Below are positions 1 to 64,000 of a stretch of DNA of 64,000 nucleotides, in pieces. A program made the translations under genes and the position numbers. Origin of the DNA: Methylophaga sp. OBS3 (lineage in GTDB: Bacteria > Pseudomonadota > Gammaproteobacteria > Nitrosococcales > Methylophagaceae); contig NZ_JAPDMU010000003.1 of assembly GCF_026319325.1 (NCBI RefSeq), forward strand, positions 248,001 through 312,000, read 5' to 3'. The notes under the pieces are model-generated. The model saw nothing but the letters and a program-made list of their open reading frames with translations. It ran no database searches and was not told the origin of the DNA. The first letter of the stretch is position 1, and each line of letters opens with the position of its first letter.

Positions 1-316
1 CACCAGAGCCCATTACTAAGCCTGTACGTGGGTTAGAAACGTCTGATTCAGATAAACCAGCATCTGCAACAGCTTGCTGCATAGCGATATATGCATAAGC
101 AGCGGCGTCACCCATAAAGCGTAAAACTTTACGGTCGATATGCTCTTTAAAGTCGATATCAAAGTAACCTGCGACATGACTTCGGAAGCCCATGTCTGCA
201 TATTCTTGTTTAAATTTGATACCTGAACGGCTTAATCTCAGTGATTCACTTACAGTTTTTGCATCTAACCCCAAACATGAGGTAATGCCTAAACCCGTTA
301 CTACTACACGTCGCAT
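1..316 (-). CDS. fabB: 3-oxoacyl-ACP synthase I (FabB), 5' part only
   Basis: The gene runs off the left edge, so only about the first 105 residues are visible. FabB condenses malonyl-ACP with acyl-ACP in fatty acid elongation and is needed for unsaturated fatty acids. The visible N-terminus starts [13 protein letters not shown], the typical KAS I/II opening, and continues with RSGIKF and a GLVMGSG segment as in FabB. An ATG at 322 would add two residues, but 316 matches the family start better. It begins 9 nt after the fabA stop, so fabA-fabB is one operon, the standard gammaproteobacterial pair. The catalytic Cys-His-His residues lie outside the window. Confidence 0.93.
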
Positions 317-325
317 CGTCATATC

Positions 326-841
326 CTAAAAATCTTCTGTCGAAGTAAACAAACCAACTCGCAGATCTTTGGCAACATAAATTTCACGGCCATCAACAGA
401 CACTGTGCCATCAGCAATTGCTAATACCAGTTTTCTTGCAATGACGCGTTTTAGATCGATTTTGTAAGTTACTTTTTTGGCCGTAGGTAATACTTGGCCT
501 GTGAATTTAACTTCACCGGAACCCAGCGCACGACCACGACCAGGGTTACCATCCCATGCCAAGAAAAAGCCAACCAACTGCCACATTGCATCAAGGCCTA
601 AACAGCCCGGCATGACAGGGTCACCTGGGAAGTGACAGTCAAAAAACCAAAGGTCAGGACGGATATCAAGCTCAGCAATGATCTCTCCCTTACCGTAAGC
701 CCCCCCAGTATTTGCGATATGGATAATACGATCCATCATCAACATGTTTGGGACAGGCAGTTGCGCGTTGCCAGGACCGAACATCTCGCCGTGACCGCAC
801 TGCAATAGTTCCTCGTAGGAAAATGATGCTTGCTTACTCAT
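326..841 (-). CDS. fabA: 3-hydroxydecanoyl-ACP dehydratase/isomerase FabA
   Basis: FabA dehydrates 3-hydroxyacyl-ACP and isomerises trans-2 to cis-3-decenoyl-ACP, the branch point to unsaturated fatty acids in the cytoplasm. The 171-residue length is almost identical to E. coli FabA (172). The hot-dog fold signature [20 protein letters not shown] carries the catalytic His70 and Asp84 at the same numbers as in E. coli. It is the first gene of a fabA-fabB operon; the 3' end is 9 nt before fabB. No FadR or FabR operator was convincingly recognised in the 80 bases upstream. Confidence 0.97.
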
Positions 842-919
842 GAAAACTCTTGTTTATCCCTCAATTGAGCCCGACATGATACCACGAACCGTCGCCATGG
901 ATAAAAGCAACAATTACCT

Positions 920-950
920 AAAAAAAAGCCACGGCCGACTGGCCGTGGCT
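920..950 (-). terminator. Rho-independent terminator of the tolC-like gene
   Basis: A perfect 10-bp stem (AGCCACGGCC / GGCCGTGGCT, 927-936 and 941-950) with a GACT loop is followed on the minus strand by a run of Ts (the A run at 920-926). It lies 27 bases after the tolC-like stop codon and before fabA, so it insulates the type I secretion operon from fabA-fabB. Confidence 0.9.
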
Positions 951-977
951 TCTATTTACAATGTTGCTTAGACGAAT

Positions 978-2297
978 TTAGTTAGTAGCAACAGTTGTAG
1001 AAGCGTCTGGTGCTTGAACTTCCAAGCTTTCCAGTAATAAGCCCATGCTATTTAAAATACGATACATTGCATAACGTTCATCATATTGGGCTTCAATTAA
1101 TGAAATGCGTGAACGGAACATTTCGTTTTCAGAGTCCAACAAGTCAAGCAATGTGCGCTGACCTAAACTAAATTGTTGTTGGTAAGCATCACGAGTTTTT
1201 TCTGCTGCATCAGCGTAAGTTTCAAAATACACCATTTGGTTGCGAACAGTTTGTAATGCGTTCCATGACAAACGTGTACTTTCTTCTACTTGGCGGTGTG
1301 TATTATTACGAATCTCAGCCGCTTGATTAATCAACGCAGCAGTCTCTTCACGACGAGCTTGGTCACGACCACCGTTATACAAGTTATAACGTAATCTCAA
1401 CATCGCTTGGAAGTCACGGTCTGAACCACGCACAGCATCAATATTGTTGTCTTGACGTGCACCAACTTCAAAATCCAAACGCGGGAAGAAAGGTGCTAAC
1501 GCAGTGTCATGCTGGAAGTGAGCTGACTCAACATCTGCATTCGCAGACTTCAATGTTGGATGATTGTTAATAGCAGTGTTGATTGCTTCTTCAACAGACG
1601 CAGGAATCAAACCAGCTGGTGATTCAGGATCAGTTAAAGATGTTGGCATGATACCAACAACACGCATGTAGTTAGTTTCAGCATCGCGTAAATTGCTTTG
1701 TTCAGCCATCAAATTGGTTTCTGCCAACGATAAACGACCTAAACTTTGGTCAACATCAGCACGACGACCTACACCACGCTCCGAACGCAGCATGATTTGA
1801 TCATGAGTACGTTGATGTGATTCCAAGTTGTTTTGCGCCATTTCAACAATCTTTTGTCGACGTAAAACATTCAAATAAGCATTTACAGCTTCAAGTGCAG
1901 TATTTTCTGATGCACTGTAAACAGTGTGAGCTCGTGAGTTTGTGCGAGCTTTTTGACGACCAACTTCATTTTTGGTTTGCATACCATCAAACAACATTTG
2001 ACGTGCATTCAAACTGGCTTCGTTACGGTTATAACCGACACTATCGCCATTTGCTGGATTATTTCTGACTGAAGGGTTACTTGTCCGCTCGTAGCCAGTG
2101 CCCAAACCTAAATCTAAAGTTGGGAAATAACCTGCTCTAGCCTGATCAACTTCCTTTGATACAGCATTGCGCTCATGCACAGCTGAAAGTACGTCAGGGT
2201 TAGTTTTAAGTGTTACATCAACAGCTTCGCGTAGCGTTTCTGCAGAGGCGACGTTGACGAAAGCAACGATTGGGATGGCGAAAATTAACGTTTTCAT
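978..2297 (-). CDS. TolC-family outer membrane efflux/secretion channel
   Basis: This 439-residue protein is the outer membrane component of a type I secretion system: a trimer forming a beta-barrel and periplasmic alpha-tunnel. An N-terminal signal peptide (hydrophobic AIPIVAFVNVASA, cleavage before ET) is followed by ETLREAVDVTLKTNPDV, a typical outer membrane efflux protein start, and two homologous coiled-coil halves (the second includes ALNAAI-like INTAINNHPTLKSA). Length fits the TolC/LapE type used in type I secretion. It is the last gene of the cluster, 136 nt after the LuxR-type gene, and could have its own promoter in that gap. Whether it also serves efflux pumps cannot be told from sequence. 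Confidence 0.93.
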   Translation of the reverse strand: MKTLIFAIPIVAFVNVASAETLREAVDVTLKTNPDVLSAVHERNAVSKEVDQARAGYFPTLDLGLGTGYERTSNPSVRNNPANGDSVGYNRNEASLNARQMLFDGMQTKNEVGRQKARTNSRAHTVYSASENTALEAVNAYLNVLRRQKIVEMAQNNLESHQRTHDQIMLRSERGVGRRADVDQSLGRLSLAETNLMAEQSNLRDAETNYMRVVGIMPTSLTDPESPAGLIPASVEEAINTAINNHPTLKSANADVESAHFQHDTALAPFFPRLDFEVGARQDNNIDAVRGSDRDFQAMLRLRYNLYNGGRDQARREETAALINQAAEIRNNTHRQVEESTRLSWNALQTVRNQMVYFETYADAAEKTRDAYQQQFSLGQRTLLDLLDSENEMFRSRISLIEAQYDERYAMYRILNSMGLLLESLEVQAPDASTTVATN

Positions 2298-2433
2298 AAT
2301 GCATGTCCTTTACTTATGAGCTGTGTTGCTTGCGGCATCCCCTCACTCAACACAAAATTATCAATTAAACTTATTTTTAAGCTTTTCCATAAACACTGAT
2401 CTCAAGTATATGCTTAATTTCAGTGTAAAAAAA

Positions 2434-3096
2434 CTAGCGCAAATCGCGGAACACAATTGCCAGCGACAAACGATCAGGTAGATTCATTTTTTGAAAGATA
2501 GTTGTTAAATGCGCTTTAACTGTTCGTTCGGTGATATTCATCTTTTTGGCAATCATTTTGTTGGTCGCCCCATGACTAACCAATGTAGCCACCTCTTTTT
2601 CTTTTGGTGACAAACTACTCGCCGCTCGTACATGAACTTCATTGATTTTAGGCGTGTGATTAATTTCATCAATTAGCTCAGAAATCAAATGGCGTTCAAC
2701 CCAGACCTCACCCTGTAAAATGAGGTGGATGGCTGTGCGAAGCTTCTCCAACGACAAAGCTTGATCAAAGTAACCACGAGCACCTTGTTTTAACGCTTCG
2801 ATCTGCTTGGAGACAGGCTGTTGTGGGCCAATAATCAAGATTCGACTATTCGGCGCGATGCGCTTTAACTCTGCCATGAGCTCAGCTTGATCATCTAAGA
2901 GTAAACTTTGCTCGCAAATTAGCATGTCGGCTGGTTGCACGGTTAACGCTTCATGCAGTGCATGGACATCGCGATAAGCAAAACACAGATACTCTTGATT
3001 TAACGCTGCACTAATATCTCGTGCTTTATTAGCATCAGCGAAAGCAAGATAAACCCTAGTTTGTTCGGTTATATGCTGATTCATCTCAATACCCAT
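2434..3096 (-). CDS. LuxR/FixJ-type regulator with degenerate receiver domain
   Basis: About 220 residues: an N-terminal receiver-like alpha/beta domain (about residues 10-125) and a C-terminal LuxR HTH (LSPKEKEVATLVSHGATNKM ... ERTVKAHL). The HTH is intact. The receiver looks unable to be phosphorylated in the normal way: the acidic pair position reads ADAN, the strand-3 phosphoacceptor position reads LICEQS with Glu instead of Asp, and the conserved Lys after strand 5 is replaced (GYFDQA). An ATG at 3096 just after the hlyD stop is preferred; a start at 3120 would overlap hlyD by 23 nt. Being inside the type I secretion operon, it probably controls secretion of the unseen adhesin or toxin; that is inference. 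Confidence 0.85.
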   Translation of the reverse strand: MGIEMNQHITEQTRVYLAFADANKARDISAALNQEYLCFAYRDVHALHEALTVQPADMLICEQSLLLDDQAELMAELKRIAPNSRILIIGPQQPVSKQIEALKQGARGYFDQALSLEKLRTAIHLILQGEVWVERHLISELIDEINHTPKINEVHVRAASSLSPKEKEVATLVSHGATNKMIAKKMNITERTVKAHLTTIFQKMNLPDRLSLAIVFRDLR

Positions 3097-3097
3097 T

Positions 3098-4432
3098 CTA
3101 GCGTTCCCGCATGGCTTCATTCTTGGCTTTCAGTATGGGTTTGAGCAAGTAATCCATCACTGTTTTTTTGCCAGTCAGAATGTCAACCGTGGTCGTCATC
3201 CCTGGAATAATTTCCAAATTACCTTTATTACTCTGGATCTGATTATCATTAGTACGAAGATAAATCAGATAAAAACTTTCATCTTTTTCATTAGTAATGG
3301 TGTCAGCACTAATGCGTTCAAGCTTGGCAGGTAAACCACCATAAATCGAAAAGTCGTAGGCAGTGAACTTAACCATAGCATCCTGCCCTGGACGTAAAAA
3401 AGCAATATCTGCAGGACGAATATGCGCTTCAATCAATAGATTATCTTCTACTGGAACGATTTCAACTAGATCCTCACCTGGCTGAATAACGCCACCGACA
3501 GTATTCAGTAAGATACGCTTGATTGTTCCTTTAACTGGTGAGCGCACTTCAGTCCGTGTCACTCGATCTTCAAGTGCTGAAGTACTTTCCTGAGTTCGCG
3601 CAAACTCGGCTTTAACTTCACTTAACTCTCTTGCAGCTTCTGTTTGAAAGCGCACTTTCTCTTCAGCAATTTTGCGATTAACTTCGTTTAATGCCGATTG
3701 GATTCGTGGAATCGCTAGTCGGTTAGCGTCCATTTCGCCACGCAAATCATTAACTGTTCGTTTAAGACGCAGTAATTCCACTTCTGACATTACGCCTTGT
3801 GATACTAAGGGCTCAGACATCTGAAGTTCTTGGTTGCTTAACTCATAACTACGTTGTAGTTGATCTTGTTTAGCACGACGCTCTACTAACTCTTGGCGAC
3901 GTTGCTGTGCTTGCTGCTCAAAGACGCTAATAGTGCTTTGTAAGTTACGTTGGCGTGAAGCAAATAATGATCGCTCATCCGCGGCTAAAGTAGGCTGCTC
4001 AGCGAGTAGTTTTTCTGGCAGTGTTAAATCCTTACCTTCAGACTCGGCCTCTAATCTAGCGACACGGGCCATTAACTCCCAATATTTCAACTGCGTTTCT
4101 CTAAAGGACGATGAAAATCGCGTGTCATCGATTTTCATTAGTACATCACCTTTTTCGACCAGTTGCCCTTCAGCAACCATGATTTCGCCGATGATGCCAC
4201 CCTCGAGATTTTGCACAACTTGCAGGCGACTAGATGGAACAACTTTGCCATCGCCACGCGTCACTTCATCAAGTTCGGTTACTGATGCCCAAACACCTGC
4301 ACAGATAAAAAAGATTACAGTCAATATCAATAAGATGTGTCCACTACGATGAACTGTCTCAAGCGTTGCTGAGCTAACCTCAGACATGAACTCATAGTCA
4401 TCAGGATGTATAGAGCGCTTAAACAATCCCAT
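3098..4432 (-). CDS. HlyD-family type I secretion membrane fusion protein
   Basis: A 444-residue periplasmic adaptor that links the inner membrane ABC exporter to TolC. A short cytoplasmic N-terminus is followed by one transmembrane segment (ILLILTVIFFICAGVWASV), a lipoyl/barrel-sandwich half (VQNLEGGIIGEIMV), a long coiled coil (about residues 120-285, rich in Gln/Arg/Glu) and the second lipoyl and beta-barrel region (VRSPVKGTIKRI ... GGVIQPGEDLVEIVP). This is the HlyD/PrtE/LapC arrangement rather than the shorter RND-type adaptor. It starts 3 nt after the ABC exporter gene, so the two are translated from one message. Confidence 0.95.
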   Translation of the reverse strand: MGLFKRSIHPDDYEFMSEVSSATLETVHRSGHILLILTVIFFICAGVWASVTELDEVTRGDGKVVPSSRLQVVQNLEGGIIGEIMVAEGQLVEKGDVLMKIDDTRFSSSFRETQLKYWELMARVARLEAESEGKDLTLPEKLLAEQPTLAADERSLFASRQRNLQSTISVFEQQAQQRRQELVERRAKQDQLQRSYELSNQELQMSEPLVSQGVMSEVELLRLKRTVNDLRGEMDANRLAIPRIQSALNEVNRKIAEEKVRFQTEAARELSEVKAEFARTQESTSALEDRVTRTEVRSPVKGTIKRILLNTVGGVIQPGEDLVEIVPVEDNLLIEAHIRPADIAFLRPGQDAMVKFTAYDFSIYGGLPAKLERISADTITNEKDESFYLIYLRTNDNQIQSNKGNLEIIPGMTTTVDILTGKKTVMDYLLKPILKAKNEAMRER

Positions 4433-4435
4433 GAC

Positions 4436-6616
4436 TTAACCCTTTGACACTCGGATATGACCGCTTTTTAACGCCGTCATGATTTGTTCACGTGGACCAT
4501 CGGCAACTAAGCGCCCTTGGTCCATTACCAAAATACGGTCAACCAAACTTAATAACGAAGCGCGATGCGTTACGAGTAGTAAAGTTTTATCTTTAATAAC
4601 TTCTGCTAAGCGGGCTTTAAACCGTTCTTCTGTACTATTATCCATTGCATTAGTTGGTTCATCTAAAACCAATACCGGCGGATCCATCAGTAATGCTCGG
4701 GCAACAGCAACACTTTGACGTTGTCCACCTGACAGACCTTCACCACGTTCACCTACCGGCATATCAAAACCCGCTGGATGCCGATTTACAAAGTCCGTTA
4801 CACCGGCAACCTCAGCTGCTTTTAATACTGCACTATCTTCGGCAAAGGGTGCGCCCATTGCGATGTTGTCGCGAATACTGCCAAAAAACAGCACTACGTC
4901 TTGTGGTGCATAGCCCATGCTAGCGCGTAAATCGACAGGATCAATCTGACGGATATCGGTGTTATCAAAGAGAATTGAACCTTCTGATGGCTCGTATAGA
5001 CCTAACAGTAACTTCTCAATCGAGCTTTTACCCGAACCAATACGACCAATTACAGCAACCTTTTCACCTGGGTTAATTTTGAAACTCACCTCAGTCAATG
5101 CATCCATTGGTTGTTCTGGATAGCGGAAACTGACATTTTTGAATTCCATTCCGCCTTCAAGTTTTGGGCGATGTAAAAATTCACGGCCACTTGGGCGTTC
5201 CACGGGCAAACTCATCAATGAATTGAGCGAACTTAGTGCAGCTTTTGAGTGATGATAGCGTGTTAAAATTGATGCCAGTTGACTCATTGGCGCTAACGCT
5301 CGACCAGTCAAAATAGTGCAGGCAATCAGGGCCCCCATGGTGATTTCATTTTCACTGATAAGGAAAACACCATAAACAACCACGACGATTGTGGTCATTT
5401 GCTGAACAAAGCTAGTCAAGTTAATTGCTGTAGTTGATAGCAGTCGGGTACGTTGACTATATCTCGCAATAAAACCGATATTCTGTTCCCATTTACGCTG
5501 AATTGGCGTTTCAGCACCAATACTCTTAATGGTTTCCAAGCCCGTCAGCGTTTCGATTAACGTCGCGCTTTTTTGACCTGAGTGGCGGAATAAATCTTGA
5601 ACTGCTCGGCCAAGTGGGATTTGAATTAATAAACTAATCAGAATCGTGATTGGAATAACGGCTAATGGAATAAATGCCAATGGCCCGGCTAACATCCAAA
5701 TCACAGCAATGAATAAGAAGGCAAAGGGTAAGTCAATCAGCGTTGTCATCGTGGCTGATGTAAAGAAGTCACGAAATGACTCAAACTCTTGCATGCTGTT
5801 TGCAAATGAACCGACCGAGTTAGAGCGGGCACTCATTTTAATGCCCATTACACGCTCAAAAATTGTTGCTGAAAGCATGACATCGGCCCGCTTCCCAGCA
5901 GTATCAATAAAATAACCGCGAAGGGTTCTTAACAAGAAGTCAAACAGGAATACCGTAGAAACACCAATTGCCAACACCCACAAAGTCGATAACGCATGGT
6001 TTGGAACCACCCTGTCATAAACATTCATAATGAACAGTGGCGAGGCTAGGGCAAAAGTATTGACCAATATCGAAGCCACGAAGACTTCACTATAGATTGG
6101 CCAGAAACGCATGATTGTTCCCCAGAACCAATGACCCGCTCGAGGAACCTTGCTACCTTCAGTACGATTGTCAAAATGATGAGCAGGCTTTATAAAGATT
6201 GCGTAACCGCTATATAGGCTCTCAAGCTCATCGACATCGACTTCGCTCTCGCCAGCACCTGTTTCAGGGAAAATCACAGTGGCTTTTTTGCCATCAACAG
6301 ACTTAAGAATACAGGCTGTTGTGTTATCAAGCAGTAATACGGCTGGCAGAACTAGAGAAGAAATTTTACGTAGTGGGCGTTTGACTGTCTTAGCCGACAA
6401 CCCTGCGCGTTCTGCCGCACGACTAAATAAGGTTGGTGTTAATTTGTTATCAACTAAAGGTAGGCCAGCAACAAGAGATTCAGCACTGTGCGGTTTGTTA
6501 AGCATTTTGGCAAGCAACAACAAACAACCCAATAAAGGGTCATCAAATGTCTGTCGGCCTTGCTCAGTGCTCCATTGCGCTTTATTGCTTTGCTGATTGT
6601 CTTGCTCTGCTTCCAT
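4436..6616 (-). CDS. Type I secretion ABC transporter (permease/ATPase, LapB/LssB-like)
   Basis: A 726-residue exporter. Residues 1-150 form a C39-like domain: the segment DDPLLGCLLLLAKML aligns with the DCGxACL peptidase motif, but the catalytic Cys position is not Cys, so it should bind substrate rather than cleave it, as in RTX exporters. A six-helix ABC membrane domain follows (from about residue 165). The ATPase has Walker A GRIGSGKSS, signature LSGGQRQSVAVARA, Walker B VLVLDEPTNAMD and the switch His (VTHRAS). This family (LapB, RtxB, LssB) exports large RTX adhesins or toxins. No such substrate gene is in the window. First gene of the operon; the promoter should lie in 6617-6740. Confidence 0.95.
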   Translation of the reverse strand: MEAEQDNQQSNKAQWSTEQGRQTFDDPLLGCLLLLAKMLNKPHSAESLVAGLPLVDNKLTPTLFSRAAERAGLSAKTVKRPLRKISSLVLPAVLLLDNTTACILKSVDGKKATVIFPETGAGESEVDVDELESLYSGYAIFIKPAHHFDNRTEGSKVPRAGHWFWGTIMRFWPIYSEVFVASILVNTFALASPLFIMNVYDRVVPNHALSTLWVLAIGVSTVFLFDFLLRTLRGYFIDTAGKRADVMLSATIFERVMGIKMSARSNSVGSFANSMQEFESFRDFFTSATMTTLIDLPFAFLFIAVIWMLAGPLAFIPLAVIPITILISLLIQIPLGRAVQDLFRHSGQKSATLIETLTGLETIKSIGAETPIQRKWEQNIGFIARYSQRTRLLSTTAINLTSFVQQMTTIVVVVYGVFLISENEITMGALIACTILTGRALAPMSQLASILTRYHHSKAALSSLNSLMSLPVERPSGREFLHRPKLEGGMEFKNVSFRYPEQPMDALTEVSFKINPGEKVAVIGRIGSGKSSIEKLLLGLYEPSEGSILFDNTDIRQIDPVDLRASMGYAPQDVVLFFGSIRDNIAMGAPFAEDSAVLKAAEVAGVTDFVNRHPAGFDMPVGERGEGLSGGQRQSVAVARALLMDPPVLVLDEPTNAMDNSTEERFKARLAEVIKDKTLLLVTHRASLLSLVDRILVMDQGRLVADGPREQIMTALKSGHIRVSKG

Positions 6617-6740
6617 CGAAATCCATTAGCCAGATGAAAAATTGTGACGAGTTTCACAGTTTTTGACTTTACTGTAAAGTCAATCACCCTTAATCTCAAC
6701 ATTACTGCATAACATCTCACAATTACAGGGAATAATCTAT

Positions 6741-7079
6741 ATGGCTTATGTACGCCGGGATTCGCAAGGACAAATTATTGCTATTTTCGATACAGCACAG
6801 CCGGATGCTAAAGAGTTTATGTCACCCAACGCACCGGAATTGCTGAACTTTTTAGGTCAGAGTGAAAATGCAGATACGGCCAGAACGCTGCTGATGAGCT
6901 CTGATTTGGCCATGATTCGTGTGCTTGAAGATTTGATCAATACACTGATTGATAAAGGTGTGATTTTATTTACTGATCTGCCGCCAATGGCACGTGAAAA
7001 GTTAGCAACCCGCGAAAAGATCCGCGACCATCTAAGCAGTTTAGAAGACTTGATGGACGAGGATCAGGGAATCTTATAA
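6741..7079 (+). CDS. Conserved hypothetical protein, small, probably cytoplasmic
   Basis: A 112-residue acidic protein without signal peptide or membrane segment. It begins MAYVRRDSQGQIIAIF and contains LIDKGVILFTDLPPMAREKL and an acidic tail. Proteins of this type are sometimes annotated as tryptophan synthase beta-like, but nothing here suggests a PLP enzyme, so no function is assigned. The SD AGGGA precedes the ATG. It is divergent from the secretion operon and convergent with der: its stop ends at 7079 and der ends at 7080, with no room for a separate terminator. Confidence 0.8.
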   Translation: MAYVRRDSQGQIIAIFDTAQPDAKEFMSPNAPELLNFLGQSENADTARTLLMSSDLAMIRVLEDLINTLIDKGVILFTDLPPMAREKLATREKIRDHLSSLEDLMDEDQGIL

Positions 7080-8483
7080 TTACTTTTTACGCTGACGACG
7101 AGCAGCTTGTTGGCGTTTTTCCTGTTGTTTAGGACTCGCCTGATGCTGCTTTTCACGAAATGGATTATCGCTGGTCTTGAACTCAACCATTACCGGCGTA
7201 CCGTGAAGCTTAAGTGCTGTACGGAAATAGTTTTCTAAGTAACGACGATAACTTTGTGGTGTCGACTCCGTCTGATTACCATGAATGATAATTCTCGGCG
7301 GATTTTTGCCACCCAAATGTGCATAGCGAAACTTGATACGTCGACCATTCACTAATGGTGGCGGATGATCTGCAATTGCATCTTCCAAAGCCCGTGTTAA
7401 ACGCGGTGTTGGGATCTTGGTTAATGCCGAGCTATAAGCCTGTTTCACAGACTTAAACAACAAACCTACCCCACTACCATGCAGAGCGGAAATAAAGTGT
7501 GTTTTGGCAAAATTAAGAAATGGTAGACGACGCTCAATATTTGCAGCAACCCACTCGCGTTCTTGTTTTTCCAAGCCATCCCATTTGTTAACAGCAATAA
7601 CGACTGCACGGCCACTTTCAACAATTAAGCCTGCTAGATGCAGATCTTGCTCAACCACACCTTCTTGAGCATCTAACACCAACATCACGACATTGGCAGC
7701 TTCGACAGCTTGCAGCGTTTTGACGACACTGAATTTCTCAAGAGCTTCAGAGACTTTTGAACGACGACGAACACCGGCTGTATCAATCAAAGTATAGCTA
7801 GTGCCATCTTTCTCAAACGGAATATAGATACTATCGCGCGTGGTCCCTGGTTCATCAAAAGCGACGACCCGCTCCTCACCTAAAAGTCGATTAACTAAAG
7901 TTGATTTACCTACGTTTGGTCGACCAACTACAGCAAGTTTAATTCGTCCATCGTCTTCGGACTCATCGATTTCTTCATCAACTTTTGCTGCATCAGGCAA
8001 TGACTTCACCACGCGCTTGATCAGTTTATCTATGCCGCGACCTTGTGCCGCTGAGATAACTTCTGGCTCGCCCATTCCTAGAGAATAAAAGTCTGCCGCA
8101 GCGATTTCTTTTTGCTCACCTTCCGTTTTATTGATAACCAGCATGACTGGTTTACCAACATTACGAAGTAATTGGGCAATTTGCTCATCTGATGGTGTTC
8201 GACCGTGTCGACCATCCACCAAAAATAAGATCAGATCTGCTTCATCAATGGCAAGTTGCGCCTGCTTTCGCATCAACTCAGCCATGTTATCAGTTTGATC
8301 GGTTAAACCACCGGTATCAATTAAGATAAATTCAGCATCATCTTGACGCACGTGACCATAAATACGGTCACGCGTTAAGCCTGCATGGTCTGCGACCAAA
8401 GCATCTCGGCTACGTGTTAACCGATTAAATAGTGTCGACTTACCGACATTTGGACAGCCTACCAGGGCAACAACTGATTTCAC
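7080..8483 (-). CDS. der: Ribosome-associated GTPase Der (EngA)
   Basis: Der is an essential tandem GTPase for 50S subunit maturation. The 467 residues contain two G domains, each with a P-loop (GCPNVGKST near residue 9 and GRPNVGKST near residue 187), DTAG/DTGG switch II motifs and specificity motifs NKTE and NKWD. A KH-like domain follows (about 360-445) and the tail is rich in Lys/Arg/Gln. Start ATG at 8483 lies directly after the bamB stop, consistent with a yfgM-bamB-der operon, a common gammaproteobacterial order. Confidence 0.97.
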   Translation of the reverse strand: MKSVVALVGCPNVGKSTLFNRLTRSRDALVADHAGLTRDRIYGHVRQDDAEFILIDTGGLTDQTDNMAELMRKQAQLAIDEADLILFLVDGRHGRTPSDEQIAQLLRNVGKPVMLVINKTEGEQKEIAAADFYSLGMGEPEVISAAQGRGIDKLIKRVVKSLPDAAKVDEEIDESEDDGRIKLAVVGRPNVGKSTLVNRLLGEERVVAFDEPGTTRDSIYIPFEKDGTSYTLIDTAGVRRRSKVSEALEKFSVVKTLQAVEAANVVMLVLDAQEGVVEQDLHLAGLIVESGRAVVIAVNKWDGLEKQEREWVAANIERRLPFLNFAKTHFISALHGSGVGLLFKSVKQAYSSALTKIPTPRLTRALEDAIADHPPPLVNGRRIKFRYAHLGGKNPPRIIIHGNQTESTPQSYRRYLENYFRTALKLHGTPVMVEFKTSDNPFREKQHQASPKQQEKRQQAARRQRKK

Positions 8484-9647
8484 TTATGGTGTCTCTATGG
8501 CAGTTAATCGGCCGTCAGTACTTATGACAAATAATTTACCGTCAGCAACAACTGGTTGACTCACAATTGGGGCTTTGGCAATTTGTTCTCGCGCAACAAA
8601 TCTACCATCAGAACGCGCAATCCAATGCACATAACCTTCCAAGTCACCAACAACAACATAATCACCAACAATCGTTGGTGCTGTTGCATTCCGTCTTAGC
8701 AAACGTGTTTGACGCCACAATGAATCACCAGAGCCCTCTTGGATACTCCAGATGTAGCTTTCATCGTCAGTCAAATAGACAGCTTCACCACCATCAACAT
8801 CAAAGCCAGTTTTGGTCGAAATATCACGACTCCAAAACTCGTTACCGGTGTCTATATCATAGGCAGCAATTTTGCCTTGAAAAGCGGCAGCATAAACAGT
8901 ATTACCAATAATCTTCAGGTTGGCATCAATATCAACCAGACGCTCAAGTTCGGTTCTACCACGAGGTACTGCGACACTTTGTTCCCAAATGACTTTACCA
9001 TCTGTTAATGAAAGCGCGACCAACTTGCCATTATCGTAGCCAGCTAATGCTTTATCTTCGACAATCTCTGGCGCACTCACACCACGCAAGCTCAGTAATG
9101 GCACACTACGTTGGTAGTTCCACAATACTTTGCCGTTGTCAGCAGATAAACCTGAAACACGACCATCAGCAGTACGAACCAAAACGACGCTGCTATTTGC
9201 TTTCGGTGGAGCCAACACTTCGCTGGTTAATTTTTGGCGCCATAACTCATCACCATTTGCCTCGTCCAGCGCAATAACTTCGCCCTGTTGTGAACCAATA
9301 ATGACTTTGCCACTACCACCACCAACACCGGTAGCAACACTTACTTTTAATTTTTGGCGCCAAACCTGACGACCTTTGTCAGTTTGATAAGCGCGAACAT
9401 CACCTGCCGCATCAACGGTATAAATGTTCGAACCTTGAATCCAAGGAGACAGATCTGCGTATGCACTTTCACTTCCATCGCCAGTACTTTCACGCCAAAG
9501 TGTTTTGGGTTCAAATTCTGGCGTGAACTCAACTAATGGCTCAGGAGGTGCTTCATATGTTTCTTCAACGAATAAATACTCAATCGCACCACAAGCCGTT
9601 AGCAAGTTGATCAATAAAACGACAGGAATCAGCTTTCTGATAATCAT
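8484..9647 (-). CDS. bamB: Outer membrane assembly lipoprotein BamB
   Basis: BamB is the beta-propeller lipoprotein of the BAM complex, scaffolding substrates for BamA at the outer membrane. The 387-residue protein has a lipoprotein signal peptide (lipobox LTAC, Cys19) and PQQ-like propeller blades recognisable by repeated GKVLW/GDELWRQ-type strands throughout. Size matches E. coli BamB (392). It overlaps yfgM by 4 nt (ATGA) and abuts der, so all three are probably translated from one transcript. Confidence 0.96.
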   Translation of the reverse strand: MIIRKLIPVVLLINLLTACGAIEYLFVEETYEAPPEPLVEFTPEFEPKTLWRESTGDGSESAYADLSPWIQGSNIYTVDAAGDVRAYQTDKGRQVWRQKLKVSVATGVGGGSGKVIIGSQQGEVIALDEANGDELWRQKLTSEVLAPPKANSSVVLVRTADGRVSGLSADNGKVLWNYQRSVPLLSLRGVSAPEIVEDKALAGYDNGKLVALSLTDGKVIWEQSVAVPRGRTELERLVDIDANLKIIGNTVYAAAFQGKIAAYDIDTGNEFWSRDISTKTGFDVDGGEAVYLTDDESYIWSIQEGSGDSLWRQTRLLRRNATAPTIVGDYVVVGDLEGYVHWIARSDGRFVAREQIAKAPIVSQPVVADGKLFVISTDGRLTAIETP

Positions 9648-10276
9648 TGGACCGCCACATCGTCACGTTTCATTTGCAGTAAACCATAGCGTGGGCCGTT
9701 ATTTGCCACACTGTTTAAAGCGCTTTGGTATGCTTTATAAGCTTCTTCTTCGTTTTCTTGTGCTGCATAAATATCGCCTTGTAACTCGGCAAAAACTGCA
9801 GCAAAGCCAACTGTTTCAGCACTCTCTGTAATTGCAAGCGCAGTATCAAGCTGGTCAGCATCAATATTTAATCTAGCTAAGCGAGAACGTGCCATATCTC
9901 TTTGTGCGGCTAATTCAGCGTTATCAATTACCCACTGTAATTGCTCAATAGCAGCATCTAAATTTTCTTTATTGGCTAGTTGTGTTGCCATTTCAATGGC
10001 AGCAAATACGGCATAAGGCGTACTCGCAAAGTCACTTTGTAATTCAGCGACATTCGCTTGTGCCAACTGTAAGTCGTCATCATTCAATGTCACTAATGTT
10101 TGTTGGTAAAGTACGGCCGCACGCTCAGTTTTTTGGTCTTGGTAACTAAACCAGTAACGGCTACCAAATATCGCAGCAATACCTAATGCAACACCAACAA
10201 CTACGGCAAGACCATTCTCCCGCCACCACTGTTTGATCGCTTCGCCTTTTTCTTCATCCGATGCGTAAATATCCAT
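9644..10276 (-). CDS. yfgM: YfgM-like TPR protein, periplasmic chaperone partner
   Basis: An inner membrane-anchored protein with a short cytoplasmic N-terminus (MDIYASDEEKGEAIKQWW), one transmembrane helix (LAVVVGVALGIAAIFG) and a periplasmic TPR-like domain. In E. coli, YfgM associates with the SecYEG-PpiD periplasmic chaperone network. Start chosen at 10276: AGGAG lies 5 nt upstream, and the E. coli protein starts the same way; ATG 10279 leaves only 2 nt, and longer versions to 10318 lack homology. First gene of the yfgM-bamB-der operon; unlike many relatives, hisS is not upstream. Confidence 0.9.
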   Translation of the reverse strand: MDIYASDEEKGEAIKQWWRENGLAVVVGVALGIAAIFGSRYWFSYQDQKTERAAVLYQQTLVTLNDDDLQLAQANVAELQSDFASTPYAVFAAIEMATQLANKENLDAAIEQLQWVIDNAELAAQRDMARSRLARLNIDADQLDTALAITESAETVGFAAVFAELQGDIYAAQENEEEAYKAYQSALNSVANNGPRYGLLQMKRDDVAVQ

Positions 10277-10388
10277 CATGACTCCTATGTAGCTGAGCAC
10301 GCTCAAGCTGATCAACAAAATAAAATAAAGCTGCGATTATACGTGGTTACAACCAGCTTGTGGCAAAGCCTTGCTATATACAACTAAT

Positions 10389-10458
10389 CGCACCAGACAA
10401 GTGCATCAATAATTCAAAATGCACTATCTTTGATCCTTATATGCACCATATTAGTTTC
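10389..10458 (+). promoter_or_regulatory. NtrC-like enhancer sites upstream of amtB
   Basis: The sequence CGCACCAGACAAGTGCA at 10389-10405 matches the NtrC consensus TGCACYA-N3-TGGTGCA at 11 of 14 defined positions. A second, half-conserved copy, TGCACCATATTAG, starts at 10442. Between them AGTGCAT (10400-10406) and ATGCACT (10419-10425) form an inverted repeat containing further TGCAC half sites. They lie roughly 45-110 bases upstream of the sigma-54 promoter, the usual place for NtrC. Binding is inferred, not shown. Confidence 0.6.
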
Positions 10459-10500
10459 TAGAAATATGTATCTAATTGTTTTAAAAGTAAATGTCTAGAT

Positions 10501-10516
10501 TGGTGCAATATTTGCT
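10501..10516 (+). promoter_or_regulatory. Sigma-54 (RpoN) promoter of amtB
   Basis: TGGTGCAATATTTGCT matches the sigma-54 consensus TGGCAC-N5-TTGCW with exact GG-N10-GC spacing and two mismatches. It predicts a transcript starting about 10527, leaving a short leader before the GTG start at 10565 with AGAGGA as SD. Confidence 0.7.
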
Positions 10517-10564
10517 ATTTTGGTGCTGCAGCATTCAAAAACAATTATAAAAGAGGAAACAATC

Positions 10565-11749
10565 GTGCAAACTTCAACTGACGTTTTATTTATATTACTG
10601 GGAGCCATCATGGTCTTGGCTATGCACGCAGGCTTTGCTTTTCTTGAGGTCGGTACTGTCCGCAAGAAAAACCAAGTGAATGCACTGGTCAAAATCATTA
10701 CGGACTTTGGCGTCTCAACTATTGCTTATTTCTTTATTGGCTACGGTATTGCTTACGGCCTTAACTTCTTACAACCAGCCCCAGCCCTTGTTGATAACAA
10801 TGGTTATGAGTTAGTGAAATTCTTTTTCTTATTAACTTTTGCCGCTGCAATTCCTGCCATTATCTCGGGTGGTATTGCCGAAAGAGCCAAGTTTTACCCG
10901 CAACTTATCGCGAGCTTTTTTATCGCCGGCTTTCTTTACCCATTGTTTGAAGGCATGAGCTGGAATGGTCTATTTGGTATGCAAGACTGGTTAACTGAAA
11001 CCTTCGGTGCTCCGTTTAATGATTTTGCAGGTTCTATTGTTGTTCATGCCGTGGGTGGCTGGATTGCACTTGCAGCAGTTTTACACCTTGGTCCACGTCA
11101 TGGTCGTTATGGTAAACAAGGTGAAATTTTTGCACACCCGCCATCAAGCATCCCATTTCTTGCCTTAGGTGCATGGATTCTAACTGTTGGCTGGTTTGGC
11201 TTTAATGTTATGTCAGCTCAACAAATTGAAGGTATCAGCGGTATCGTTGCTGTTAACTCATTGATGGCAATGGTTGGTGGTACTTTGGCCGCCTGCTTGA
11301 TGGGCCGCAATGACCCTGGTTTTGTTCACAATGGCCCACTCGCAGGTTTAGTAGCTGTTTGTGCTGGCTCTAATGTCATGCACCCGCTTGGTGCATTAGC
11401 TACAGGCTTAATCGCAGGTGGCTTATTTGTTTACACGTTCACTCTGGCACAAAACAAATGGAAGATTGATGATGTACTAGGTGTTTGGCCATTACATGGC
11501 TTGTGTGGCGTTTGGGGTGGTATTGCTGCTGGTATTTTTGGTCAGTTAGCACTTGGCGGTTTAGGTGGTGTTAGCTTTGCTTCACAACTTGTCGGTACTG
11601 TAATTGGTGTCAGTATCGCATTTGTGGGAGGTTGGATTATTTACGGCGCGCTTAAATTATTTATGGGGTTACGTTTAACCCAAGAAGAAGAATATGATGG
11701 CGCCGATTTGAGTATCCACAAAATCAGTGCAAACCCAATTAACGATTAA
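10565..11749 (+). CDS. amtB: Ammonium transporter AmtB
   Basis: Amt family channel, about 394 residues and eleven predicted membrane helices, importing ammonium under nitrogen limitation. Family marks are AMHAGFAFLEVG near the N-terminus, DFAGSIVVHAVGG with the first pore His, and WPLHGLCGVWGG with the second. Start chosen as GTG at 10565 because AGAGGA lies 7 nt upstream and the protein then begins just before the first helix; an ATG at 10520 would add a 15-residue charged extension and overlap the sigma-54 promoter region. No signal peptide is obvious. glnK, usually next to amtB, is not adjacent; glnD, which modifies PII, is 13 kb away. Regulation is probably by NtrC and RpoN. Confidence 0.95.
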   Translation: MQTSTDVLFILLGAIMVLAMHAGFAFLEVGTVRKKNQVNALVKIITDFGVSTIAYFFIGYGIAYGLNFLQPAPALVDNNGYELVKFFFLLTFAAAIPAIISGGIAERAKFYPQLIASFFIAGFLYPLFEGMSWNGLFGMQDWLTETFGAPFNDFAGSIVVHAVGGWIALAAVLHLGPRHGRYGKQGEIFAHPPSSIPFLALGAWILTVGWFGFNVMSAQQIEGISGIVAVNSLMAMVGGTLAACLMGRNDPGFVHNGPLAGLVAVCAGSNVMHPLGALATGLIAGGLFVYTFTLAQNKWKIDDVLGVWPLHGLCGVWGGIAAGIFGQLALGGLGGVSFASQLVGTVIGVSIAFVGGWIIYGALKLFMGLRLTQEEEYDGADLSIHKISANPIND

Positions 11750-11757
11750 TCAGGCTA

Positions 11758-11795
11758 GGCATTATCCGCTAATAATTAGCGGATAATGCCACCTT
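11758..11795 (+). terminator. Terminator of amtB, overlapping the lpxA 3' end
   Basis: GGCATTATCCGCT (11758-11770) pairs with AGCGGATAATGCC (11778-11790) around a 7-nt AT-rich loop, followed on the plus strand by a T5 run. The lpxA stop codon (11776-11778) lies inside the hairpin, so the structure also ends the convergent lpxA message, although the minus side lacks a T run. Confidence 0.85.
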
Positions 11796-12546
11796 TTTGA
11801 GTATCCAGAAATTCCATAAAACAAACTAATTCGTTTGCTTCTTGAACAATGGTTTCTAATTTACGGCGCGCTTCTTCTAAACGCAGCCCACTTCGGTAAA
11901 CTAGCTTGTAGGCTTGGCGAATGTTACGGATCTGAACCTCAGTAAAACCACGACGCTTTAAGCCTTCAATATTAATACCAACTGGTTCAGCCATATGTCC
12001 AGAAACCAATACATAAGGCGGAACGTTTCTTGAAATAACACTACCCATAGCACTGAAAGCATGCGCACCAATTTCATTAAATTGGCTCACCAAGGTAAAA
12101 CCACCCAGGATCACATGGTCATCAACTAAAACGTGACCAGCTAGCGATGCATTATTTGCAAAGATATTGTCATTGCCGATGATGCAATCATGGGCAATAT
12201 GCACATAAGCCATGATCCAATTGTTTGAACCGACTTTTGTAATGCCACCACCTTGAGTAGTACCACGGTTGATCGTTACAGATTCACGGATCAGATTGTT
12301 ATCACCGATCTCTAAGGTCGTTGCTTCACCTTTAAATTTTTTATCCTGCGGCTCTGCACCAATTGAAGCAAACTGAAAGATACGATTGTTTTTACCAATC
12401 TTTGTTGGGCCTTCAATTACGACATGTGAGGCGATTTCACAACCAGCCCCAATCTCAACATCAGGACCAATAATACTGAAAGCGCCGACTTTTACGTCAT
12501 CTGCTAATTTAGCATTTGCATCAATTATTGCTGTTGGATGGATCAC
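11776..12546 (-). CDS. lpxA: UDP-N-acetylglucosamine acyltransferase LpxA
   Basis: LpxA transfers a 3-hydroxyacyl chain from ACP to UDP-GlcNAc, the first step of lipid A synthesis. At 256 residues it is made mainly of left-handed beta-helix hexapeptide repeats (I-G-x4 pattern), with the catalytic His119 in YVHIAHDC, equivalent to E. coli His125, and a C-terminal helical domain ([19 protein letters not shown]). It overlaps fabZ by 4 nt. The order lpxD-fabZ-lpxA is standard; lpxB, which often follows, is absent here, and amtB lies convergent instead. Confidence 0.97.
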
Positions 12547-12992
12547 GATGGCATATCTTGATTAACACACATAATGTCAGCACTGACGACAACTTCACCG
12601 TCAACACTAGCTTCACCACTAAACTTCCAAAGGTTACGCTTGTTTTTAACCAGTTTAACTTCTAAACGTAATTGATCACCCGGCTCAACTGGCTTTTTAA
12701 AGCGAGCATTATCAATACCAGCCAAATAATATAACGCTTCGTCTGAACGAATATGGTCAGCCGTTTTAAACGCTAATAACCCCGTCGCCTGTGCTAATGC
12801 TTCTAGAATCAATACACCCGGCATAATGACGCGCTGAGGAAAGTGACCAGTAAATTGTGGCTCATTGAAGGTAATATTTTTTATACCAACCAAATGTTCA
12901 CCAGGGACGAATTCAACCACCCGGTCGATCAGCAAAAATGGGTAGCGATGCGGTAGCAGGCGCTGAATTTCATGTATATCAATGGTGTTCAA
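12543..12992 (-). CDS. fabZ: 3-hydroxyacyl-ACP dehydratase FabZ
   Basis: FabZ dehydrates 3-hydroxyacyl-ACP in fatty acid elongation and competes with LpxA/LpxD for 3-hydroxymyristoyl-ACP. The 149-residue hot-dog protein has [11 protein letters not shown] near the N-terminus and the catalytic His50 ([12 protein letters not shown]) and Glu64 (LEALAQ). It is coupled to lpxA by a 4-nt ATGA overlap and lies 83 nt downstream of lpxD. Confidence 0.97.
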
Positions 12993-13075
12993 ACTGATTT
13001 CCTTGCATCAAAGCGGTGTCACATCCGCGTAATATTACTGTCACGCGCTAGTCGGGTAAAGCCTAGCTCAACAAG

Positions 13076-14098
13076 TTATTTTTCGAGTATCTGTGACTCG
13101 AGTTGTTTAATTCGATTTTGAAGTTTATCCATTTGGCGATAGCGAATAACATTTTTATGCCATTCTCTTGTCGGCTCAACAGGAATACCAGAAGAATACG
13201 TGCCTGGCTCCGTAATGGATTTCGTCACCATACTCATACCCGTCAATTGTACCTGATCGCAAATTTCAATATGTCCGGCAATGCCTGTACCGCCACCAAT
13301 GGCACAATATTTACCAATATGGGTACTACCTGCGATACCAACACAGCCTGCGATAACGGTATGTTCACCAATTGAGACGTTATGACCAATTTGAATCTGA
13401 TTGTCTAATTTAACGCCATTGGCAATAAAAGTATCTTCAATCGCGCCACGATCAATCGTGGTATTGGCACCAATATCTACATCATCACCAATTTGCACAC
13501 TACCCACCTGAGGAACTTTGATCCAACGACCTTGTGTCAATGCAATACCAAAACCATCTGCACCTATGACGACACCAGGATGGATCATAGCTCGCTGGCC
13601 AATTTTGACACCGCGATTGAGTGTGACACGCGCAACTAAAATGCTGTTTTCCCCAATTTGCACATCTTTCTCGATGATACATCCTGGACCAATTTGAACC
13701 CCCGCAGCGATGGTTACACCAGCAGCAATATAGGTTTGTGGACCGATCCCCGCAGAGGGGTCGACATTGGCTGATGCGTCAATGACTGCTGAAGGATGAA
13801 TACCTTGCTCAGCAACCACTTCTTGAGGAAACAATAACGATGCAATATTGGCGTAGGCTACGTAAGGATCGGCAACCACGATTGCATTGCCTACAACAGC
13901 ATCACTGTCAGCTTCTGAAACAATAACAGCGCCTGCTCGCGTAGTTTGGAGGTATTTTCGATATTTACTATTTGCCAGAAAACTAATGGCATCGGCACCC
14001 GCATTTTGCAAGGTGCCGACGTTAGATATTGGGAAATCTGCTAAACCGATCAGCTGGCCATCAACCCGTTCTGCCAGTGCCGATAATGTCCAAACCAC
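13076..14098 (-). CDS. lpxD: UDP-3-O-acylglucosamine N-acyltransferase LpxD
   Basis: LpxD adds the second 3-hydroxyacyl chain in lipid A synthesis. The 340-residue protein has the N-terminal uridine-binding domain (ISFLANSKYRKYL), a beta-helix of hexapeptide repeats, the conserved DNQIQIGHNVSIG segment with the probable catalytic His, and a C-terminal helix (DKLQNRIKQLES). It starts 3 nt after skp, as in other gammaproteobacteria. Confidence 0.97.
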   Translation of the reverse strand: MVWTLSALAERVDGQLIGLADFPISNVGTLQNAGADAISFLANSKYRKYLQTTRAGAVIVSEADSDAVVGNAIVVADPYVAYANIASLLFPQEVVAEQGIHPSAVIDASANVDPSAGIGPQTYIAAGVTIAAGVQIGPGCIIEKDVQIGENSILVARVTLNRGVKIGQRAMIHPGVVIGADGFGIALTQGRWIKVPQVGSVQIGDDVDIGANTTIDRGAIEDTFIANGVKLDNQIQIGHNVSIGEHTVIAGCVGIAGSTHIGKYCAIGGGTGIAGHIEICDQVQLTGMSMVTKSITEPGTYSSGIPVEPTREWHKNVIRYRQMDKLQNRIKQLESQILEK

Positions 14099-14101
14099 CG
14101 A

Positions 14102-14605
14102 TTATCTTGCTTTTAATTTTTCCAGCACTTTGCTGGTCAAATCGGCTTTATCGCTAGCATAAATAACGCCTTGGTAAAGAACCAAGTCGTATTTCTCTGC
14201 TTCAGCAATCTCTACGATCGTTTTAGCAATTTCTTCTTCCAGCTTACGTAGCTCTTCATTACGACGAATTGACAGATCTTCACTATATTCTTCTTGTAGA
14301 CGCTTCAACTCGCGTTGGTCACCAATGATTTTGCGTTCTTGAGCATCACGCTCATCGGCACTCAAAATAGCAGCATCTTTTTGTAATTTTTCTTGTGCTG
14401 AACGTAACTGGCGATTTTTCGCTTCAAGTGATTTGCTGCGCGAAGAAAACTCATTTTCAAGGCGCTGTAATGCCGCATCTTTTTGTGGAGATTGATCTAA
14501 AATTCGGCTGGCATTTACCACACCAATTTTTAAATCATTAGCAAAACTGGCGGGACTGGCAGCCAACAGTGCCAGTGATACCAAAATGACTTTAACTGTC
14601 TTCAC
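14102..14605 (-). CDS. skp: Periplasmic chaperone Skp (OmpH)
   Basis: Skp holds unfolded outer membrane proteins in the periplasm. The 167 residues show a signal peptide (LVSLALLAASPASFA, cleavage before ND), a short beta segment (DLKIGVVNASRIL) and a long charged coiled-coil tentacle region (about residues 45-120) before the C-terminal strand segment. It lies directly between bamA and lpxD, the usual context for OmpH. Confidence 0.95.
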   Translation of the reverse strand: MKTVKVILVSLALLAASPASFANDLKIGVVNASRILDQSPQKDAALQRLENEFSSRSKSLEAKNRQLRSAQEKLQKDAAILSADERDAQERKIIGDQRELKRLQEEYSEDLSIRRNEELRKLEEEIAKTIVEIAEAEKYDLVLYQGVIYASDKADLTSKVLEKLKAR

Positions 14606-14626
14606 TTTCTACTCCAGATTAATTAA

Positions 14627-16906
14627 CTAAAATGTTGAGCCCAATGAGAACTGAAATGCTTCAGTTTCATCTTCACTTTGCGCATTAAGTGGCGCAGCAA
14701 TACTAAATGACATTGCACCAAAAGGCGAAATCCAAATTGCTGATACACCGGTTGAATATCTTAACAGGCCAGCGTCAAAGCTTTGATCAACATCGTATAC
14801 GTTACCAGCATCAACGAATGCGCTGAGGCGGAATGAGCGTAAGGTTTTCTTCATAAACGGTACCGGGAAAATGACTTCCGCACCACCTGTTACCAGCATG
14901 TTACCACCCAGAGGGCGATCGTCTTCACGAATACCCAATGTGTTAGCCCGGAAACCACGTACGCTACGAATACCACCCGCGTAGAAGTTTTCAAAGAATG
15001 GTAACTCGCTTGTATCACCATAACCATCGGCATAACCTAAATCTGTTCTTAAAGCAAAAGTGAGGTCATCAGATATAGGTCTAAACCAGTTATTACGGTA
15101 TCGAATTTTGTAGAACTGCAAGTCACCAACTGGCGTCGCAATCTCTGCACTTATTGATTGTTCCATACCACTTGTTGGTAATAAAGCACTGTCACGTGTA
15201 TCGCTGGTCCAACCAATCGTCACTGGGATAGCAGTAAATTTATCACCTTCACGATCAATAAAATCGTTATAGCGTTGAATACGATTGAAATCAGATAAAT
15301 CTAACTCAGTTTGCTCAAAACCTAACGCTAAGCTAATCCGGTTATTTTCTGAAATTGGCACACCAAAGTTGATATCACCACCCAACGTTTCAGTGCGGTA
15401 GTTTGCCAAGTTAGCCTCACGGGCATCAGTTTCGCGATAAAACGCATTAAAACCCTGGCTTATACCATCAATAGTCGCAAATGGGTTGGTGTACCCAAAG
15501 CTATAAGTTGTGTTGATATCACTGTTATTAAAACCAAGACGGATATGTTTACCACTACCCAAGAAGTTACGCTGAGTAAGGTTGGCATTAAAAATAATAC
15601 CGTCAGATTGTGAGAAGCCAACACCCGCAGAAATACTACCTGATGCTGTTTCTGTTACATCAAAGTCCAAGTCAACTTGGTCAGTTGTTCCTGTAACTGG
15701 AATCGTTTCGACATTAACATTTTCAAAATAACCGAGACGTGAAAGACGCTCGCGAGATTGTTCAACTTTACCCGTATCGATCCACGCTGATTCTTGTTGA
15801 CGCATTTCCTGGCGTAAAACTTCATCACGGGTTTTGCTGTTGCCCGCGATATTGATACGGCGAACATAAGCCCGACGACCTGGGTCAACGAAGAATGTTA
15901 AATCTACTTCACGCGTTTCACGGTCAATATCAGGCACAGCATTCACATTGGCGAATGCATAACCATCATTACCTAATCGATCAGTCAAGTTTTCTGAGCT
16001 ATCGTTAATCGCTTTACGCGAGAAGACTGAGTTTTTACGAATCGTGACTAGATCGAATAATTCTTCTTGCGGCACGATCAAATTACCAGCCAGACGAACT
16101 TCATTGATTTTATATCGAACACCTTCAGTAATATTAATGGTGATAAAAATCTGTTTTTTATCATCACTAATCGTGACCTGTGTCGACTCAACTGTGAAAT
16201 CAACATAACCACGGTCTAAATAAAAAGAACGGATAGTTTCAAGATCAGCAGATAATTTTTGACGGGAATATTGGTTATCTTTGGTTAAAAACGACAACCA
16301 GCCACCTGTGCTTGATTCAATCTCACTGATGATTTCTTCATCATCATAGTTTTCATTACCAACGATGTTAATTTCACCGATAGTGGCAACTACACCTTCT
16401 GCCATCGTGATACGAATACCAACACGATTACGAGATAAAGGGGTGACTTCAGATTGAATATCAACACCATACTTACCTCGGCTGAAATATTGGCGTTGTA
16501 ATTCAAGCTCCACACGTTCAAGCATGGCTTGCTCAAACACTTGACCTTCTGCAAAGCCGATCTGGCTTAAAGACTTAGCGAGTTCATCGCCATCGATGTC
16601 TTTATTACCGACGAACTCAATGCTGGAAATTGCTGGGCGTTCGCTAACTTTAATAACTAATACGCCGTCTTCACCGCTGTCAACTTGGACATCATTAAAA
16701 TATTTGGATTTAAATAATGAACGAATGATGCCTTGCACATCATTTTCGGTTAACTCATCACCAACTTTGACTGGTAAATAGTTAAAAACAGCACCGGCGG
16801 AAATACGTTGCAGCCCCTCTACACGAATGTCCTTGATGATAAATTCTTCAGCCCAAGCAGTTGAAGTAATACAAATTAAGGCTAGTGCAGTGAGTAATCG
16901 TTTCAT
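14627..16906 (-). CDS. bamA: Outer membrane protein assembly factor BamA
   Basis: BamA inserts beta-barrel proteins in the outer membrane. Start chosen at 16906, where MKRLLTALALICITSTAWA forms a clean signal peptide; the frame is open upstream to 16969 but that extension would bury the signal. About 759 residues: five POTRA domains (about 25-425, beginning FIIKDIRVEGLQR) and a 16-strand barrel. The L6 loop motif VRGF is present (SVRGFRANTLG), and the chain ends in Phe (LGSTF), the outer membrane protein C-terminal signature. Between rseP and skp, the canonical order. Confidence 0.97.
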   Translation of the reverse strand: MKRLLTALALICITSTAWAEEFIIKDIRVEGLQRISAGAVFNYLPVKVGDELTENDVQGIIRSLFKSKYFNDVQVDSGEDGVLVIKVSERPAISSIEFVGNKDIDGDELAKSLSQIGFAEGQVFEQAMLERVELELQRQYFSRGKYGVDIQSEVTPLSRNRVGIRITMAEGVVATIGEINIVGNENYDDEEIISEIESSTGGWLSFLTKDNQYSRQKLSADLETIRSFYLDRGYVDFTVESTQVTISDDKKQIFITINITEGVRYKINEVRLAGNLIVPQEELFDLVTIRKNSVFSRKAINDSSENLTDRLGNDGYAFANVNAVPDIDRETREVDLTFFVDPGRRAYVRRINIAGNSKTRDEVLRQEMRQQESAWIDTGKVEQSRERLSRLGYFENVNVETIPVTGTTDQVDLDFDVTETASGSISAGVGFSQSDGIIFNANLTQRNFLGSGKHIRLGFNNSDINTTYSFGYTNPFATIDGISQGFNAFYRETDAREANLANYRTETLGGDINFGVPISENNRISLALGFEQTELDLSDFNRIQRYNDFIDREGDKFTAIPVTIGWTSDTRDSALLPTSGMEQSISAEIATPVGDLQFYKIRYRNNWFRPISDDLTFALRTDLGYADGYGDTSELPFFENFYAGGIRSVRGFRANTLGIREDDRPLGGNMLVTGGAEVIFPVPFMKKTLRSFRLSAFVDAGNVYDVDQSFDAGLLRYSTGVSAIWISPFGAMSFSIAAPLNAQSEDETEAFQFSLGSTF

Positions 16907-16961
16907 TATGCTTATCAGACAGTCCGTCGACGAAATCGTAAGTGTACCTGCAATGCTGAGA

Positions 16962-18299
16962 TTAGCCAAACAGTCTTGTTAAATCATTTGCAAAGGCAAC
17001 AAACATCAGCATTAGCAATAAGATCAGCCCAATCTTTTGACCTTGCACTTGCATTGTCTCTGATACGGGACTTCCCTTTATCCATTCAATAAAATACATC
17101 AATAAATGACCACCATCTAACATTGGAATGGGTAATAAATTTAAAATCCCAAGACTGATGCTGATCATCGCCAAAAAACCAATAAAACTAATTAAACCTT
17201 GTTGTGCACTGCTTCCTGCGTATTGTGCAATGCTGATTGGGCCACCAAGGTTTTCTGTCGATACAGTTCCTGACAACATTCCCCAGAAACTTTTAATAGT
17301 ATTTTTACTAAATGACCACGTTTGTAATACGGCTTCCGGTATTGCTGATAGTGGTCCATAGCGTAATTCGGCCTTAAGCGATTCAGGGAAAACCGCAGCA
17401 TCCGCCGCAACGCCTGCACCGATAACACCACGCCCTTGGTCATCTGCTTTCGGCGTCATCTCAATCATTTGATATTTACCATTACGCAAGTAGGCAACGC
17501 TTAAAGGCTCATCAGCTGAAGATTGAATGAGCGCCACCCATGATTGCCAATCTGGCATATCACGTCCATTCGCGCTTAGTAGTTCATCACCTACTTGTAG
17601 TCCCGCCTCATCTGCGGCGCCATCTTCAATGACTTGTCCCAACTTTGCAGGTATTGGCGGGTGATATGCTTGAATACCAACTTCGCGAAATAATGTATTC
17701 GCCTTATCTAAACCAATCAACGGCATTTTTAATTGTTTTTCGGTGACAATATCACCACTAGCCACCGTTAAGCTGACCGTTGCCTCATCTTGGGCATAAT
17801 CTAACCAACGCTGAAACACACTATTCCAAGTTGGTGTCGCCTTGCCGTTTATGGCGATAAGCTCATCCCCTGCTCCCAATTGGGCTAATGCAGCTGGCGA
17901 GCCGTCGGTGACTTCGTCAATTATTGGCTTTGTACCAGGGACGCCGACAACCAAAATTAACCAATAGGCAAAAATGGCAAATAACAAATTTGCGACCGGA
18001 CCAGCAGAGACGATTGCAATACGCTTTATTAATGACTGCTGATCAAAGCTGAAAGGTTTTTCATCATCGCTGACATCTTGTTCACGACTATCCAGCATTT
18101 TGACATAGCCACCAAGTGGTAAGGCAGCAAATACAAACTCTGTACCGTGCTTATCCGTTTTTGACCATAAGGCTTTACCAAACCCAACAGAAAACTTATG
18201 GACTCTAACGCCACAGCGACGTGCAACCCAGTAATGTCCAAATTCGTGGATCACGACCAAAATACTTAATGCAACAATAAAAAATATTAAGGATTGCAT
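16962..18299 (-). CDS. rseP: Site-2 metalloprotease RseP
   Basis: RseP cleaves the anti-sigma factor RseA (and signal peptides) within the inner membrane, activating sigma-E. The 445-residue protein has HEFGH near residue 19 as zinc-binding motif, two PDZ domains in the middle and the third ligand motif [13 protein letters not shown] near the C-terminus, with four membrane segments. Start overlaps the dxr 3' end by 13 nt; the following bamA start is 55 nt after its stop. Conserved order dxr-rseP-bamA. Confidence 0.97.
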
Positions 18300-19474
18300 A
18301 GCTCAATCAGTTTAGTTGCAGCAAGACGTGCAGCCTTGTCTGCCTGAAGAACAACATCTAAATCAAGTACTGCTGTCGGGCTAATCGTGTTTAATACTTG
18401 CTCAATAATTTTGGCAATATCAGTAAAGCGTATTTGCCGGTTGAGGAATGCATCCACAGCCACTTCGTTAGCAGCATTAAGAATTGCCGTCGCAGTACCA
18501 CCTTGCGCCAATGCCTGATAAGCCAATTTCAAGCATGGAAACCTTGCAAAGTCAGCTTCTGCAAAATCTAAACGCCCAGCTTTAACTAAATCTAAAGGTT
18601 CAACACCTGAATCAATTCGTTTGGGCCAAGCTAATGTATTAGTGATAGGTGTTCGCATATCGGGATTACCCATCTGCGCCAATACTGAACCATCAGCATA
18701 ATCAACCATTGAGTGAATAATACTTTGGCGATGTAAAACCACTTCAATTTGTTCACCAGGCATGCCAAATAACCAATGTGCCTCAATCACTTCGAGGCCT
18801 TTATTCATCATGGTTGCAGAATCAACGGAAATCTTTTGCCCCATTGACCAGTTAGGATGCGCTACTGCTTGTTCAGGTGTGACCTTATCTAAATCAGCTA
18901 TGTTCCAATCTCTAAAAGGACCACCTGATGCCGTCAAAATGATGCGACGGATACCTTTATCAGTGAACTGATAATGTTGTTTGTCACCCACTGGCAAACA
19001 CTGCCAAATTGCATTGTGCTCACTATCAACAGGCAATAACTCGGCACCACTCTTGACGACGGTTTCCATTAGCAAGGCGCCGCTCATAACCAATGCTTCT
19101 TTATTGGCTAACAAGATTCGTTTACCTGCTTTAGCAGCGGCTAATGTCGGTATTAAGCCAGCCGCCCCAACAATTGCCGCAACAACAATATCAGTATCAC
19201 TTGCGTCAGCAACCTCAACTAATGCTTGCGTGCCACTCCGAACTTCAATATCTAAATTTTCTGCTGAGATTTTTTTTGCCAACGTTGCCGCAGCATCACT
19301 ATCTAACATGACAGCGATTTTGGGTTTGAATTCACAACATTGGGCAAATAAAGCATCAACTGAACGGTTAGCAGATAATGCGAATACCTGATAATCATTT
19401 GGGTGACGTGATAATACGTCGAGCGTACTAACGCCAATTGACCCTGTTGAGCCAAGTACCGTTACTTGTTTCAC
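18287..19474 (-). CDS. dxr: 1-deoxy-D-xylulose 5-phosphate reductoisomerase
   Basis: Dxr (IspC) converts DXP to MEP with NADPH, the committed step of the non-mevalonate isoprenoid pathway. 395 residues with the Rossmann motif [13 protein letters not shown], the acidic metal-binding segment PVDSEHNAI and the flexible loop with His ([15 protein letters not shown]). It shares one base with cdsA at its start (19474) and overlaps rseP at the end, so translation is coupled through cdsA-dxr-rseP. Confidence 0.97.
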
Positions 19475-20301
19475 TAGTTGATTCCTGCCAAGTAAAGTCC
19501 GGCAGCGAATACAGGCCCAGCCGCTAGTAAACTATCAATACGGTCTAACATGCCGCCATGGCCGGGTAATAATTGGCCACTGTCTTTGATATGGAAGCTG
19601 CGTTTAAACAAGCTTTCAAATAGGTCTCCGACAACAGAAACCAAGGCTGTCACCATGGTAATTAAAAACCATACGCCTGCTGAGATATCACCGGGCAAAC
19701 CAATGCTAACGCTCACCATATAAGCCAAAGTTGCCAATAAGACGCCGCCAGCTAGGCCTTCCCAGGTTTTATTTGGACTAATTGCGGTTGCCAATTTACG
19801 TTGACCAAAACGCTTACCAAAGAAATAACCACCTGTATCCATAAGCCATACGACAAACAACAGGTAAATAACCATTTGTGGTCCGACACCAGATAGCCCA
19901 TGAAGCCATAAACCACTGTATATAAATCCAGATAATGTGACGGTCATCAATACATGGCTAATCACTTTATTCTGCAATAAATTATCCAAACTATTAGGAA
20001 GCGCTTTATGTGCAAAGATCAATACAAAGGCCGTGATAGCTAACCAATAAGTGAGTAACGCCAGAAAGAAATCCTGACTAGAAACCAGCGGTAAACTACC
20101 TAATGAAATCAGTACAACAAGCAATACGAGGATTGAACGCCGCAGTGCTGACTTCATACCAGTCATGGTTAACCATTCCCATGCAGCCAAGACTGAAGCT
20201 AATACCAAAATTGCTAAGAAACCAATGCTTGGTAAGTAGAGAATAGCGAGAATAATTAGGGGGATTAAAACAGCTGCCGTCAACAAACGTTGCTTAAGCA
20301 T
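19474..20301 (-). CDS. cdsA: Phosphatidate cytidylyltransferase CdsA
   Basis: CdsA makes CDP-diacylglycerol from phosphatidate and CTP in the inner membrane. Start chosen at 20301 ([15 protein letters not shown]), which puts the first membrane helix right at the N-terminus; the open frame to 20367 lies within uppS. About 275 residues and several membrane helices. The CDS signature is intact at the C-terminus ([18 protein letters not shown] followed by MLDRID). Its start overlaps the uppS 3' end by 8 nt. Confidence 0.96.
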
Positions 20302-21037
20302 CTTCAAGTCCTTGCAACTGCTCAGAGGTACGGCCGAAACGACGCTCGCGTTTAGCGTACCAGTCAATAGCTTGGTCTAATGCCTTGGCATTAAACTCAG
20401 GCCACAATGTATCCGTGAAATACAACTCGGTATAAGCAAGTTGCCAAATTAGGAAGTTACTGATCCGTTGTTCACCGCCAGTGCGGATAAAGAGATCAGG
20501 TTCTGGTAAATCAGCTGTAATAAGCTGTGATGACAAATCATCTTCGCTAAGCGAGTCAACTGAACGTTTGCCATCGACAACGTCTTTCGCCAATTTCTGC
20601 ATGGCTTGGCTTATGTCCCAACGGCCACCATAATTGGCTGCAATATTAATGGTTAAAGATTGATTTTCGGCTGTGAGCGCTTCTGCATCAGCAATTTTTT
20701 GCTGCAAACTATCCGAGAACCGGCTGATATCACCAATAATTTTTAAACGGATATTGTTCTTATGAAGACGTTTTACTTGGTTATCCAGTGCGTGACTGAA
20801 TAATTCCATCAACAGCTCAACCTCTTTACCTGGACGGCGCCAGTTTTCACTGCTAAACGCAAAAAGACTGAGTACTTCAACACCGGTTGCAACACAGTGT
20901 TTTACAATCCCTTCAACGGCACGAACACCAGCACGGTGTCCCATGAATCGAGGTTGAAGGCGCTGTTTTGCCCAACGACCATTGCCATCCATGATGATTG
21001 CAATGTGCCGTGGGATATTTCTGGCAGATGCCTGCAT
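20294..21037 (-). CDS. uppS: Undecaprenyl diphosphate synthase UppS (IspU)
   Basis: Cis-prenyltransferase that makes the C55 carrier for peptidoglycan and for the surface glycans encoded further right. 247 residues; catalytic Asp in IMDGNGRWAKQR, followed by GHRAGV, FSSENW and the C-terminal RTGGEQRISNFL motif. Upstream is frr (22 nt gap) and downstream cdsA overlaps; the frr-uppS-cdsA order is standard. Confidence 0.97.
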   Translation of the reverse strand: MQASARNIPRHIAIIMDGNGRWAKQRLQPRFMGHRAGVRAVEGIVKHCVATGVEVLSLFAFSSENWRRPGKEVELLMELFSHALDNQVKRLHKNNIRLKIIGDISRFSDSLQQKIADAEALTAENQSLTINIAANYGGRWDISQAMQKLAKDVVDGKRSVDSLSEDDLSSQLITADLPEPDLFIRTGGEQRISNFLIWQLAYTELYFTDTLWPEFNAKALDQAIDWYAKRERRFGRTSEQLQGLEDA

Positions 21038-21059
21038 ATAAAAGAGGTGAACCTTGCGG

Positions 21060-21617
21060 TTACACTTCCATCAAATCAGATTCTTTTTCAGCCAGAACGT
21101 CGTCAATTTTCTTGATAGTCGCGTTGGTCAGCTCTTGAATATTATCTTCTGCTGCGCGTGCTTCATCTTCAGAAATTTCTTTTTCTTTCAACAGATCTTT
21201 GACGGTACCGTTAGCATCACGACGAATATTACGCACTGCAATACGCGCATTTTCCGCTTCGTTTTTCGCCACTTTAACCAAGTCTCTACGACGCTCTTCA
21301 GTTAATGCTGGGATCGGTACACGAATCGTCATACCGGCACTGTTTGGGTTAACACCCAAGTCAGAAGTCATGATCGCTTTTTCGATGACTGACACCATAT
21401 TTTTTTCCCATGGTGTCACACTGATGGTACGAGAATCTTCAATACCAACGTTAGCTACTTGGCTCAACGGCACATCCGAACCGTAGTAAGGAACCATGAC
21501 ATGATCTAAAAGACTTGTGTGGGCACGACCCGCACGGATTTTAGCCATTGCAGTTGATAATGCTGCAACACTTTTTGTCATCCGCTCAGCGGCATCTTTT
21601 TCAATTTCATCAATCAT
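21060..21617 (-). CDS. frr: Ribosome recycling factor
   Basis: Frr splits post-termination ribosomes with EF-G. About 185 residues: three-helix coiled coil with inserted beta domain; [13 protein letters not shown] and [15 protein letters not shown] are family marks. Start chosen at ATG 21617 ([13 protein letters not shown], as in homologues) with GGA about 7 nt upstream; a TTG at 21629 would add four residues. Located 15 nt after pyrH. Confidence 0.96.
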
Positions 21618-21632
21618 GTCTGAATCCAAATC

Positions 21633-22358
21633 CTATTTCACCAGTGTACCGACGTCTTTACCATAGACGATATCAGTCAGGTTGCCTTGTTGGTGCACGT
21701 CAAATACACGTAAAGGCATTTGTTGTTCTTGACACATTACGACCGCGGTAGTATCCATAACCGCAAGGCGATTATTAATAACTTCGTCATAACTTAAAGT
21801 TGAATAACGAACTGCATCCGGGTTTTTACGCGGATCAGCGTCATAAACACCATCTACTTGCGTTGCTTTCAACATAAGATCGGCACCGATTTCAACGGCC
21901 CGTAAACTGGCTGCTGAATCAGTCGTAAAGAAAGGATTACCTGTACCAGCCGCAAAGATGACCACACGGCCTTTTTCAAGGTGGCGGATCGCACGACGGC
22001 GCAGGTAATCTTCACAGACTTCATGAATGCGGATGGCTGACATCACACGACAAAATGTGCCGTTACGCTCCAGCGCATCCTGCAAAGCCAACGCATTCAT
22101 GACGGTAGCCAACATCCCCATATGGTCGGCGCTAACGCGATCCATACCATTTGCGGCCAGACCTGCACCACGGAAGATGTTGCCACCTCCGATAACAATA
22201 CCGAGCTCAACACCTTGTTTATTGAGTGATGAGATTTCCTCGGCAAAACGAGCAATCACTTCCGGTTGAATACCGTATTCGGCATTCCCCATAAGAGCTT
22301 CACCACTTAGTTTCAGTAAAACCCGTTTGTATACCGGCTGATTGCCCGCTGCTGTCAT
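21633..22358 (-). CDS. pyrH: Uridylate kinase PyrH
   Basis: PyrH phosphorylates UMP to UDP. It belongs to the amino acid kinase fold; [14 protein letters not shown] at the N-terminus, [10 protein letters not shown], and [12 protein letters not shown] are the nucleotide and UMP binding segments. 241 residues, equal to E. coli PyrH. It begins 3 nt after tsf in the rpsB-tsf-pyrH-frr order. Confidence 0.97.
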
Positions 22359-22361
22359 CGA

Positions 22362-23243
22362 TTAATTACCTCGTGCTTGTGCCATAACTTCTTCTGCGAA
22401 GTTATCAGCTTTTTTCTCAATACCTTCACCAACTTCAAAGCATGCAAATGCTTCAACGGTAGCGTTAGCTTTCTTGACCAGTTTTTCAACAGTTGTATCT
22501 GGGTCTTTAACAAATGGTTGACCCAATAATGTTACTTCGTTGACAAACTTGCTCATGCGGCCTTCAATCATTTTTTCAACGATTTCTTCTGGCTTGCCAC
22601 TTTCACGAGCTTGAGTCGCTACGATATCACGCTCTTTCTCAATCAGTTCTTGAGACAGTTCATCTGATGAAATAGCTTGTGGACGGCTTGCAGCAACGTG
22701 CATTGCCAAATCACGAGCTAAGTCGATATCAGTACCCGTTAATTTAACCATTGTGCCGATACGGTCGCCGTGACGGTATGAACCAATCACACCATTTTCA
22801 GCTTGCATCAAAGTAAAGCGACGAACTTGAATGTTTTCACCGATTTTAGCGATCAATGATTGACGTTTAGTATCAATCGTTTCACCACTGTCTAAAGTCA
22901 GTTGTAACAAGCTGTCCAGATCAGCTGGTTGCTCCGCTAACACTTTCTTAGCAACGGCATCAACGAAATTGATGAAGTCATCAGCTTTAGCAACGAAGTC
23001 TGTTTCTGAGTTAACTTCCAGCATGACAGCTTGTTTACCATCAGCAGTAACTTCAATTGCAATGATACCTTCTGCAGCAACACGATCAGCTTTCTTGTCG
23101 GCTTTAGCCAGACCAGACTTACGCATCGCTTCGATAGCAGCGTCGATATCACCGTTAGATTCAACCAGCGCCTTTTTGCATTCCATCATGCCTGAGCCAG
23201 TACGCTCACGCAGTTCTTTAACAAGTGCAGCAGTAATTGCCAT
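22362..23243 (-). CDS. tsf: Elongation factor Ts
   Basis: EF-Ts is the nucleotide exchange factor for EF-Tu. 293 residues; N-terminal UBA-like domain [20 protein letters not shown], then the two-fold core with SETDFVAK. It is separated from rpsB by about 100 nt holding a strong hairpin, which may set the rpsB to tsf ratio. Confidence 0.98.
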
Positions 23244-23274
23244 CTTTAAAACCCTTAATCTATTTGTTTATGGT

Positions 23275-23326
23275 TGGCCTCAAGGCCACACATACAACAC
23301 AGGCCCGCCTTGTAGGGCGAGCCTGT
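23275..23326 (-). promoter_or_regulatory. rpsB-tsf intergenic hairpins (attenuator-like)
   Basis: On the minus strand an 11-bp stem with one G-T pair (ACAGGCTCGCC with GGCGGGCCTGT, 23299-23326) and 6-nt loop is followed by a smaller TGGCCT/AGGCCA hairpin (23275-23288). There is no T run, so it is more likely an attenuator or RNA-stabilising element than a full terminator. Confidence 0.6.
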
Positions 23327-23343
23327 TATGAAAGCGTCAGTGA

Positions 23344-24096
23344 TTACTCAGCTGCCGCGTCTGCATTAGTTTCTGCAACTTCAACGAATTCTTCGTTGCT
23401 GTCACCAGTCGTTACTGTTGCACGACCTTCTAAAATCGCATCAGCGATGTTAGCAGTGTACAAACGAATCGCACGCATTGAGTCATCGTTACCTGGGATA
23501 ACGTAATCAACACCATCTGGGTTGCTGTTTGTATCAACAACAGCGATAACAGGAATACCTAATTTGTTAGCTTCTTGAATAGCGATACGCTCATGATCAA
23601 CGTCGATAACAAATAATGCATCTGGCAGACCGCCCATTTTGCGGATACCACCGATACTTTTTTCCAGTTTTTCTTGTTCACGTGACAGGTTCAAAACTTC
23701 TTTCTTTTTCAAACCTTCAGTTTTACCGCTTTCAATCATTTCTTGGATGCTTTCCAGACGTTTGATTGATTGGCGAACAGTTTGATAGTTAGTCAACATA
23801 CCACCTAACCAACGACGGTTAACGTAAGGCATGTTGCAACGTTCTGCATCTTCACGAATTGCATCTTGAGCGGCGCGCTTAGTACCAACAAACAGAATAC
23901 GGCCTTTTTTAGAAGCCAGTTTGCTGACAAAATTCAGCGCATCGTTGAACATTGGCAAGCTGCTTTCCAAGTTAACGATATGAATGTTGTTACGTTTACC
24001 AAAGATGAACTGACCCATTTTTGGGTTCCAGTAACGTGTTTGGTGACCGAAGTGAACGCCAGCTTCAAGCATTTGGCGCATTGTAATTTTAGCCAT
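23344..24096 (-). CDS. rpsB: 30S ribosomal protein S2
   Basis: S2 assembles late on the 30S subunit and binds S1. 250 residues; [20 protein letters not shown] and [16 protein letters not shown] are typical, with a short acidic Ala-rich tail. First gene of the rpsB-tsf-pyrH-frr run; divergent from map. Confidence 0.98.
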
Positions 24097-24265
24097 GGTT
24101 ATACCTTTAATAATATGGGGTTAATCCTCCATGTACCCCAGCAATCGACTACGCTGAACTGATTCAGGCAGCACCCCGATAGCTGTGCCGGCACATGTGT
24201 GATTTATCCTTGCTGCGACATGCTGCAAGGCGCGCATATTATTCCACAATTACCACACAAAACAA
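24097..24265 (-). promoter_or_regulatory. rpsB promoter and structured leader
   Basis: On the minus strand TTGTTT (24260-24265) and TAATAT (24236-24241), spaced 18 nt, form a plausible sigma-70 promoter. The roughly 130-nt leader that follows contains a CCTTGC/GCAAGG hairpin (24208-24230) and GTGCCGGCAC (24185-24194). Gammaproteobacterial rpsB leaders are known to bind S2 for feedback control; whether this one folds as the known motif was not tested. Confidence 0.5.
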
Positions 24266-24373
24266 AGTGAATCGCTTCAATCTCAGATAATCTCTGCGTC
24301 TGACTGGCATCAGATAGTTTAATACGGCAAACTACTCAGGTTTACATCATTTAAATCAGGATTATCCAGCACC

Positions 24374-25138
24374 ATGGCTGTGACCATCAAAAACGCTGAA
24401 GAAGTTGAAAAAATGCGCGTAGCCGGTCGGCTCGCAGGCGAAGTACTCATGATGATTGGTGAGCATGTTCAACCGGGCATCACCACCGATGAACTCAACC
24501 AAATCTGCCACGATTATATCGTTAATGTTCAGGATGCTATCCCTGCCCCACTTAATTATCATGGTTTTCCTAAGTCTGTGTGCACATCAGTCAACCATGT
24601 GATTTGCCACGGTATTCCCGGCGATAAAAAGCTGAAAGATAGCGATATTATCAACATTGACGTTACCGTGATAAAAGATGGCTACCATGGCGATACCAGC
24701 AAAATGTTCCATGTTGGTAAAACATCCATTTTGGCTCAACGCTTGGTAAAAGTCGCTCACGAATCAATGATGATTGGCATCGAAATGGTGAAACCTGGGG
24801 TTCGATTAGGGGATATTGGTTACGCTATTCAACAACACGCTGAGAAAGAAAATTTTTCAGTTGTGCGTGAATACTGCGGCCATGGTATCGGTAAAATTTT
24901 CCATGAAGATCCACAGGTTTTGCATTACGGCACACCGGGTACCGGTATGGCATTACAAGCAGGCATGACTTTTACCATTGAACCGATGATTAATGCGGGT
25001 AAACGCCATGTTCGACAGCTTCCTGATGGTTGGACTGTTGTTACCAAAGATCGCTCATTATCAGCACAATGGGAACATACCATTCTGGTGACAGATGATG
25101 GGTTTGAAATCCTCACGCTACGTGATGAAGAACGATAA
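24374..25138 (+). CDS. map: Type I methionine aminopeptidase
   Basis: Map removes the initiator Met from new proteins. 254 residues of the pita-bread fold; metal ligands lie in INIDVTVIKDGYHGDTS (two Asp), CGHGIGKIFHE (His), TIEPMI (Glu) and near the C-terminus AQWEHT (Glu). Divergent from rpsB across 277 bases and followed by glnD 14 nt downstream, as in E. coli. Confidence 0.97.
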   Translation: MAVTIKNAEEVEKMRVAGRLAGEVLMMIGEHVQPGITTDELNQICHDYIVNVQDAIPAPLNYHGFPKSVCTSVNHVICHGIPGDKKLKDSDIINIDVTVIKDGYHGDTSKMFHVGKTSILAQRLVKVAHESMMIGIEMVKPGVRLGDIGYAIQQHAEKENFSVVREYCGHGIGKIFHEDPQVLHYGTPGTGMALQAGMTFTIEPMINAGKRHVRQLPDGWTVVTKDRSLSAQWEHTILVTDDGFEILTLRDEER

Positions 25139-25152
25139 TTAAGGCCTAATGA

Positions 25153-27792
25153 ATGACACAGCCCGACCTTACTTCCATTTGGGATCTCGGCAAGGCTGAT
25201 AGCAGCGTTGCCTGTCGTGCTTTACTGAAAACGGCACAACAAACACTGCATGATAAGTTTATGGATGGACAAGCTGATATTGATTGGCTTGTTCATCAAC
25301 AAGCGCATTACGTCGACGAAGTTCTTCAAGCGCTCTGGCAAAAACACTTACCTAATGACAGCCCAGTAACGTTAATCGCCGTTGGCGGTTATGGTCGTGG
25401 TGAGTTACACCCTTTTTCAGATGTAGATCTCCTCATTTTGTTGGATGAATCCGTTGCTGAACATCCCCCAGAAGCCCTGTCATCATTTTTAACTGAGCTA
25501 TGGGACATTGGTCTTGAAATTGGTCACAGCGTTCGTAGTTTGCACGAGTGTCGTACCCAAGCAGAGGACGACATTACCATCGCCACGAATTTGCTCGAAG
25601 CAAGATTTCTATGTGGTGACGAAGTCTTATTTAAATCTTTACAACAACTGACAGTTTCAAACCAGACTTGGGATAACAGACTGTTTTTTGAAAGAAAGCG
25701 TCAGGAACAAATTGAGCGTCATCGCAAATATAACGAAACTGCCAATAATCTTGAACCCAATCTCAAAGAGTCCCCAGGTGGATTACGTGACATCCAAGTT
25801 ATTACTTGGGTTGCCCAGCAACATTTTGGCGTTCGAAACCTAGCTGGCTTAAATGCCAAAGGTTTTCTCGCACAAAGCGAGTTTGAAAGTTTAGATAAAT
25901 CCAGACGTTTTTTATGGACTGTTCGTTTTGCCCTGCATCATCTAGCGGGTCGCAAACAAGAAAAGCTGATGATCGACTATCAGCGTCAAATCGCCAAAAT
26001 ATTGGGCTATCAAGATACTGAAGAGCGCATGGCCGTCGAGCACTTTATGAAAGATTATTATCTTTGTGCCCGGGCTGTTGGCCAAATGAATGCCTTACTG
26101 TTACAGATCTTCGAAGAAAATATCATCTTGGCGGATGCGCCTAGAGATATCCAACCACTTAATCGCCGCTTTCAATCTCATAATGGTTACTTGGAAACGA
26201 TCAACTCGGGTATTTTTGCTTTCTACCCCTATGCACTTCTAGAAGTCTTTCTGATTCTGCAACAAAACCCACAATTAAAAGGCATTCGTGCAGCTACCAT
26301 TCGTCAGATCCATGCCCATTTACATCTGATTGACCGCCGTTTTCGGGCGGATATCAAGAATCGCAGCTTGTTTATGGAAATCATCCGTCAGCCCAAAGGC
26401 GTGACCCATGAGTTTCGTAGAATGAATCAACTTGGCGTTTTGGGTGCTTATTTACCGGGTTTTGGCAAAATCGTCGGCCAAATGCAGCATGATCTTTTCC
26501 ATGCCTACACTGTGGATGAACACACCCTATTCTTAGTCGCAAATTTACGCCGATTCTCTTGTGCAGAATTTAATACCGAGTTTCCGCTTTGCTCAGAGGT
26601 GTTTTATCAACTGGCCAAACCGGAGCTGCTCTATATTGCCGGTATTTTTCATGATATTGCTAAAGGTCGTGGTGGTGATCACAGCGTTTTAGGCGTTGCT
26701 GATGCCAAAGCTTTTTGTGAGCAACACAGCATCAGCAAATACGACACACAGATCATTACTTTTTTGGTTCGCCATCATTTATCGATGTCATCAACGGCTC
26801 AGCGCAGTGATATTGAAGATCCAGAAGTGATAAAGAACTTTGCTGAGCTTGTCGGTAGTGTTGAACGCCTCAACTTCCTTTACCTTTTAACCGTTGCAGA
26901 CATTCGAGCCACTAACCGAAACCTTTGGAATAGTTGGCGAGACTCGTTGTTGAAGCAACTTTATCACAGCACCAGACAGTGGCTTGAACACACAGAGCAA
27001 CAGGCCAAAAGCACACAAGAGAAAAGCTACAAAAAATATCAACAAGCTTTGGATGAACTCACTGAACAAGGTTTTAATCCTCAAGATGTGACTACGCTCT
27101 GGCAGGATTATGGGCTGGATTATTTTTTACGTCATAGCGTCGATGAACTCGTTTGGCATAGTAAAAACCGGTTGGCCGATCCTCATAAGGAGCCGATGAT
27201 TATTGTCCGCCAGCATAATGAGCCTTCGACACTAGAACTGTTTATTTTCAGTCGAGACCGTCGTGGGCTATTTGCGGCAATGACATCAACGCTTGAGCAA
27301 TTACAACTCAATATTTTGGACGCCAAGATCAATACTACTGATGATGGTAATACCCTCAATACCTTTATTGTTAATGGCGCCAGTCAGCGCCATAAAGATA
27401 TCGTTGAGGCTATGCAATCTCAGCTGGCCAAAGAGACACTCATTAGTGGTTATAAACCCGCTATCATGCCGCGTACCAGCCGATTATTTAAAACAGAGCC
27501 AACCATTACGTTTAAAGAGAATAGTCAGCAAAACCATACCTCAATGGAACTTTACACACATGATCGGCCCGGCTTAGTGTCAGCCGTCGCGCAAGTCTTG
27601 TTTTCGCAGAACCTACAGTTAATCAATGCCAAGCTGACAACACTGGGTGATCAAGTTGAAGACGTCTTTTTCATCACAAATGATGATGACAATGCATTGA
27701 GTGAAAATGAGCAGAAAATTCTATTATCTGAGTTGAAAACAAAATTGATGCAGCAAGCCGAGCAACAACATTCACACCTTGTCAGTTTTTAA
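25153..27792 (+). CDS. glnD: Bifunctional uridylyltransferase/uridylyl-removing enzyme GlnD
   Basis: GlnD is the cell's glutamine sensor: it uridylylates PII (GlnB/GlnK) when nitrogen is scarce and removes UMP when glutamine is high. 879 residues: nucleotidyltransferase domain with GGYGRGELHPFSDVDLLI (about residues 75-93), GlnE/PII-UT helical region, an HD phosphohydrolase domain (IFHDIAKGRGGDHS) and two C-terminal ACT domains (LFIFSRDRRGLFAAM and ELYTHDRPGLVSAV). AAGG lies 8 nt before the ATG. It should act upstream of the NtrC/sigma-54-type amtB promoter at 10.5 kb. Confidence 0.97.
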   Translation: MTQPDLTSIWDLGKADSSVACRALLKTAQQTLHDKFMDGQADIDWLVHQQAHYVDEVLQALWQKHLPNDSPVTLIAVGGYGRGELHPFSDVDLLILLDESVAEHPPEALSSFLTELWDIGLEIGHSVRSLHECRTQAEDDITIATNLLEARFLCGDEVLFKSLQQLTVSNQTWDNRLFFERKRQEQIERHRKYNETANNLEPNLKESPGGLRDIQVITWVAQQHFGVRNLAGLNAKGFLAQSEFESLDKSRRFLWTVRFALHHLAGRKQEKLMIDYQRQIAKILGYQDTEERMAVEHFMKDYYLCARAVGQMNALLLQIFEENIILADAPRDIQPLNRRFQSHNGYLETINSGIFAFYPYALLEVFLILQQNPQLKGIRAATIRQIHAHLHLIDRRFRADIKNRSLFMEIIRQPKGVTHEFRRMNQLGVLGAYLPGFGKIVGQMQHDLFHAYTVDEHTLFLVANLRRFSCAEFNTEFPLCSEVFYQLAKPELLYIAGIFHDIAKGRGGDHSVLGVADAKAFCEQHSISKYDTQIITFLVRHHLSMSSTAQRSDIEDPEVIKNFAELVGSVERLNFLYLLTVADIRATNRNLWNSWRDSLLKQLYHSTRQWLEHTEQQAKSTQEKSYKKYQQALDELTEQGFNPQDVTTLWQDYGLDYFLRHSVDELVWHSKNRLADPHKEPMIIVRQHNEPSTLELFIFSRDRRGLFAAMTSTLEQLQLNILDAKINTTDDGNTLNTFIVNGASQRHKDIVEAMQSQLAKETLISGYKPAIMPRTSRLFKTEPTITFKENSQQNHTSMELYTHDRPGLVSAVAQVLFSQNLQLINAKLTTLGDQVEDVFFITNDDDNALSENEQKILLSELKTKLMQQAEQQHSHLVSF

Positions 27793-27797
27793 CTCAT

Positions 27798-27825
27798 AAA
27801 AAAGGGATGGCAAAAGCCATCCCTT
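27798..27825 (-). terminator. Terminator of the comEA-like gene, between convergent genes
   Basis: AAGGGATGGC and GCCATCCCTT (27802-27811 and 27816-27825) form a 10-bp stem with an AAAA loop. On the minus strand it is followed by a T run, so it terminates the comEA-like gene; it may also stop glnD transcripts from the other side, where there is no T run. Confidence 0.88.
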
Positions 27826-27849
27826 CATTAAAACATTCTCTAAAACTAT

Positions 27850-28119
27850 CTATTCACCAACGGTGGCTTGCTCAGCCAATTGAGATGCTTTGGCCTCGCC
27901 AATACCTTTAACATTAATGGCATCTTCAACTGACATGAAGTCACCATTTGTTTCACGATAAGCAACAATATTCGCCGCTGTTGCAGGTCCAATACCGTCA
28001 ATAGTTTGCAGCTCATCAACTGTGGCAGTATTGATATTTACTTTATCAGCCGCGAAAGACATACCAGATACCAGCATCAATGCCAGCAATGTAGAAATAA
28101 TCCATTTCTTGAACATCAT
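27850..28119 (-). CDS. ComEA-like helix-hairpin-helix protein, exported
   Basis: An 89-residue protein with a signal peptide (ISTLLALMLVSGMSFAA) and one ComEA-type double HhH domain: VNINTATVDELQTIDGIG and VEDAINVKGIGEAK. ComEA proteins bind incoming DNA in the periplasm during natural transformation; small forms like this are widespread in gammaproteobacteria and not all have a proven role in uptake. A second ATG one codon in is possible. Monocistronic with its own terminator. Confidence 0.88.
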   Translation of the reverse strand: MMFKKWIISTLLALMLVSGMSFAADKVNINTATVDELQTIDGIGPATAANIVAYRETNGDFMSVEDAINVKGIGEAKASQLAEQATVGE

Positions 28120-28230
28120 CCTTAACTCCTTGTTCTGATTAAATAATGGTTCTCCTGAACCATGTGTGAGATTAATCCAATTAGAAGTCCGTTGACAAGT
28201 TTTATTATGAAAGAGCGTCTAAATGATATA

Positions 28231-29190
28231 TCAGGCGTATTGCTTTTCCATGGCTAAAATCAAATTACTGATATCCGATTCTGGAAGTAGATTTATGCCT
28301 GCTGCACCAGCCCTGCCACCGCCCGTTGTAAATTGACTAGCAACGCTATCAGCACCACTACGATTAGATAATGGCGCTCTGATGCTGACCATGTAGTTAT
28401 TAGAATTGACCGGGGTAAGAATTAAATGTGCTCTATCAGGAAACTCATTTGCTAACTCATTACCCCATACGCCACTGACTCGACGTGCCCACTTCTCATC
28501 GGGTAACTCAAATAGGGCCACAGCACTCGACAGATAACGTGGTTTTGTCGATTTTGCTAATGCTATATCGTTTGCAAAACCATTTTGGAGAGTTGAGAAA
28601 ATTTCCGACTCTTTGATAATAAAATCGAAGGGCGACACATACTTAACACAAGCTAGGAATAAATCAGCTGGATGATAAAATAAATCATCTACAGAACTTC
28701 CATACCCATTGTAATTCAGTAGTGTGCCAAGGGTTTGTAACTGAGAGATTTGGACTTCTGATAGCAATGCCTCTTCAGCAAGCATTAATCCAGTAGATAG
28801 TAAGTTATCACCAAATGCAGCGGTCATTGCCCATAGGTGAAACCTATGGCCCAAGAACCTATCAACAATTAATGCTGTACAAACGTTTGGAGCCAAATCA
28901 ATTAATGCTTGTAAATTTTTATGTTTAGGAATATCACCTGATTGATGGTGGTCAGCGTAAAAAACTGTGGCGCCCTCACTTAATATTTTGTTGAGTCCAG
29001 CCAAATTTTTTTCCATCGAAATATCTAGTGCAGTCACATGATCTGAGGATTGCACTTCAAGTTTCTGCAGCAATTTTATGTCTCGCTTAACCCCTGTCAC
29101 TAGAGTTGATTGTTGCGGTTCGGCTAGACGCAATTGAACTAAAGAGCAAATGCCGTCTGCATCGCCATTGAAAACATCAAAATAAGCCAT
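28231..29190 (-). CDS. DHH-family phosphoesterase (possible PAP/oligonucleotide phosphatase)
   Basis: A 319-residue DHH phosphoesterase. Metal motifs are visible in order: NGDADG (Asp10, Asp12), ALDISM (Asp56), YADHHQS (Asp80-His81-His82), and AAFGDN; the DHHA1-like C-terminal substrate motif reads TGGGRAGAAG, with Arg where GGGH is usual. Relatives include NrnA, which degrades nanoRNA and 3'-phosphoadenosine 5'-phosphate (PAP). It starts 3 nt after cysC, so a role in hydrolysing the PAP released by PAPS-dependent sulfation is attractive, but this is inference from context. Last gene of the glycan cluster. Confidence 0.82.
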   Translation of the reverse strand: MAYFDVFNGDADGICSLVQLRLAEPQQSTLVTGVKRDIKLLQKLEVQSSDHVTALDISMEKNLAGLNKILSEGATVFYADHHQSGDIPKHKNLQALIDLAPNVCTALIVDRFLGHRFHLWAMTAAFGDNLLSTGLMLAEEALLSEVQISQLQTLGTLLNYNGYGSSVDDLFYHPADLFLACVKYVSPFDFIIKESEIFSTLQNGFANDIALAKSTKPRYLSSAVALFELPDEKWARRVSGVWGNELANEFPDRAHLILTPVNSNNYMVSIRAPLSNRSGADSVASQFTTGGGRAGAAGINLLPESDISNLILAMEKQYA

Positions 29191-29193
29191 GAT

Positions 29194-29805
29194 TTAGTTT
29201 TGAATAATATTTTTCTGTTTCAGGTAAGAGATGACTTGCTCTGCACAAGTATCAATATCAAACTCAGCTGTGTTTAAAACTATTTCAGGTTTCTCTGGAG
29301 ATTCATATGCCGAGTCAATACCGGTAAAGTTTTTGATTTCTCCACGTCTGGCTTTTTGATATAAGCCTTTGGGATCCCTAGTCTCACAAACAGCAAGAGG
29401 TGTATCCATATGAATTTCTACAAACTCACCTTCCGGCATTAAATCACGAACCATTTGACGGTCAGATCTAAATGGGGAGATAAAAGCGGAAAGAACGATT
29501 AAGCCCGCATCCGAAAAGAGTTTTGAAAGCTCACCAATACGACGAATATTTTCGACCCTATCAGCGTCACTAAAGCCAAGATCTTTATTTAAGCCGTGAC
29601 GAACATTGTCGCCATCTAGGAGATATGTATGATGTCCAAGTTCAAATAAGCGTTTTTCTACCGCATTGGCGGTGGTCGATTTACCCGATGCACTAAGGCC
29701 GGTAAACCACAAGATACATGGGCGTTGGCTGTTTCTTTCAGCCCTTTCCGACTTGGTGATGGTTTCTGCATGCCAGATAATATGTTCAGCCACGTGTTTA
29801 CTCAT
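29194..29805 (-). CDS. cysC: Adenylylsulfate (APS) kinase CysC
   Basis: CysC phosphorylates APS to PAPS. 203 residues with P-loop GLSASGKST (residues 36-44), the DGDNVRHGLNKDLGFS segment and ISPFRSDRQMVR. It is free-standing, not fused to CysN. The neighbours are a phosphoglycosyl transferase 6 nt upstream and a DHH phosphoesterase 3 nt downstream, with a sulfotransferase in the same cluster at 43.1-44.2 kb. That context suggests PAPS for glycan sulfation rather than, or as well as, assimilatory sulfate reduction. No ATP sulfurylase gene is in the window. Confidence 0.93.
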   Translation of the reverse strand: MSKHVAEHIIWHAETITKSERAERNSQRPCILWFTGLSASGKSTTANAVEKRLFELGHHTYLLDGDNVRHGLNKDLGFSDADRVENIRRIGELSKLFSDAGLIVLSAFISPFRSDRQMVRDLMPEGEFVEIHMDTPLAVCETRDPKGLYQKARRGEIKNFTGIDSAYESPEKPEIVLNTAEFDIDTCAEQVISYLKQKNIIQN

Positions 29806-29811
29806 CCATTA

Positions 29812-30378
29812 TTAATGACTTACCCGATCACCTTTGCCCTTACCCAAAGCTGTTTGAACGATATAGCTGAAATAGCGTTTGAGGGTTAAGGTGTTTATCA
29901 TCTCGGCATCGGTTTTTGCCAACAGCTCTGGCGTCGACATATCAATATCATTAATCTGAGCCAATCCGGTAATCCCTGGCTGTACAGCAAAGACATGTCT
30001 CATCTCGCGTTGCTCAATCAACTCATGCTGGTTAAACAAGCATGGTCTTGGCCCAACCAGACTCATCTCACCTTTCAGCACGTTCCATAATTGCGGCAGT
30101 TCATCTAATTTGGTGCGTCGCAAAAAACGCCCCAATGGTGTGATTACAGAAACATTCGCCAAGTGTGAAGCCATATCTGCCGTGTCTTTTTTCATTGTTC
30201 TGAACTTGACCAGCGTAAACGGCTTTTGATCACGTCCAACCCTTTGTTGCCTGAATATCGGTGAGCCAGTATCAAACAACCCTAGCAGATAGATAACGAT
30301 AAAAACCGGTGAAAGTAACAGCAAGCCAATCACTGAAAAAAGAACATCGGCAATCCTTAAATGGATATGTATTTTCAT
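29812..30378 (-). CDS. Initiating phosphoglycosyl transferase (bacterial sugar transferase, PglC-like)
   Basis: A small (about 189-residue) monotopic phosphoglycosyl transferase. It has one N-terminal membrane segment (IADVLFSVIGLLLLSPVF), then VKFRTM, the catalytic Asp-Glu pair in TKLDELPQLWNVLKGEMSL and VGPRP. These enzymes move a sugar-1-phosphate from a UDP-sugar to undecaprenyl phosphate on the cytoplasmic face, starting O-unit or capsule assembly. Given the WbpM-type dehydratase and SDR reductase in the cluster, a 2-acetamido-2,6-dideoxyhexose is a plausible substrate. Start at 30378 (MKIHIHLR) is preferred; 30402 would add eight residues. Confidence 0.9.
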   Translation of the reverse strand: MKIHIHLRIADVLFSVIGLLLLSPVFIVIYLLGLFDTGSPIFRQQRVGRDQKPFTLVKFRTMKKDTADMASHLANVSVITPLGRFLRRTKLDELPQLWNVLKGEMSLVGPRPCLFNQHELIEQREMRHVFAVQPGITGLAQINDIDMSTPELLAKTDAEMINTLTLKRYFSYIVQTALGKGKGDRVSH

Positions 30379-30464
30379 TTTGTTATGGGTACCAGGTGCC
30401 ATCAGACTCTATTTTGCTCAACTTTTGCCCACTCATCATTTCTATTTTAGATTTGCTTTCAAAC

Positions 30465-31559
30465 TCATATTTTGATTGGTTCTTTTAATGTTGTCAGATA
30501 GTGAGAAGATTTATTCAGCATTTTCTTTTCAATACCATGCCACATAACATAAGCCGTAACTATAACGACTACCGAAGAGAGCAACATTGCTAATAATGGT
30601 GATATGACAAAAAATTGATTAGCAATAAAAGCCTGCAATATAGGAAAGTGTAGAATATATACGCCGTAAGAAAAATCACCGTACTTTCCAAAGTTACCTA
30701 AGAACTTAAAAATGAAACCAAAGTACACAACTAAAATCGCTAACGAAGCAGCATATAACAATCCTGTGTGGAAAATACCTTCCAATAGATACGCTGCAAT
30801 AGCAAAGAGTAAAAAGCCTGTGGCATTTTTCTTAAAAAAATCAAACCCATAGTAAAGAGCTCCACCAGCAATAAAAAATATTAATTGTCCGGGAAGTTGC
30901 CTTTGCAGTTCAATAAAAATGCCGCCGTGTGTATTTATTAATGTTTGCAGGACAACATTATAAATAATTGAAGAGGCATAAAGTAAAAACAGACCCTGCC
31001 AAAGCCCGATCTTACGAAAGAGCCAAACAAAGACAGGTACGCTCAGATAAAACATCACTTCAACTTTTAAAGTCCACAATGCCCCATTGACTGCGGTCAT
31101 GGAGTTCATGCTGAACACCCCCGGTAAATCTGGCTGAATAAAGTTCAAGAACACTAAATTGGCAGCCAGGTATCGATAAAGCTCAGAGCTTAAAAAGTAT
31201 TCTTCACTTGAATAAGAACTTAAAAACGAGCCTAAGATGGCACAAACAATTATTACTGAAAAATATGCGGGGTAAATTCGTCTAAAACGTTTTTCAAAAT
31301 AACGATTCATATTGCTTGAATATTCATAGCTCATAAAGATTAAAAAACCACTTACTACGAAAAAGCATTCCACCGCTACTTTCGATGAAAAAATATCATT
31401 AAATAAAGAAAGGCTGGTTGCTTCAGATAATTGATAAGCGTGTACCAAAAAAACAATAAATGCGAAACTGAAACGTAAGAGATCAAGGTTATTATTTTTT
31501 GGGATATTAATACGATAGTTTGAGCTTTGATTTTTTTGCTTTTCTTGAAACAAGTCCAT
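30465..31559 (-). CDS. Membrane acyltransferase (acyltransferase family 3)
   Basis: A 364-residue protein with about ten hydrophobic segments and the acyltransferase-3 N-terminal pattern LDLLRFSFAFIVFLVHAYQL (catalytic His) followed by FFVVSGFLIF and RFRRIYPAYF. Such enzymes O-acetylate (or otherwise acylate) sugars of O-antigen or exopolysaccharide at the inner membrane. A 160-base gap to the preceding gene holds nothing recognisable, so it could have its own promoter. Confidence 0.9.
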   Translation of the reverse strand: MDLFQEKQKNQSSNYRINIPKNNNLDLLRFSFAFIVFLVHAYQLSEATSLSLFNDIFSSKVAVECFFVVSGFLIFMSYEYSSNMNRYFEKRFRRIYPAYFSVIIVCAILGSFLSSYSSEEYFLSSELYRYLAANLVFLNFIQPDLPGVFSMNSMTAVNGALWTLKVEVMFYLSVPVFVWLFRKIGLWQGLFLLYASSIIYNVVLQTLINTHGGIFIELQRQLPGQLIFFIAGGALYYGFDFFKKNATGFLLFAIAAYLLEGIFHTGLLYAASLAILVVYFGFIFKFLGNFGKYGDFSYGVYILHFPILQAFIANQFFVISPLLAMLLSSVVVIVTAYVMWHGIEKKMLNKSSHYLTTLKEPIKI

Positions 31560-31719
31560 TTGAGTTATTTTCCTAGGTTCGTACAGGCGATTGAGTAAAT
31601 AACCTTAAGGTCACTTTATTTAGCAAAAACGACCTAATCTACTATCCAATGCCAGATTAAATCGTTCAGCTTTTATGGTGCTCAGATGAGCGGAAATAAG
31701 TCACAATTTTTTACACCGT

Positions 31720-32658
31720 TTATGAATTTTCCCTACATTTTTTCATTTGTTCAAACATCGTTATTACTGGCTCCCACTGAAGCTGCATCTTGGCTTTAGT
31801 AATATCCAGTGCCAAATTGCCATATAATTGATCTGCCATATTGCCTTTACCCACCAGCTTGAGCAGGTGACGCAATATTGTAGCGGGGAAATAGAATAAT
31901 GCCGTTTTCAACTGCAATGCCTGAATCAGTGTTGAAAGAAACATCGTTAATGACACATCGTTTCCATCAGAGATAAGGTAAAGCTGGTTTTTAGCCGCGG
32001 GGTGTTGCAAAGCAACGTCAATAAAGCTCACCAAATTCTCAACCGCAACAAAAGCCCGTTTATTTCTCACCCCTGCAAACGGCAATGGCCATTGCTTATT
32101 TAAAATGCGTTGTAGGGTAGAAAAGTTACCCGGCGCACCTGGACCGTAAATCATGGGGGGACGAATAACCACAACATCCATCTCTGTTTCAGCAGCAAGC
32201 TGCATTAAGGCTTTTTCTGCTTCCCACTTCGACTGTGCGTAAGTATTATGCGGATTAGGCTCATCAGTTTCGCTAAACGACTTATCGTTGCTGACATTGC
32301 CATTCACCCCAATCGTGCTGATAAAAATAAACCGCTCAACACCCGCTTTTGCAGCCTGCCTAGCTAAATTGATCGTACCTAAGTTATTCACTTCACGAAA
32401 ACCATCAATTGAACTATCGGCATCACCCTGAAACACATGCACATGAGCCGCACAGTGCACAACATGACTCACCTCCACCAATGCCTCCGACCAATCGGAT
32501 TGACTGTTTATGGTTATGGCGACATCACGACACGCGGGCTTAGGTGAATCAGTATTAATCTGACGAAAACAGCGAACAAGTTGATGATTATTCTGTAATA
32601 ACTGGACAACTAAATGCCTGCCGACAAAACCGTTTGCCCCCGTTACCAAAACGCGCAT
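31720..32658 (-). CDS. SDR-family NDP-sugar epimerase/4-ketoreductase (WbpV-like)
   Basis: A 312-residue extended SDR protein: NAD(P) motif TGANGFVGRHLV at the N-terminus, catalytic Ser in ISTIGV and Tyr-x3-Lys in YAQSK. Length and the segment RPPMIYGPGAPGNF are typical of the UDP-GlcNAc 4-epimerase/UDP-QuiNAc-forming reductase group found next to WbpL- and PGT-type initiators. Working with the 4,6-dehydratase at 53.6 kb it could form a 2-acetamido-2,6-dideoxy sugar. Substrate is inferred. Confidence 0.82.
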   Translation of the reverse strand: MRVLVTGANGFVGRHLVVQLLQNNHQLVRCFRQINTDSPKPACRDVAITINSQSDWSEALVEVSHVVHCAAHVHVFQGDADSSIDGFREVNNLGTINLARQAAKAGVERFIFISTIGVNGNVSNDKSFSETDEPNPHNTYAQSKWEAEKALMQLAAETEMDVVVIRPPMIYGPGAPGNFSTLQRILNKQWPLPFAGVRNKRAFVAVENLVSFIDVALQHPAAKNQLYLISDGNDVSLTMFLSTLIQALQLKTALFYFPATILRHLLKLVGKGNMADQLYGNLALDITKAKMQLQWEPVITMFEQMKKCRENS

Positions 32659-32709
32659 AGGTTTTCCTTAATAGCCATTCTGGAAAAAAAGCCCGTTATC
32701 TCTTTATGT

Positions 32710-33633
32710 TTATTTTTCAAGTTTAAGCAATCCAAACAATAACATTACCAATAAAAAACAGGCATCTCGGGGTCTTCGGCGTAATTGAAAAAAATTCTTC
32801 AATAAAAATAATCGATTTATTTTGAAATTAGGAACATTCTTGCCAAACAGCAAAATATATAACTGTATCTGCTCAGCGTACCAATCGTCGCGAATCATGC
32901 GTAATCTGGCTAACATCGCTTTTACGCCATAATTAAACCCAACCTGATTTGATGCATGTTGTCGATACATCATTGTTGGTGCTTCATCGATATGCCAGAC
33001 ATAACCATGACTTCTCACAAAGGCATACAGTGTCCAATCATGCAGTTGCAATCGTTTAAAAATGGCTTCATGGCGACACATAAACGCTTTAAAGTCATTC
33101 ATAACGGCAGTTTTAAGGACATAGGTACAACCCGGCCCAGCGGCTTCGAAAAAATAATCGAACTGTTTCTGACGAAATGATTTTTTCACTAAAACCTGTT
33201 TACCACTCGGCCAAAAAGCAGTGACATTTGAAGAAAAAGCATCAACACCTTGTTGATTGATGGCTTTAATCGAAACCGATAATTTATCACTCAGCCAACT
33301 ATCATCCTGATCGGCCAAAGCGATATAGTCATACTTTTCAAAATTTGCTTCTCGAATTAAGCGAAAAAAGTTAGCTGCCGCACCGCCGAAGCGTTCCCCA
33401 TATGCCAAAACTTGAATATTCGAATAGACTTTTGCCAGCCGGGTGCATGTCTGATACGTCTCGTCCTTAGACTGATCAACGCTAATCAATACATCCAGTT
33501 CAACATTTTTCTGATTCAAAATAGATTGTATCTGCTCCTCAATCCACTCATCCCCATTAAAAGCCGCCAGAAGCACTAATACTTTAGGAACTGACTCATT
33601 TGCTGTCATTGCGTTTATCTCAGTCTGACTCAT
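32710..33633 (-). CDS. Glycosyltransferase family 2
   Basis: A 307-residue GT-A enzyme: LVLLAAFNGDEWIEEQIQS at the start, SVDQSKDET and the metal motif ADQDD, then a helical tail. This arrangement resembles rhamnosyltransferase-type GT2 proteins that take dTDP-L-rhamnose, which would fit the rmlBDAC operon in the cluster, but the donor cannot be read from the sequence. It overlaps the upstream GT4 gene by 14 nt; a start at Met9 would shorten it slightly. Confidence 0.88.
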   Translation of the reverse strand: MSQTEINAMTANESVPKVLVLLAAFNGDEWIEEQIQSILNQKNVELDVLISVDQSKDETYQTCTRLAKVYSNIQVLAYGERFGGAAANFFRLIREANFEKYDYIALADQDDSWLSDKLSVSIKAINQQGVDAFSSNVTAFWPSGKQVLVKKSFRQKQFDYFFEAAGPGCTYVLKTAVMNDFKAFMCRHEAIFKRLQLHDWTLYAFVRSHGYVWHIDEAPTMMYRQHASNQVGFNYGVKAMLARLRMIRDDWYAEQIQLYILLFGKNVPNFKINRLFLLKNFFQLRRRPRDACFLLVMLLFGLLKLEK

Positions 33634-34759
33634 GCATCACCGTCAGGTAATGTTGAAACCACTTACGAGGCGTTTTAAACCGCTCGAAGCGTGAGACACT
33701 CAACGCAGAGTATTGTCTATATGTAGACTCATCAAAAAGCGTCTTAATAATAAGATCAGCACACCCCATCACATCATCAGACAGGTAATACAGTCCTGCC
33801 TTGCCATTAATAGCATGCGCATATTCAAGATCAGGAACCACGACAGGCAAGCCATAACACATTGCCTCAATTAACGGGTTACCAAATGTTTCAGCTTTCG
33901 ATGGAAAAATAAATGCATGAGCAGACAAGTAATACTCAACCAGTTCTGTCTGACTAACTTCAGTTAAATTATGAATCGAAACATCACTGTCATTGATCGC
34001 TTCCAAAAATGACTTTGCCTCGCCTATCTCCGGGTTAACGGTAACAAAAATAATGTGTTTGATACCACGCTGTGCTAACTCCCTGGATAACTTAACCAAA
34101 AACACATGGTTTTTATGCGGGTAAAACCGACTGACATAAAGCAATTTCAAATCGTCTTTAACAGTCGCTTGCCGAGGTGCAATCAAATCCGCAGGGTCAT
34201 GAGGATGAGCAAAGCTGTAACTAATCGGGTTAGGGATTATTTCAACATCGAAGCTATGCTTTGGATACTTACGTTCCAGCTGCCGAGCCATGTAATCGCT
34301 TTGCACTACAATGTGATCGGCATTTTTAGTCGTAATATAAAAGGCCACCCGCTTTAACCACTCGGTAATCTTGCTACCAAATTCCAATTGCTCATATAAC
34401 CTGTCATCCACCAAATAAGGATGATGCAGCAATACTGTTTTAGTTGCGCGAACGGGGGAAAATAAGAAATTACCAAATGCTAAGAGATGTTTTATTTTAT
34501 TCCGCCAGACCAAACAAGGAATGAAAAACAACTCCAAATACACGCGAAAAAGCACTTTTAACAAAGTACTACGTGGACAAAACAAACGTATAAAACGCAC
34601 GTTATCCGTGCTTTGGTAATGCGAATAATTTGAAATATCAGGGATTAAAATAAGGAAAGATAAGCGACTATCTATCGCCTCATTAATAAAGTTGAAAGCA
34701 ATATTCTTAGGGCCTGCACCTTTTTGGTTGTATAGATTAACTAACATGAAAATTTTCAC
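33620..34759 (-). CDS. Glycosyltransferase family 4 (GT-B fold)
   Basis: A 379-residue retaining glycosyltransferase. The N-terminal half begins MKIFMLVNLYNQKGAGPKN with a glycine-rich acceptor loop; the C-terminal half has LLYVSRFYPHKNHVFLV and the donor-binding signature SKAETFGNPLIEAMCYGLPV (E-x7-E). It overlaps the preceding GT2 gene by 4 nt. It probably adds one sugar of the surface repeat unit; donor unknown. Confidence 0.9.
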   Translation of the reverse strand: MKIFMLVNLYNQKGAGPKNIAFNFINEAIDSRLSFLILIPDISNYSHYQSTDNVRFIRLFCPRSTLLKVLFRVYLELFFIPCLVWRNKIKHLLAFGNFLFSPVRATKTVLLHHPYLVDDRLYEQLEFGSKITEWLKRVAFYITTKNADHIVVQSDYMARQLERKYPKHSFDVEIIPNPISYSFAHPHDPADLIAPRQATVKDDLKLLYVSRFYPHKNHVFLVKLSRELAQRGIKHIIFVTVNPEIGEAKSFLEAINDSDVSIHNLTEVSQTELVEYYLSAHAFIFPSKAETFGNPLIEAMCYGLPVVVPDLEYAHAINGKAGLYYLSDDVMGCADLIIKTLFDESTYRQYSALSVSRFERFKTPRKWFQHYLTVMHESD

Positions 34760-35625
34760 CTGAGCGGTTTACCACCCAAAAATAAACGCATCATTTCACC
34801 CAGCATAATTACTTTTAATAGCCAAAATATCATTACAGCAAAACCCACATCTCGTTTTTTGTGGTTCTTTAACAAAATTTTTGCATAACGAATCGGGGGA
34901 ATTAGATGCCAGAGCATGTATTTCAGAATACGTTTTTCCATTTTTGCACGCAGAAATCCGCCGCCAGTAATTCGTCTGGATTTACGGATCAACTCTCCAA
35001 TTGATTTTCTAGCCGGGTGACCGACTCGTGTTTGAGATGAATACGTGAGTCCAAAACCTAGTTCGGTAGCACGTTTATTCCAATCCATATCGCCGCCGGA
35101 CATAAGGGTTGCATTAAAACTCCCCACTTTATCCAGCACATCTCGACGAACAAATAGATTAGCTGTGACAGAAACACCATTATTAACATTGTACTGCTGA
35201 TTAAATGCTGTAACAGAATCAAACTTCCAGGCTAACCAAGAGCCACCATTCTCTCTAAAAATAGATATCGCTCCAGCTATGCGGTCAATATTGCTTGAAG
35301 TTTGAAATAAATTGGCCGCTGACTCGAGCCAATCGGCTTCAGGCAAACAATCCGAGTCAGTAAACGCTATGATATTTCCCTTGGCATGCTTTAATGCCGT
35401 ATTTCTCGCCGCATAAGAACCTGGCATTATTTCCGTTAGGATTGTTATGTTCGAGCACAGAGAATCTAACAAACTTCTAGGAGCAAATTCTGAAGGATCA
35501 TTATTAACAATAATCACCTCGTAATGACTTGCTGGATAAGTTTGATTATTTATTGCTTCGATGCAATTTGAAAGTCTATCCCAATCTTTATAAGTAGGGA
35601 TTATTATCGAAATAAATGGGGGCAT
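34756..35625 (-). CDS. Glycosyltransferase family 2 with C-terminal membrane segment
   Basis: A 289-residue GT-A enzyme. ISIIIPTYKDWDRLSNCIEA and AFTDSDCLP (DxD-type metal motif) mark the nucleotide-sugar domain, and MSGGDMDWNKRATELG is the acceptor-site ED-like motif. A hydrophobic segment near the C-terminus (FAVMIFWLLKVIMLG) probably holds it at the membrane. Coupled by a 4-nt overlap to the following GT4 gene. Confidence 0.88.
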   Translation of the reverse strand: MPPFISIIIPTYKDWDRLSNCIEAINNQTYPASHYEVIIVNNDPSEFAPRSLLDSLCSNITILTEIMPGSYAARNTALKHAKGNIIAFTDSDCLPEADWLESAANLFQTSSNIDRIAGAISIFRENGGSWLAWKFDSVTAFNQQYNVNNGVSVTANLFVRRDVLDKVGSFNATLMSGGDMDWNKRATELGFGLTYSSQTRVGHPARKSIGELIRKSRRITGGGFLRAKMEKRILKYMLWHLIPPIRYAKILLKNHKKRDVGFAVMIFWLLKVIMLGEMMRLFLGGKPLR

Positions 35626-35691
35626 TCTAGTAAAAATCTAATCCTTTGATATCTTGCTAATCGTATGAGGTTGTACTAGTAACAAAAATAG

Positions 35692-37083
35692 TTATTTATT
35701 ATCATAAAAACCGACGTAACCCGGTAACTCTTCGGGCTGAACACCTTCCGAAATTTTCATTAAACAGTCGGCGACCAACTGTCCTTCCTTACCATCCCAT
35801 TCTGTTAAATAGGTTGCACTGTAGTAACGGACGGCATTCTTATTCGACCGCTCATCCTGTTTCACCCTGTCCATAAGCATCAAGACTTCGTTGACTGATG
35901 AAGCGGTTAACGCCAGCCCATGCTTAACATAACCATAATAATCAGGCTGATCAGGATCCATTAACTCATAATAAATCGGCATAACTCCAGCGAGTGCAGC
36001 TTCTAAATGTATACTGCTGTTACCTGCAATTAACCAGCTAATCTGCTCCATAAAAGTGGATATGGGTTCTTGCTTGGGGTCACTTAACGTTACTTTACTA
36101 CTCTTAGAGAATGCATCGTGAAATTGCTGTTTCTCTTGATTTGAAAGAGCCGGATGCCACCGAAGACGAACATTCATGCCATGTTCCGCCAGCTCGTTAA
36201 TAAATGCTATGCCAAGAGCAGCGTCATCAAGTGCATTCAAGGCAATACCTAATATATTGGTTAGTGATTTTTTCACCCTTTTTAGATGCTTTTTTTGCCC
36301 CGACAGAATCACGTCAGGAATCGGTGCCCGACGAAAAGTTGATGGCTGATTAAGTTCACATTCTCTATACGTATCAAGTGCTGACTGCCCATCCAAAAAT
36401 GCATAATTTACTCTTAACGCTGGGAATATATTGCTAACGGAGGCGTGCTGTAAATAGACTGTTTTTATACCAAGATGATGGGCAACCGCCAGCATGCAAC
36501 GATTAGGAACGCTATGATCATTCGCTGTGATAACAAATTCAGGTTTGTTCTGTGAAAAAGCACTGTGGAAATAGACTAGATACTTATAGACGTTACAAAA
36601 ATAAATAAAATGCCAACGCACCGACACAGGATGAATGGCTTTTACCATGCGGTATAAACCAATCCCACGCCTGAATAATAACACGGCTACTCTTACTGCT
36701 TCCAAAGGAGAGAGCTGCAAGGTTATATAGCCTCGTTGCTCTCGTTCTTTTTCTGAAAGTACTGTTCGGTTAAGAACCACTAAAGATCTCTCACCACTGC
36801 GCTCTATTGAAGCTAGCGTTTGCTCCAATGAAGCAAGTTGATTTGCAGAACCCACAAAACTAAAAAATGTTGAGGGATGTAAAGATCTATTTTTTTTAGC
36901 AAACCGTGTATCAAGAAATAAAACATATAAGAACTTGACGATTTGGAGAAAGAGACCACTGTGTGGTGGTTTTACTTTGGTATAAAACTTTTGATTATGT
37001 AGTTGTTTACCATGCAGATAAGTCAGCCAAGTTTCATTCTCTTCATCCAGAATGCATTTAATATCTTTGTACCAACGAAACAT
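35692..37083 (-). CDS. Putative GT-B transferase (polysialyltransferase/CDP-glycerol transferase-like)
   Basis: A 463-residue protein without signal peptide. The C-terminal half looks like the CDP-glycerol/polysialyltransferase fold: KTVYLQHASVSN, an LRWHPALS segment and WLIAGNSSIHLEAALAGVMP followed by YYE. Its start shares one base with the pseI stop, so it is translated right after pseudaminate synthesis genes. That position makes it the best candidate for the enzyme that uses CMP-pseudaminate, by analogy with nonulosonate transferases of CMP-sialic type. Family assignment is by eye and the function is inference. Confidence 0.6.
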   Translation of the reverse strand: MFRWYKDIKCILDEENETWLTYLHGKQLHNQKFYTKVKPPHSGLFLQIVKFLYVLFLDTRFAKKNRSLHPSTFFSFVGSANQLASLEQTLASIERSGERSLVVLNRTVLSEKEREQRGYITLQLSPLEAVRVAVLLFRRGIGLYRMVKAIHPVSVRWHFIYFCNVYKYLVYFHSAFSQNKPEFVITANDHSVPNRCMLAVAHHLGIKTVYLQHASVSNIFPALRVNYAFLDGQSALDTYRECELNQPSTFRRAPIPDVILSGQKKHLKRVKKSLTNILGIALNALDDAALGIAFINELAEHGMNVRLRWHPALSNQEKQQFHDAFSKSSKVTLSDPKQEPISTFMEQISWLIAGNSSIHLEAALAGVMPIYYELMDPDQPDYYGYVKHGLALTASSVNEVLMLMDRVKQDERSNKNAVRYYSATYLTEWDGKEGQLVADCLMKISEGVQPEELPGYVGFYDNK

Positions 37084-38135
37084 TAGTTGAAATGATCTAT
37101 TTTCACTGGTGTGTGTGCTGAAATGTCACACAACATTTTTTTACCAATTACTAATGATAAATATTTAGGAGCCAAGCCATAGCCAGGTCTTACACTACGA
37201 ATGCAATCTTCACTAATAATTTCTCCGGTCTTCATATCTTTTACAAAGTACATTGAGCGACGAAATTGTACGTTCCCTATCTCACTCGATTTACGACCGT
37301 AATCAATTTGACCTAATGCTTTCCATGCTGTTTTTGTATCTCGACACAGTGATGCAAGCTCATTCGGCTCAAGGGAAAAACTATCATCAGGTCCTCCACC
37401 ATTTCGATCAAGTGTAAAATGTTTTTCAATAATTGAAGCACCAAGAGCGACGCTAGTAATGGCCGTAGAGTTATCTAATGTGTGATCAGATAAACCTGTA
37501 ACCAACCCAAATCGTGTAATCATGTCAGCAATAGTTCGCAAATTATAATCTTCGGGAGGTGCTGGGTAGCCACTTACGCAATGTAAGATTGCCAGTTCCT
37601 TACAACCACCTTCTTTTGCTGCCGAAATTGCTTCTTCGATTTCTTCGGCATCGGCCATACCCGTTGAGATAATCATGGGTTTGCCAGTGGCTGCTACATA
37701 ACGAATCAATGGTAAATCTACGGCTTCAAATGAAGCGATTTTATATGCGGGAGCATTTAATTCTTCCAGCAAATCCACCGCAGTTTTATCAAAAGGCGAA
37801 CTAAAAATAGTTATGCCAATTTTACGAGCATGATCAAATAAAGGTTTATGCCATTCCCATGGTGTATGAGCTTCTTCATACAATTCATAAAGTGAACGCC
37901 CATCCCACAAGCCGCCTTTGATTTTGAAGTCATCCGTATCAGCATTTAAAGTAATGGTATCAGGACGGTAAGTCTGTAACTTTACTGCATCAGCACCAGC
38001 ACGTTGCGCTTCTTCAATGATACGGATCGCTGTTTCAAGTCTGCCATTATGATTAGCTGATAGCTCAGCAATTATATAAGGTGTTTGATTACAGGATATT
38101 TCCCGATCAGCAATTACGATGTTACTTATACTCAT
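37083..38135 (-). CDS. pseI: Pseudaminic acid synthase PseI
   Basis: PseI condenses 2,4-diacetamido-2,4,6-trideoxy-L-altrose with phosphoenolpyruvate to give pseudaminic acid. 350 residues: NeuB-type TIM barrel (IIAELSANHNGRLETAI, KLQTYRPDTITL, SSPFDKTAVDLL, SGLSDHTLDN) and a C-terminal SAF antifreeze-like domain (MYFVKDMKTGEIIS). The SANHNG and metal-binding His residues are present. It overlaps pseH by 14 nt. The last of six pse genes in transcription order B-C-F-G-H-I. Confidence 0.96.
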   Translation of the reverse strand: MSISNIVIADREISCNQTPYIIAELSANHNGRLETAIRIIEEAQRAGADAVKLQTYRPDTITLNADTDDFKIKGGLWDGRSLYELYEEAHTPWEWHKPLFDHARKIGITIFSSPFDKTAVDLLEELNAPAYKIASFEAVDLPLIRYVAATGKPMIISTGMADAEEIEEAISAAKEGGCKELAILHCVSGYPAPPEDYNLRTIADMITRFGLVTGLSDHTLDNSTAITSVALGASIIEKHFTLDRNGGGPDDSFSLEPNELASLCRDTKTAWKALGQIDYGRKSSEIGNVQFRRSMYFVKDMKTGEIISEDCIRSVRPGYGLAPKYLSLVIGKKMLCDISAHTPVKIDHFN

Positions 38136-38637
38136 CTATCTTCTTCCATTCTGCTGCTAACAATCCAAAACAAATGACATCGTAATAGTTTTGACCATTG
38201 AAATATTGTTCTCTTAAACGACCTTCTTCTATAAAACCTAGATTTTTATGAAAAAGAATTGAGCGTTCATTGACACTCATTACTTCGCCAAAAACTTTAT
38301 GTAGTTTTAATTTATTAAAAGCATATTCAAAAGTAGCTGAAGCTAATTTTCTACCTGTTCCTTTAGGTGCTGAAGGACAGACATAAAACCCCCATTCTGC
38401 AACATGTGAATGCTTACTGTAGTTTATGTTTACAAATCCTAATGGTATTTCTTGTTGCTCATAAATCATAAGATGAACACAAGAATTAAGCATCATACGC
38501 TCAAACCATTCCATATGTTCTTGCAAGCCAATTTCTTGGCTCGTATACATATACCTTTTTATTTCAGGGTGATTCCGCCACTCTAATACAAGTTCGGCAT
38601 CACGTAACTGCATAGGACGAAGCTTATAGTCATTCAT
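38122..38637 (-). CDS. pseH: PseH, UDP-4-amino-sugar N-acetyltransferase (GNAT)
   Basis: A 171-residue GNAT acetyltransferase that acetylates the 4-amino group of the pseudaminate precursor with acetyl-CoA. LRPMQLRDAELVLEWRNHPE and the acetyl-CoA loop CPSAPKGTGRKLASATFEYA are typical of PseH. The 4-nt overlap with pseG and 14-nt overlap with pseI place it firmly in the pathway. Confidence 0.93.
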   Translation of the reverse strand: MNDYKLRPMQLRDAELVLEWRNHPEIKRYMYTSQEIGLQEHMEWFERMMLNSCVHLMIYEQQEIPLGFVNINYSKHSHVAEWGFYVCPSAPKGTGRKLASATFEYAFNKLKLHKVFGEVMSVNERSILFHKNLGFIEEGRLREQYFNGQNYYDVICFGLLAAEWKKIDEYK

Positions 38638-39734
38638 TGCAAGAGACTATCTTCTAATTTTTTTACAACTCTCATAGCACCTTTACCATCAGTAACTGAA
38701 GCTGCTGATTGAGACATTTGAATTCTTTTTTCAGGCTGCAATAAAATTTCAATTTTACTTAGCATTGAATCACTATTGCTCTTTTCTCGTTTTTCCACTA
38801 TCACTGCGGCTTGATAATCGTTAAGCGCATTTGCAATTAAGCATTGATTATCAGCTAATAAAAAAATCAGTGAAGGTAATCCCAAACAACATCTTTCCCA
38901 AGCGGTACTACCTGCAGCACCAATTGATAAATCTGCAACACACATGCGCTCAGCCATATCGGATACGTTTACATTCACTGTTGTGTGAAAGCGAAGCTGT
39001 GAAGCCAATTGTTTGACCTCGCGAAGATGAGGAGCTGCTTGCCCCATCACAACATCTAATTGAATTTCCGCGGATAAATCGCTTTGTTCTAAAGTCTTCA
39101 ATACATCAGATGTGATATTGCCGCTATCCACACCGCCCATCGAGATCAGAATTCGTTTAATTATGGGCTCACGTCTTCGCTGCAGACTTTCTGATCTCAA
39201 TTGTGCAAACTCAGATCTCAACAGCGCGTAATTCGGCCCGATTAAGATTTTGCACTCAGGTGCAACTAAATTCTCATAATCACAGGTTTTTCGCCCAAGA
39301 TTTTGATCCAGTAATAAGGAACATACATGCTGGCGATCAGCTAAATCGTCAATGACCATCACCCGTTTAACATGTCTTTCAATTTCTTGTTCCCATCTAG
39401 CATCAAGCGCGTAATGGTCAACGATAAGCCAATCGATTTGGTCGTGAGTTAAAACTAGAATTGTCTGCTCTACATCTTCCCGCCATGTCGTTCCCAACCA
39501 AGCGGCATGAACAAGTCTTGAATCATCACTTGGTTTAAATTCAGATGTATTAGGAAAAAGATGCAGCTTAAAACCGCTAGCAGCAATATGATCTGCGAGA
39601 TGACCATCATGTTTTCTACAAATAAAAGAACAGTCATGTCCTAACTTTTGTAATTCAGTGGCAAGAGTCAGGCAACGCATAACATGTCCTGTGCCGATAT
39701 CAACAGAGGCATCTGCACGGAAAACAATTTTCAT
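38634..39734 (-). CDS. pseG: PseG, UDP-2,4-diacetamido-trideoxy-altrose hydrolase
   Basis: PseG removes UDP from the diacetamido sugar before condensation with PEP. It has a GT-B (MurG-like) fold; the N-terminus FRADASVDIGTGHVMRCL contains the catalytic His, and SIGAAGSTAWERCCLGLPS is the nucleotide-binding segment. 366 residues, as a stand-alone enzyme rather than fused to PseH. Overlaps its neighbours on both sides by 4 nt. Confidence 0.95.
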   Translation of the reverse strand: MKIVFRADASVDIGTGHVMRCLTLATELQKLGHDCSFICRKHDGHLADHIAASGFKLHLFPNTSEFKPSDDSRLVHAAWLGTTWREDVEQTILVLTHDQIDWLIVDHYALDARWEQEIERHVKRVMVIDDLADRQHVCSLLLDQNLGRKTCDYENLVAPECKILIGPNYALLRSEFAQLRSESLQRRREPIIKRILISMGGVDSGNITSDVLKTLEQSDLSAEIQLDVVMGQAAPHLREVKQLASQLRFHTTVNVNVSDMAERMCVADLSIGAAGSTAWERCCLGLPSLIFLLADNQCLIANALNDYQAAVIVEKREKSNSDSMLSKIEILLQPEKRIQMSQSAASVTDGKGAMRVVKKLEDSLLQ

Positions 39735-40435
39735 TTATTATCACTTTGCAACTTCATCGCTTTAAATAAAAACTCGGCACGAATCCAATCTTCTTGACTA
39801 TCAATATCCTGCACGCGATATCGAGGTAATTTAACTGCCACGGAATTTACATCGAAAATTGGTCGCTGTTCTAACCAAGCTTCTGCCGTTCCCCAATAAA
39901 ACTGACCAGCATCATGCCATGCTTCTTCGAGATCTTGTGACCGTGTGTGAAAGCATTCTGGGCTGAACATGCTCACACGTTGATTCTCAGCAATGCGTAT
40001 AGCGCGTTGAATTGGGAAAGCATAATTGGTTACCGAAAAAGCATAACTACACTCTTCTTTTTTTAAGGCTTCCCATCCTCGACGTAGATCTTGAGCATTA
40101 ACAAAGGGCGCCGTAGCATAAAGACAACAGGCATAATCCACTTCAAAATCATGCACTCGTAACCATTCGACTGAATGTTTTATTACAGGCAGTGTCCCCG
40201 CGTAGTCATCTGCAAGAGTATTTGGTCGAATAAAAGGGACATCAGCACCTAATTTTTTTGAGATCTCTGCAATTTCCATATCGTCAGTCGAAACTATAAT
40301 TTTGTCGAAACATTCGGATGATATTGCGGCCTCAATGGACCAAGCTATCATTGGTTTACCACAAAAATTTTTCACATTTTTTCGCGGAATACGTTTGCTT
40401 CCACCTCGGGCAGGAATGATTGCAACACGGCTCAT
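39731..40435 (-). CDS. pseF: PseF, CMP-pseudaminic acid synthetase
   Basis: Activates pseudaminic acid with CTP to CMP-pseudaminate, the donor for transfer to glycan or protein. 234 residues with the CMP-sialate synthetase motif IPARGGSKRIPRKN, the STDDMEIAEISKKLGA region and VDYACCLYATAPF. The start lies at 40435 immediately after the pseC stop (40436). Confidence 0.95.
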   Translation of the reverse strand: MSRVAIIPARGGSKRIPRKNVKNFCGKPMIAWSIEAAISSECFDKIIVSTDDMEIAEISKKLGADVPFIRPNTLADDYAGTLPVIKHSVEWLRVHDFEVDYACCLYATAPFVNAQDLRRGWEALKKEECSYAFSVTNYAFPIQRAIRIAENQRVSMFSPECFHTRSQDLEEAWHDAGQFYWGTAEAWLEQRPIFDVNSVAVKLPRYRVQDIDSQEDWIRAEFLFKAMKLQSDNK

Positions 40436-41602
40436 CTAGCTTTCACTATTCAATGCGATTTCCACCGCTTTTATAACTTCATTTTGTTCTAGCTCTTGTA
40501 ACCCATGAAACATCGGTAGACTGATAGCTTCTTGGTAGTATTGCATTGCATGTGGATAAGATTCGACTTTAAATCCCATTTTTTGATAATAAGGCTGGGT
40601 ATGCACCGGTATATAATGCAAATTTACACCTATGCCCTGATTTCTCAGAGACTCAAATATCTGCCGGTGGGTTTTACCTATTTTTTCCAATTGCAAACGA
40701 ATGACATATAAATGTAGCCCGGAATAACTATCCGGATGTTGCCAAGGTGTTTTTACTGGTAAGTCCTTAAGTAAATTATCATATCGCTCGGCTAGTTCAT
40801 GTCGGCGTGCAACAAACTCATCCAGCCTATCCATCTGGCTAATCCCCAATGCTGCTTGAAGCTCAGTCATTCTGTAGTTAAAGCCTAGCTCGATTTGTTG
40901 GTAATACCATGGGCCATCAGGGTTCTGTGTCATGTAATTAGGGTCTCGCGTCACCCCATGACTTCTTAACAGATTCATTTTCTCAGCAAGATCATCATCA
41001 TTTGTCAGAGCCATTCCGCCCTCAGCGGTGGTGATGATTTTTACCGGATGAAAACTAAATACAGTAATGTCGCTATAACGGCCATTACCAACAAACTCAC
41101 CTTGATATTTGCCTCCAATTGCATGGGATGCATCTTCGATAATTCGAAAACCATATTCCTGACTAAGCCTGTAAATAGCTTCCATCTCACAAGGCTGACC
41201 GCAAAGATGAACAGCTACAACAACTTTAGGTAAGCAATGATTTTGTTTGGCTCGTTTTAGTTTTTTTTCTAGTGTTATAGGGCAGAGGTTATATGTTTTC
41301 GGATCAATATCTACGAAATCGACCCGAGCACCACAGTAAAGACCACAATTTGCAGATGCTACAAAAGTAATTGGCGTTGTCCACAACCAATCACCTTCTC
41401 CCAACCCCAGCGCTAAACAGGCGATATGAAGTGCGGATGTGGCACTATTAACAGCTAGAGCGTGCTTGGCACCAACATGTTTTGCTACGGTTTGTTCGAA
41501 CTCTGGTACTTTGGGGCCTTGAGTCAAAAAATCCGACTGTAAAACTGCAACAACTGCATCAATATCAGCTTGATTAATATCCTGTCTGCCGTAAGGGATC
41601 AT
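40436..41602 (-). CDS. pseC: PseC, UDP-4-keto-sugar aminotransferase
   Basis: A 388-residue PLP aminotransferase of the DegT/DnrJ/EryC1 family. It aminates UDP-2-acetamido-2,6-dideoxy-L-arabino-4-hexulose at C4. It opens IPYGRQDINQADIDAV; the PLP Lys is in SFHPVKIITTAEGG and the cofactor Asp in IEDASHAIGG. It lies 2 nt after pseB. Confidence 0.95.
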   Translation of the reverse strand: MIPYGRQDINQADIDAVVAVLQSDFLTQGPKVPEFEQTVAKHVGAKHALAVNSATSALHIACLALGLGEGDWLWTTPITFVASANCGLYCGARVDFVDIDPKTYNLCPITLEKKLKRAKQNHCLPKVVVAVHLCGQPCEMEAIYRLSQEYGFRIIEDASHAIGGKYQGEFVGNGRYSDITVFSFHPVKIITTAEGGMALTNDDDLAEKMNLLRSHGVTRDPNYMTQNPDGPWYYQQIELGFNYRMTELQAALGISQMDRLDEFVARRHELAERYDNLLKDLPVKTPWQHPDSYSGLHLYVIRLQLEKIGKTHRQIFESLRNQGIGVNLHYIPVHTQPYYQKMGFKVESYPHAMQYYQEAISLPMFHGLQELEQNEVIKAVEIALNSES

Positions 41603-41604
41603 AA

Positions 41605-42603
41605 TTAAATTTTGCCGATTTCGTTGTAGTTACGGTCTATCCATGCTTGCAATTCAGCATCCTCCATCCATTCAGTATTATTTTCACTTGAGTAGATGAA
41701 TCCTTCTGGCACTTTTTTACCGTCTTTGATTCTCTTTTTACAGTTACCCCAATTATTAATAGAGGGTAAAATCTTGAAATGCTCTTCGTATTCATAAGTG
41801 AAAAATGCATCTTCAGAGCCAATCATTTGCTCATGCAATTTTTCACCAGGTCTTATTCCTACCGTTTCTTGTTTTGCGTTTGGAGACACTACACGCGCTA
41901 AGTCCGTCACTTTCATCGAAGGAATTTTTTTAACATAGATTTCGCCACCCAGCATATCTTCGAAAGCATGCCAAACTAACTCAACCCCTTGTTCCAGACT
42001 AATCATAAAGCGTGTCATCCGGGTATCAGTAATAGGTAACACGCCCTTATCTTTTATGGACATGAAAAATGGTATAACCGAACCACGAGAGCCCATAACA
42101 TTTCCATAACGAACAACTGAAAATTTTGTTTCATGACCACCGGCATATGAATTACCGGCCACGAATAACTTATCAGAAGCTAATTTTGTTGCTCCATATA
42201 GATTAATCGGGCTACTCGCTTTATCCGTTGAAAGCGCCACTACTCCTTTTATACCCTTGTCAATACAGGCATCAATTAAATTCATCGCCCCATTAATATT
42301 TGTTTTTACGCATTCAAAAGGGTTGTATTCAGCTGTGGGCACAATTTTAGTCGCGGCAGCATGAACAACATAATCAACGCCATCTAATGCCCTATATAAA
42401 CGATCTTTATCTCTTACATCACCAATAAAAAATCGTAACCGATCATCACCTTCGAATAACTTGGCCATCTCCCATTGCTTCATTTCATCACGCGAAAAGA
42501 TGATGATTTTTTTAGGATTATACTTTTCAAGGGTCATAGGGATAAACTTATGACCGAAAGAACCGGTACCGCCTGTGATAAGAATTGTTTTATTTTCTAA
42601 CAT
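41605..42603 (-). CDS. pseB: PseB, UDP-GlcNAc 4,6-dehydratase (5-inverting)
   Basis: First enzyme of the pseudaminate pathway, soluble short form (332 residues) of the SDR dehydratase family. ILITGGTGSFGHKF binds NADP; ALSTDKASSPINLYGATKLA contains the substrate-binding and catalytic Lys region, and YGNVMGSRGSVIP follows. This soluble enzyme is distinct from the membrane-bound dehydratase at 53.6-55.5 kb, so the cluster has two different 4,6-dehydratases. Confidence 0.95.
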   Translation of the reverse strand: MLENKTILITGGTGSFGHKFIPMTLEKYNPKKIIIFSRDEMKQWEMAKLFEGDDRLRFFIGDVRDKDRLYRALDGVDYVVHAAATKIVPTAEYNPFECVKTNINGAMNLIDACIDKGIKGVVALSTDKASSPINLYGATKLASDKLFVAGNSYAGGHETKFSVVRYGNVMGSRGSVIPFFMSIKDKGVLPITDTRMTRFMISLEQGVELVWHAFEDMLGGEIYVKKIPSMKVTDLARVVSPNAKQETVGIRPGEKLHEQMIGSEDAFFTYEYEEHFKILPSINNWGNCKKRIKDGKKVPEGFIYSSENNTEWMEDAELQAWIDRNYNEIGKI

Positions 42604-42610
42604 TGGATTC

Positions 42611-43129
42611 CTAAGTGAATTTTTTATCGGCTTTTAAAGTTTCATAGTGTTTTATATTACGTTTTTTAAAAACTCTTGCGGGATGACCACCAGCGATTGC
42701 ATACGCAGGAATATCATTAACCACACAGCTTCCCGCTTGAATTATCGCCCCTTCACCAATAGTGACACCTCCAAGCACAATAACACGGCTTCCTAACCAG
42801 ACATTGTCAGCAATTGTTATATCTTTCAGTATGTATGTCTTGTCGTAAGGTATTGCCGTTCCAGAATCAAAATTATGATTTTGTGTAATCAAAAGACATT
42901 CAGGGCCAGAGTGGAAGTTATCACCAATTATCACCTTGCCATTTCCATTGATCGTCAAACCATTGAAATTAACATTATTCCCTAAGAAGGTATTCTTAGT
43001 TACTTGAGTCCGATAATTCGCTGTAACTTTACCTTTAAATGAGCCACACCTTCTTTTTACAATTGACGTCCAGATATATCTAATGATGCATCTAATTGTT
43101 TTTTTAAATATTCTAACTATGTAACCCAT
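42611..43129 (-). CDS. Hexapeptide-repeat O-acetyltransferase (LbH/maltose acetyltransferase type)
   Basis: A 172-residue left-handed beta-helix protein with about six hexapeptide turns (KVIIGDNFHSG, ITIADNVWLGSRVIVLGGVT, IGEGAIIQAGSCVVND) and the usual tail AIAGGHPARVFKKRN. It is of the xenobiotic/sugar acetyltransferase group and probably acetylates a surface sugar. The His in LLITQNHNFDS is the probable catalytic base. Gaps of 4 nt to the sulfotransferase and 7 nt to pseB put it in the same operon. Confidence 0.9.
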   Translation of the reverse strand: MGYIVRIFKKTIRCIIRYIWTSIVKRRCGSFKGKVTANYRTQVTKNTFLGNNVNFNGLTINGNGKVIIGDNFHSGPECLLITQNHNFDSGTAIPYDKTYILKDITIADNVWLGSRVIVLGGVTIGEGAIIQAGSCVVNDIPAYAIAGGHPARVFKKRNIKHYETLKADKKFT

Positions 43130-43133
43130 ATTA

Positions 43134-44150
43134 TTACTCAGCTAAATCATTATGTTTCAGTTCTCTATCTTTATCCCAAAAGACCAAATATTGGACTTTC
43201 GTATTTACTAACTTCGAATAATATTCTTGATTTTTTTCAAAATTACGCCCTCTATGTATCGTGCCAGGAAGAGAGTACTTTCTATATTTTAAAAGCTTAT
43301 CAACGTAGTTTTGCATTAAGTATCGCCACACACCAGACTTTGCATAAAGAGATATGGCTGCACCAAATTTTGTATTTTTAGTTTTATATTCATGGGGTAC
43401 GTTAAGTTTAGATGAATAATTATCATAAATATTCTCTAAGCTACTTTTCATTTTAATACCTAGTAGCGAAAGCATTTTTTCTCTCAAAAATGTCAATCGA
43501 ATAGCCGATTTTGAATAAGAAATATTTTCACGCTTCGCTTTGGAAAGCTTAATTCTAAGTTCATCAAGTTGGTTTGGATGAATTTCACAAAGCTCTGTTA
43601 TAAAGTTTAAAGAAGAGAGCCCAGAAATAGACACTACTACCAGCTTGTGAAAGTTTGTACTGTATAAATTGACTAATTTTTCATAATTCAAATCATCAAC
43701 TTTAAAAATTTCGCAGAGATGAGGTCTAGTAATAGGCTCCATATACTCATAATCAACATCATTAAGAAGAAATTGTTCTGGTTTATTAACACTTCCACTT
43801 TGTAGCATTTGTATATAGACGCTAGTTAAATATGACTCGGGATCTCTCAAAGTGATTAAGATCGTCGTATTTTTAGGGAAAATAGCAACATTTTGTTTTA
43901 AATTAAAATCCCAAATTGCCGGGTTCCACCCAGCTAAACTTTCAACTGAGATCAAGGTTTTTTCTGGTAGCCGCTCGAAAGAGTTTTTCAGAAATTCTTT
44001 TCCTCTTCCTGTATGAATATATTGTCGTAACTCTCCCATTAAGTGTTGAGGGTTATACTCATCAATTAGCCCCATTTTTTTTAACTCAGGAAACACTCCT
44101 TTTTGAAGGCTTGTTGTGCCTGTTTTTCCTAGACCAATGTGTACAATCAC
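43134..44150 (-). CDS. PAPS-dependent sulfotransferase-like protein
   Basis: A 338-residue protein with sulfotransferase marks: a PAPS 5'-phosphosulfate loop GLGKTGTTSLQ (residues 6-16) and the 3'-phosphate motif ITLRDPESYLTSVY near residue 105-118. It is basic, predicted cytoplasmic, without signal peptide. Such enzymes put sulfate from PAPS onto carbohydrates. The APS kinase gene at 29.2 kb lies in the same minus-strand cluster, which supports the call. The base composition is more AT-rich by eye than the housekeeping genes, typical for glycan clusters. Acceptor unknown. Confidence 0.8.
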   Translation of the reverse strand: MIVHIGLGKTGTTSLQKGVFPELKKMGLIDEYNPQHLMGELRQYIHTGRGKEFLKNSFERLPEKTLISVESLAGWNPAIWDFNLKQNVAIFPKNTTILITLRDPESYLTSVYIQMLQSGSVNKPEQFLLNDVDYEYMEPITRPHLCEIFKVDDLNYEKLVNLYSTNFHKLVVVSISGLSSLNFITELCEIHPNQLDELRIKLSKAKRENISYSKSAIRLTFLREKMLSLLGIKMKSSLENIYDNYSSKLNVPHEYKTKNTKFGAAISLYAKSGVWRYLMQNYVDKLLKYRKYSLPGTIHRGRNFEKNQEYYSKLVNTKVQYLVFWDKDRELKHNDLAE

Positions 44151-44164
44151 TATTCAATTACACC

Positions 44165-45484
44165 TTACATCGCTGATGGGCGGATACCAATTTTTTTGTA
44201 AACTAAAAAGCCCAAAATACTATTCCACACCACAATACCCGTTGAAACGGCAATTGCTGCTCCAATTGCCCCCATCTTTGGAATTAATAAAATTGATAAA
44301 GCTATGCTTATGAACACTGAAAAAATCTGTGCTTTGAATGATTGTTTTTCATTACCGGTCATTGCCAAAAGATAACCAACAGACCCAAAAAAAACATTAA
44401 ATAATTGACCAATAACCAAAATAAACATAGGCATATAACTAAGTTCTGAATATTCGCTGCCAAAAAGCAGTGCAATCAATTCCTTACCGAAAATAAGCAG
44501 CATTAACCCAATGGGTAAAGCAAAGCAAAAAGCTACACGAGCAGACTGACGAGAAAGCTTTTGTAGAAACAGTCTATTGTCACTTTTATAAGCATTGACG
44601 ATATGCGGACTTATCACTAAATTTACTATTGTTAAGGAAAGCGAAACAAATTGAGCCCCCCGCTCGGCTACTCGTAATCCGGCAGCTTGCTCATCACTAC
44701 CAAGCATACCGAGAGCCAAGATACCTATTTGTGAATTAAACGTACCAATTAAATTTAATGCCATAAATGGTGCTAATGCTGCTCCCCAGTATTTCAGATT
44801 AACTTCTGCTTTTACTGACTTTGCATCCGTTGGGCTTACTTTTAAAAATATGATAGTCACCAATATTAGTGCAAGCAGGCTACTGAAAATCTGACTTAAA
44901 AGAGCTGATTCAATACTAATAGTAAAAATCAAAACTGCTGATGCAATGAAAAAAAGAAATAAAATAGGCTGGATTATCGCTCCCGAAAGCTCAGATATAG
45001 CTGGGAGACCAAGTCCCTTGATGGCGGCATTCCTGACAGCCGAAATTCCCATAATTGGCAATAAAATTAAGCCAAGAGGTAAATATGCCCACTTTTCAGA
45101 ACTTGGAACAACTTTAAACGTGTAAGTTAAAAGAAAATATGAAATATATATAAGGAGTGATATTACAAAAACCCATAAATAGGCTGACCTCATTATTCCC
45201 TTGTAAAGTGGCCAGTTTTTATCGTGCTTATATGCCGCTACCTCTCTAATTAAAAGAGTTTTTAGTCCACCAGAAACAGGTATCAATAGTAATGGAATAA
45301 TAGCCATAATGAATGCGTATTGACCAAACTGTTCGGGTCCAAAAATACGCGCAAGAAGTACACTTGTAACTAACCCAATAGGGATATTGAGTAAACGCAT
45401 AACCCCTACACCCAAAAAACTTTTTTTCAGTTGTTTTCGGATATTTATAGTCTGGTTATTTTTATTTTGAGTATTAATGTCCAA
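44165..45484 (-). CDS. Oligosaccharide flippase, Wzx type (MOP superfamily)
   Basis: A 439-residue polytopic membrane protein, about 12 to 14 hydrophobic segments. It starts with the polysaccharide-synthesis pattern KKSFLGVGVMRLLNIPIG and VLLARIFGPEQFGQYAFI. Wzx proteins flip undecaprenyl-PP-linked repeat units to the periplasm. It lies 24 nt after the EPS MarR gene and 14 nt before the sulfotransferase, so the flippase is co-expressed with the sulfation and pseudaminate genes. Confidence 0.9.
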   Translation of the reverse strand: MDINTQNKNNQTINIRKQLKKSFLGVGVMRLLNIPIGLVTSVLLARIFGPEQFGQYAFIMAIIPLLLIPVSGGLKTLLIREVAAYKHDKNWPLYKGIMRSAYLWVFVISLLIYISYFLLTYTFKVVPSSEKWAYLPLGLILLPIMGISAVRNAAIKGLGLPAISELSGAIIQPILFLFFIASAVLIFTISIESALLSQIFSSLLALILVTIIFLKVSPTDAKSVKAEVNLKYWGAALAPFMALNLIGTFNSQIGILALGMLGSDEQAAGLRVAERGAQFVSLSLTIVNLVISPHIVNAYKSDNRLFLQKLSRQSARVAFCFALPIGLMLLIFGKELIALLFGSEYSELSYMPMFILVIGQLFNVFFGSVGYLLAMTGNEKQSFKAQIFSVFISIALSILLIPKMGAIGAAIAVSTGIVVWNSILGFLVYKKIGIRPSAM

Positions 45485-45508
45485 ATGATTTACAACTCAG
45501 ATTTTTCG

Positions 45509-45829
45509 TTATTCTGAAATTTCATTTTTAATCAGTTCAATTTCCAGCCTAAGTTTTTCGTACTCACGCACCTTTGCTTTTAAAAAACTCGTCGTAACAT
45601 TCGCTTTTTCTTCTATGCCACTGGGAGTGAGTTTGTACAGGTAAGCCATTTTATTCTGGCTGTTATGAAAGTTCTTCACTTTCAACAGCCCTTTTTCCAT
45701 TAACGCTTTCAGGCAATAATTGGTTTTGCCCAAGCTAATACCCAACGCTTTAGCGAGCTGGCGCTGACTGATTTCTGGATTGGCTTCTATCAGTTTTAAT
45801 ATTTTGTATCGATATTCGTCGCTAATCAT
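45509..45829 (-). CDS. EPS-associated MarR-type transcriptional regulator (copy 1)
   Basis: About 106 residues: a winged HTH ([20 protein letters not shown], then QLAKALGISLGKTNYCLKAL) and a C-terminal coiled-coil helix (KAKVREYEKLRLEIE). It matches the small MarR-like group found at the head of exopolysaccharide clusters. ATG at 45829 is chosen; a GTG at 45859 would place the start inside a palindrome that looks like its own operator. Paralogous to the gene at 49733-50062, sharing most of the HTH. First gene of the wzx-sulfotransferase-pse operon. Confidence 0.85.
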   Translation of the reverse strand: MISDEYRYKILKLIEANPEISQRQLAKALGISLGKTNYCLKALMEKGLLKVKNFHNSQNKMAYLYKLTPSGIEEKANVTTSFLKAKVREYEKLRLEIELIKNEISE

Positions 45830-45840
45830 ATGATTACTGC

Positions 45841-45886
45841 GTTCAACAATTGAACACACTTTATAGTAGTATTTGTTAATTGTAAA
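45841..45886 (-). promoter_or_regulatory. Promoter and putative operator of EPS MarR copy 1
   Basis: On the minus strand TTTACA (45881-45886) is followed 22 nt later by TGTGTTCA and its inverted half TGAAC; the palindrome core GTTCAACAATTGAAC covers 45841-45855. A TATAAA lies 15 nt after TTTACA. The same TTTACA-N22-TGTGTTCA-N5-TGAAC layout precedes the second MarR copy. Confidence 0.6.
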
Positions 45887-45979
45887 TCTGAAACCTTACC
45901 GCAAGATTTATATGGTTAGTCTAGGAAATTCGTTAGCTTTTGTTGATGTGTTGTATGGATGATTCCATCATGATTTTTT

Positions 45980-45989
45980 GGGGGGGGGG
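45980..45989. repeat. Ten-G homopolymer tract
   Basis: Six T residues are followed by ten G residues in the 470-base intergenic region between the pse-operon regulator and rmlC. Such tracts change length by slippage. No coding frame crosses it that I can support. Confidence 0.9.
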
Positions 45990-46090
45990 AAATATGGCTT
46001 CCCATGAATTCACGCCGACTTTGGTTTTGAATACTGAATATGAATCGTCATCATGGTGTTGATGACATTTTGTAAGGAATTGTTCGATTT

Positions 46091-46135
46091 GTGTTGTGTT
46101 GTGTTGTGTTGTGTTGTGTTGTGTTGTGTTGTGTT
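46091..46135. repeat. Pentanucleotide repeat (GTGTT)9
   Basis: Nine exact tandem copies of GTGTT, perfect over 45 bases, in the same intergenic region (45860-46329) as the G tract. The region otherwise shows no gene. The repeat unit is not a multiple of three, as in slippage-controlled loci, but here it sits outside genes. Confidence 0.97.
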
Positions 46136-46329
46136 GACTAAGCCTGCTTGCTGAAACAGTTGAAGAGTAGCGGTTGTGCTTGGTCAGCCAGATCTAGATA
46201 TCGTGCGAAAATTACTGTTATAGCAAACCCATTCGGTTCGGAAAACTCTCTCTTTCAACATCCAAGTTGACTTGGCTAAATGGTTTTGATTCGATAGAAG
46301 AAACGTATTCCCTATAGAAGGATAAGAAC

Positions 46330-46902
46330 TCACGATTCTGAAGCACTAAGTTCATTTTTGTTGAGTAAAATTTCATTTATATCTCGTCCCTGTCTGTCTT
46401 TATCTGATAGGATGATTTTATGATCAGGAGTAACGCCCCATTTGATAGCTATTTCAGGATCATTCCAAATAAGACACCGCTCATATTCAGGTGCATAAAA
46501 ATCAGTGCATTTGTACTGAAAATCTGCCGTTTCACTGGTAACCAAAAAACCATGTGCAAAACCGGGGGGCACCCAAAGCATCCGTTTGTTCTCTTCAGAT
46601 AAATACTCTCCTACCCATTGGCCAAAAGTCTCTGAACCAATGCGTAAATCAACGGCGACATCAAAAACTTCGCCCTGTGTGACACGGACCAGCTTGCCTT
46701 GTGGCTGTTTGATTTGATAATGCAGGCCTCGCAGAGTGTTTTTTACTGAGCGACTGTGGTTATCCTGAACAAATTTTGTATCAATGCCTGCTTCCTGAAA
46801 AACTTTCTCATTCCACGTTTCCATGAAAAAGCCGCGTTCGTCACCGAACACTCTTGGTTCGATGAGTTTTACGTCTGGAATTTTAGTTGGTGTAATTTTC
46901 AT
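46330..46902 (-). CDS. rmlC: dTDP-4-dehydrorhamnose 3,5-epimerase RmlC
   Basis: Third step of dTDP-L-rhamnose synthesis. 190-residue cupin: FMETWNEKVF, DNHSRSVKNTLRGLHYQ with the catalytic His, VAVDLR, and WVPPGFAHGFLV are all typical. It is the last gene of rmlB-D-A-C, 17 nt after rmlA. Confidence 0.97.
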   Translation of the reverse strand: MKITPTKIPDVKLIEPRVFGDERGFFMETWNEKVFQEAGIDTKFVQDNHSRSVKNTLRGLHYQIKQPQGKLVRVTQGEVFDVAVDLRIGSETFGQWVGEYLSEENKRMLWVPPGFAHGFLVTSETADFQYKCTDFYAPEYERCLIWNDPEIAIKWGVTPDHKIILSDKDRQGRDINEILLNKNELSASES

Positions 46903-46919
46903 TTGACCGTTAGGTTGGT

Positions 46920-47783
46920 TTATTTGATGAGCTTTTTAAGATATGCGCCATAGCTGTTTTTAGATAGCTTTTCAGCTTCTGATAAAAGTTGCTGTTCACT
47001 TATAAAGCGCATGCGATAGGCAATCTCTTCCAGACAGGCGATTTTTAAACCCTGGCGTTTTTCCAGCGTTTCGATAAAGCCAGCCGCTTCGTGCAACGAA
47101 TCAAACGTACCGGTATCCAGCCAGGCAAAACCACGACCGAGTAATTCGACATTAAGATCACCGCGCTCAAGATAGGCTTGATTCACGCTTGTGATTTCAA
47201 GCTCCCCTCGTTCAGATGGTTCAACCTGCTTGGCAATTTCCACGACGCTATTATCGTAAAAATAAAGTCCTGTTATCGCGAAGTCGGACTTTGGTGTTTT
47301 AGGTTTTTCTTCAATAGAAATAGCTCTTCGATTTTGATCAAACTCAACTACGCCAAACCTTTGCGGATCGGTCACCTGATAACCAAATACGGTAGCGCCA
47401 GACTGTCTTGATACAGCTCGTTGAAGCAAACTGGTTAATCCTTGCCCATAATAAATATTGTCACCAAGAATTAAGCAAACACTGTCATCTCCAATAAACT
47501 TTTCACCGATGATAAATGCTTGGGCAAGTCCATCAGGACTGGGCTGTACAGCATAATTTAGGTTTATCCCCCATTGTTCGCCACTTCCTAAAAGCCGCTT
47601 AAAACTGTCTTGATCTTCAGGCGTAGTGATAATGAGAATATCTTGTATACCCGCTAACATTAATACTGAGAGCGGGTAATAAATCATCGGCTTATCATAG
47701 ACGGGTAATAACTGCTTGGATATGCCTTTAGTTATAGGGTACAAGCGAGTTCCAGAGCCACCAGCAAGAATAATTCCTTTCAT
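46920..47783 (-). CDS. rmlA: Glucose-1-phosphate thymidylyltransferase RmlA
   Basis: Makes dTDP-glucose from dTTP and glucose-1-phosphate. 287 residues with [16 protein letters not shown], the metal-binding LGDNIYYG and the [12 protein letters not shown] segment with the sugar-binding Glu-Lys. Shares one base with the end of rmlD. Confidence 0.97.
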
Positions 47784-48634
47784 TATGGTTGCTCCAAAAA
47801 TTCATTCATCGTTAACACTAACTGGCTTTCCCAATCGGGCAGTTTAATCTTCAAACTATCTTCTAATTTATTGACGTTTAGCCTTGAATTTAACGGTCGT
47901 TTGGCAGGGGTTGGATAAGCATCTGTTTTTATTTCATTAACCACAATATTTTGTCTAGCATGCTTAAAAATAGCTTGTGCAAAGCCGGCCCAGCTTATTT
48001 GCCCATGCGTGACAAGATGATAAATTCCTGCTTCTAGATTTTGGTGAATCGCAAGCATTGTAACTTGTGCCAATAGTCTGGCAGGAGTTGGCGCGCCGAC
48101 TTGGTCTGACACGACACTTACCTCAGTTCTTGTCTCAGCAAGCTTTAGCATGGTTTTCATAAAATTATGCCCACGCGAGCTATAAACCCAGCTAGTTCGA
48201 AAAATAAGATAATCTACGCCAGATAAGATTATCGCTTTATCACCCGCTAGTTTTGTACGGCCGTAGACATTCAAAGGACTTGTTTTACTCTTTTCTGTCC
48301 ATGCTATTTCACCATTACCAGGATAAACATAATCACTGCTGTAATGGACTAATCGAACGTTTTTATTAACAGCATAAATTGATAACACTTCAGGTAAATC
48401 AGCATTAAGGCGTTGCGCTAAGATTTCATTGTTTTCCGCTGCATCAACTGCTGTCCAAGCAGCAGCATTGACGATTAAATCCGGACGCATGGTTTGTAAA
48501 TATTGCTCGACAGCCATTAAATCTGACAAGTCTAGTGAGTCTCTGTCAGGGGCTTTAACAACGCCTAAAGTAGACAGCTCACGTTTCAGTTCAAAACCTA
48601 ATTGTCCTGAGCCCCCTAGAAGTAGAATGTTCAA
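47783..48634 (-). CDS. rmlD: dTDP-4-dehydrorhamnose reductase RmlD
   Basis: Last step of dTDP-L-rhamnose synthesis, NADPH-dependent. 283 residues, SDR fold: [13 protein letters not shown], Tyr-x3-Lys in [10 protein letters not shown] and the [18 protein letters not shown] segment. Overlaps rmlB by 4 nt. Confidence 0.96.
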
Positions 48635-49746
48635 GCACTCACTCCGAATCGTTCTCTTTGATATTCTCCGTCCTGAATACGTTTACACCACTCTAAGTTT
48701 TCTAAATACCATTTGATCGTCCTGCGAATACCCGACTCAAAGGTTTCTTCAGGAAGCCAGCCTAATGTATTTTTAATTTTGGTGGCATCTATGGCATAAC
48801 GACGGTCATGCCCCGGACGGTCAACGACGTAATGAATCAGCTCTTGATAGGACTTAATGTTGGTTTCTGTATGCCGTTCATCTATGGGTAATAGTTCATC
48901 TAAAATTTGGCAGATGGTGTTTACCACCTCAAGATTTTGTTTCTCATTATGACCGCCGATATTATAGGTTTGGCCAATTTCGCCTTCACTAATTACTTTA
49001 ACCAATGCTCGCGCATGATCTTCAACATGTAACCAGTCACGAATTTGATCGCCTTTACCATAAATAGGTAATGGTTTTGCCTCAATGGCATTTAGAATCA
49101 CCAACGGAATCAACTTTTCAGGAAACTGGTACGGCCCATAGTTATTAGAGCAATTGGTCATGATGATCGGCAGACCATAGGTCCTATACCATGCTTTAAC
49201 CAAATGATCTGAGCTGGCCTTTGTTGCACTGTATGGTGAGCTTGGCGCATATGCCGTTTTCTCGGTAAACAAAACTGATGTTGCATTTAAATCTGTATCA
49301 GGATGAGGTAAGTCACCATACACTTCATCCGTCGAAATATGATGAAACCGGAAATGTTCTTTTTTTGTATCAGGCAACATTGACCAGTACGTTCTAGCTT
49401 GCTCTAATAAATTATAGGTGCCTATGATATTCGTCTCTATAAAGTCTGCAGGCCCATCTATAGAGCGATCAACATGACTTTCGGCAGCAAGGTGCATAAC
49501 CCAATCTGGTTGATATTTATGAAAAATATTGGCAATGGCATCACGGTCACAAATATCTACTTGTTCAAAGTTGTATCTTTCACAATCTGAAATAGTCGCC
49601 AGGTTCTCTAAGTTACCAGCATAGGTTAGCTTATCGATATTTATCACTCGGCACTGCGTATGACCAATGAGGTATCGAATAACTGCAGAACCAATAAAGC
49701 CAGCCCCACCTGTCACGACGATTGTTTGATTTTTAATTAACTTCAT
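48631..49746 (-). CDS. rmlB: dTDP-glucose 4,6-dehydratase RmlB
   Basis: Converts dTDP-glucose to the 4-keto-6-deoxy intermediate. 371 residues; NAD motif [13 protein letters not shown], catalytic [11 protein letters not shown], Tyr-x3-Lys in [10 protein letters not shown], and [15 protein letters not shown]. Its start lies within the last codons of the EPS MarR gene (14-nt overlap), which couples regulator and rhamnose genes. Confidence 0.97.
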
Positions 49747-50062
49747 TTTTGATATCCGAACGAAGCTGCTCTAGCTCAGTTTTTATAACTTGGTATTCTT
49801 GCATTTTTCTTTTAAGAAAACGTATTGTGACGGCGGCTTTCTCTTCTATTCCATGAGGCGTTAATTTGTACATATACGCCTTTTTATTTTTACTATTTCG
49901 AAAATTACTTGCTTTAAGTGCTCCCTTTTCAATAAGCGCATTTAAACAATAATTTGCCTTCCCCAGGCTAATCCCTAGTTTTTTGGCTAGTTCACGCTGG
50001 CTTACTTCAGGGTTTTCTTCGATTAACTTGAGGATTTTGTAGTGATACTCATCAGTTAGCAT
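49733..50062 (-). CDS. EPS-associated MarR-type transcriptional regulator (copy 2)
   Basis: About 109 residues, clearly paralogous to the protein at 45509-45829: [20 protein letters not shown], then [20 protein letters not shown], wing and C-terminal coiled coil ([17 protein letters not shown]). ATG at 50062 is chosen; the frame is open to a TTG at 50098, but those first codons form the operator-like palindrome. It heads the rmlBDAC operon. Confidence 0.85.
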
Positions 50063-50077
50063 GATGCTAAGCTCTAT

Positions 50078-50125
50078 GTGTTCATTTATTGAACACAAAA
50101 TAACTCAGTTATCTTGTCATGTAAA
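50078..50125 (-). promoter_or_regulatory. Promoter and putative operator of EPS MarR copy 2
   Basis: GTGTTCA-TTTAT-TGAACAC (50078-50096) is a perfect 7-bp inverted repeat. On the minus strand it lies 22 nt after TTTACA (50120-50125), the same layout as before copy 1. A TTATTT lies 16 nt after TTTACA as a possible -10. Confidence 0.62.
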
Positions 50126-50164
50126 TAAAGTACCAACAAACGTGAGTGTGGTTTACATGAGAGG

Positions 50165-50273
50165 TGGCATGGATGCCGCTGATTATCGCCTCGCCAATCC
50201 TTAGAGAATCCGATTATCAGTTGCTTGCGCCTTGGCATCCATGCCAACTAAGAAGTTAGCACCGGCATGCCGT
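50165..50273. repeat. Inverted GGCATGGATGCC repeats between ugd and the rml operon
   Basis: TGGCATGGATGCC (50165-50177) recurs as its complement at 50234-50246, and a third related palindrome, ACCGGCATGCCGT, lies at 50261-50273 next to the ugd stop. The arms can form a stem around about 56 bases or two local hairpins. They may act in termination of ugd; no T run follows. Confidence 0.6.
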
Positions 50274-50289
50274 AGTGGCAAGTTATAAC

Positions 50290-51468
50290 TTAGTCATTAC
50301 CAAAAAGATCACGGGTATAAACTTTATTGCGAACATCTTGAATATCATCAGTTAAGCGATTAGCAATGATAATGTCGGCTTTAGCTTTAAAGTCATTTAG
50401 ATCTTTTATAACCGCTGAGTTAAAGAAACTAGCTTCTTTCATTGCCGGCTCAAACAAGATGACTTCAATACCCTTGGCTTTAATACGTTTCATCACACCT
50501 TGGATAGCTGAGGCTCTAAAGTTATCAGAACCTTGCTTCATCACTAGGCGATAGATTCCAACAACTTTTGGCTGCTGCTTGATAATTTGGCTGGCAATAA
50601 AGTCTTTGCGAGTGGTATTAGCATCAACAATCGCTTGAATCAGGTTGCTTGGCACATTTTCATAATTAGCCAGTAACTGTTTAGTATCTTTTGGTAGGCA
50701 GTAACCGCCATAACCAAAAGATGGATTGTTGTAATGATTACCAATGCGTGGGTCTAAGCCAACCCCCTCAATAATTTGTCGCGTGTTTAATCCATGCGTC
50801 TCAGCATAACTATCTAACTCATTAAAATAAGCTACTCGCATGGCTAGATAGGTATTAGAGAAAAGTTTAATGGCTTCGGCTTCTGTAGCATTGGTAAACA
50901 AAACCGGTATGTCTTGTTTTATCGCGCCATCAATCAGCAGCTCTGCAAACACATCTGCTTGTTCACTTTGCTCACCAATAACGATACGAGAGGGATAAAG
51001 GTTATCGTATAAAGCTTTGCCCTCACGCAAAAACTCTGGTGAGAAGATAATTTTGGGCAACTGATCAGCAGTTACATATTTTGCTTTGATCGACTCGGTA
51101 TAGCCTACCGGAACAGTCGATTTAACCACCATGATGGCATTAGGGTTAATGGCCAATACATCTTCGATGACTGATTCAACACTCTTGGTATTGAAATAAT
51201 TGGTTTCTGGATCGTAATCTGTCGGCGTCGCAATGATTACATAATCAGCGTTTTTGTAAGCCAGTTGTTTATCGGTAGTTGCAGTTAGATTAAGCGCTTT
51301 ATTGGCAAGGAAATAACTGATTTCAGCATCAATTATCGGTGACTGCTTGTTGTTAAGTTGGTCGACTTTATCTTTAACAATGTCTAAAGCAACGACTTCA
51401 TTTTTTTGAGCCAGTAATACAGCTAGTGAAAGTCCAACGTAGCCCGTTCCTGCAACTGCTATTTTCAT
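50290..51468 (-). CDS. ugd: UDP-glucose 6-dehydrogenase
   Basis: Oxidises UDP-glucose to UDP-glucuronate with two NAD. 392 residues, close to E. coli Ugd (388). [19 protein letters not shown] binds [13 protein letters not shown], the central [16 protein letters not shown] helix and catalytic Cys in [15 protein letters not shown] are present. UDP-GlcNAc dehydrogenase is an alternative, but length and motif style favour Ugd. It supplies UDP-glucuronate for the surface glycan. Confidence 0.92.
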
Positions 51469-51535
51469 ACAAACAATCCATTCCTAACTAACTTACAGTA
51501 ACTACTGTAAATACTTCCTTAATACCTGTTATTCG

Positions 51536-53488
51536 TTACTCAACCGTGACAGATTTCGCTAAATTTCTCGGTTGGTCGACATCAGTCCCCTTAATTAAGG
51601 CGACATGGTAACTGAGAAGTTGCAGCAAAATATTATAGGTAATTGGTGCCGTTATACGTCCAACATTGGTTGTTGCTTTAACGACTTTAAAGCTGGTTTC
51701 TGAGCTTAGATCTGAACGCTCATCTTCAAAGACAATCATTTGTCCGCCACGCGCTTTAACTTCTTGTAAGTTAGATTTCAATTTTTCCAACAAGTCATCA
51801 AGTGGTGCTATCGCAATAACCGGCATATTTTCATCAATTAATGCCAAAGGACCGTGCTTTAACTCACCCGCAGGATAAGCCTCCGCATGAATATAGCTGA
51901 TTTCTTTAAGTTTTAATGCGCCTTCAAGTGCGATGGGGTACATGGTTCCTCGACCTAAAAACAGCGCGTGCTGCTTATCAGCAAAAGCCTCGGCAATTTG
52001 CTGAATTTCAGCTTCATGCAATAACGCCTGTTGAATAAGGCTCGGTAATTTTTGTAAACCGTTCGCAATTAACTGTTCGCGGCCAGATGCTAATCGGTTT
52101 TGTACTTTACCAATGCTGGTTAGCATCAACGCCAAGGCGACTAGCTGTGTTGTAAAAGCTTTGGTTGAAGCAACACCAATTTCAGGCCCAGCATGTGTTA
52201 GAAATACTAACTCAGCCTCCCGCGTCAGGCTACTTTCAGCAACATTACAAATACTTAAAGTTGGAATATTCAGCTCATCAGATTTAGAAAACGCACCATT
52301 AACAAAAGTAGGCGTATCTGACTCACGTCTTTGCAGGTTGTTACTTGCTGCGCGGCGTAAGCTCTTAATTTGGTGTAATGCCGCTAAGGTATCGGCCGTT
52401 TCACCAGACTGGCTGATCGTAACGATTAACGTATTATTCTCAACAACTGGATTGCGATACCGAAACTCGCTGGCCACCTCAACCTGACATGGCATCCCAA
52501 TAATGTCTTCTGCCCAATATTTGGCGACCATACCTGCGTGATAACTTGTACCACAGGCAATGATGTGAATTCGATTGATACTGGCAAAAATAGACTCAGC
52601 CAAAGGCCCAAAGCTAGATACCAGAACTTGATCTTGCGTTAACCGGCCTTCCAAAGTATCGATGACAGCTTGGGGCTGTTCAAAGATTTCTTTGTGCATA
52701 TAGTGACGGTGTTCACCTAGCTCAACTGAGGTGATATTGAGGCTTGACTCTTTTACTGGCCGCTCGACTTGCTCACCTGTTTCAACGTTATAGATAGTCA
52801 CAGACTCTCGCGTCAAAACGGCTACATCACCATCTTCCAGAAAAATGAAGTTTTGTGTGACGGGCAATAATGCAGAGACATCGGATGCAATAAAATGCTC
52901 ACCGATACCGATACCAATAACCAACGGGCTACCTTTACGGGCCGCGATTAAAGTTTCCGCATCATCATTGGCAACAACCCCAAGTGCATAAGCACCTTCA
53001 AAGGTTTTAATCGCCTCCATGACAGCCGGTAACAAATCACTTTGTTTGTTATAAGACTCAGGTCCACCATACATTTGCTGATAAATGGCGTGCGCAACAA
53101 CTTCCGTATCAGTTTCAGAGGTAAATCGATAACCATTTGCTAACTGTTGATGTTTTAGCGATTGGTAATTTTCGATAATACCATTATGCACAACAGCAAC
53201 ACGTTGGTTACAAATATGAGGATGCGCATTATGTTCCGCAGGGATGCCATGTGTTGCCCAACGCGTATGGGCGATCCCAACTTGTCCTGTAAAAGGCTGT
53301 TCAAGCACTTGGATTTTGTTTTCAAGTTGCTTTATTTTGCCTAATGAACGAACACGTTCAATTTTCTGCTCTGACGACAACAATGCAATGCCAGATGAAT
53401 CATAACCGCGATACTCAAGTCTTCGCAGCCCTTCCATCAAGATTGGCGTTACGTTTCGTTCGGCGATACCACCTACAATGCCACACAC
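51536..53488 (-). CDS. glmS: Glutamine-fructose-6-phosphate aminotransferase GlmS with insertion
   Basis: Makes glucosamine-6-phosphate, the entry to UDP-GlcNAc. Glutaminase domain starts CGIVGGIAERNV with Cys2 nucleophile; two SIS domains follow (ACGTSYHAG, TISQSGETADT, STKAFTTQ) and the chain ends RNLAKSVTVE. At 650 residues it is about 40 longer than the usual 609-610; about 28 extra residues (LRRAASNNLQRRE ... SKSDELN, near 52272-52372) sit in the first SIS domain after TISQSGETADTL, and a smaller insertion (GGPESYNKQSD) in the glutaminase part. The start is GTG. It lies inside the glycan cluster rather than next to glmU. Confidence 0.95.
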   Translation of the reverse strand: MCGIVGGIAERNVTPILMEGLRRLEYRGYDSSGIALLSSEQKIERVRSLGKIKQLENKIQVLEQPFTGQVGIAHTRWATHGIPAEHNAHPHICNQRVAVVHNGIIENYQSLKHQQLANGYRFTSETDTEVVAHAIYQQMYGGPESYNKQSDLLPAVMEAIKTFEGAYALGVVANDDAETLIAARKGSPLVIGIGIGEHFIASDVSALLPVTQNFIFLEDGDVAVLTRESVTIYNVETGEQVERPVKESSLNITSVELGEHRHYMHKEIFEQPQAVIDTLEGRLTQDQVLVSSFGPLAESIFASINRIHIIACGTSYHAGMVAKYWAEDIIGMPCQVEVASEFRYRNPVVENNTLIVTISQSGETADTLAALHQIKSLRRAASNNLQRRESDTPTFVNGAFSKSDELNIPTLSICNVAESSLTREAELVFLTHAGPEIGVASTKAFTTQLVALALMLTSIGKVQNRLASGREQLIANGLQKLPSLIQQALLHEAEIQQIAEAFADKQHALFLGRGTMYPIALEGALKLKEISYIHAEAYPAGELKHGPLALIDENMPVIAIAPLDDLLEKLKSNLQEVKARGGQMIVFEDERSDLSSETSFKVVKATTNVGRITAPITYNILLQLLSYHVALIKGTDVDQPRNLAKSVTVE

Positions 53489-53562
53489 AGTATTGTCAGC
53501 CTCTTACTTGCAAAACGGGATTATACATCAGTCAGATATGTTAATTCTGATTGAAAATAGGG

Positions 53563-55491
53563 TTAAAGCTTAAGCCAGTCTTCAATATCACACTGCGGCG
53601 CAAAGCCATCCACATGCTCAAGCAAAATTTCACGAACACGCTGGTGATTACCTTGTTCAATAGCATCAGATAATTCAGTCAACATAACCTGTAATATTGG
53701 CCATTGGATAATATGCTCTTTGGCGCACATTATTTTTTGATGTTTGGTAACTGAAACGTTAGAACCTATTAACAACTCTTCATAAAGCTTCTCACCATGA
53801 CGAAGCCCAGTGAATTCTATTGCAATATCACCATCAGGATTTTGCTCATCATTAACAGTAAGTCCACTCAAGTGAATCATACGTTTCGCCAGATTAACAA
53901 TTTTGACCGGCTCGCCCATATCTAAAACAAAGACATCGCCACCTAAGCCCATTGCCCCCGCCTGAATAACCAACTCTGCAGCTTCAGGAATGGTCATAAA
54001 ATAACGAATGATGTCTGGATGAGTTACTGTGACTGGCCCCCCATTGATAATTTGTTGCCGAAACAGTGGCACAACGGAACCTGATGATCCCAAAACATTA
54101 CCAAATCGAACCATGGTAAAGCGCGTATCTTTGGCAGCCTCTGACGCAGAAGCTAAGCCTTGCAGCACTAGCTCTGCCATCCGCTTACTGGCACCCATGG
54201 TATTAGTTGGACGCACCGCTTTATCAGTAGAGATTAAGACAAACGTCTCAACCCCACTGTTAATCGCAGCTTTTGCAGCATGTAACGTACCAAGCACATT
54301 ATTACGTACACCCTCAGTAATATTTCTCTCTACCATGGGTACGTGCTTATAGGCGGCGGCATGATAAATGGTATGAATATCAAACCGCTGGCAAACGGAT
54401 GTCAACCTCGCTTCGTCAAGAACAGATCCCAGTAAACTGACAATTGGCGTAGTGCTGTTTAATGACTCAAGTTCTTTTTCTATTTGGTATAGCGAAAACT
54501 CACTTATTTCATAAAGCACAATCTGCGCGGGTTCTAGCATGATAATTTGCCGACACAGCTCACTACCTATAGATCCGCCAGCCCCCGTTACCAAAACATT
54601 TTTATCTTTGATATTACGGTTTAGCAACGTGATATCGGGCTCAACTGGCTGACGACCCAACAAGTCAGCGATATCGACTTCCTGAATATCAGAAACGCTT
54701 AACTTTCCCTGCGCAATATCCGTCATATCTGGAAGTGTGCGAACGTGCAATGCGTATGGTTCAAGAGACTGCAAAATTTGATTCCGCTGACACCTTGGAA
54801 TGGAAGGCATTGCCAGCAAAATTTCGTTAACTTGGTAACGGTCAATCAGCTTTTGAATATCTGCAAAGGCATGAACAGTGATGCCATTAATTTGCTGTTC
54901 ATGTAAAGCACGATCATCATCAACAAAACCAACTGGCCTTAGTTGGCGTCCCATTTTCAACAATGCCGCCAGTTTCACACCAGCATTACCTGCACCGTAG
55001 ATAATAACGGGCGGTATAAAACTGTGTTTTTTATGACGCCCAGCTTTTCTACTAGATTGCTTAGTAAATAACCATCTAGCAATAAAGCGGCAACCGCCCA
55101 CCAATATCAATAGAACAACGGCATTAATACCATACACAGTTCTTGGAACAAGGCCGGCTAAGTCCCGTGTTAGGACGACCACCATCATTAATAATAAGGT
55201 GTAAAAAAAGATTGCTTTGAGAATCGCCCAAAGTGCATCCATCCCAATGTAACGTATCACTGCGCGATACAGCCCAAGCCTAATAAAAATTGGAATGGCT
55301 AATACCGGTGCGGCAAAAAACAACCATAATTGTTCTTGTGGAGGAATATAGAATGTGCTCAAACGCAGAGAGAAAGCGCCCAACAAAGCAAACATCACCG
55401 CGACATAATCAACACAGCCTGTGATTAAACGTTTGATGGGTCTTGGCCGTGATAAAAACCAGTTTTCTATACTGGAAAATAGACTTCGCAC
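53563..55491 (-). CDS. Membrane-bound UDP-sugar 4,6-dehydratase (WbpM/CapD/PglF type)
   Basis: A 642-residue protein: four to five N-terminal membrane helices (about 20-140), a first Rossmann-like domain (IYGAGNAGVKLAALL) and the catalytic SDR domain with VTGAGGSIGSELCRQI, ISTDKAVRPTNTMGASKRMA (the Ser/Thr-Met-Lys active site type) and RFGNVLGSSGSVVPLF. Relatives convert UDP-GlcNAc to UDP-2-acetamido-2,6-dideoxy-4-hexulose, the precursor of QuiNAc, FucNAc or bacillosamine. First gene of the glycan region in transcription order; the SDR protein at 31.7 kb may be its partner reductase. Confidence 0.92.
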   Translation of the reverse strand: MRSLFSSIENWFLSRPRPIKRLITGCVDYVAVMFALLGAFSLRLSTFYIPPQEQLWLFFAAPVLAIPIFIRLGLYRAVIRYIGMDALWAILKAIFFYTLLLMMVVVLTRDLAGLVPRTVYGINAVVLLILVGGCRFIARWLFTKQSSRKAGRHKKHSFIPPVIIYGAGNAGVKLAALLKMGRQLRPVGFVDDDRALHEQQINGITVHAFADIQKLIDRYQVNEILLAMPSIPRCQRNQILQSLEPYALHVRTLPDMTDIAQGKLSVSDIQEVDIADLLGRQPVEPDITLLNRNIKDKNVLVTGAGGSIGSELCRQIIMLEPAQIVLYEISEFSLYQIEKELESLNSTTPIVSLLGSVLDEARLTSVCQRFDIHTIYHAAAYKHVPMVERNITEGVRNNVLGTLHAAKAAINSGVETFVLISTDKAVRPTNTMGASKRMAELVLQGLASASEAAKDTRFTMVRFGNVLGSSGSVVPLFRQQIINGGPVTVTHPDIIRYFMTIPEAAELVIQAGAMGLGGDVFVLDMGEPVKIVNLAKRMIHLSGLTVNDEQNPDGDIAIEFTGLRHGEKLYEELLIGSNVSVTKHQKIMCAKEHIIQWPILQVMLTELSDAIEQGNHQRVREILLEHVDGFAPQCDIEDWLKL

Positions 55492-55625
55492 GATGTTACC
55501 TTTCCTTAGCTCATTGCTACTACGGCATGGATTATCTCAGTATGCTGTGTATCCCACAAACCAGAAAGTAATTTTTGCTGATAATTTCCCAACGAGAAAG
55601 GGAATAACGAATTAAACGCAGTTAG

Positions 55626-56108
55626 TTAAGAAGATGCCTGACAACCCTTGCATAAACCATGAAGTTCTAGCTGCCGGCTTTTCAGCTCAAAGTCATTATC
55701 TCTAATGCTTTTTTCTAATGCATTTATAAGCATGTTCTCAATACCAATCTCACTAACAGATTGGCAATTATCGCAAATCAAAAATTGGGGTGTCTGATGG
55801 CTGTGTGAGCAAGCAATGTGTGAACACGCGATAAACTTATTTGCTGAACTAAGTTTGTGCACCAATCCCTGAGTCATCAAAAAATCTAACATCCGGTAAA
55901 CTGACATAGCAGGAATCGATTCACCAAGCATTTGTTGATAATGCTCAGCAATCTCATAAGCTGATAAAGGCTGCTGCTTCAACAATAATATCTCTAAGAC
56001 TTGGCGACGCTTTGGTGTTAAGCGACCACCTTGTTCGAGACAATTGTTTTCTGCTTTTTGGAGGATCTTTTCAATCTTCATTGTTTGCTTAGTCGAGACC
56101 TTTCGCAT
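55626..56108 (-). CDS. Fur-family regulator, Zur-like
   Basis: A 160-residue Fur-family protein. The N-terminal winged helix contains LTPKRRQVLEILL and AMSVYRMLDFLMTQGLV; the C-terminal dimerisation domain has ACSHIACSHSHQTPQFLICDNC and a final CKGC, giving two CxxC zinc sites. Residue pattern and length resemble Zur (zinc uptake repressor) more than Fur. Monocistronic and close to the tRNA remnant, it marks the chromosomal side of the island junction. Metal specificity is inferred. Confidence 0.87.
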   Translation of the reverse strand: MRKVSTKQTMKIEKILQKAENNCLEQGGRLTPKRRQVLEILLLKQQPLSAYEIAEHYQQMLGESIPAMSVYRMLDFLMTQGLVHKLSSANKFIACSHIACSHSHQTPQFLICDNCQSVSEIGIENMLINALEKSIRDNDFELKSRQLELHGLCKGCQASS

Positions 56109-56247
56109 ATATCAACAAGATGTTTGCGAATAAATTCTAACAGCAAATATAGCTATCAAGATGAGACTTAGGGGATTTTTGTCTTACGAATGCAGACTAA
56201 ACGGTCAAATTCAAACTGCGTGATAAGAAAGGAGTGTGAATTGGAAA

Positions 56248-56297
56248 TGGTACGCCTGGCAGGACTCGAACCTGCTACCCTCGGCTTAGAAGGCCGA
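56248..56297 (-). other. 3' half of tRNA-Arg(TCT), probable attachment site
   Basis: On the minus strand the sequence covers the complete anticodon arm (stem TCGGC/GCCGA, loop CTTCTAA, anticodon TCT), a variable loop, a perfect T arm (GCAGG, loop TTCGAGT, CCTGC) and the acceptor 3' strand ending ACCA. Upstream, where the D arm and acceptor 5' strand should be, the sequence is unrelated AT-rich DNA. A clean break at the anticodon stem is what tyrosine-integrase elements that recombine at the anticodon leave behind. The element therefore extends to the right. Confidence 0.82.
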
Positions 56298-56336
56298 AAA
56301 CAAAACATTAAATATCAACAATTTACGCTGAATTCC

Positions 56337-56409
56337 ACTTTCGCCACATCTGATTTTTTTCGATTTTAACCCTCTGTTTTTACTAATTTTTATATTAGAT
56401 GGCGAAAGT
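56337..56409. repeat. Inverted repeat ACTTTCGCCA between tRNA remnant and rep
   Basis: ACTTTCGCCACATCT (56337-56351) and AGATGGCGAAAGT (56397-56409) are inverted copies with one extra base, about 45 bases apart, just upstream of the rep promoter. This could be a Rep operator or integrase arm sites. Confidence 0.6.
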
Positions 56410-56413
56410 TATT

Positions 56414-56442
56414 TTAACTCTACGGACAACTATTTTTAATAT
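56414..56442 (+). promoter_or_regulatory. Candidate promoter of the rep gene
   Basis: TTAACT (56414-56419) and TAATAT (56437-56442) spaced 17 nt, followed by an SD AGGGA 6 nt before the ATG at 56512. Confidence 0.5.
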
Positions 56443-56511
56443 AGCTTATGGTATTAAACAGACAGAGCCAGATGCGTACAATATTAAATATAACATTCGC
56501 AGGGAATATTT

Positions 56512-57345
56512 ATGGTAGCAGCTAACGATCAAAGTGATCTAGACAACTATTTTTACCAAGAAGGGACTATATCAGGTCTAGCTGCAAATGATTCTCAGAG
56601 TTCTGAACCACATAGCAAAATCAACGAGTTTTGGGTTTGCAAATCACACGCATTAGCAAGAGCTACAACATCTAAACTCCTTCGGAATGAAATCAGAGTT
56701 CTCACATTAGCAATCAGCCGCGTTAATCCAACAGCTGGTTTGGAACAACGAGCACGTAATTATTTTGACGGCACTTTTGCTGAAGAAAGAGTAGTACACG
56801 TCATTGCGGAGCAATTTATATCAGCTTTCAACGTAACTAGATCAAGTTCTCTAAGGGCATTTAAAGGGGCTGCTAAAAGTCTTAAGAAACTAGAAGTCTT
56901 AATAAGTAATCCTCAAAATGAGGACATTAAAATTAAGGCTATTGAAAATGCCTACTACGACTCCAGCCTTGGATGTATCGAGATCAAGTTCACATCTGAA
57001 TACTACTCACAGTTAATAAACCTAGTTGACAGGACAAGACCCAACATTAAATACCGTGTTGGGGATGTAGTAAACTTCGATTCTTATAGAACCTTCAAGT
57101 TGCATGAATACCTGCTAAGCAAACAACAAACAGGCGTTTATGAAAACACGCGGACGGTGCCGCTCTATGAGCTACGTCAGCTTTTAAACATTCCCGACAA
57201 GCACAGCTATAACACCATCAAAAATAAAGTCATTGACGTTACGGTAAGAGAATTAGTTGATGCGGGCTGGCATATCACCTGGAAACCAAAAAGACATGGT
57301 AAAAAGTACACAGGAGTTGAATTCAAATACAAAGTAAAGAAATAA
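56512..57345 (+). CDS. Rep_3-family replication initiation protein (plasmid type)
   Basis: A 277-residue initiator of the RepB/Rep_3 type (PF01051-like), used by theta-replicating plasmids with iterons. The first winged-helix region includes FWVCKSHALARA and LLRNEIRVLTLAIS; the second has YRTFKLHEYLLS, LYELRQLLNIPDKHSYNTIK and a basic C-terminus (WKPKRHGKKYTGVEFKYK). It lies 215 bases from the tRNA remnant, where an integrase is normally expected, and is followed by an iteron array at 57.7 kb. No partition genes are adjacent. It probably lets the element replicate, at least when excised. Confidence 0.86.
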   Translation: MVAANDQSDLDNYFYQEGTISGLAANDSQSSEPHSKINEFWVCKSHALARATTSKLLRNEIRVLTLAISRVNPTAGLEQRARNYFDGTFAEERVVHVIAEQFISAFNVTRSSSLRAFKGAAKSLKKLEVLISNPQNEDIKIKAIENAYYDSSLGCIEIKFTSEYYSQLINLVDRTRPNIKYRVGDVVNFDSYRTFKLHEYLLSKQQTGVYENTRTVPLYELRQLLNIPDKHSYNTIKNKVIDVTVRELVDAGWHITWKPKRHGKKYTGVEFKYKVKK

Positions 57346-57615
57346 AACTATCAAGATTAAAGCTCAAATAATCAATAGACACTGCAGTAACCATAACCAT
57401 ATCAGCTTCTTTTTTGCTATCTCAGAAGACTTTGGTAAGTACAGAGAAGCTGTGGTCATGTAAGGTAATAACTGTCGGAAGAGTTTAACTTGTATCTATC
57501 TAGCTATAATTTAAACTTACGTTTAGGAGCTTGTAGTCCTTAATAGATCAATTTCACCAGAAAGCTGCTATGTTTCCTTGTCTATAATATTTATCCCTTT
57601 TTATTTCTGTTTACC

Positions 57616-57649
57616 TCTTGTTTACAGGGAAATCTTGTTTACAGGGAAA
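57616..57649 (+). repeat. Two tandem 17-bp repeats TCTTGTTTACAGGGAAA
   Basis: Two exact, directly abutting copies (57616-57632, 57633-57649), preceded by a degenerate third start (TTCTGTTTACC, 57605-57615). They lie 39 bases before the iterons. Confidence 0.85.
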
Positions 57650-57687
57650 AAATATTAAACATATTCAAAAACATAGAGATGCACATC

Positions 57688-57792
57688 CAACTTTTCCGCT
57701 CTAACAGCCAACTTAACTGCGCATTCAAACAACCTTATTGCACTCAAAAACAACTTAATCGCTTTTAAAAACAACTTTTCTGCTTTGCAGAT
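57688..57792 (+). repeat. Iteron array: five 21-bp repeats
   Basis: Five directly repeated units begin at 57688, 57709, 57730, 57751 and 57772, spaced exactly 21 bases. Each starts CAAC(T/C)T and carries GC at positions 11-12; copies 2 to 4 then end in an A-rich run and the consensus is about CAACTTNNYYGCNYTYAAAAA. Exact helical-turn spacing (two turns) downstream of a Rep_3 gene is the typical structure of iteron origins such as those of pSC101 and pPS10. Confidence 0.82.
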
Positions 57793-57795
57793 ATA

Positions 57796-57906
57796 GGTGT
57801 TTCCTACAGGAAACACCCACCTCAATCCTTGCTATACCTTGATTTAAGGTGCGAAGCTACCCTTGCTGTTTCCTATGGGAAACACCTGTTTCCATTCTGG
57901 AAACAG
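57796..57906. repeat. Three TGTTTCC/GGAAACA palindromes
   Basis: GGTGTTTCC-TACA-GGAAACACC (57796-57817), TGTTTCC-TATG-GGAAACA (57867-57884) and CTGTTTCC-ATTCT-GGAAACAG (57886-57906) share one core. A lone TGTTTCC half site is at 57571. They directly follow the iterons and may be Rep operators, partition (parS-like) sites or host-factor sites. Confidence 0.75.
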
Positions 57907-57946
57907 CCCTGATGGTCTTAACCTATTCAAACTTACGATTTGAGCT

Positions 57947-58540
57947 ACCCCGGATTCTGCCTATTCCAGAAAACTTATATTAATCACTTGGTCTCTATTA
58001 TTAAGTTCAAACAGCACTAGTTATCTATCACGATCAATAGTACTTGTTTGTCATCCGTAAATCGTATTTGCCCCCCTATCTCCAGCCCCACAGAATTTAA
58101 AGAGTTTTGTTCTTACACAGCCCTTTTTTGTGTCAACTTAAGCAGGTTGTTTTGAAGGGTTTTCGACATAGCACTACTCCCACTGTTGATTTCTATCTTA
58201 ATCAAACTAAATTATCCGCTCGCGGTGAACCAATAAAGTAGTTAAATCATGCATCCACAGTAAATACCATTCAAGAACAGCTTATTGAGGTTAGAGGCAT
58301 CCAAATACAGAACGGCATAGTCTAAATTTCAATCTACTGAATAGCCTGAGCAACTTGATTTGAGGGTTGATTTGAAACTTTATTCAAATGATTAAGTTAC
58401 CAACCAGTAACCTTCTACAAAACTGGCAATAAATTTTTGGAGATGGTTAATTGATACTAACGAATATGACTTCATCTTTAGCTATTTGATATAACTAACA
58501 TGTCAAAATCATGTATCCAAAACTAAGGGAGTAGTTTGCG
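57947..58540. other. Non-coding stretch between the origin and the helicase gene
   Basis: About 590 bases with no supportable gene on either strand. It is AT-rich; a sequence GCATCCACA at 58252 matches a DnaA box only at 7 of 9 positions. A weak SD-like AAGGGAG (58525-58531) precedes the TTG start of the helicase. Confidence 0.6.
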
Positions 58541-61500
58541 TTGATTAATCTAGATTTATTAGATATTTCTCCAAATATCATATCAGCACAGTCTGAACAC
58601 GTAATAATAGCTCACCAACCTCTAGTGGCTGGAGAAGTCCAAGAAATCACAGCAGAATTGACAAATCAAATTTTGGATTCATGGAAAAGATGTCTAACTG
58701 TTTATCCTGTGGACGCACTTTCCGACGGAGAAAATAGACTCCGACAACCTCAAGTTTCAGCATTATTCGAAATTCTGGGACATCTCACTGGACATAATCC
58801 CGGTGATGCAACAGTAGTTATGCCAACCGGAACAGGTAAAACAGAAACCATGTTAGCGACTGTCTGTGGATTACCCGTGCAAAAAGTATTAGTCATAGTT
58901 CCAAATGATAGCTTGAGGAAGCAAACCTTCAAAAAATTCTTAACTCTCGGAATGCTTCGAAATCTCTATGCAATCAAGCAAGACACCCTTAATCCAATTG
59001 TTGCCTTAATAGAGGGTGGGTTAAACAACAACAATGAATTGAGTTTATCGCAATTAGCTAATGTTTTAGTCACCACCCCCCAATCATTGACCCAAGCAAA
59101 TGCTGAGCTTCGAAACGCACTGTATAACTCATGCAGTCATCTAATCATAGATGAAGCACACCATGTAGAAGCACGGTCTTGGAGGGAAATAAAGCAAGCT
59201 TTCGAAAGTAAGCCGATCCTTCAATTCACTGCTACACCATTCAGACAGGATCAACAAAAAGTCGGAGGGAAAATAATATACAACTTCCCAATATCAAGAG
59301 CTCAAGAGCTGGGGTTGTTTAGAAAAATAAGATTTAAATCGGTTTATGAAGTAAATGATATAGCTGGACATCGGCGTGTAGCAGAGCTAGCAATTTCCCA
59401 ACTTAGGGAAGATATAAGGAATAACCTCGATCACATACTAATGGCACGTTGTGGAAAGCGCTCCGAAGCTAATGATATTGGTGAAATCTACCGAGAACTG
59501 GCTCCAGATTTAAATCCGGTCGTCATTCACAGTGGAGTCAGTAAGCTAAAGAGCAAACAAAAAGCTATTCGTGAAAAGCAACATAAAATTATTATCTGTG
59601 TAGACATGCTTGGTGAAGGTTTTGATCTACCGGAACTCAAAGTGTGTGCGCTTCACACTATCCATAAATCTCTAGCAATAACTCTTCAATTTGCTGGCCG
59701 CTTTGTTCGCCATAGGCCTGACCTTGGTGATCCCACCTTTGTTGCAAACGTATGTGATCAAAATGTCGAGGGTGCTCTAAAACATTTATACATAGAAGAT
59801 CCTGATTGGAATAAAGTTTTACAGTATACGAGCGAAGCAAACATAAAAAGAGAAATAGAGTTTCAACAAATAATTGAAAACAGCTCGAAGACTGGCAAAG
59901 AAATACCTATAGAAAACCTAAGGCCAACTGTTAGTGTGTTAGTCTTTGAAGTAGAAAGTGCAAATATCAACCTCAATATTGAGCAATTTCCCCTTGAGAG
60001 TGGTGAAGAGCTTGTTTCATCAATAGTAGTTCCTAACTCCAATCTTCTAGTACTCATTACCAAAGTAGATACCATCACGAAGTGGGCTCCCCAATCAGAT
60101 CTGACGCAAGCGGATTGGCGCTTGATAGTCCTCTATTATGAACCTAGTGAAGGTTTATTATTTCTCCATGACTCAGCAAAGATAGGCACAAGAAAACGTC
60201 TTATTGACCATATTTCAATTGGAGCAAAACTGCTTAATGGAGACAGAGTTTTCAAAAGTTTTGGAGAAATTGAACGTCTAGTTTTACAGAATGCAGGTCT
60301 AAATAAAGGACAAAGGGGCAACTTACGCTACGTGATGTATACAGGCACAGATATTGAATCATCTATAAATGAGTTGGCACAAGGTTCCTCATACAGATCT
60401 AATATGAGTGGTCGAGGGTACGAGCGAGGAAACAAAGTCGACATTGGTTGCTCCCATAAAGGACGCATCTGGTCTATGAATAATTTAGCGATGTATGACT
60501 GGATGGAATGGTGTAAACAGGTTGGTCAGAAACTCAATGATCCAAATCTTGACCCTAACACCATATTAGATAAAGTTTTACGGACAAAAACTATTACTGC
60601 ACTCCCTGAACTAACTCCAATTGGAATTGATTGGCCGGATTATTTTTTTGAGTATGGTCACTTCAATATTCATCTGACTTGCTCCTCAGGACAGCCATTT
60701 CGCCTTGATAGTGCATGTATTGAGATAAAACAGCACACAATTAACTCCATTAATTTCACTGTAACCCTAGATAACAATTCTTGTGATTACGAATACTCAG
60801 TCACAGAGCATGGTTATTCAGTCTCTAAAGTTAATGGTGCGGACATCATCATAGTATTTTCTTCGATAAATATGCCTCTGGAACAATATTTTTCGGAAAA
60901 TGCCTCGCCTGCAATATTTTATGAAGATGGAACGAAATTATTTGAAAATCTGCACATCGTTCGTCCTGATGGTTTCATTCTTCCTAAATATGACCAAGCA
61001 TCTTTAGAATCTAGACAATGGCAAGTCAATATCCACAAGGAGTCACAAGGACAAAATAAAAATCCTGACTCAATTCAGTACGCAATGATTCAAGAGCTGA
61101 AACAAAAGGGCTACTGGATAATTTTTGATGATGACGGAGCGAATGAAATTGCTGATATCGTAGCTTTTAAAGACGAAGGAGAAACTCTGGCTATTGAGTT
61201 TTACCACCTGAAATATTCTTCTGGGGATGCTCCAGGATCACGAATCAAAGATTTTTATGAAGTTTGTGGGCAAGTTATTAAAGGCTGTAAATGGGTTGGT
61301 GAACTAGAAAAAATCATTACACAGCTAAAAAAACGAGAAAAACTAAGAATGAATACTCAACAAGAAGAGCAGGTTTTGTCTAGAATTGAGCAGGGGGAAT
61401 TTCGTGAGTTTGATCTGCTCCTACAACACGCAAGCAGACTTCAGAAAGAATACCGCTTCTTCATAGTTCAGCCAGGTCTCACAACAGCAAATGTAAGTGA

Positions 61501-61585
61501 GGACATTCTAGCCTTACTCGGTTCAATAGACATATATGTAAAAGAAACGACTGGAATTTCTTTGAGAGTTATTGGAAGTCCATAG
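58541..61585 (+). CDS. SF2 DEAH helicase with C-terminal nuclease-like domain (candidate defence protein)
   Basis: A 1014-residue protein with TTG start and SD AAGGGAG. The SF2 core has RQPQ (68-71), Walker A MPTGTGKT (94-101), DEAH (204-207), FTATPFR (229-235), VDMLGEGFDL (354-363) and QFAGRFVRHR (383-392). A long middle region without recognised motif follows, then a putative PD-(D/E)xK-like domain: ANEIADIVAF with Asp872, AIEFYHLKYS with Glu886 and Lys891, and GQVIK with Gln911. The residue two before the Lys is His889, so the motif is atypical. Restriction-like helicase-nuclease fusions of this kind occur as phage or plasmid defence proteins; no methyltransferase or partner gene is adjacent. 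Function is inferred from fold and location. Confidence 0.8.
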   Translation: MINLDLLDISPNIISAQSEHVIIAHQPLVAGEVQEITAELTNQILDSWKRCLTVYPVDALSDGENRLRQPQVSALFEILGHLTGHNPGDATVVMPTGTGKTETMLATVCGLPVQKVLVIVPNDSLRKQTFKKFLTLGMLRNLYAIKQDTLNPIVALIEGGLNNNNELSLSQLANVLVTTPQSLTQANAELRNALYNSCSHLIIDEAHHVEARSWREIKQAFESKPILQFTATPFRQDQQKVGGKIIYNFPISRAQELGLFRKIRFKSVYEVNDIAGHRRVAELAISQLREDIRNNLDHILMARCGKRSEANDIGEIYRELAPDLNPVVIHSGVSKLKSKQKAIREKQHKIIICVDMLGEGFDLPELKVCALHTIHKSLAITLQFAGRFVRHRPDLGDPTFVANVCDQNVEGALKHLYIEDPDWNKVLQYTSEANIKREIEFQQIIENSSKTGKEIPIENLRPTVSVLVFEVESANINLNIEQFPLESGEELVSSIVVPNSNLLVLITKVDTITKWAPQSDLTQADWRLIVLYYEPSEGLLFLHDSAKIGTRKRLIDHISIGAKLLNGDRVFKSFGEIERLVLQNAGLNKGQRGNLRYVMYTGTDIESSINELAQGSSYRSNMSGRGYERGNKVDIGCSHKGRIWSMNNLAMYDWMEWCKQVGQKLNDPNLDPNTILDKVLRTKTITALPELTPIGIDWPDYFFEYGHFNIHLTCSSGQPFRLDSACIEIKQHTINSINFTVTLDNNSCDYEYSVTEHGYSVSKVNGADIIIVFSSINMPLEQYFSENASPAIFYEDGTKLFENLHIVRPDGFILPKYDQASLESRQWQVNIHKESQGQNKNPDSIQYAMIQELKQKGYWIIFDDDGANEIADIVAFKDEGETLAIEFYHLKYSSGDAPGSRIKDFYEVCGQVIKGCKWVGELEKIITQLKKREKLRMNTQQEEQVLSRIEQGEFREFDLLLQHASRLQKEYRFFIVQPGLTTANVSEDILALLGSIDIYVKETTGISLRVIGSP

Positions 61586-61689
61586 CTAAAAATGTAGTTT
61601 TTTGGTAGTAACTTTACACTTGTTCACCAATATAACTTTGGCGAACATACAGGGAACTGACTTTAAATAATTTGTTTTTTAAGCAAGGC

Positions 61690-61744
61690 CGGACTAATCT
61701 TTGTAATCCGTTGGTCATAGATTCAAGTCCTTTCTCCGGTACCA
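61690..61744 (+). other. tRNA 3'-half-like remnant (Thr-type anticodon loop)
   Basis: On the plus strand CGGACT ... TTTGTAATCCG resembles an anticodon arm with TGT anticodon interrupted by a 6-base AATCTT insertion. It is followed by GGTC, a TTCAAGT T-loop with poorly paired stem, and CTCCGGT-ACCA. The upstream sequence has no D arm or acceptor 5' strand. It is not a functional tRNA; it looks like a decayed tRNA 3' half at another insertion junction. A terminator follows directly. Confidence 0.45.
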
Positions 61745-61750
61745 AGTATC

Positions 61751-61782
61751 AAGGGTTTACGATAATATCGTGTGCCCTTTTT
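61751..61782 (+). terminator. Terminator after the tRNA-like remnant
   Basis: AAGGG-TTT-ACGAT-AAT-ATCGT-GTG-CCCTT forms a long stem with one mismatch and two G-T pairs, then T residues. It may also terminate the helicase message 166 bases upstream. Confidence 0.75.
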
Positions 61783-61948
61783 AATTACTTCCGTAAAATA
61801 AACTGAAACATTCACGGCATTTTGTTCTTCGGATACATGTAATCAGAACGGACCATTACCCGCATAGTTGTGTTCCCTTGTGGGAGTGTTACGGCAAGAT
61901 CAGCAGCTCGAATGAGTATGTAAATTCTTCTCTTGTTTTGATGTCTGG

Positions 61949-62287
61949 TTAATATCCCTTGAAGGCTTTACCTTTTGAGTCGACACAATCTGGGTGACCA
62001 TCCCGCCACTCGCTAAAAGTATGACCAAAGTTCTCGGCAGGTACGACATGCTCCCACTCTAATCTTCCAGCACGTTTAATATGCTTTTGTGTATGAAACC
62101 CAGCTGGCGGGTTTACGTTCTTATTTGCATCAAAGCCAGCTTCACAGTAGAGAGTTACCCTACTATCAAAGTAGACTTTATCCATCATTATTTTTTTTGC
62201 CTTACTAAACGAATCTGTTGGTTCTGCAACAACTGTAAATGACAGCAATGATGCTGCCATTAAGAAAAACGTCTTACTTACTTTCAC
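61949..62287 (-). pseudogene. Endonuclease I (EndA/Dns family), truncated after the N-terminal half
   Basis: 112 residues with signal peptide (TFFLMAASLLSFTVVA) and the EndA start SFSKAKKIMMDKVYF. The catalytic HNH-like segment RLEWEHVVPAENFGH is present, then GHPDC. The family is about 230 residues long; here the frame ends at KAFKGY. The catalytic Asn region (usually DMHNL ... N) and the rest are missing, and I could not find them in the 150 bases downstream in any frame. Probably inactive. It starts 12 nt after the SRAP-like gene, on the same strand. Confidence 0.8.
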
Positions 62288-62299
62288 TACTATTCCTGC

Positions 62300-62746
62300 T
62301 CAATTTTCATAATGCTTAATTCTTGAACGTTCACCTTTTTGAACGATACGGGGCCACCTGCTATGGATTTGTGCATCTTCAAGCTCTGGCTCAATTGTTA
62401 CTACATACACTCTTCTCTCATTACCCTCTCTAGCTATTAGGCCTTGGATAAACTGTCCTTTTTGTAAGTCATACCAGTGACTCACGCCTTCTAAGTCTTT
62501 TTCCATAAAACTTAAAACTGGTATTTTGACAGGCTTAGGAAAGTACTTATCCCATCTGCCTGAATAGATAGAATCGAGTCTTGCCCATCCCGTCATGGGC
62601 AAATTGCCAGGCTGCTTTTGCCGTCTTCCCCAAGCAAGCAACTGCTTCTCGCCATTAGCCATGAGAATGGGTAGCACAGCTTTAGGATTGGGATAAAAAA
62701 TCCTCAGAACATCATCACCATACTGAAAATACACGCCACCACACAT
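62300..62746 (-). CDS. SRAP-like (YedK/HMCES family) protein, compact form
   Basis: About 148 residues. Start ATG at 62746 makes Cys residue 2 (MCGGVYFQ), the residue that in SRAP proteins becomes N-terminal and crosslinks abasic sites in single-stranded DNA. VVTIEPELEDAQIHSRWPRIV matches the conserved C-terminal His segment (IHDRMP in E. coli YedK). The catalytic Glu and Asn positions are less clear. The ATG overlaps the UmuC-like stop (TGATG), so the two are coupled. A frame extension upstream to 62779 lies within the polymerase gene and is not supported. Confidence 0.78.
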   Translation of the reverse strand: MCGGVYFQYGDDVLRIFYPNPKAVLPILMANGEKQLLAWGRRQKQPGNLPMTGWARLDSIYSGRWDKYFPKPVKIPVLSFMEKDLEGVSHWYDLQKGQFIQGLIAREGNERRVYVVTIEPELEDAQIHSRWPRIVQKGERSRIKHYEN

Positions 62747-63950
62747 CAGATGGTTTTCCTGTGCCCAGTTGGCTTCCAAGCCGGCGCAATTACATTGGGC
62801 ATTTCACTTCGACCTATAACCCTTGTTGGCGCTACTGTGAATTCACCGAAGCGTTCATTAATGCTATCCAAAGCTTGGTTTAACGCCTCTCGTTTGTGCT
62901 TTGAAGCATCATCAATAAATAAGTCTTGCTGCCTTCCATGCAGAGGTGACAATGCTGTAACCTGAACTTGCCGGCACTCTTGCCCAACATAATGCCTATC
63001 GACAAAGTCTAGGCAGTGCATATAAATAGTGCCGCCATCATCAGTGGCATTATTCAGCTTAACTTTTGTTGAAATCCACCCAAGCTCTGTCTTAAAACCT
63101 ATGAAGAAAACATCTGACTGAAACTGGTGCCTTCTTAATCGAATGCCTACCTTTTCAGACATATGCTGAAAATAGGTCAACAGCACACGTTTATCTCTTG
63201 TTCCTGGCGGCATAACCTTGCCATGCCCGATTGATTTTGGCTCTTTAACCTCGGTAATTACAGGTTCAGGATCTTTACCCTGAGCCATCAACCATATTCT
63301 TCTTCCAGGGTTACCAAAACGTTTAGCAATAAGACTCATCGGCACCTTTTTCATGTCGCCGCATTTATAGATACCATATTGGGCCAAAAAGCTCGCTATT
63401 CCCGTATTGATACCACTTAACTCAGTGACATATTCATTAGCTAAGCGAGCTTCAGCTAGGCTTGGCTCTATGATAGTTAAGCCATCTGGTTTATTTAATT
63501 TGGCTGCAAATTTAGCTGTTGTCTTATCACCACTAATTCCTACACTGCATGTCAGCCCAGAAACATCACTAATGGTGTCTTTAATAAGACGACCAACTTG
63601 CTCGGCATCACGATAGATTGACTGACAATCCGTTAAATCTAGAAATGCCTCATCAACTGAGTAAACTTCAATTGTGGGAGAAATGTTTTGCAGTGATTCC
63701 ATAATGGCCGATGAAACTGCGCGTATCGGGTAGGTCTACTAGGAGCTTGGATGATACCTGGGCATAAATCTCGGGCTTCTTTAAGTCGCATGCCGGTTTT
63801 AACACCATAACTTCTTGCTTCATAAGAAGCAGTGATAATTGTACTGCCAAGCTTTCCGTTGGTAACTCCAACAGGCCTATTTCGCCAATATGGGAAGTCA
63901 TGCTGCTCGATCTGAGCAAAAAAACAGTTCATGTCGACGAGAGCTATCAT
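62746..63950 (-). pseudogene. UmuC-type Y-family DNA polymerase, frameshifted
   Basis: Two frames together make one UmuC-like protein of about 400 residues. Frame one (from ATG 63950, or 63983) holds the palm start MIALVDMNCFFAQIEQ and runs to about LCPGIIQAPSRPTRYAQ; frame two (from about 63715) continues SSAIMESLQN and holds the catalytic YSVDEAFLDL, then SVGISGDKTTAKFAAKLNKP and a C-terminal little-finger region. A one-base loss near 63713-63720 explains the shift. Either the gene is inactive or this is a sequencing error. A umuD partner would lie beyond 64000. Pol V-type genes of this sort are frequent on plasmids and ICEs. Confidence 0.83.
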
Positions 63951-64000
63951 GCGATGCCATTTTTTCGAGTTAACGCCAGACATTGATCTAAGACCTAAAT

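Follow-up and report, generated by a model that had tools for sequence, protein, structure and literature searches.

The gene at 58541..61585 (+ strand) of the window, by which we mean the whole 64,000-nucleotide stretch of Methylophaga sp. OBS3 analysed here, raises the question of whether a lone SF2 helicase gene carried on a mobile island could be a defence system in itself. A sequence-only reading had put it forward as the window's best candidate for an undescribed anti-phage or anti-plasmid protein, with an intact helicase, a large undefined middle domain and a nuclease-like C-terminus. The gene has a single match in its source genome, which is assembled into 8 contigs totalling 2.3 Mb. 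Its frame is genuine, comprising 1014 codons (protein P0001) and beginning with a TTG that lies nine bases downstream of AAGGGAG (58525..58531, +), a likely ribosome-binding site read from the sequence.

The helicase is indeed whole. Its core (residues 66-392; 58736..59716, +), delimited by Pfam and invariance, contains PTGTGKT with K100, DEAHH at 204-208, TATP at 230-233, EG at 359-360 and QxxGRxxR at 383-390, which we take to be motifs I, II, III, V and VI. The SF2 motif residues are conserved in all 70 rows of an alignment made of the window protein and 69 of the 80 relatives kept for analysis, with 11 cut, broken or partial ones excluded. ResIII, DEAD, SWI2_SNF2 and Helicase_C match above the Pfam cut-off and AAA_22 below it, all inside residues 66-391, and no Pfam domain was found C-terminal of residue 391. 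NCBIfam matches all fall far under their cut-offs, and by this measure the protein is neither a RadD (36.9 bits vs 720) nor a type I R subunit (hsdR model, 31 bits vs 284.55). The 17 PADLOC families that match, led by PbeA (2e-12), do so along the helicase part. Searches of solved structures, by profile and by single sequence, place closest XPBII, a 953-aa putative helicase (7clg), RadD and RAD25. The middle domain that had been described as undefined is still so by Pfam and alignment: residues 400-811 (59738..60973, +) hold no recognised domain, and in them G586, G602, G641, W644 and W657 are invariant in the 70 rows and G626, G630 and G636 nearly so.

A helicase-nuclease defence protein is already a known kind. 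According to the accessible text of its descriptions, Hna of Sinorhizobium meliloti is a broadly distributed single-gene SF2 helicase-nuclease that acts by abortive infection, with 845 aa, a DinG/XPD-like helicase and a reduced Arch domain (PMC13381803), and it is a 3'-5' ssDNA exonuclease that is restrained by ATP and switched on by phage SSB (PMC13381803, PMC12445080). Hna was our first guess for the window protein, given the common plan of one gene, an N-terminal SF2 helicase, a C-terminal PD-(D/E)XK-like domain and a broad, horizontally moving distribution (PMC13381803, as far as its accessible text goes). We dropped this guess since Hna is an 845-aa DinG/XPD-like protein, whereas the window protein has 1014 aa, XPB/RadD/ResIII-type matches, only short, weak and local matches to DinG models, and HxK in place of PD-(D/E)XK; its large middle region also has no mention in the accessible descriptions of Hna. 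The PDB sequence search listed no chain under the name Hna, in a copy from which Hna entries may be missing, and we now regard membership of Hna as very improbable indeed.

What, then, is the C-terminal part? The module spans residues 812-1014 (60974..61582, +), its counterpart in relatives being common to a second defence candidate, PDC-S71. Within it, E834, Q846, D865, E869, D872, H889, K891, Q911, G952, Q977 and P978 are invariant in the 70 rows, and on the basis of invariance we propose an active site at residues 864-911 (61130..61273, +) composed of D864, D865, E869, D872, H889-x-K891 and Q911. Of the residues singled out in the sequence-only reading, D872, H889-x-K891 and Q911 thus stand; E886 is Glu in only 17 of the 70 rows, for which reason we write the motif as DDxxxExAD-(16)-HxK ... 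Q without it. Two divergent prophage relatives (24-26% identity) retain E869, D872, H889, K891 and Q911 by eye and have His at 865.

The gene is under purifying selection in E. coli, where four copies gave whole-gene dN/dS values of 0.12-0.19 in five of the six pairs, the sixth pair being near-identical. For the C-terminus, dN/dS is 0.03 in the four computable pairs, which effectively count as one comparison because the four copies have just two C-termini between them, each present in two copies. In most pairs, dS is higher for the C-terminus (0.25) than for the remainder of the gene, and recombination may be responsible.

D872 and K891 are invariant, as a PD-(D/E)xK signature would require, but His stands at the second-acid position. 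We compared the module by hhalign with a catalytic profile of Mrr made from 24 loci. It scored 27% (E 6.7e-4), D872 falling on the aspartate of Mrr and HxK on QxK. Scores with FolD, with Zur and with profiles reversed on one side stayed below 1%, and none of 400 column shuffles reached the module-Mrr score. This match is weak, and similar scores occur elsewhere in the protein, stretches 400-600 and 500-700 giving 19% and 26%, the latter on the other half of Mrr. With Mrr as the query, the score is 19%. The C-termini of PDC-S71, when they are compared with Mrr, score 4%. A further 19%, from two reversed profiles, cannot serve as a control, since it is the true alignment in reverse. The match may therefore reflect a general alpha/beta pattern. 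Compared with Mrr (PF04471), whose D ... QxK aligns with D872 ... HxK, the module differs in that H replaces Q/E and in that its 203 residues include further conserved parts (G952, Q977-P978). A PDB profile search with the C-terminal alignment returned only PHIKZ074 (E 1.4), and no Pfam or NCBIfam family matched more than three of the 70 C-terminal members; we take both results as chance. Taken together, the invariant pattern and the weak Mrr register suggest that the module is a nuclease.

The module is not confined to this family. PDC-S71 is a PADLOC-DB candidate (PDLC05077) with a profile of 589 positions, and at E up to 10 it was listed by 38 of the 70 C-terminal segments (best 2.7e-13), the window's own segment not being one of them; the window's full protein gave no match either. 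At E up to 0.01, the C-terminal segments of six relatives all matched it (1.5e-12 to 0.0013) at positions ~388-555 of 589. Since the match is confined to these positions, the N-terminus differs from that of the helicase family; no helicase is recognised in the other ~390 residues of PDC-S71, which is itself a computational candidate only. None of 11 full-length relatives matched it (seven searched at E up to 0.001 and four at E up to 0.01), and the strong helicase in a long query may hide it. In the reverse direction, hmmsearch with the module profile in a small ORF set found six proteins (E 7e-16 to 1.6e-5), five of which were scanned with the PDC-S71 model, L130 being left out: L128, L131 and L132 match the full model, L127 its C-terminal part only and L129 none of it. 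In a profile-profile comparison with the C-terminal 200 residues of these six proteins, the module scored 99.0% (E 4.1e-18), with DDxxxExAD ... HxK ... Q in register. The window protein is no full-length PDC-S71 and has a PDC-S71-type C-terminal module. L127 and L129 are proteins of 607-614 aa with the same module and an N-terminus outside Pfam and the PDC-S71 model.

In genomes, PDC-S71 was found in two of the 274 of the class, and the module, at E up to 0.01, in 15 of the 398 of the phylum, where the frames that carry it comprise four of 1016-1425 aa, three short ones (157-225 aa), five PDC-S71-like ones (599-622 aa) and three weak ones (453-677 aa). Among viral contigs, a pattern-based module scan gave eight loci, to which a helicase scan added two divergent ones.

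An alternative to a nuclease would be a module that binds nucleic acid or a ligand, leaving defence to the motor alone, for instance through the stalling or stripping of phage replication complexes. HxK is no textbook PD-(D/E)xK signature, PDB, Pfam and NCBIfam recognise no nuclease family there, and ~620-aa sister helicases of prophages do without the module. Nevertheless, a charged D/E/H/K/Q set that is invariant in 70 of 70 rows, retained at 24-26% identity and found again in PDC-S71-like proteins with no recognised helicase suits catalysis better, and we consider a mere binding role unlikely.

A second question is whether the gene behaves as a housekeeping or an accessory gene. It is accessory: full-length relatives occur in two of the 24 genomes of the genus, and one subtype, at a query coverage of 80% or more, was found in 14 of the 5426 genomes of E. 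coli, which is not what one would see if its homologues were core genes. By tblastn, 175 of 72,556 plasmid records match, 50 of them over at least 80% of the protein and each at less than 60% identity, as do 92 of 50,697 phage records, two of them over at least 80%. A scan of genome contigs confirmed at least 109 relatives, including the 80 that were kept. The 68 phylum-labelled rows span 10 phyla among the matches listed, and their tree has 15 changes of phylum label against a possible minimum of 9, with starred cross-phylum sister pairs such as Marinicella/Pedobacter and Parcubacteria/Pedobacter; the window row lies on a long branch, and its position is unsure. The pattern fits horizontal transfer, though it is no proof of it.

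The gene's own surroundings are mobile as well. The left junction of a 26.7-kb tRNA-Arg island lies at 56244..56297 (- strand), where 54 bp duplicate the 3' part of tRNA-Arg(TCT) and are identical to G000:C6:330861-330914. The island occupies 56244..64000 of the window and runs on to G000:C6:330914. Relatives were not found to have a tRNA-Arg copy beside the Zur/FUR-type gene left of the island, and the empty site was therefore examined from the folD side. The island also carries a Rep3-type replication initiator at 56512..57345 (+; Pfam Rep3_N 3.2e-13, Rep3_C 1.3e-9). The gene had been said to stand alone on a mobile island; the island is real, but it holds other defence-type genes. No HsdM or HsdS was recognised among the neighbouring window ORFs scanned, in line with the reported lack of a methyltransferase.

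Neighbourhoods of homologues, which the sequence-only reading had named as a check, are enriched in restriction-type genes. We clustered 861 flanking ORFs from 88 family loci (80 in genomes and 8 from plasmid and phage collections), naming the clusters from Pfam scans of seven representatives and from annotation in named records, and Mod by reading of the sequence. Tyrosine integrases were found at 11 loci, SNF2/NOV-type helicases at 9, HsdM-like proteins at 7, HsdR-like and AddA-like proteins at 5 each, and AddB-like, type III Mod-like and Res-like proteins at 4 each. With clusters that were defined on the family loci, and with controls from one phylum against family loci from ten, restriction-type clusters occur at 15 of 88 family loci vs 0 of 60 folD control loci (p 2.4e-4), or at 11 of 88 vs 0 of 60 without the SNF2/NOV cluster (p 0.0025), and integrases at 11 of 88 vs 1 of 60 (p 0.015). 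These controls are 60 of 113 matching genomes, taken down the list wherever the leftward stretch came to about 2.5 kb or more (8 kb in most cases), and three of the stretches are short on the right. At 73 of the 88 family loci, there is no restriction-type neighbour in the stretch examined, and certain plasmid loci have no defence-type neighbour by name. Four of the 14 E. coli loci were viewed, two of which lie in tRNA-Leu islands next to intact type I R-M genes and two in tRNA-Phe islands next to pieces of such genes. An E. coli copy of another subtype, a full family member including the module, lies one gene from the integrase of an ssrA island, with AlpA and DUF927 genes further on. By our own reading, this island is P4-like, and the P4-like satellites of E. 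coli are, according to the accessible text of the source, a known hotspot of defence systems (PMC9122126).

These neighbourhoods bear on the possibility that the protein is an accessory DNA-repair or plasmid-maintenance helicase of the RadD/XPB type, which would aid the element or its host and have no immune role. The presence of XPBII, RadD and RAD25 among the nearest solved helicases would agree with such a role, as would the Rep3 initiator and umuC pieces on the same island. A score of 36.9 against the RadD cut-off of 720, the patchy presence in the genus, the cross-phylum sister pairs and the restriction-type neighbours all argue in the other direction, and we think a pure repair role quite unlikely.

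It is also conceivable that the protein is a subunit of a multi-gene system whose solo copies use partners encoded elsewhere, and whose ancestral form is an operon of AddB-like, AddA-like and helicase genes seen in Alphaproteobacteria. At L040, L045, L051, L088 and L089, the gene immediately upstream of the helicase is AddA-like (UvrD and PDDEXK_1 in L045) and is itself preceded at four of the five loci by an AddB-like gene (PDDEXK_1 in L045), and a divergent WYL gene is present at L045, L088 and L089, while L040 and L051 end at contig ends. A plasmid of Sinorhizobium has a PD-(D/E)XK nuclease gene and then an unannotated gap ahead of the helicase, with brxC, DUF1788 and DUF1819 genes alongside. 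The set of AddAB-like/BREX-type loci consists of L040, L045, L051, L088, L089 and L281. However, the AddA-like gene occurs at only 5 of 88 loci, the four of these present in the tree form one clade, and no neighbour cluster extends beyond 11 of 88 loci, so that we hold an obligate multi-gene system to be decidedly improbable.

Other known systems provide partial parallels. In Hachiman (HamA-HamB), according to the accessible text, the helicase senses ssDNA or damage and then activates a nuclease (PMC12278908); this coupling of an SF2 sensor to DNA degradation is similar, but Hachiman has two genes, a Ski2-like HamB and a D-E(X)K motif in HamA. The HamA family (PF08878) has no match in the window's genome and had one in only 1 of 185 genomes searched, so the protein is not a Hachiman component by this measure. 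HsdR and Res, the motors of type I and III restriction, have the ResIII-type SF2 motor and restriction-type neighbourhoods in common with it and differ in that the window protein has a C-terminal nuclease-like module and no methyltransferase partner beside it. As far as the accessible texts go, DruE of Druantia III has been termed a helicase-nuclease effector (PMC13192584), PD-(D/E)XK-SF2 helicase fusions near BREX are mentioned in general terms (PMC12839542), and PMC9519451 and PMC11514479 hold nothing that names the helicase-HxK family. In the literature searched, which took in few subscription papers and excluded supplementary files, we found no description of the family, its helicase type or the HxK module, no accession number of six family members and no occurrence of the name PDC-S71.

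A candidate single-gene helicase-nuclease defence protein is still the best reading, given an accessory, mobile and widespread gene with restriction-type neighbours and a module common with PDC-S71, even if the profile evidence for a nuclease is weak. We lean modestly towards an anti-phage or anti-plasmid protein that joins an SF2 motor to a Mrr/PD-(D/E)xK-like HxK cutter and acts with no partner or methylation mark. In this simplest model, which puts the logic of the known analogues Hna and Hachiman into one chain, the N-terminal motor (XPB/RadD/ResIII-like) would be the sensor. It would load on DNA bearing marks of foreignness or damage (free ends, or a single-stranded or replicating state) and, with the middle region as the coupling, would activate the C-terminal module. 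The latter would cut DNA, His taking the place of the second acid (D872 ... H889-x-K891 ... Q911), with E869 as a further acid. As no partner gene or methylation mark would be needed, DNA structure or a trigger from the phage might serve to tell self from non-self, much as Hna and Hachiman do. The outcome could be loss of the invader's DNA or death of the cell; the trigger and the survival of the cell are the least certain parts of this model. If the model is true, annotation pipelines hide a widespread single-gene immune system behind the label 'DEAD/DEAH box helicase (family protein)', and this system has a nuclease-like module, whose HxK active site is unusual, in common with a second defence candidate, PDC-S71. 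A broader proposal, on which we are nearly evenly divided with a slight inclination to doubt, is that the HxK module is an undescribed exchangeable effector nuclease, present in an SF2 motor family of 10 phyla, in PDC-S71 and in L127 and L129, and that the helicase form provides single-gene immunity and can be docked into AddAB-like/BREX-type loci. One solved HxK module would then explain at least two candidate systems.

Several observations were made beside the main line of analysis. Viral contigs L288-L299 encode prophage helicases of 615-650 aa that form a specific sister group without the C-terminal module, with family-profile scores of 153-220 bits across the helicase core, where other SF2 neighbours reach at most 42. 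At all 11 loci examined, L293 being excluded because it nearly duplicates L292, the next gene is a small one (108-146 aa), and some lie, by eye, between a repressor/ImmA-like gene and an integrase; the pair is possibly a two-gene prophage cassette. Helicase-DUF2290, a P4 satellite system, was considered for these ~620-aa relatives; no DUF2290 was found in 12 records, in a scan whose control was silent too and which therefore does not prove its absence.

On the island itself, the region downstream of the Rep3 initiator (57346-58540) contains a perfect 17-bp tandem repeat (57616-57649) and an 85% inverted repeat with arms at 57790-57815 and 57867-57892, perhaps the remains of an iteron-type origin. 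Immediately downstream of the helicase gene, at 61700-61750, a second tRNA-like 3' tail can be seen by eye, possibly the scar of an earlier insertion; it was not found elsewhere in the genome, and ARAGORN called no tRNA in the window. Further on, a 112-aa endonuclease I-like fragment (61949-62287; Pfam below cut-off) and a umuC/impB-type gene broken over two overlapping frames (62746-63983, - strand) are signs of island decay.
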